The position numbers were made by a program, and so were the translations under genes. A stretch of DNA of 14,341 nucleotides, taken from positions 1-14,341 of the forward strand of contig NZ_CALLYO010000404.1 in assembly GCF_937858865.1 (NCBI RefSeq), read 5' to 3'. The notes under the pieces are model-generated. The model saw only the letters and a program-made list of their open reading frames with translations, was not told the DNA's origin and searched no databases. Position 1 is the stretch's first letter. Every line of letters starts with the position of its first letter. Origin of the DNA: an uncultured Amaricoccus sp. GTDB lineage: Bacteria > Pseudomonadota > Alphaproteobacteria > Rhodobacterales > Rhodobacteraceae. Shown here piece after piece: positions 1 through 14,341 of this stretch.

Positions 1-1
1 C

Positions 2-43
2 TGGGCGATGGCCGTGGTGGTGATCGAGGCGCTGCCCGAGTAG
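2..43 (+). CDS. C-terminal end of an unidentified protein (partial)
   Basis: The window opens inside a reading frame on the + strand that ends in TAG at 41-43. The 13 visible residues read WAMAVVVIEALPE, a short hydrophobic run followed by an acidic tail. This is too little to name a family. It is listed only because the frame is open from the window edge to a clear stop, and no other candidate gene covers this edge. It could equally be a chance open frame. Confidence 0.35.
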   Translation, partial: WAMAVVVIEALPE

Positions 44-102
44 GCCGGCGGGTCGAATCGGTCTCGAGGGGAATTCCGTTCGTGTTAACAGCGGCTTGGG
101 CG

Positions 103-135
103 GGCTGGAATGCGGCTGGAAGGAGGCTGGAAAGC
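103..135. repeat. Three tandem 11-bp GGCTGGAA repeats
   Basis: GGCTGGAATGC (103-113), GGCTGGAAGGA (114-124) and GGCTGGAAAGC (125-135) lie head to tail with no spacer. A weaker relative, GGCTTGGGCG, precedes them at 93-102. The first eight bases are identical in all three units. The 11-bp period is close to one helical turn. They sit in the gap between the end of the + strand gene (43) and the end of the exporter gene (233). No function is assigned. Confidence 0.6.
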
Positions 136-175
136 GGCCATACGAATTGCGGCCGTGACCGGAGGTTAACGCGAG

Positions 176-195
176 GCCGCGCGGGCGCGCGCGGC
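176..195 (-). terminator. GC-rich hairpin after the exporter operon
   Basis: Arms GCCGCGCG (176-183) and CGCGCGGC (188-195) are perfectly complementary around a GGCG loop. The hairpin lies 38 nt beyond the stop codon of the exporter gene, the last gene of the minus-strand operon, so it could end that transcript. There is no T-tract after it on the minus strand, so it is not a standard intrinsic terminator. The rest of 44-232 shows only the 11-bp repeats. Confidence 0.3.
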
Positions 196-232
196 AGGAC
201 CGATGAGCGGTCGCGCCGGCGGCCGCGGGCGG

Positions 233-1066
233 CTATCCGCCGCGGACCATGGCGAAGAGGAAGCGGGCGCAGACGGTGAGGAGGAAGAGGCCGAACAGGA
301 TCTCGAGGCGGCGGCGCGGCATGGCGTGGGCGAGGTTGACGCCGATCTGGGTGGTGAGGAGCGTCATCGGCACGATGAGGGCGACGCCGAGCAGCGAGAC
401 GAAGCCTATGGCGTCGGGCGGAAGGCCGGGGCGGCCCCAGCCGGAGATCATGTAGCCGATCGTGCCGGGGATCGAGATGAGGACGCCGACGCCGGCCGAG
501 GTGGCGACCGCCTGGTGGATCGGGCGGCCGTGCAGCGTCAGGATCATCGTCGAGATGGCGCCGCCGCCGATGCCCATCAGCGCCGAGGCGAGCCCGACGA
601 GCCAGCCCCAGGCGCGCAGCGCGAGGCCCCTCGGCATCTCGGTGGCGACGCGCCAGCGGTCGCGGCCGAAGAGGAGCTTGCTGGTCGTCAGCAGCCCGAC
701 GGCGACGAAGACGCCCTGGAAGACCGCGGGGCCGGCGGTGCGGGCGATGACGGCGCCCATGCTGACGCCGATCAGGATCGGCAGCGCCCAGGCGCGCAGG
801 ACCGAGGGGTCGACGGCGCCCTTGCGGTAGTGGCCGAGCGCCGAGCGGATCGAGGTCGGGATGATGATCGCGAGCGAGCTGCCGACCGCGAGCGGCATGG
901 CGATCTCGGGCTCGGTGCCGAGCAGGCGGAAGACCTCGAAGAGGACGGGCACGGTGATCGCCCCGCCGCCGACGCCGAAGAGGCCGGCGAGGACGCCGGT
1001 GACGGCGCCGCCGGCGGCGAGCGCCCCGGCGAGCCAGAGGAAGGAGGCGAGGCCGAGCGTGCCCAT
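233..1066 (-). CDS. TauE/SafE-family membrane exporter
   Basis: A 277-aa integral membrane protein of the TauE/SafE (sulfite exporter, formerly DUF81) family. Members are proposed to export sulfite or small organic anions across the inner membrane. The family's two-fold repeat is visible: a glycine-rich segment GLFGVGGGAITVP at residues 28-40 recurs as LMGIGGGAIST at 163-173. About eight hydrophobic segments are spread over residues 8-275. The ATG at 1066 shares one base with the TGA of the upstream GntR gene (TGATG), which implies translational coupling, and GAGGG lies about 9 nt before it. A longer open frame exists upstream but overlaps the GntR gene and lacks membrane character. As the last gene of an ABC-import operon, it may remove an anion released from the imported substrate. 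Sulfite is the textbook option, but the family is broad and no desulfonation enzyme is visible. Confidence 0.88.
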   Translation of the reverse strand: MGTLGLASFLWLAGALAAGGAVTGVLAGLFGVGGGAITVPVLFEVFRLLGTEPEIAMPLAVGSSLAIIIPTSIRSALGHYRKGAVDPSVLRAWALPILIGVSMGAVIARTAGPAVFQGVFVAVGLLTTSKLLFGRDRWRVATEMPRGLALRAWGWLVGLASALMGIGGGAISTMILTLHGRPIHQAVATSAGVGVLISIPGTIGYMISGWGRPGLPPDAIGFVSLLGVALIVPMTLLTTQIGVNLAHAMPRRRLEILFGLFLLTVCARFLFAMVRGG

Positions 1067-1815
1067 CAGTGCCGGCCCTCGTCGCCGGCCGGGCCGGCGG
1101 CGCGGACCTTCGCCTCGTAGAGCTCGAGGGTGAGCTGGTACTGCGCGACGAGATGCTCGGCGGCGGCCTCGGCGTCGCCGCGCAGCGCCGCGTCGGAGAT
1201 CCGGCGGTGCTCCTCCTCGGAGTTCCGCCGCGGGTAGGTGTTGGAGTCGGAGATGTAGCGGTAGCGTTCCGCCTGGTCCATCAGCTCCTCGCAGAAGCGC
1301 AGCAGCCACTCCGAGCCGCAGTTGGAGATCAGCGCGCGGTGGAACTGGCGGTGGCGGACCTCCCACTCGCGGTTGTCGTCGGCGTCCTGCGCGTCGGTGC
1401 CGAAGAGGAAGGGGGTGCGCAGCAGGCGGTGCAGCGCGAGGACGATGCCGTCCTCCCAGGCCTCGGTGCGGTTGCGGACCGATTCGACGAGCGCCCGCCC
1501 CTCGAGCCAGCAGCGCGCCTTCACGATGTCGCGGAACTGCTCGATCGAGAGGACCGGCACCGAGAAGCCGCGCTGGTCCTCGTGATCGACCATGCGCTCG
1601 GCGGCGAGGCGGTTCATCGCCTCGCGCACCGGGTTGGTGCCGGCGCCGTAGCGGAGCGCGATCTGCTCGACCTGGAGCCGCTCGCCCGGCGCGAGGGCGC
1701 CGCGGAGGAGGTCGCCCTTGAGCCGGCGGTAGACGAGGGTCGCCGCCGTGGCCTTGCCGCCGGCACGCGCGAAGTCGTCGCCGCCGGCGGCGGCGGAGCG
1801 CGCCGGGCCCTTCAT
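1066..1815 (-). CDS. GntR-family regulator with FCD domain
   Basis: A 249-aa transcription factor. Residues 22-88 form the GntR winged helix-turn-helix, with the typical stretch LAPGERLQVEQIALRYG followed by NPVREAMNRLAAE. Residues 95-235 form the all-helical FCD effector-binding domain of the FadR subfamily. Candidate metal or ligand histidines are H155 and H159 (HRQFH), H203 (EEHRRI) and H221 (AEHL). FCD domains usually bind organic acids or amino-acid derivatives, often through a metal. The ATG overlaps the stop of the permease gene by 4 nt (ATGA), and its own stop overlaps the exporter start. The regulator therefore sits inside the operon it most likely controls. The upstream sequence gives only a poor ribosome binding site, consistent with coupled translation. 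Likely target: the paired sites at 4558-4586. The effector is probably the imported compound or a breakdown product, by inference. Confidence 0.88.
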   Translation of the reverse strand: MKGPARSAAAGGDDFARAGGKATAATLVYRRLKGDLLRGALAPGERLQVEQIALRYGAGTNPVREAMNRLAAERMVDHEDQRGFSVPVLSIEQFRDIVKARCWLEGRALVESVRNRTEAWEDGIVLALHRLLRTPFLFGTDAQDADDNREWEVRHRQFHRALISNCGSEWLLRFCEELMDQAERYRYISDSNTYPRRNSEEEHRRISDAALRGDAEAAAEHLVAQYQLTLELYEAKVRAAGPAGDEGRH

Positions 1816-2660
1816 GCCAGGCCTGCCGTTTCCGAGATGGTCGAGCGGTGCCAGAAGACGAGCCGGCGCTCGACGAGGACGACGACCCAGAAGAGGGTGA
1901 AGCCGAGCAGGCTGAGGTAGAGGATGAGCGAGAAGACGCGCGGGGTCTGCAGCTGCGAGGCCGCGACGCGGATGAGCTCGCCGAAGCCCTTGCCGCCGCC
2001 GAGGAACTCGGCGGTGATGGCGCCGGCCATGACGCCGACGGCGGCGATCTTGAGGCCGGTGAAGATGTGCGGCAGGCCGGTCGGCAGCTTCATCTTGAAG
2101 AGGGTCTGCCAGCGGCTGGCCCCCATGGTCTTGAAGAGCATGCGCGCGTTCTCGTCGTGGGCGTGCAGTCCCGCCGCGGTGCCGACGACGATGGGGAAGG
2201 TGGCGATGAAGGCGGCGAGCGCGACCTTCGACGCGATGCCGAAGCCGAGCCAGGCGAGGAAGAGCGGCGCGAAGGCGACCTTGGGCATGGTGTCGATGGC
2301 GACGAGGTAGGGCAGGACCGCCCGCTCGCCGAAGGCGGTCTCGCCGACGAGGATGCCGAGGCTGAAGCCGATCGCCATGGCGAAGAGGAAGCCGAGCAGC
2401 ACCTCCTGGGTGGTGATCCAGAGCGCCTTCAGCATGTAGCCGCCGGAGAGGAGGTTGCGGGCGACGAGCTGGATGTCGGCCCAGGTCTCGCCCGGCGAGG
2501 GCAGGATGATCGGCGAGACGATGCCGAAGCTGTGCACGAACTGCCAGAGCGCGACGACGGCGACGAGGAGGCCGACCATCGCGACCGAGCGGGGGATGCG
2601 GTCGATGAGCGAGACGTGCTCGGTCCAGACGGTATCGCCCTCGGGGGCGGTGCTGCTCAC
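1812..2660 (-). CDS. ABC transporter permease (SsuC/TauC type)
   Basis: A 282-aa inner-membrane permease of the binding-protein-dependent transport family, in the group that works with NMT1/SsuA-type binding proteins (taurine, alkanesulfonate, nitrate, pyrimidine precursors). Hydrophobic segments lie near residues 26-46, 86-106, 115-140, 145-164, 203-220 and 243-263. The cytoplasmic EAA loop that contacts the ATPase is clear at 174-205, with GASRW at 180-184 and KLPTGLP at 191-197. The start is GTG at 2660, overlapping the ATPase stop by 4 nt (GTGA), with GGGAG 7 nt upstream. Only one permease gene is present, so the channel is expected to be a homodimer. Family membership is clear; the substrate cannot be read from the sequence. 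Confidence 0.93.
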   Translation of the reverse strand: MSSTAPEGDTVWTEHVSLIDRIPRSVAMVGLLVAVVALWQFVHSFGIVSPIILPSPGETWADIQLVARNLLSGGYMLKALWITTQEVLLGFLFAMAIGFSLGILVGETAFGERAVLPYLVAIDTMPKVAFAPLFLAWLGFGIASKVALAAFIATFPIVVGTAAGLHAHDENARMLFKTMGASRWQTLFKMKLPTGLPHIFTGLKIAAVGVMAGAITAEFLGGGKGFGELIRVAASQLQTPRVFSLILYLSLLGFTLFWVVVLVERRLVFWHRSTISETAGLA

Positions 2661-3472
2661 TGGAAGGCTCCCTTGTCGAGGAGGGATCGGATCTGCTGCA
2701 CGTAGGCGCCGAAGGCGGGGCTGACCATCATGTCGGTGGTGCGCGGGCGCGGCAGGTCGATGTCGATCTCGGCGATGATGCTGCCTGGGCGGGAGGACAT
2801 GACGTGGACCCGGTCGGAGAGGAAGACCGCCTCGGAGATCGAATGGGTGATGAGGAGGGCGGTGGCGCTGCGCGACATGCAGATCCGCTGCAGCTCGAGG
2901 TTCATGAAGTCGCGGCTGATCTCGTCGAGGGCGCTGAAGGGCTCGTCGAGGAGCAGCACCTGCGGGCGGGTGATCAGCATGCGGCAGATGGCGGCGCGCT
3001 GGGCCATGCCGCCGGAGAGCTGGTGCGAATAGACCGTCTCGAAGCCCTTGAGGCCGACGAGCTCGAGGATCTCGCGGGCGTCGGCGTGGGCGGCGCGGGC
3101 GGCGGCGCGGCCGTCGCGGATCTCGATGGGCAGGACGATGTTCTCGATCGTGGTGCGCCAGGGGAAGAGCGTCGCCTGCTGGAACATCATGCCGATGTCG
3201 CGGCGCGGGCCGGTGACGGGCGTGCCGTCGAGGACGACCCGGCCGCTCGTCGGCGGCACGACGCCGGCCATGATCTTGAGGAGCGTCGACTTGCCGCAGC
3301 CGGAGGGGCCGATGACCGATGAGAAGCTGCCCTCGGTCAGGGTGACGTCGACCGGCTTCAGGGCCTCGATGCGGCCCTGGCCGTAGGTCTTCGACACGCC
3401 GCGGAGCTCGTAGACCGGCCGCGCGTCGCGGCCGGTCGGGGGCGTACCTGTCGGGCCGGTGGGAGACGCCAC
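2657..3472 (-). CDS. ABC transporter ATP-binding protein (SsuB/TauB type)
   Basis: A 271-aa nucleotide-binding subunit of the importer. All ABC motifs are intact: Walker A GPSGCGKST at residues 55-63, Q-loop Q98 in MMFQQ, signature LSGGM at 152-156, Walker B LLLDEP at 173-178, and switch histidine H210 in LITHS. The sequence TLFPWRT after the Q-loop is typical of the nitrate/sulfonate/taurine group. I chose the GTG at 3472, beginning VASPTGPTG, because it lies 2 nt after the binding-protein stop and has AGGA 6 nt upstream. The frame stays open much further upstream, but that part overlaps the binding-protein gene. The first ~18 residues are Pro/Gly/Thr-rich and probably a flexible tail, so a slightly later start cannot be excluded. 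Confidence 0.93.
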   Translation of the reverse strand: MASPTGPTGTPPTGRDARPVYELRGVSKTYGQGRIEALKPVDVTLTEGSFSSVIGPSGCGKSTLLKIMAGVVPPTSGRVVLDGTPVTGPRRDIGMMFQQATLFPWRTTIENIVLPIEIRDGRAAARAAHADAREILELVGLKGFETVYSHQLSGGMAQRAAICRMLITRPQVLLLDEPFSALDEISRDFMNLELQRICMSRSATALLITHSISEAVFLSDRVHVMSSRPGSIIAEIDIDLPRPRTTDMMVSPAFGAYVQQIRSLLDKGAFQ

Positions 3473-3474
3473 CG

Positions 3475-4482
3475 TCAGTCCTGGTTCCAGTATTCGACGA
3501 ACTCGTTGGTATAGGCGGCCTCGAGGTCGTCGAGCGGGGCCGGGATGGTGCCGGTCGCGACGACGCTCTCGTGCCACTTCTCCCAGTCCTCGGGCGGCTG
3601 GTAGCCGAGCGGCCGGCTGGGGTCGACCGAGGTCATCCGCTGGCTGACCGCCTCGTAGACGCCGAGCGCGAAGTCGCGGTCCTCGGCCTCCTGCGGGTTG
3701 GCCGCGGCGGCATGCTCGAGCACCTTGTCGATGTTGGCCGGGTCCGTGCCGAACTTGTAGCCGCGGACGATGGCGCGGCCGAAGCCCTTGATGACCTCGG
3801 GGTTGGCGTCGATGTAGGCGCGGGTGGCGGCGAAGCCGTTGGCGAAGTAGCCGAGGTATTCGTCGGGCGTGATCTCGCGCAGCGGGATGCCGCGGGACTC
3901 GATGATGACCATGTCGACGGCGGCTGCGGCGTAGGCCTCGACCTCGTCGTTGAGGAAGGCCGCGGCCGCGGTGCCGCCGTCGCCGACGGTCAGGAACTCG
4001 TAGTCGGTGCCCTCGGTCAGCCCGGCGTCGGTGAGGATGTTGCGGGTGAAGCCGACCTCCGCGCCGTCGGCGGTGCCGACGCCGATGGTCGCGCCCTTGA
4101 GGTCGGCGGGGGTCTGGACGGCGGATTCCTCGCGCACGACGACGCCGAAGCCGGTCTTGGGGTAGAGGTTGTAGAGGAAGACGACGTCCTCGCCGCGCGA
4201 GCGGGCCGCGAGCACCGGGCCGGGGCCGGGCTGGCCGATCTGGCCGGTGCCGGAGGCGAGCGTCTGCAGCACCGAGGCTGAGCCGTTGACGGCCTCGACG
4301 CTGACGTCGAGCCCTTCCTCGGCGAAGTAGCCCTCGCCGATCGCCACGTGCAGCGGGAAGACGTTGAGCGCCGAGGGGTTGGGCAGCACCACCGTGACCG
4401 GCGTCTGCGCCAGCGCGCCGGCGGCCGGAAGGGCGGCAAGCGCGAGACCCGCCAGGATCGACCTGGCAAAGCGGAATGTCAT
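3475..4482 (-). CDS. ABC transporter substrate-binding protein, NMT1/THI5-like
   Basis: A 335-aa periplasmic binding protein and first gene of the operon. It carries a signal peptide: basic start MTFRFAR, hydrophobic core, and an AGALA|QT cleavage site after residue 25. The mature part fits the NMT1/THI5/SsuA family, with HVAIGEGYFAEEGLDV near 45-60, a QTLASGTGQIG segment near 73-83 and DLKGATIGVG near 127-136. Relatives bind sulfonates, nitrate, thiamine or pyrimidine precursors, phthalate-like aromatics and others, so the fold does not reveal the ligand. Translation starts at ATG 4482 behind a strong GGGAGGA site (4494-4488) with a 5-nt spacer. The predicted promoter at 4561-4588 gives a leader of about 70 nt. 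An FAH-family hydrolase is transcribed divergently. Confidence 0.93.
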   Translation of the reverse strand: MTFRFARSILAGLALAALPAAGALAQTPVTVVLPNPSALNVFPLHVAIGEGYFAEEGLDVSVEAVNGSASVLQTLASGTGQIGQPGPGPVLAARSRGEDVVFLYNLYPKTGFGVVVREESAVQTPADLKGATIGVGTADGAEVGFTRNILTDAGLTEGTDYEFLTVGDGGTAAAAFLNDEVEAYAAAAVDMVIIESRGIPLREITPDEYLGYFANGFAATRAYIDANPEVIKGFGRAIVRGYKFGTDPANIDKVLEHAAAANPQEAEDRDFALGVYEAVSQRMTSVDPSRPLGYQPPEDWEKWHESVVATGTIPAPLDDLEAAYTNEFVEYWNQD

Positions 4483-4557
4483 TGGTGTCCTCCCATCTTG
4501 TGCCGGCCGGTGCCTGGGGCCGGCCTTCCCCGTCGTCGCCAGCGATCAGCGGGCAAG

Positions 4558-4586
4558 GATACACTATCGGACGAGGATACCCTGTC
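4558..4586. promoter_or_regulatory. Twin GATA-N3-TRTC operator candidates
   Basis: GATACACTATC (4558-4568) is a perfect inverted repeat GATA-CAC-TATC. GATACCCTGTC (4576-4586) is the same pattern with one mismatch. Both are preceded by AGG or GG, and they repeat with an 18-bp period. The first covers the predicted -10 and the second overlaps the predicted -35 of the transporter promoter. A short palindrome with a 3-bp centre suits a GntR/FCD dimer. Repression by the operon's own regulator, relieved by substrate, is the natural inference. The spacing is not an integral number of helical turns (18 bp), so the two dimers would lie on different faces. Confidence 0.45.
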
Positions 4587-4588
4587 AA
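4561..4588 (-). promoter_or_regulatory. Predicted sigma70-type promoter of the transporter operon
   Basis: On the minus strand, a perfect -35 box TTGACA (4588-4583) is followed after 16 bp by TAGTGT (4566-4561). TAGTGT matches the -10 consensus at its first two bases and its last base. Transcription would start near 4554, about 70 nt before the binding-protein start codon. The region is less GC-rich than the surrounding genes. For the divergent hydrolase, the best -10 I can find is TACATT at 4609-4614 on the + strand, with no convincing -35. Confidence 0.5.
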
Positions 4589-4695
4589 ATGCAGATCGGG
4601 ACGGATCATACATTTTTCGGTTGCCGCCTCTCGAATCCGTGCTAGGTCTGCGGTCAACCCGGCCCCCGGAAGCCGGCCAGATCGGAGGGACGAAG

Positions 4696-5406
4696 ATGAT
4701 GGACGGATCGGATCGCGAGGGCGGGCTGGTGATTCCGGCGCCGGAGCGGACCACCATCGCGGTGACGGGCAGCGACAAGCGCTTTCCGGTGCGGCGGATC
4801 TACTGCATCGGCCGCAACTACGTGGCGCACGTCGAGGAGATGGGCGGCAGCGTCGACCGCGATCCGCCGATCTTCTTCCAGAAGCCGACCGACGCCGTGG
4901 TGGCGAGCGGCAGCACCATCCCCTATCCGACGATGACCGGGAACCTGCACCACGAGGTCGAGCTGGTCATGGCGATCGGCAAGGGCGGGCGGAGCATCCC
5001 GGAGGCCTCGGCGCTCGATCACGTCTGGGGCTACGGCGTCGGGCTCGACATGACGCGACGGGACATCCAGGGCGGGGGCAAGCCCTGGGAGATCGGCAAG
5101 TCGTTCGACAACTCCTTCCCGGTCGGCGCGCTGAGCCCGGTCTCGGAGGTCGGCCATATCACCAAGGGGGCGATCCGGCTGACGGTGAACGGCGCGACGC
5201 GGCAGGAGTCCGACATCGGCCTCCTGATCTGGAAGCTGCCCGAGATCATCGCCCGGCTGTCGGAATATTTCGAGCTGCAGCCCGGCGACGTGATCCTGAC
5301 CGGCACGCCGCACGGCGTCGGGCCGGTCGTCGCCGGCGACAGGCTGGTCGGCACCATCGAGGGGCTCGCCCCGCTCGAGGTGAGCATCGGGCCGAAGCTC
5401 GCCTGA
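4696..5406 (+). CDS. FAH-family hydrolase, fumarylpyruvate hydrolase/acylpyruvase-like
   Basis: A 236-aa cytoplasmic enzyme of the fumarylacetoacetate hydrolase C-terminal family, which cleaves C-C bonds next to a keto group using Mg2+ or Mn2+. The metal ligands are visible: E87 and E89 in HHEVEL and D118 in GLDMTRRD. Other family signatures are YCIGRNYVAH (36-45), KPWEIGKSFD (129-138) and LTGTPHGVGP (201-210). WEIGKSFD together with QESD...IWKLPEII resembles, from memory, the fumarylpyruvate hydrolases of the gentisate pathway (NagK type) more than fumarylacetoacetase itself. A GGAGGG site at 4684-4689 sits 6 nt from ATG 4696; ATG 4699 is an alternative start one codon later. The gene is divergent from the transporter operon and probably shares its control. 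It suggests the imported compound feeds an acylpyruvate-forming pathway, but no ring-cleavage dioxygenase is in the window. Confidence 0.85.
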   Translation: MMDGSDREGGLVIPAPERTTIAVTGSDKRFPVRRIYCIGRNYVAHVEEMGGSVDRDPPIFFQKPTDAVVASGSTIPYPTMTGNLHHEVELVMAIGKGGRSIPEASALDHVWGYGVGLDMTRRDIQGGGKPWEIGKSFDNSFPVGALSPVSEVGHITKGAIRLTVNGATRQESDIGLLIWKLPEIIARLSEYFELQPGDVILTGTPHGVGPVVAGDRLVGTIEGLAPLEVSIGPKLA

Positions 5407-5420
5407 CGGGTCAGTCAAGC

Positions 5421-5480
5421 GCGGCCCGTGCTTTCGCACGGGCGGGATGGGGACGGCGCAGCCCTCCTCGTCAGTTGGCG
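5421..5480. repeat. Dispersed hairpin repeat, copy 1 (also a likely bidirectional terminator)
   Basis: A ~60-bp element contains a perfect hairpin: arms GCCCGTGC (5424-5431) and GCACGGGC (5436-5443) around TTTC, followed by GGGATGGGG and a CCTCCTC-GTCA block. A second copy in the same orientation lies at 9619-9680. Here it separates two convergent genes, so it may stop transcripts from both sides, although there is no T-tract. The stop codon of the 109-aa gene (5471-5473) lies inside the element. Confidence 0.7.
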
Positions 5481-5800
5481 CTTTTATCCTCCGCCGGCCG
5501 GGCACCGTCGACGAGCTTGCGGACCAGCGACACGACGTCGCCGTCGGGCCAGTCGTTCAAGCCCCTCCCGACGTCGAGGAGTTCGTCGAGGGGCCTCCAG
5601 GGGTCGCTTGCCCGCGCGCGCGCGCTGCCCGTGATCTGCAGCCTGCCGGCCTGGGGTGAGCCGCCGTCTCCGGTCACCGTGAGCGGGATGGCTTCCCAGG
5701 CGGGCGAGCTGAAGTTCTCCTTCAGAACGTTGTCGTTGTTGTAGCGGTCGCGGATGGTGATGTCCTGGACTTCTTCGGTGAAACGGATGGAGACTTTCAT
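5471..5800 (-). CDS. Hypothetical protein, 109 aa
   Basis: A small protein I do not recognise, last gene of the YcaO-TfuA cluster. The N-terminal half (MKVSIRFTEEVQDITIRDRY...) alternates charged and hydrophobic residues like a beta-rich domain. The C-terminal third is acidic and ends in a hydrophilic tail. There is no cysteine, no signal peptide and no membrane segment. ATG 5800 follows a G-rich stretch (GAGGGGGG) 4 nt upstream, and the gap to the preceding gene is 43 nt. Several codons near the start are A/T-rich (for example AACAACGACAACG), unlike its neighbours. The last few codons and the stop fall inside the dispersed hairpin repeat, so the original C-terminus may have been altered by repeat insertion. 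With no Cys and no clear leader/core division it does not look like a classic RiPP precursor, though Ser/Thr are present. Confidence 0.65.
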   Translation of the reverse strand: MKVSIRFTEEVQDITIRDRYNNDNVLKENFSSPAWEAIPLTVTGDGGSPQAGRLQITGSARARASDPWRPLDELLDVGRGLNDWPDGDVVSLVRKLVDGARPAEDKSAN

Positions 5801-5843
5801 TCTGCCCCCCTCATGAAGCGGTCGTGGCCACAGCGGCCGGGTT

Positions 5844-6350
5844 TCACTCGCGCGTCAGGCGTCCGCCGCGGTGCGCCATCTGCAGGTTGATCGAGTAGGT
5901 GTTGGGCGAGCGGCGCCCGGGCAGGTTGGCGTCGAGCACGAGCGCCTGCGCCGTGTCGTAGGTCGTCGCCACCTCGAGGAGCTGGGTGACGGTGTGGATG
6001 CGCCACATGCGGTAGACCGGCGTGCCGGGCTGGTTCAGCCGCAGCTCGAGGTCGAAGCCGCAGCCCACCGGATCCTCTTCGGCCGCGTCGGTGACGACGA
6101 AGGCGCGCACCTTGTCGAAGCGGTAGCAGTGGCCCTCGAAGGCGTAGCCGTAGGCGAGCACCATCGAATAGTCGTCGTGCGACATGGGCGCGGTGTCGAC
6201 GAGCTGCACCCGCAGCTCGTAGCCCCGCCCGCCGAAGAAGCTCGAATAGTCGTGCAGGCGGTTGAGCTTCACGCCGTAGAGGATGATCTCGTCCGGAAAG
6301 TAGGTGCCGGTCTGGGCCGGTGCCGGAATGTTGCAGCCGTCATCGCTCAT
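5844..6350 (-). CDS. Hypothetical protein, 168 aa
   Basis: A 168-aa soluble protein without a family I can name. It is rich in aromatic residues and predicted beta structure, with segments such as PDEIILYGVKLNRL (19-32), YELRVQLVDTAP and YRMWRIHTVTQLLEV. Three cysteines lie at the extreme N-terminus (SDDGCN), in GHCYRF and in VGCGFD. No signal peptide or membrane segment is visible. ATG 6350 has a GGGAGA site about 6 nt upstream, and it begins 20 nt after the metallopeptidase stop, so the two are almost certainly co-transcribed. It could be an accessory factor for the YcaO-TfuA machinery, a peptidase partner, or a full-size protein substrate. The sequence does not decide between these. Confidence 0.75.
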   Translation of the reverse strand: MSDDGCNIPAPAQTGTYFPDEIILYGVKLNRLHDYSSFFGGRGYELRVQLVDTAPMSHDDYSMVLAYGYAFEGHCYRFDKVRAFVVTDAAEEDPVGCGFDLELRLNQPGTPVYRMWRIHTVTQLLEVATTYDTAQALVLDANLPGRRSPNTYSINLQMAHRGGRLTRE

Positions 6351-6370
6351 CGTTTTCTCCCTCGGTCATT

Positions 6371-7594
6371 TCAGGTCGGCTCGAAGATGCCGCGCCAGCC
6401 GAAGCAGTCCTCGATCTGGGGCGCGAAGGGGCGGCCGCGGCCGCGGTCGACCGCCACGAGGAAGGCCTCGGCGGCGGTGGCGAAGTCGAGATCGTAGGGG
6501 TCGAGCCGCGGCCACGAGCGCACCAGCGCCTCGCCGACGATGTCGCGCGCCTCGGCGAGCGCCGCCTTCACGGCGAAATGGCGGAACTCGTAGGCGGCGG
6601 CGTCGTCCGCGAGGGCGCGCTCGATCAGCGAGGGCTCCATCTGCCGGCGCAGGTCGCTGAAGCGGCGCGGGTCGATGTCGGAGAGGCCGCGGTCGTAGAG
6701 CAGCGCCTGGTGCACCTCGATGAGGCTGTCGAAGAGGGCGCCGCCGAACGGGCGCGAGCGGTCGTGCACCTCGCGGCTCACGTCGCCGAGGCGCAGCGAG
6801 TTGCTGAAGGTGCGGATCTGCCGCTCGTTGCTGGTCTCGGCGAAGCGGTCGAGCTCGTTCTCGAGGAGGAGATTGCCGCGGGTCCGTCGCAGCAGGCGGT
6901 CGAGCGCGGTGTCGAAGTGGAGGAGCCCGAGCAGCGAGAGGAAGTCGGCGACCGCCTCGTGGTAGGCGAGGAAGTCGGGGCCGCCCTCGCCGTCCTCGGG
7001 CAGGCCGATCTCGCCGAGCAGCACGAGGTGGCCGACCTCGTGCGCGATGGCGTCGAAGTTCAGCCCGTAGCAGCTGCGCCGGTCGGCCCGGTCGCTCTCG
7101 CCGAGCTCGAGGTAGCCGAAGCCCGACTGGGCGTTGTCCCACTCCGGGATGCGCGGCACGATCTCGAGCCGGTCGACGGTGGGCTCGAAGTACCAGGGGA
7201 TCTCGCGGCCGACGTAGCCCTCGCAGATGTCGAGCACACGGCGCACGCAGGCGTAGACGTGGGCGTCGAGGAAGCCGTCGGTGCCGGGCTCGAGATAGTC
7301 GAAATGGCCGTCCGGTCCCGGCTCCGCCGGCGGGCGCAGCCGGCCGGCGTAGGGCGGCAGCTCCGGGAAGAAGTAGGGGACCTTCGGCTCGACCGGGTTC
7401 GCCACGTACATGCGGCGGTCGGCGGGGCCGGCGGTGATCCGGCCGGGCGGGAGGCTCAGCCAGACGACCTCCGGCTTCTCGTAGCCGGGGACGTAGGGCG
7501 GCTGCGGGAAGACGCGGAAGCGCGTGCCGAGGCTCGCGCCATCCGTTCCCCCGCCCGCAGCGGGAGAGGCCGGGACCGGCTCCATTCTCGTCAC
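6371..7594 (-). CDS. Predicted zinc metallopeptidase (HEVGH...EAVAD gluzincin)
   Basis: A 407-aa protein with a thermolysin-like zinc site: HEVGH at residues 185-189 (two His ligands and the catalytic Glu), the third ligand E213 in EAVADFL, and H277 in HDRSRPFGGALFD as a possible transition-state His, as in M4/M36 peptidases. The spacing HExxH-23 residues-ExxxD fits this group. The N-terminal 110 residues are Pro-rich (QPPYVPGYEKPEV, FFPELPPYAG) and have no signal peptide, so it should act in the cytoplasm, unlike most secreted M4/M36 enzymes. It lies 65 nt after tfuA and 20 nt before the 168-aa gene. In a YcaO-TfuA context a leader-removing peptidase is the obvious guess, but this is inference. 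Start: GTG 7594 behind a G-rich stretch; ATG 7585, three codons later, is equally possible. I cannot assign it to a named peptidase family with certainty. Confidence 0.8.
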   Translation of the reverse strand: MTRMEPVPASPAAGGGTDGASLGTRFRVFPQPPYVPGYEKPEVVWLSLPPGRITAGPADRRMYVANPVEPKVPYFFPELPPYAGRLRPPAEPGPDGHFDYLEPGTDGFLDAHVYACVRRVLDICEGYVGREIPWYFEPTVDRLEIVPRIPEWDNAQSGFGYLELGESDRADRRSCYGLNFDAIAHEVGHLVLLGEIGLPEDGEGGPDFLAYHEAVADFLSLLGLLHFDTALDRLLRRTRGNLLLENELDRFAETSNERQIRTFSNSLRLGDVSREVHDRSRPFGGALFDSLIEVHQALLYDRGLSDIDPRRFSDLRRQMEPSLIERALADDAAAYEFRHFAVKAALAEARDIVGEALVRSWPRLDPYDLDFATAAEAFLVAVDRGRGRPFAPQIEDCFGWRGIFEPT

Positions 7595-7651
7595 GCCATC
7601 CGCCCCCCCGCGCAGGTTCTAGCCTCGCATCGCCCGGCAGTTCCCGGCGCG

Positions 7652-7657
7652 AGTATA
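7652..7657 (-). promoter_or_regulatory. Possible internal -10 box before the metallopeptidase gene
   Basis: TATACT (minus strand, 7657-7652) begins a few bases after the tfuA stop codon and matches five of six -10 consensus bases. It could give the last three genes their own transcript with a leader of about 50 nt. No matching -35 box is visible at 16-18 bp, so the case is weak. Confidence 0.2.
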
Positions 7658-7659
7658 CC

Positions 7660-8415
7660 CTACGCGGGGAAGGCGAGATAGTCGTCCCACTGCCCCGCCG
7701 CCTCGAGATCGGCCGCCCAGGCCTCGGTGAGCTCGAACGGGAGCCGTGGGAGCGGGGTGCGGGGCGCGGTGGCGAGGTGGCGGAGGAGGGCGATGGTGTC
7801 GGCGCGCTTGGCGTCGACGGCGTTGCCGGGGAGCCATTCCTCGAAGGCGTCGATCTCGGCCGGGGCGATGCCGGCGGCGCGTGCGGCGGCGATGGTCGCG
7901 GGGTAGCTGCGGTCGAGGAAGCCCTGCTGCCGGGCGAGCCTCTCGAGTGCCGCGCGGGTGAGCGGGGCGAGGATGCCGCGGCGGGCGGCGCGGCGGAGGG
8001 TCAGGCGCATGTTGACCAGCGCCTCACCGAGGGGGGCCGATCCGAGTTCGGGCGGGGTCATCCCTACGGCGACCTCCTCGTCGTCGGCGAGGGGGATGCG
8101 GCGGTACCAGCGGTAGATCAGCCCGTGGCCGATCATGCCGCAGGGGGCGAGCTCGGCGGCGCGGAGCGCGCCCATGCTGGCGGCGCCGTGCATCTCGACG
8201 CCCTGGGACATGGCCCAGAGGATTTCCTTGTGGCGCACCGCCGGGCGCTGGGCGAAGGCGCCGTCGACGATGGCGATGGCGGCCGGGCGGTGGTCGAGGA
8301 CGGCGCGGAAGACGCTGCCCTGCTCGGCGGGCGGCAGGTAGAGGGCGTCGAGGTGGGTGCGGGCCTCGGCGACCGGCAGGGTGGGGCCGAGGAGGACGGC
8401 GATGTCACCGGCCAT
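7660..8415 (-). CDS. tfuA: TfuA-like protein
   Basis: A 251-aa TfuA-family protein, the usual partner of a subset of YcaO enzymes. Known family roles: trifolitoxin production in Rhizobium, thioamide formation in thiovarsolin-type RiPPs, and thioamidation of McrA in methanogens. TfuA is thought to help deliver sulfur or activate the YcaO. The hallmark core is intact: LLGPTLP at residues 8-14, IVDGAFAQRPAVRHKEILWA at 49-68, then GVEMHGAASMGALRAAEL at 72-89, with GMIGHGLIY following. The C-terminal part is helical and includes VDAKRADTIALL (200-211). ATG 8415 has a good GGAGG site 6 nt upstream and overlaps the end of the YcaO frame by 11 nt, so the two are translationally coupled. Unlike its YcaO partner, this gene is uninterrupted. 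Confidence 0.92.
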   Translation of the reverse strand: MAGDIAVLLGPTLPVAEARTHLDALYLPPAEQGSVFRAVLDHRPAAIAIVDGAFAQRPAVRHKEILWAMSQGVEMHGAASMGALRAAELAPCGMIGHGLIYRWYRRIPLADDEEVAVGMTPPELGSAPLGEALVNMRLTLRRAARRGILAPLTRAALERLARQQGFLDRSYPATIAAARAAGIAPAEIDAFEEWLPGNAVDAKRADTIALLRHLATAPRTPLPRLPFELTEAWAADLEAAGQWDDYLAFPA

Positions 8416-9543
8416 GCGCGGCCTCCGGGTTGGTGTGGAGGGGCGGCGCGACGAGGCGCACCACGGCGAGCGGGATGTCGGGGTCGGCGAAGAGCGGCAC
8501 GGCGATCGCCGCCCGCGCGCCGGCGGTGGCGAGGGCGGCGACGATGCCGGCGAGATCGCGGGGCGGCGGGTCGGCGGGCATGGGCGTGCCGCCGGTGTCG
8601 AGCTGGCGGCGCCAGGCGGCGAGGTGCTCGGCCTCGGGGCCGGTGCGGTAGAGGTCGGCCGTCACGTCCTCGCGCGCGCCGGCGATGGCGGTGAGCCGGG
8701 CCTGGGCGGCCTCGAGGAGAGCGCGGGCGAGGGCGGCGTCCTCGGTGGTGTCGCAGCCGAAGCCCTCGGCGGGGAGGGGCGCGAGGTCGGGGCCTGCGGC
8801 GCGCTGCATCAGGTGGCACCAGTAGACCGGCAGGCCGTGCGGAGTCGGGATGCGCCAGATGCCGGCGACCGCCGCAGCCGGTCGAGGAGCGGGGCGGAGC
8901 GGGCGCCGGCGACGCTGGCGGCGGCGATGCGGAAGCGGTCGAAGAAGTGCGGCATGGCGAGGGCGCGGTGGCGCGCCTCGCGCTCGAGGAGTTCGAGGCA
9001 GGCATGGCGGAGCGCGCCCTGGAGGTCGGTCCCGGCGGCGAGGCCGCTGGTGTCGCGCGGCAGCCAGGCGGGGTGCGGCGAGGGGAGGGTGTAGACGGTG
9101 TCGACGAGGGCGAGCGGCACCGGGCGGGGGCGGGCGGCGAGGAGGTCCCAGCCCTCGATCCAGGCGATGGAGGCGGCTGGGTCGGGGGCGCGGCGGCAGA
9201 GGTCGGCCCAGAGGTCGGTGTCGTCCGGGGGCGCGCGCCAGGTCCGCTCGGGGGGGATGCGCTCGGCGGCCCAGGTCTCGAGCGATTCCATCAGCGCGGC
9301 GATGGCGGCCTCGGGGAGGGTGGCGCCCTTGCCCTGGGTGACGGCGTTCGAGCGGGCGAGCGGGCGGATGACCTGGGCGACCGGCACGCCCGCGCGGTCG
9401 AGGCCGGTGAGCGCGCCGAGGCGGGTGATGCCGAAGCGCGCGCGCCGCGCCCAGAGCCGGCGGACGGTCGCCTCGATCGGCGGGGGAGCGGCGGTTGGTG
9501 TGGCGAGAAGGTCGGCGAGCGCGGCCGGCGGGATCATATGCAT
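8405..9543 (-). pseudogene. ycaO: YcaO-family cyclodehydratase/thioamide synthase, frameshifted
   Basis: Two consecutive frames together encode one YcaO protein of about 379 aa. The N-terminal part starts at ATG 9543 and runs about 224 residues. It holds the ATP-binding signatures SNAVTQGKGATLPEA (65-79), MESLET (85-90) and ALRHACLELLEREA (177-190). YcaO homology then continues one frame over from about 8872 to the stop at 8407-8405, with GIWRIPTPHGLPVYWCH and an ALARALLEAAQARL helix followed by GAREDV. The junction lies around 8868-8875, where CTGCGGCGGTC would need one extra base (for example a G after CGG) to restore the frame. Unrepaired, translation ends at 8809 after 244 residues, losing the C-terminal third. 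The start has no good ribosome binding site, and ATG 9537 is an alternative. A sequencing or assembly error is as likely as real inactivation, because tfuA downstream is intact. YcaO proteins phosphorylate backbone amides with ATP to make azolines or, with TfuA, thioamides. Confidence 0.85.
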
Positions 9544-9618
9544 GGGGCGGCCGCGGCGGACCTGGCCCTGCCGACCTCTCCAATGAGCACGGGCGCGCCT
9601 GCCGGGGGGCAGGCAGAC

Positions 9619-9680
9619 GCAGCCCGTGCTTTCGCACGGGCGGGGATGGGGGGGCGGTGCCTCCTCTCGTCAACCGGCGG
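9619..9680. repeat. Dispersed hairpin repeat, copy 2
   Basis: Second copy of the element at 5421-5480, same orientation. Arms GCCCGTGC (9622-9629) and GCACGGGC (9634-9641) flank TTTC, followed by GGGGATGGGG and CCTCCTCTCGTCA. It lies in the 164-nt gap between the cyclase/ATPase gene (stop 9708) and the YcaO gene, both on the minus strand. It could end the cyclase transcript. When translated it gives a PPVRKHGLRL peptide, which I take to be a repeat artefact and not a gene. I see no clear promoter for the YcaO gene in the rest of this gap. Confidence 0.7.
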
Positions 9681-9707
9681 GATTGTGGCAATCACGCGGA
9701 TTTCCGG

Positions 9708-12700
9708 TCAGCCGCCGCGGCCGATGGCGCCGAGGTCGGCGCGCGCCCGGTCGGCGAGCCAGGCGGCGCCCTGCTTCTGGCCGAGGTCGAGGGCGCGCTT
9801 GAGGTCGCGGCGGACGATGGCGGGGCCGGCGCCGGCGGCGGCGCGGAGCCGTCCCCGGCGGCGGTAGAGCTCGGGGAGCCAGAAGAGCTGGCCGCCCTTG
9901 AGCCCCTGGGTGATCGCCGTCTCGACCAGCCCGAGCGCGGCGGCGGGGCGGCCGGCGCGCTCGAGGATCTCGGCCTGCATGTCGGCCTGGATCGACATGT
10001 TCTCGTCGGTGCCGATGCGCTGCTGCAGCGCGAGGCCGTCCTCGAAGCGGCGCATCCCGTCCTCGAGCGCGCCCGAGAGCGCCGCGGCCCAGCCGGCGAA
10101 GACGTCGGCGCGGGCGCGGCTGGCGGCGAGGCCGTGGGTGTCGGCGACCGCGCGCATCCGCTCGGTGAGGGCGAGGACATCAGCGGCGCGGCCCTGGCAG
10201 CGGCGCAGGACGACGGCGTAGTAAAGTGCGTGCACCAGGCTGCCGACGTGCTCGGTCGCCTCGGCCCAGGCGAGGCTGTCGGCGATGGCGGCCTCGGCGC
10301 CGGCCTCGTCGCCCATGAAGGCGAGGGAGAGCGCCCGCTCGCCGAGGCCGCAGACCCGCGCGTCGTGGCCGCCGTAGATGGCGCGGTTGCGCTGGGCGCG
10401 CTCGGCGTCGTAGAGCGCCAGCCCCTCGGCGACGCAGTCGAGGCAGAACTGGTGCTGGCCGGCGTGGAAGTTGGTCGCCCAGGCGCAGTGGTAGGATTGC
10501 AGGCGGATCTCGGGGTCGTTCACCCGCGCGAGGTCGTCGATCAGCGTGCGGGCGCGCGCCCGCTGCACGGTGATGTTGCGGGCGGTGAACCACCAGCCCC
10601 AGGAGATGGCGAAGCGGTCGGCGAGGCTGCCCTGGCTCTGCCGGCGGCAGATCGACATCGCCCGCTCGTAGATGCGGCGGGTCTCGGGCGAGCCCTCGCC
10701 GGTCAGCGCGGCGGCGACGACGCCGCGGAGCTGCAGGGCGTCGAGGCGGAGCTCGGTGCGCTGCGGCCCGCCGGCGACGGCGGCGAGCTGCCCCTCGGCG
10801 GTCTCGAGCAGGTGGTCGGCCTCGGGCATCGCCGAGCGGATGACCGAGGCCTCGGCGGCCGCGATGGCGAAGCGGGCGGCGTCGAGCGGGAAGCCGCCCT
10901 GGGCGCAGTGCCAGGCGGCGAGCTCGTTCGGCATCCCGAGCGACTCGCCGGCGACCAGCCGGCGGGCGATGCGCTGGTGGAGCCGCCGGCAGTCGGTCCT
11001 GAGCAGGCTGCCGTAGGCCGCCTCCTGCAAGAGCGCGTGGCGGAAGCGGTAGCTGGTCTCGCCGTCCGCGGCGCGCGCCTCGAGGATGCCGTGGCTGACG
11101 AGCTCGGCGAGGTCGGCCTCGATCGTCGCGGCATCGGGCCCGGGGTCGAGCACGCGCTCCATCACCCCGACGCCGAACTCGCGGCCGATGACGCTCGCGA
11201 CCTGCGCCATGCGCCGCGCCGCGCCGGCGTCGGCGAGGCGCGCCGAGAGGAGGTCGTTGAGGGTGGTGATGCCGTTCTCGACCAGGAGCGCGCGCCAGTC
11301 GGCGGCGGTGCTGCCGCTGCCGGCCCGGCGCAGCAGGAAGTCGGCGAGCTCCTCGCCGAAGAGCGGCACGCCGTCGCTCTTGTCGCGCACGAACTCGGCC
11401 AGCCCCGGCGGGACCTTCCCCTCCCAGAGGCAGGAGACGAGATCGGCCATCGCCGGGCCGCTGAGGCCGGCGAGCGCGATGGTCGTCGCGCCGGACGGGC
11501 CCTGCCGCTGGCCGCTGCGGCTGGTGGCGAGGACGAGGGCGGGCAGGGCGTGCGCCGCCTCGCCGAGCCGGTCGATCAGCTCGGCGGTCATGCTGTCGGC
11601 CCAGTGGGCGTCCTCGAAGACGAAGAGCTGCGGGCCCGGGCGCGCGAGCGCGCGGAAGAGGTCGACCGCCGCCCCGATCACCTCGTCGCGGTAGCGCGCG
11701 CCGGAGAGGTCAGTGGCCAGCAGGTGGGCCGAGGTCCGCGGTGTCTTCGCCGCGGCGAAGGAGGCGAGCACCTGCGCCGCGCCGGCGTCGAGCGGGATGC
11801 CGCGGGCGGCGAGCCGGGTGCCGAGGGCGCCGGGGTCGCGCTCGGAGAGCGCCTCGCGGCCGGCCAGCGTCTCGAGGAAGGTGAGGAAGGGGTGCAGCGG
11901 CCGGTGGCTCAGCCGCTCGTGGCACTGGATCACCCGCTCCTCGCCCTGGCCCTCGCGGGCGGCCTCGCGCCGGAGCTCGGAGACGAGGCGCGACTTGCCG
12001 ATGCCGGCTTCACCCACCACCCAGACCGCCTGCCCGGTGCCGGCGCGCGCCTGCGCCCAGGCGCGGCGCAGCGCGGCGAGCTGGCTGTCGCGGCCCTGCA
12101 GCGGCGCCCCGGCCCCGCGCACGGCGGCGAAGCGGTCGACGACCGCCCGCGGGCGGAGCGGCCGCCAGAGGCGGACGGGCTCGGCGAAGCCCTTGAGCCG
12201 CGCCGTGCCGAGCGGGCGGTAGTCGAAGCTCGCGCGCGTCAGCCGGTAGGCGGTGTCCTCGACCACGATCGAGTTGGGCGCCGCCTCGGCCTGCGCGCGG
12301 GCGGCGAGGACCGAGGCGGTGCCGAGGAGATCCTGGCCGTCGGCCGAGATGACCATCATGCCGGTCGCGACGCCGATGCGCAGCTGCAGGCCGGCGAGCC
12401 GCCCGCCGCGCGCCCGGCCGAAACGCTCGATGAGGGCGAGCGCGGCGCGCACGGCGCGCTCGGCGGAATGCTCGGACTGGCGCGGATAGCCGAAGAAGCC
12501 GCAGCCGCCGTCGCCGAGCTCCTGGTAGACGTGCCCGCCGTGCTGGCGGATGAGGCGCGAGGCCTTGCCGTGGAAGTCCTTGACGATCTCGGCGTATTCC
12601 TCCGGCCCGCGCGCGACGAGCAGCTCGGTCGATCCGACGATGTCGTAGAAGAAGGCGGTGATCTGCCGCCGCTCGCCGGCAAGCTCGATCGTCGGGTCGT

Positions 12701-12722
12701 CGGTGGCTCGGACGGTACGCAT
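9708..12722 (-). CDS. Cyclase-domain/AAA-ATPase/helical-repeat signalling protein
   Basis: A 1004-aa cytoplasmic multidomain protein. Residues 20-170 are a class III nucleotide cyclase homology domain: metal aspartates D27 (FYDIVGST) and D71 (ELGDGG) and the R142 position (LAAR) are kept. The usual adenine-binding Lys is replaced by Gln (Q67) and the usual transition-state Asn by Val (V138, in GTASVLAAR). Residues 205-380 begin an AAA/STAND-type ATPase, with Walker A GEAGIGKS (237-244) and Walker B LFVFED (366-371) followed by AHWAD. The remaining ~500 residues are Ala/Leu-rich helices resembling TPR repeats. Such proteins are common in alphaproteobacteria, but their signals are mostly unknown. 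The frame is open far upstream but that part overlaps the phosphatase gene; ATG 12722 starts the cyclase homology. It has no ribosome binding site at normal distance and may be leaderless. Confidence 0.88.
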   Translation of the reverse strand: MRTVRATDDPTIELAGERRQITAFFYDIVGSTELLVARGPEEYAEIVKDFHGKASRLIRQHGGHVYQELGDGGCGFFGYPRQSEHSAERAVRAALALIERFGRARGGRLAGLQLRIGVATGMMVISADGQDLLGTASVLAARAQAEAAPNSIVVEDTAYRLTRASFDYRPLGTARLKGFAEPVRLWRPLRPRAVVDRFAAVRGAGAPLQGRDSQLAALRRAWAQARAGTGQAVWVVGEAGIGKSRLVSELRREAAREGQGEERVIQCHERLSHRPLHPFLTFLETLAGREALSERDPGALGTRLAARGIPLDAGAAQVLASFAAAKTPRTSAHLLATDLSGARYRDEVIGAAVDLFRALARPGPQLFVFEDAHWADSMTAELIDRLGEAAHALPALVLATSRSGQRQGPSGATTIALAGLSGPAMADLVSCLWEGKVPPGLAEFVRDKSDGVPLFGEELADFLLRRAGSGSTAADWRALLVENGITTLNDLLSARLADAGAARRMAQVASVIGREFGVGVMERVLDPGPDAATIEADLAELVSHGILEARAADGETSYRFRHALLQEAAYGSLLRTDCRRLHQRIARRLVAGESLGMPNELAAWHCAQGGFPLDAARFAIAAAEASVIRSAMPEADHLLETAEGQLAAVAGGPQRTELRLDALQLRGVVAAALTGEGSPETRRIYERAMSICRRQSQGSLADRFAISWGWWFTARNITVQRARARTLIDDLARVNDPEIRLQSYHCAWATNFHAGQHQFCLDCVAEGLALYDAERAQRNRAIYGGHDARVCGLGERALSLAFMGDEAGAEAAIADSLAWAEATEHVGSLVHALYYAVVLRRCQGRAADVLALTERMRAVADTHGLAASRARADVFAGWAAALSGALEDGMRRFEDGLALQQRIGTDENMSIQADMQAEILERAGRPAAALGLVETAITQGLKGGQLFWLPELYRRRGRLRAAAGAGPAIVRRDLKRALDLGQKQGAAWLADRARADLGAIGRGG

Positions 12723-12730
12723 AATGCGAA

Positions 12731-12757
12731 ACGATACCACCCTTGCCGGCGAATCAA
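12731..12757 (-). promoter_or_regulatory. Candidate promoter of the cyclase/ATPase gene
   Basis: On the minus strand, TTGATT (12757-12752) and TATCGT (12736-12731) are separated by 15 bp, shorter than ideal. The -10 ends 8 nt before the ATG at 12722, so transcription would begin at or within a couple of bases of the start codon. A 5-1-5 inverted repeat CGCAT-A-ATGCG (12718-12728) lies across this point. Confidence 0.3.
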
Positions 12758-12803
12758 TCCATTTCCGCCGCAAGCTGCCGGTTTCCCCGGATTCTTCGCC
12801 CCT

Positions 12804-12817
12804 GCCCCGGGCGGGGC
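12804..12817 (-). terminator. Weak GC hairpin after the phosphatase gene
   Basis: GCCCC and GGGGC arms flank GGGC, 13 nt beyond the phosphatase stop on the minus strand. The stem is only 5 bp and no T-tract follows, so this is a weak terminator candidate in the 107-nt gap before the cyclase gene. Confidence 0.2.
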
Positions 12818-12829
12818 GCGGAAACTGGC

Positions 12830-13618
12830 TCAGCCGGCGCGCATGAGCGCGAGGGCGGCGGCGTGCAGTGCCGGGCTCGCGGCGGCGATCACCGTTCCGC
12901 CGGCGAGCGGCGGGCGGCCGTCGAGGCCGGTGACGACGCCGCCCGCCCCCTCGATGATCGGGATGAGCGGGACGATGTCGTAGGCCTGCAGCGAGCTCTC
13001 GATGACGAGGTCGATGAAGCCGTGGGCGAGCAGGCAGTAGGAGTAGCAGTCGCCGCCGAAGCGGGTCATGCGCACTGCCGCCGCGACGCGGTCGAAGCCG
13101 GCCTGCACCGCCGGACCGAGGCGCGGGTGGGTGGAGTAGAGGATCGCCTCGGCGAGGTCGGTCCTGCCCGAGGCGCGGAGCGGCTGGCGCGATCCGGCAT
13201 GTACCAGCCAGGCGCCGGAGGGGCCGGCGAGGAAGGTCTCGTCGAGGTAGGGCTGGCGCATGATGCCGCCGACCGGCCGCCCGGCGTGGAGCAGGCCGAG
13301 CAGGATCCCCCACTGCGGCACGCCGGAGATGAAGGCGCGGGTGCCGTCGATCGGGTCGATGATCCAGGACCATTCGCTGGCGCCGGGGGTGAAGCCCTCC
13401 TCCTCGCCCTGGATCGGGCTGTCGGGCCAGGCGCGGGAGAGGCCGGCGCGGATCATCGCCTCGACGCCGCGGTCGGCGGCGGTGACCGGGTCGAAGGCGC
13501 CGGGGCCGAGCTTGTTCTCGACCGCGAGCGGCCGGCGGAAGTGGCCGAGCGCGAGCCGCCCGGCCTCCTCGACCAGCGCCAGCGCCAGCGCCAGGCGCTC
13601 CTCGATCTCCTGCTGCAT
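12830..13618 (-). CDS. hisN: Histidinol-phosphatase-like inositol monophosphatase family protein
   Basis: A 262-aa Mg2+-dependent phosphatase of the inositol monophosphatase fold. Metal-site motifs are complete: GEEEG at 71-75 (E72), DPIDGT at 88-93 and D214 in QAYD. DPVTAAD (43-49) is the family's N-terminal motif. GGDCYSYCLLAHGFIDLVIE (189-207) together with YDIVPLIPIIEGAGGVV (213-229) fits the HisN-type histidinol-phosphate phosphatases, where AYD replaces the WDxA of true inositol monophosphatases. HisN removes phosphate from L-histidinol phosphate, the penultimate stage of histidine synthesis. ATG 13618 has GGAG 9 nt upstream. The open frame continues upstream to 13879, but that part is not conserved-looking and lies in the intergenic region. 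No other his genes are nearby, so inositol-phosphate or another sugar phosphate remains possible as substrate. Confidence 0.85.
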   Translation of the reverse strand: MQQEIEERLALALALVEEAGRLALGHFRRPLAVENKLGPGAFDPVTAADRGVEAMIRAGLSRAWPDSPIQGEEEGFTPGASEWSWIIDPIDGTRAFISGVPQWGILLGLLHAGRPVGGIMRQPYLDETFLAGPSGAWLVHAGSRQPLRASGRTDLAEAILYSTHPRLGPAVQAGFDRVAAAVRMTRFGGDCYSYCLLAHGFIDLVIESSLQAYDIVPLIPIIEGAGGVVTGLDGRPPLAGGTVIAAASPALHAAALALMRAG

Positions 13619-13696
13619 GCGGCGATTCTCCGACCTCGGTGCCGGGCGAGCATGGACCGGGCGCCGAGGCGCGGGAACCATCGTCGCGGACCGGCC

Positions 13697-13716
13697 ATCG
13701 GCGGATTTCCGCCGAT
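13697..13716. repeat. Perfect 9-bp-arm inverted repeat in divergent region
   Basis: ATCGGCGGA (13697-13705) and TCCGCCGAT (13708-13716) are exact reverse complements around TT. It lies 79 nt upstream of the phosphatase start, within the 275-nt gap to the divergent TerC gene. It could be an operator or a transcribed hairpin; the sequence does not decide. Confidence 0.55.
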
Positions 13717-13801
13717 TGCTGCGCGCGCCGCGCCGGGCGCCTCCGCAAGGCCGCGGGCCTCGCCCATATGGCGGCATGGCCCCAGGCTGCGCGGAGGGGA
13801 T

Positions 13802-13814
13802 TGTCGCTGCGACA
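13802..13814. promoter_or_regulatory. TGTCGC-T-GCGACA inverted repeat upstream of terC
   Basis: A perfect 6-1-6 inverted repeat 80 nt before the TerC start codon, followed by CAAACC. The short palindromic form suits a dimeric regulator. No promoter boxes are convincing next to it. Apart from this and the repeat at 13697-13716, the 13619-13893 gap holds nothing I can identify. Confidence 0.3.
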
Positions 13815-13893
13815 CAAACCTGCCGTAGTGCCACCGGAAGGCTGGCCCGTCGTCGGCGGGTGGATCCGCTGCTAGCCATGGAGTGACCCCCCG

Positions 13894-14341
13894 ATGCCCT
13901 TCCTCGACGCGATCGCGCCGCACTTCGACTTCCTGACCAGCCCGGCGGGATGGGCGGCGCTGGTCACGCTGATCGCCATGGAGGTGGTGCTCGGCATCGA
14001 CAACCTGATCTTCATCTCGATCCTGACCAACAAGCTGCCGCCCGAGCACCGGGTCAGGGCGCGGCGGCTCGGGATCGGCGCGGCGCTCATCATGCGGCTG
14101 CTGCTGCTCGCCACCATCTCCTACATCGTGGCGATGACGACGCCGGTCTTCACCGCCTTCGGGCAGCCCTTCTCCTGGCGCGACCTGATCCTGATCGCCG
14201 GCGGCCTGTTCCTGGTCTGGAAGGCGACCAAGGAGATCCACCATTCGGTCGATCCGGCGGATCACAAGGACGACACGGTCGGCAAGGCGGTCAGCACCAC
14301 GCTCGGCGGCGCGATCTTCCAGATCCTGCTGCTCGACCTCG
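13894..14341 (+). CDS. TerC-family integral membrane protein (partial, 3' end missing)
   Basis: The first 149 residues of a TerC-family protein, cut by the window edge. Transmembrane segments are visible at about residues 18-40, 65-85 and 105-125. The family's acidic intramembrane signature is present as [14 protein letters not shown] (29-42), and a second segment [21 protein letters not shown] (95-115) is also typical. TerC/Alx-type proteins move metal ions, with Mn2+ efflux shown for several members, and some assist metallation of exported proteins. ATG 13894 has GGAG about 10 nt upstream. The gene is divergent from the phosphatase gene, and no manganese riboswitch (yybP-ykoY) could be recognised in the leader by eye. 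Confidence 0.9.

Follow-up and report, generated by a model that had tools for sequence, protein, structure and literature searches.

A conserved YcaO-TfuA cassette with a predicted thermolysin-fold peptidase and a candidate folded-leader RiPP precursor

Gene content of the cassette

We asked what YcaO and TfuA modify in the window, the stretch of 14,341 nucleotides analyzed here, where they are encoded with a peptidase-like HEVGH protein and two small proteins. The two genes are adjacent, as thioamidated RiPP systems require, although YcaO is frame-broken in the window. The sequence-only reading had described five collinear minus-strand genes with gaps of 65, 20 and 43 nt, and we confirmed all of them in place (Table 1): the gaps separate TfuA from the peptidase, the peptidase from p168 and p168 from p109, respectively, and there is an 11-nt overlap between YcaO and TfuA. 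The unit nevertheless extends beyond these five genes, as the upstream gene for a cyclase-AAA protein also belongs to it. The peptidase, p168 and p109 have no Pfam or NCBIfam match at E ≤ 1. Our preferred reading, with a probability of about 0.7, is that the cassette makes a ribosomal thioamidated peptide: p168 would be a folded-leader precursor, with its tail thioamidated by YcaO-TfuA and freed by the peptidase.

Table 1 Features of the cassette in the window
Feature	Position	Strand	Evidence
Cyclase-AAA gene (class III nucleotide cyclase + AAA ATPase, 1004 aa), head of the cassette	9708..12722	-	PF00211 E 7.3e-17; PF13191 E 5.2e-19
YcaO N-terminal piece of the frame-broken gene	8809..9543	-	PF02624 model 1-151, E 1.6e-21
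YcaO C-terminal piece, other frame	8405..8860	-	PF02624 model 179-324 at 8438-8860
TfuA, 251 aa	7660..8415	-	PF07812 E 5.3e-40; NF033432 178.4 bits (cut-off 235.2)
Predicted thermolysin/fungalysin-fold metallopeptidase, 404-407 aa	6371..7594	-	HEVGH codons 7028-7042
p168, candidate RiPP precursor with a proposed folded leader at residues ~11-140	5844..6350	-	AF2 model and repeat-tailed relatives
Proposed core peptide: tail at the C-terminus of p168, residues 141-168	5847..5930	-	Low pLDDT yet conserved
p109, small fast-diverging accessory protein, 109 aa	5471..5800	-	Profile of same-position proteins

The YcaO gene is interrupted by a single frame change between positions 8860 and 8956, and positions 207-324 of the PF02624 model match YcaO at 8405-8809 (E 6.5e-12). 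The break may be an assembly error or a real mutation. In 79 of 80 relatives this stretch reads through, L033 being the exception with a stop, so intact YcaO copies exist; plasmid pRL11 of the laboratory symbiont Rhizobium johnstonii 3841, for example, carries an open cassette (L006). There is no second YcaO match in the draft genome of 651 contigs, one of which the window spans entirely, and the copy in the window, as assembled, may be inactive because of the broken YcaO frame. By E-value, the closest named YcaO and TfuA models in NCBIfam are TIGR03266 and NF033432, the pair for glycine thioamidation of McrA. Both scores fall below the equivalog cut-offs (81.5 against 365 for the YcaO N-terminal piece, for which a broken piece makes a handicapped test; Table 1 for TfuA), and the cassette differs from the McrA pair in being bacterial and in including a peptidase and a precursor-like protein. 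The genome has a match to a ThiS/MoaD-type carrier; the role of TfuA is described in the accessible parts of PMC13063428 and PMC8939145.

Conservation and co-occurrence

The order cyclase-YcaO-TfuA-peptidase-p168, including strand, is kept in all 80 relatives examined, out of 227 loci found and confirmed, and the cassette is therefore conserved far beyond chance. In each of the 80, the cyclase-AAA gene lies directly upstream on the same strand. No exporter is part of the conserved order. The sets used for HMM building were filtered by length (cyclase 76 of 81, p168 79 of 80, peptidase 75 of 76, YcaO 73 of 75 and TfuA 65 of 73).

YcaO-TfuA paired with other genes, and the peptidase occurring independently, had been named beforehand as evidence that would count against such a unit. 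The former was seen, as 13 of the 20 TfuA places in our class-level genome sample lack the peptidase; the latter was not found, as in two genome samples each of the 11 distinct genomes that match the peptidase strongly has TfuA ≤ 0.9 kb away. Some of these 11 also contributed loci to the 80, and the sets overlap. The 11 leave out weak matches to the peptidase profile (E 2.5e-16 to 4.3e-5) in 5 of 12 genomes of the class sample and 2 of 9 of the other; these seven genomes are all absent from the TfuA matches in the two samples.

The p168 profile matched 5 of 289 genomes in the class sample and 8 of 299 in the phylum sample. Away from the peptidase it found only a 49-residue tail fragment in G380, with the other cassette genes absent within 18 kb, and a weak class-sample match in G142 (E 3.7e-4, with a stop), which we treated as noise. 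Three class-sample genomes with a strong peptidase match (G071, G148 and G233) have no p168 profile match: the profile misses the divergent p168 of G148 and G233, and the G071 locus (L108) stops before p168 and was excluded from every tail count. L104 repeats L048, and L148, L149 and L151 (main type), whose contigs match those of L073, L041 and L063 in length, were not recounted.

The metallopeptidase and the cyclase

The HEVGH protein is predicted to adopt the thermolysin/fungalysin fold, by which, on the model, it would belong with the M4/M36 gluzincin peptidases. Residues H182, E183, H186 and E210, which we take as ligands by comparison with thermolysin, are invariant in 24 aligned rows, and the matching positions are kept in 10 rows that include divergent members. 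Since no Pfam or NCBIfam model matches it, the protein probably represents a distant gluzincin branch outside these models. Judged by eye, it has no signal peptide. Compared by sequence models rather than by fold, it also has no NCBIfam or Pfam match to the alpha-ketoglutarate HEXXH RiPP enzymes (IPR026337), a family model that these libraries presumably contain. In the cyclase, D28, D72 and K244 (L002 numbering), which we assume to be its metal and ATP ligands, show full conservation (1.00) across 76 aligned rows.

The body and tail of p168

In the AF2 model of p168, 11 of the 13 ten-residue blocks of residues 11-140 have mean pLDDT values ≥ 90 (block 101-110 averages 62), and the tail blocks average 67, 50 and 53. 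Entropy is lowest across residues 139-168, a stretch that includes 12 of the 23 positions conserved best; mean entropy is 1.26 bits in the tail versus 2.25 in the body (79 rows; Mann-Whitney p 5.6e-6), and the main-family tail consensus is ANLPGKRSPNSYAITxxMAHRxGRLTR. We thus describe p168 as a predicted beta domain with a low-confidence C-terminal tail, the tail being its best-conserved part. It matches neither Nif11 nor nitrile-hydratase-like leader families in Pfam or NCBIfam at E ≤ 1, libraries that we assume contain these leader models. The main-lineage tail is non-repeated and strongly conserved, unlike typical variable cores, and such conservation could also mark a binding site.

Repeat-tailed relatives

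Sixteen divergent peptidase loci were compared with the main family, and in 14 of them the tail encoded by the next gene can be read. Twelve of these tails finish with tandem repeats, whose period is 4, 5 or 6, and two are Arg-rich; Roseobacter fucihabitans (P0260) also has a repeat-tailed member; the repeat units of the divergent p168-type proteins include RVSGA, KVSGA, RAVMAS, GDMAAR, SRAMMQ, AGQMVG, GMNV and GQNV. An hhalign comparison of main and divergent p168 (probability 98.4, E 4.7e-15) covers the body and stops at the tail. By predicted structure and by these relatives, p168 fits a leader-plus-core layout at the level of genes and predictions. The motif R[GA][AP]DG[RHV]LY, picked after these proteins were seen, has seven matches in the six frames of 128 loci (2.40 Mb, some stretches counted twice), all in candidate precursors near YcaO-TfuA (five stand-alone, two in p168-type proteins). 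One protein, L143, aligns with L103 at 46% over 244 residues, repeats included (E 2e-48), and is linked to p168 by position and by this similarity, its score with the A6 profile being weak (E 0.038). In the divergent loci, the cyclase-AAA gene is upstream in 4 of 16, a weaker cyclase match lies on the opposite strand in 8 and none is present in 4. One divergent locus (L107) has TfuA, peptidase and p168, with YcaO absent within its 19 kb, and main and divergent cassettes do not form one clade in the YcaO-TfuA tree.

Proposed pathway and alternative explanations

We infer the following pathway, from the thioamide, through the cleavage and its site, to the role of the cyclase and the fate of the product. 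The folded beta domain of p168 (~11-140) would be a built-in leader recognized by the enzymes and the flexible C-terminal tail would be the core peptide. YcaO would use ATP to activate the backbone amides of this core, and TfuA would be the sulfur supplier, drawing on a thiocarboxylated carrier of the ThiS type. The peptidase, cytosolic and of predicted thermolysin fold, would then cut the core from the leader, and the cyclase-AAA protein encoded first in the operon may sense something or set expression.

Alternatively, p168 could be a recognition or scaffold protein for YcaO-TfuA, with its tail as a docking or cleavage signal, the true substrate encoded elsewhere and the repeat-tailed relatives arising as scaffold-precursor fusions. 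The p168 body is conserved while tails differ, and in L103 and L143 a second leader-like motif sits between the body and the repeats, an arrangement expected of a fusion. Against this, conservation in the main family peaks in the tail, and the 20 most widespread small-ORF families listed from within 1.5 kb of the cassettes include none that is precursor-like, the widest covering 12 loci of close Rhizobium relatives; we consider this explanation unlikely. Among those 20 families, the survey bears out the earlier observation that no short precursor lies nearby. A full-size protein target, one of the substrates suggested from the sequence alone, describes p168 less well than a precursor with a folded leader and a C-terminal core does. 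It is decidedly less probable that the C-terminal repeats are structural and that p168 is modified as a working protein. NCBI does name some of these proteins "pentapeptide repeat-containing protein", PF00805 is precomputed on two database matches, and 82 of the 92 matches have period 5, plus three of period 10 (88 of 92 bear repeats, in a search biased to repeat words). One repeat fold would not, however, give periods of 4, 6 and 7 on related bodies; repeats occur in 0 of 120 main-family proteins; and a Pfam scan of four of the database matches, among them the repeat-free P0331, was empty at E ≤ 0.01.

The proposal that one orphan protein is the target of a modification system with a peptidase is supported, with p168 as the likely target. 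Last in the operon and hypervariable, p109 could itself be the precursor, a reading to which we give hardly any credence: it reads as a small protein that lacks repeats and shows no evident division into leader and core, and its family profile finds members in 17 of 80 relatives, other matches being weak and elsewhere. It gave no tblastn match in the 80 loci and scores 13.9 bits (E 0.065) against a profile of 15 same-position proteins, a score reached by 0 of 1000 shuffles; the same-position family in the nearest loci is 15-30% identical to it. We read p109 as an optional, fast-diverging accessory.

Building on the precursor reading of p168, the main lineage might make a single thioamidated peptide that hardly varies among many Alphaproteobacteria and serves as an intracellular signal, sensed by the cyclase-AAA protein of its own operon. 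We regard this as a long shot; if true, a modified peptide and a cyclic-nucleotide switch would be linked in a self-contained circuit, and the folded-leader precursors would form a new class.

Comparison with known systems

This architecture is not described in the literature that we searched, which lay mostly outside subscription papers. As far as the accessible text of PMC6511847 goes, the thiovarsolin cluster (varA, varY, varT) likewise combines YcaO and TfuA with a precursor with a repeated C-terminal core (the repeats being found here in the divergent relatives), and yields a short, Arg-containing thioamidated peptide. The differences are that VarA is a repeating precursor peptide for which that text describes no large folded domain, whereas the p168 domain spans ~130 residues, and that it reports no specific protease, whereas the cassette has a dedicated peptidase and a cyclase-AAA protein. 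It also lists a heme oxygenase-like protein, an ATP-grasp ligase, an MFS transporter and an amidinotransferase; the heme oxygenase-like protein, ligase and amidinotransferase are absent from the cassette proteins of the window (Pfam for all, NCBIfam for all but the cyclase). RiPPs of the PflA/PosA type (PMC12636437, accessible portion) resemble the cassette in having a folded, nitrile-hydratase-like leader, a C-terminal core and a HEXXH protein in the cluster. Their HEXXH enzyme is an alpha-ketoglutarate oxygenase, in contrast to the thermolysin/fungalysin-like model here, and p168 has no leader-family match.

More than 500 TfuA-related clusters are reported in Rhizobium in the available text of Malit et al. 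2021 (PMC8120280), and the loci studied here may be among them; "cyclase" is absent from its main text, where "peptidase" appears once, as Peptidase S9. Precursors in that study were called with RiPPER, which takes ORFs of 20-120 aa, and a 168-aa precursor is therefore out of its reach; a precursor longer than this mining range would explain missed precursors here. Despite this abundance, the parts of these sources available name no thioamidated product except through the link of tfuA to trifolitoxin (PMC4603692). Such a precursor would be a concrete, testable substrate; the cassette would also give a thioamide pathway its own protease and would tie peptide thioamidation to a nucleotide-cyclase regulator. 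The name TfuA comes from the tfuA of trifolitoxin-producing Rhizobium, in the same bacterial group (PMC4603692, accessible text).

Gene content and extent of the cassette

The window, contig C404, is one complete contig (14,341 bases) among the 651 of a draft genome with 92.6% completeness. The sequence-only reading claimed five minus-strand genes, and re-reading the sequence confirmed both their positions and their gaps. Pfam matches were found for YcaO (as two pieces) and TfuA, and the peptidase, the 168-aa protein (p168) and the 109-aa protein (p109) had zero matches at E ≤ 1 in Pfam or NCBIfam.

We scanned a species-genome collection with the peptidase alignment and studied the best 80 of 227 confirmed relatives. 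In all 80, YcaO, TfuA, peptidase and p168 follow one another in that order on a single strand, inside 6 kb. Directly upstream, on the same strand and also in 80 out of 80, is a cyclase-AAA gene, first spotted by clustering. The cassette is larger than five genes and takes in this gene; the block proposed earlier was too short, since the cyclase-AAA gene had been left outside its stretch. No exporter occurs within the conserved gene order of these 80 loci, and an ABC-ATPase-like family is present somewhere in 25 of 81 loci (clustering); it is possible that general exporters could serve the product.

As assembled, the window YcaO contains one frame change that breaks it into two pieces (Table). 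The region is open in 79 of the best 80 relatives, a second YcaO match is absent from the draft genome, and most residues that are near-invariant among relatives could be located by eye in the two pieces.

Table. Locations of features in the window and related loci
Feature	Location	Strand	Description
ABC importer operon, ordinary	window 1066-4482	-	NMT1/SsuA-like binding protein, ABC ATPase, permease, GntR/FCD regulator
ABC ATPase domain of importer operon	ORF 2657-4657	-	domain match
Perfect hairpin, REP-like	window 5424-5452 and 9622-9650		GCCCGTGC-GAAA-GCACGGGC, flanking YcaO-to-p109 block on both sides
YcaO frame change	window, between 8860 and 8956		
Cyclase-AAA protein, 1004 aa	ends at 9708	-	PF00211 (cyclase) and PF13191 (AAA) domains
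RVSGA repeats	L106, L152, L153		p168-type C-terminus
KVSGA repeats	L154-L156		p168-type C-terminus
RAVMAS repeats	L103		p168-type C-terminus
SRAMMQ repeats	L143		p168-type C-terminus
GDMAAR/GDMSAR repeats	L144		p168-type C-terminus
AGQMVG repeats	L142, frame runs off contig		p168-type C-terminus
GMNV repeats	L107		p168-type C-terminus
GQNV/GQNI repeats	L147		p168-type C-terminus
TfuA-peptidase-p168 with repeats	L107 (G233:C1:991000-1010000)		no YcaO found within its 19 kb
ORF with GKQRFA repeats	L099:10651-11088	-	upstream of YcaO-TfuA
Repeat-bearing, AAGQIAGG and SSAAAFGQP	L100:10354-14144	-	upstream of YcaO-TfuA
Relic with p168 tail alone	L160:9498-9689 (G380:C72)	-	no further cassette gene in 18 kb

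A predicted folded body and a conserved or repetitive tail

The p168 structure model, built from 91 rows, has a mean pLDDT of at least 90 in 11 of 13 ten-residue blocks within residues 11-140 (the weaker are 101-110, 62, and 11-20, 83). The blocks covering 141-168 average 67, 50 and 53. No match stood out in a PDB fold search with the model. This low-confidence C-terminal tail is the most conserved part of the main p168 family. Across 79 rows, which are related and hence not independent, mean entropy is 1.26 bits at 139-168 versus 2.25 at 10-138 (Mann-Whitney p = 5.6e-6), and of the 23 positions where a single residue reaches ≥80%, 12 sit in the last 30 (Fisher p = 4.6e-5).

An outward search, using a profile that included divergent peptidases, had matches in 7 of 31, 4 of 17 and 8 of 149 genomes of three sets. 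Together with locus reading it gave 16 divergent loci, of which L103, L105, L106 and L107 come from the class sample. L145 and L146 end before the tail, so 14 are readable. In 12 of these, the p168-type protein directly after the peptidase carries C-terminal tandem repeats (Table); L105 and L150 have Arg-rich tails instead. The main-family p168 profile matches 11 of the 14 proteins at E ≤ 1e-3. That of L150 scores 1.1e-3, and that of L142 reaches 2.5e-11 when the unfinished frame is supplied. The L143 protein has no match to this profile and appears tied to the p168 type through L103. When the profiles of the main and divergent families were compared (probability 98.4, E 4.7e-15), the alignment covered the body and not the tail.

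A database search returned 92 proteins, 88 with C-terminal repeats, a figure limited by selection on shared 5-residue words, which biases it to VSGAR. Such repeats occur in 0 of 120 main-family p168 proteins and 0 of 120 peptidases. Related bodies carry periods of 4 to 7, which argues against a single structural repeat.

The 16 divergent loci differ in their cyclase: 4 have it upstream, 8 show a weaker match on the opposite strand and 4 (2 of them short contigs) have none. The association of the cyclase is looser here than in main cassettes. Two of the eight opposite-strand matches were scanned (L152, L106) and encode a class III cyclase with TPR and no AAA hit; this gene adjoins p168, convergent with the cassette. 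Weaker cyclase-profile matches also lie near L105, L147, L150 and L154-L156.

YcaO-TfuA is the wider system

Peptidase-profile matches were found in 12 of 289 class-sample genomes. The match is strong (E below 1e-80) in 7, each with TfuA within 0.9 kb. TfuA occurs at 20 places in 16 genomes of this sample, 13 without the peptidase. In the phylum sample (299 genomes), 9 genomes have a match, 7 strong, again with TfuA nearby in 7 out of 7. Pooling gives 11 out of 11 distinct strong-peptidase genomes with TfuA close by, three genomes common to both samples being counted once and some also having supplied loci among the 80. Every strong peptidase match is by TfuA and TfuA is often without the peptidase; YcaO-TfuA is therefore the broader system, with the peptidase and p168 confined to a portion of it. 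The expectation that TfuA and peptidase travel together holds for the strong peptidase matches and fails at 13 of 20 TfuA places.

In five of the 13 peptidase-less class-sample loci (L091, L092, L093, L095, L096), a cyclase-AAA match lies upstream of the YcaO frame at a distance of 0.7-1.2 kb, and the interval contains a short precursor-like ORF bearing the motif R[GA][AP]DG[RHV]LY. In L091 and L092, long tandem repeats follow the leader motif (ADGRLY or alike) (DDSQRHAANFIGTTP; DADAGRWAITPEVKA). A six-frame search of 128 loci (2.40 Mb, with some stretches present twice) for this motif, which was defined after these ORFs had been seen, gave 7 occurrences: in the five stand-alone ORFs and in two p168-type proteins, from L103 and L143. 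The p168 type is thereby linked to stand-alone precursors. A YcaO and TfuA tree (61 loci, 631 columns; L107 omitted, being without YcaO) places the 23 main cassettes in a single clade (support 1.0) and intermixes divergent cassettes with peptidase-less loci (0.878).

Two other small-protein families lie upstream of YcaO, by TfuA: one with IADLDAGTV or IADLNAGTV (L111, L113, L114) and one of 47-52 aa with C-terminal ALKFR or ALRFR (L116-L118).

Proposed mechanism

According to the accessible parts of PMC13063428 and PMC8939145, YcaO and TfuA install backbone thioamides, and TfuA uses a thiocarboxylated ThiS-type carrier; a ThiS/MoaD-type match was found in the window's genome. We propose that the folded part of p168 would be the leader and its tail the core, which the peptidase would free. 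Strong conservation of the main-lineage core suggests a fixed role, perhaps, as a guess, signalling through the cyclase-AAA protein. The accessible portion of the published literature, as searched, holds no account of this cassette architecture. RiPPER would miss p168 because its precursor range, in the accessible text of PMC6511847, is 20-120 aa.

p109 and other accessories

No tblastn match to p109 was found in the best 80 of 227 loci. By profile, 17 of 20 nearest-group loci have a small protein at its position (15 of 17 by construction). Against the 15-protein positional profile p109 scores 13.9 bits (E 0.065), equalled by 0 of 1000 shuffles, and is the top score after those 17 among 17,488 ORFs. 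It is an optional, fast-diverging accessory. Downstream of p168, the Roseibium/Labrenzia loci L055, L056, L057, L059 and L060 carry a 135-160 aa family in its place. Two peptidase relatives, P0067 and P0068, are longer than others (463-464 aa), and the P0067 N-terminus resembles a membrane segment with a basic stretch after it.
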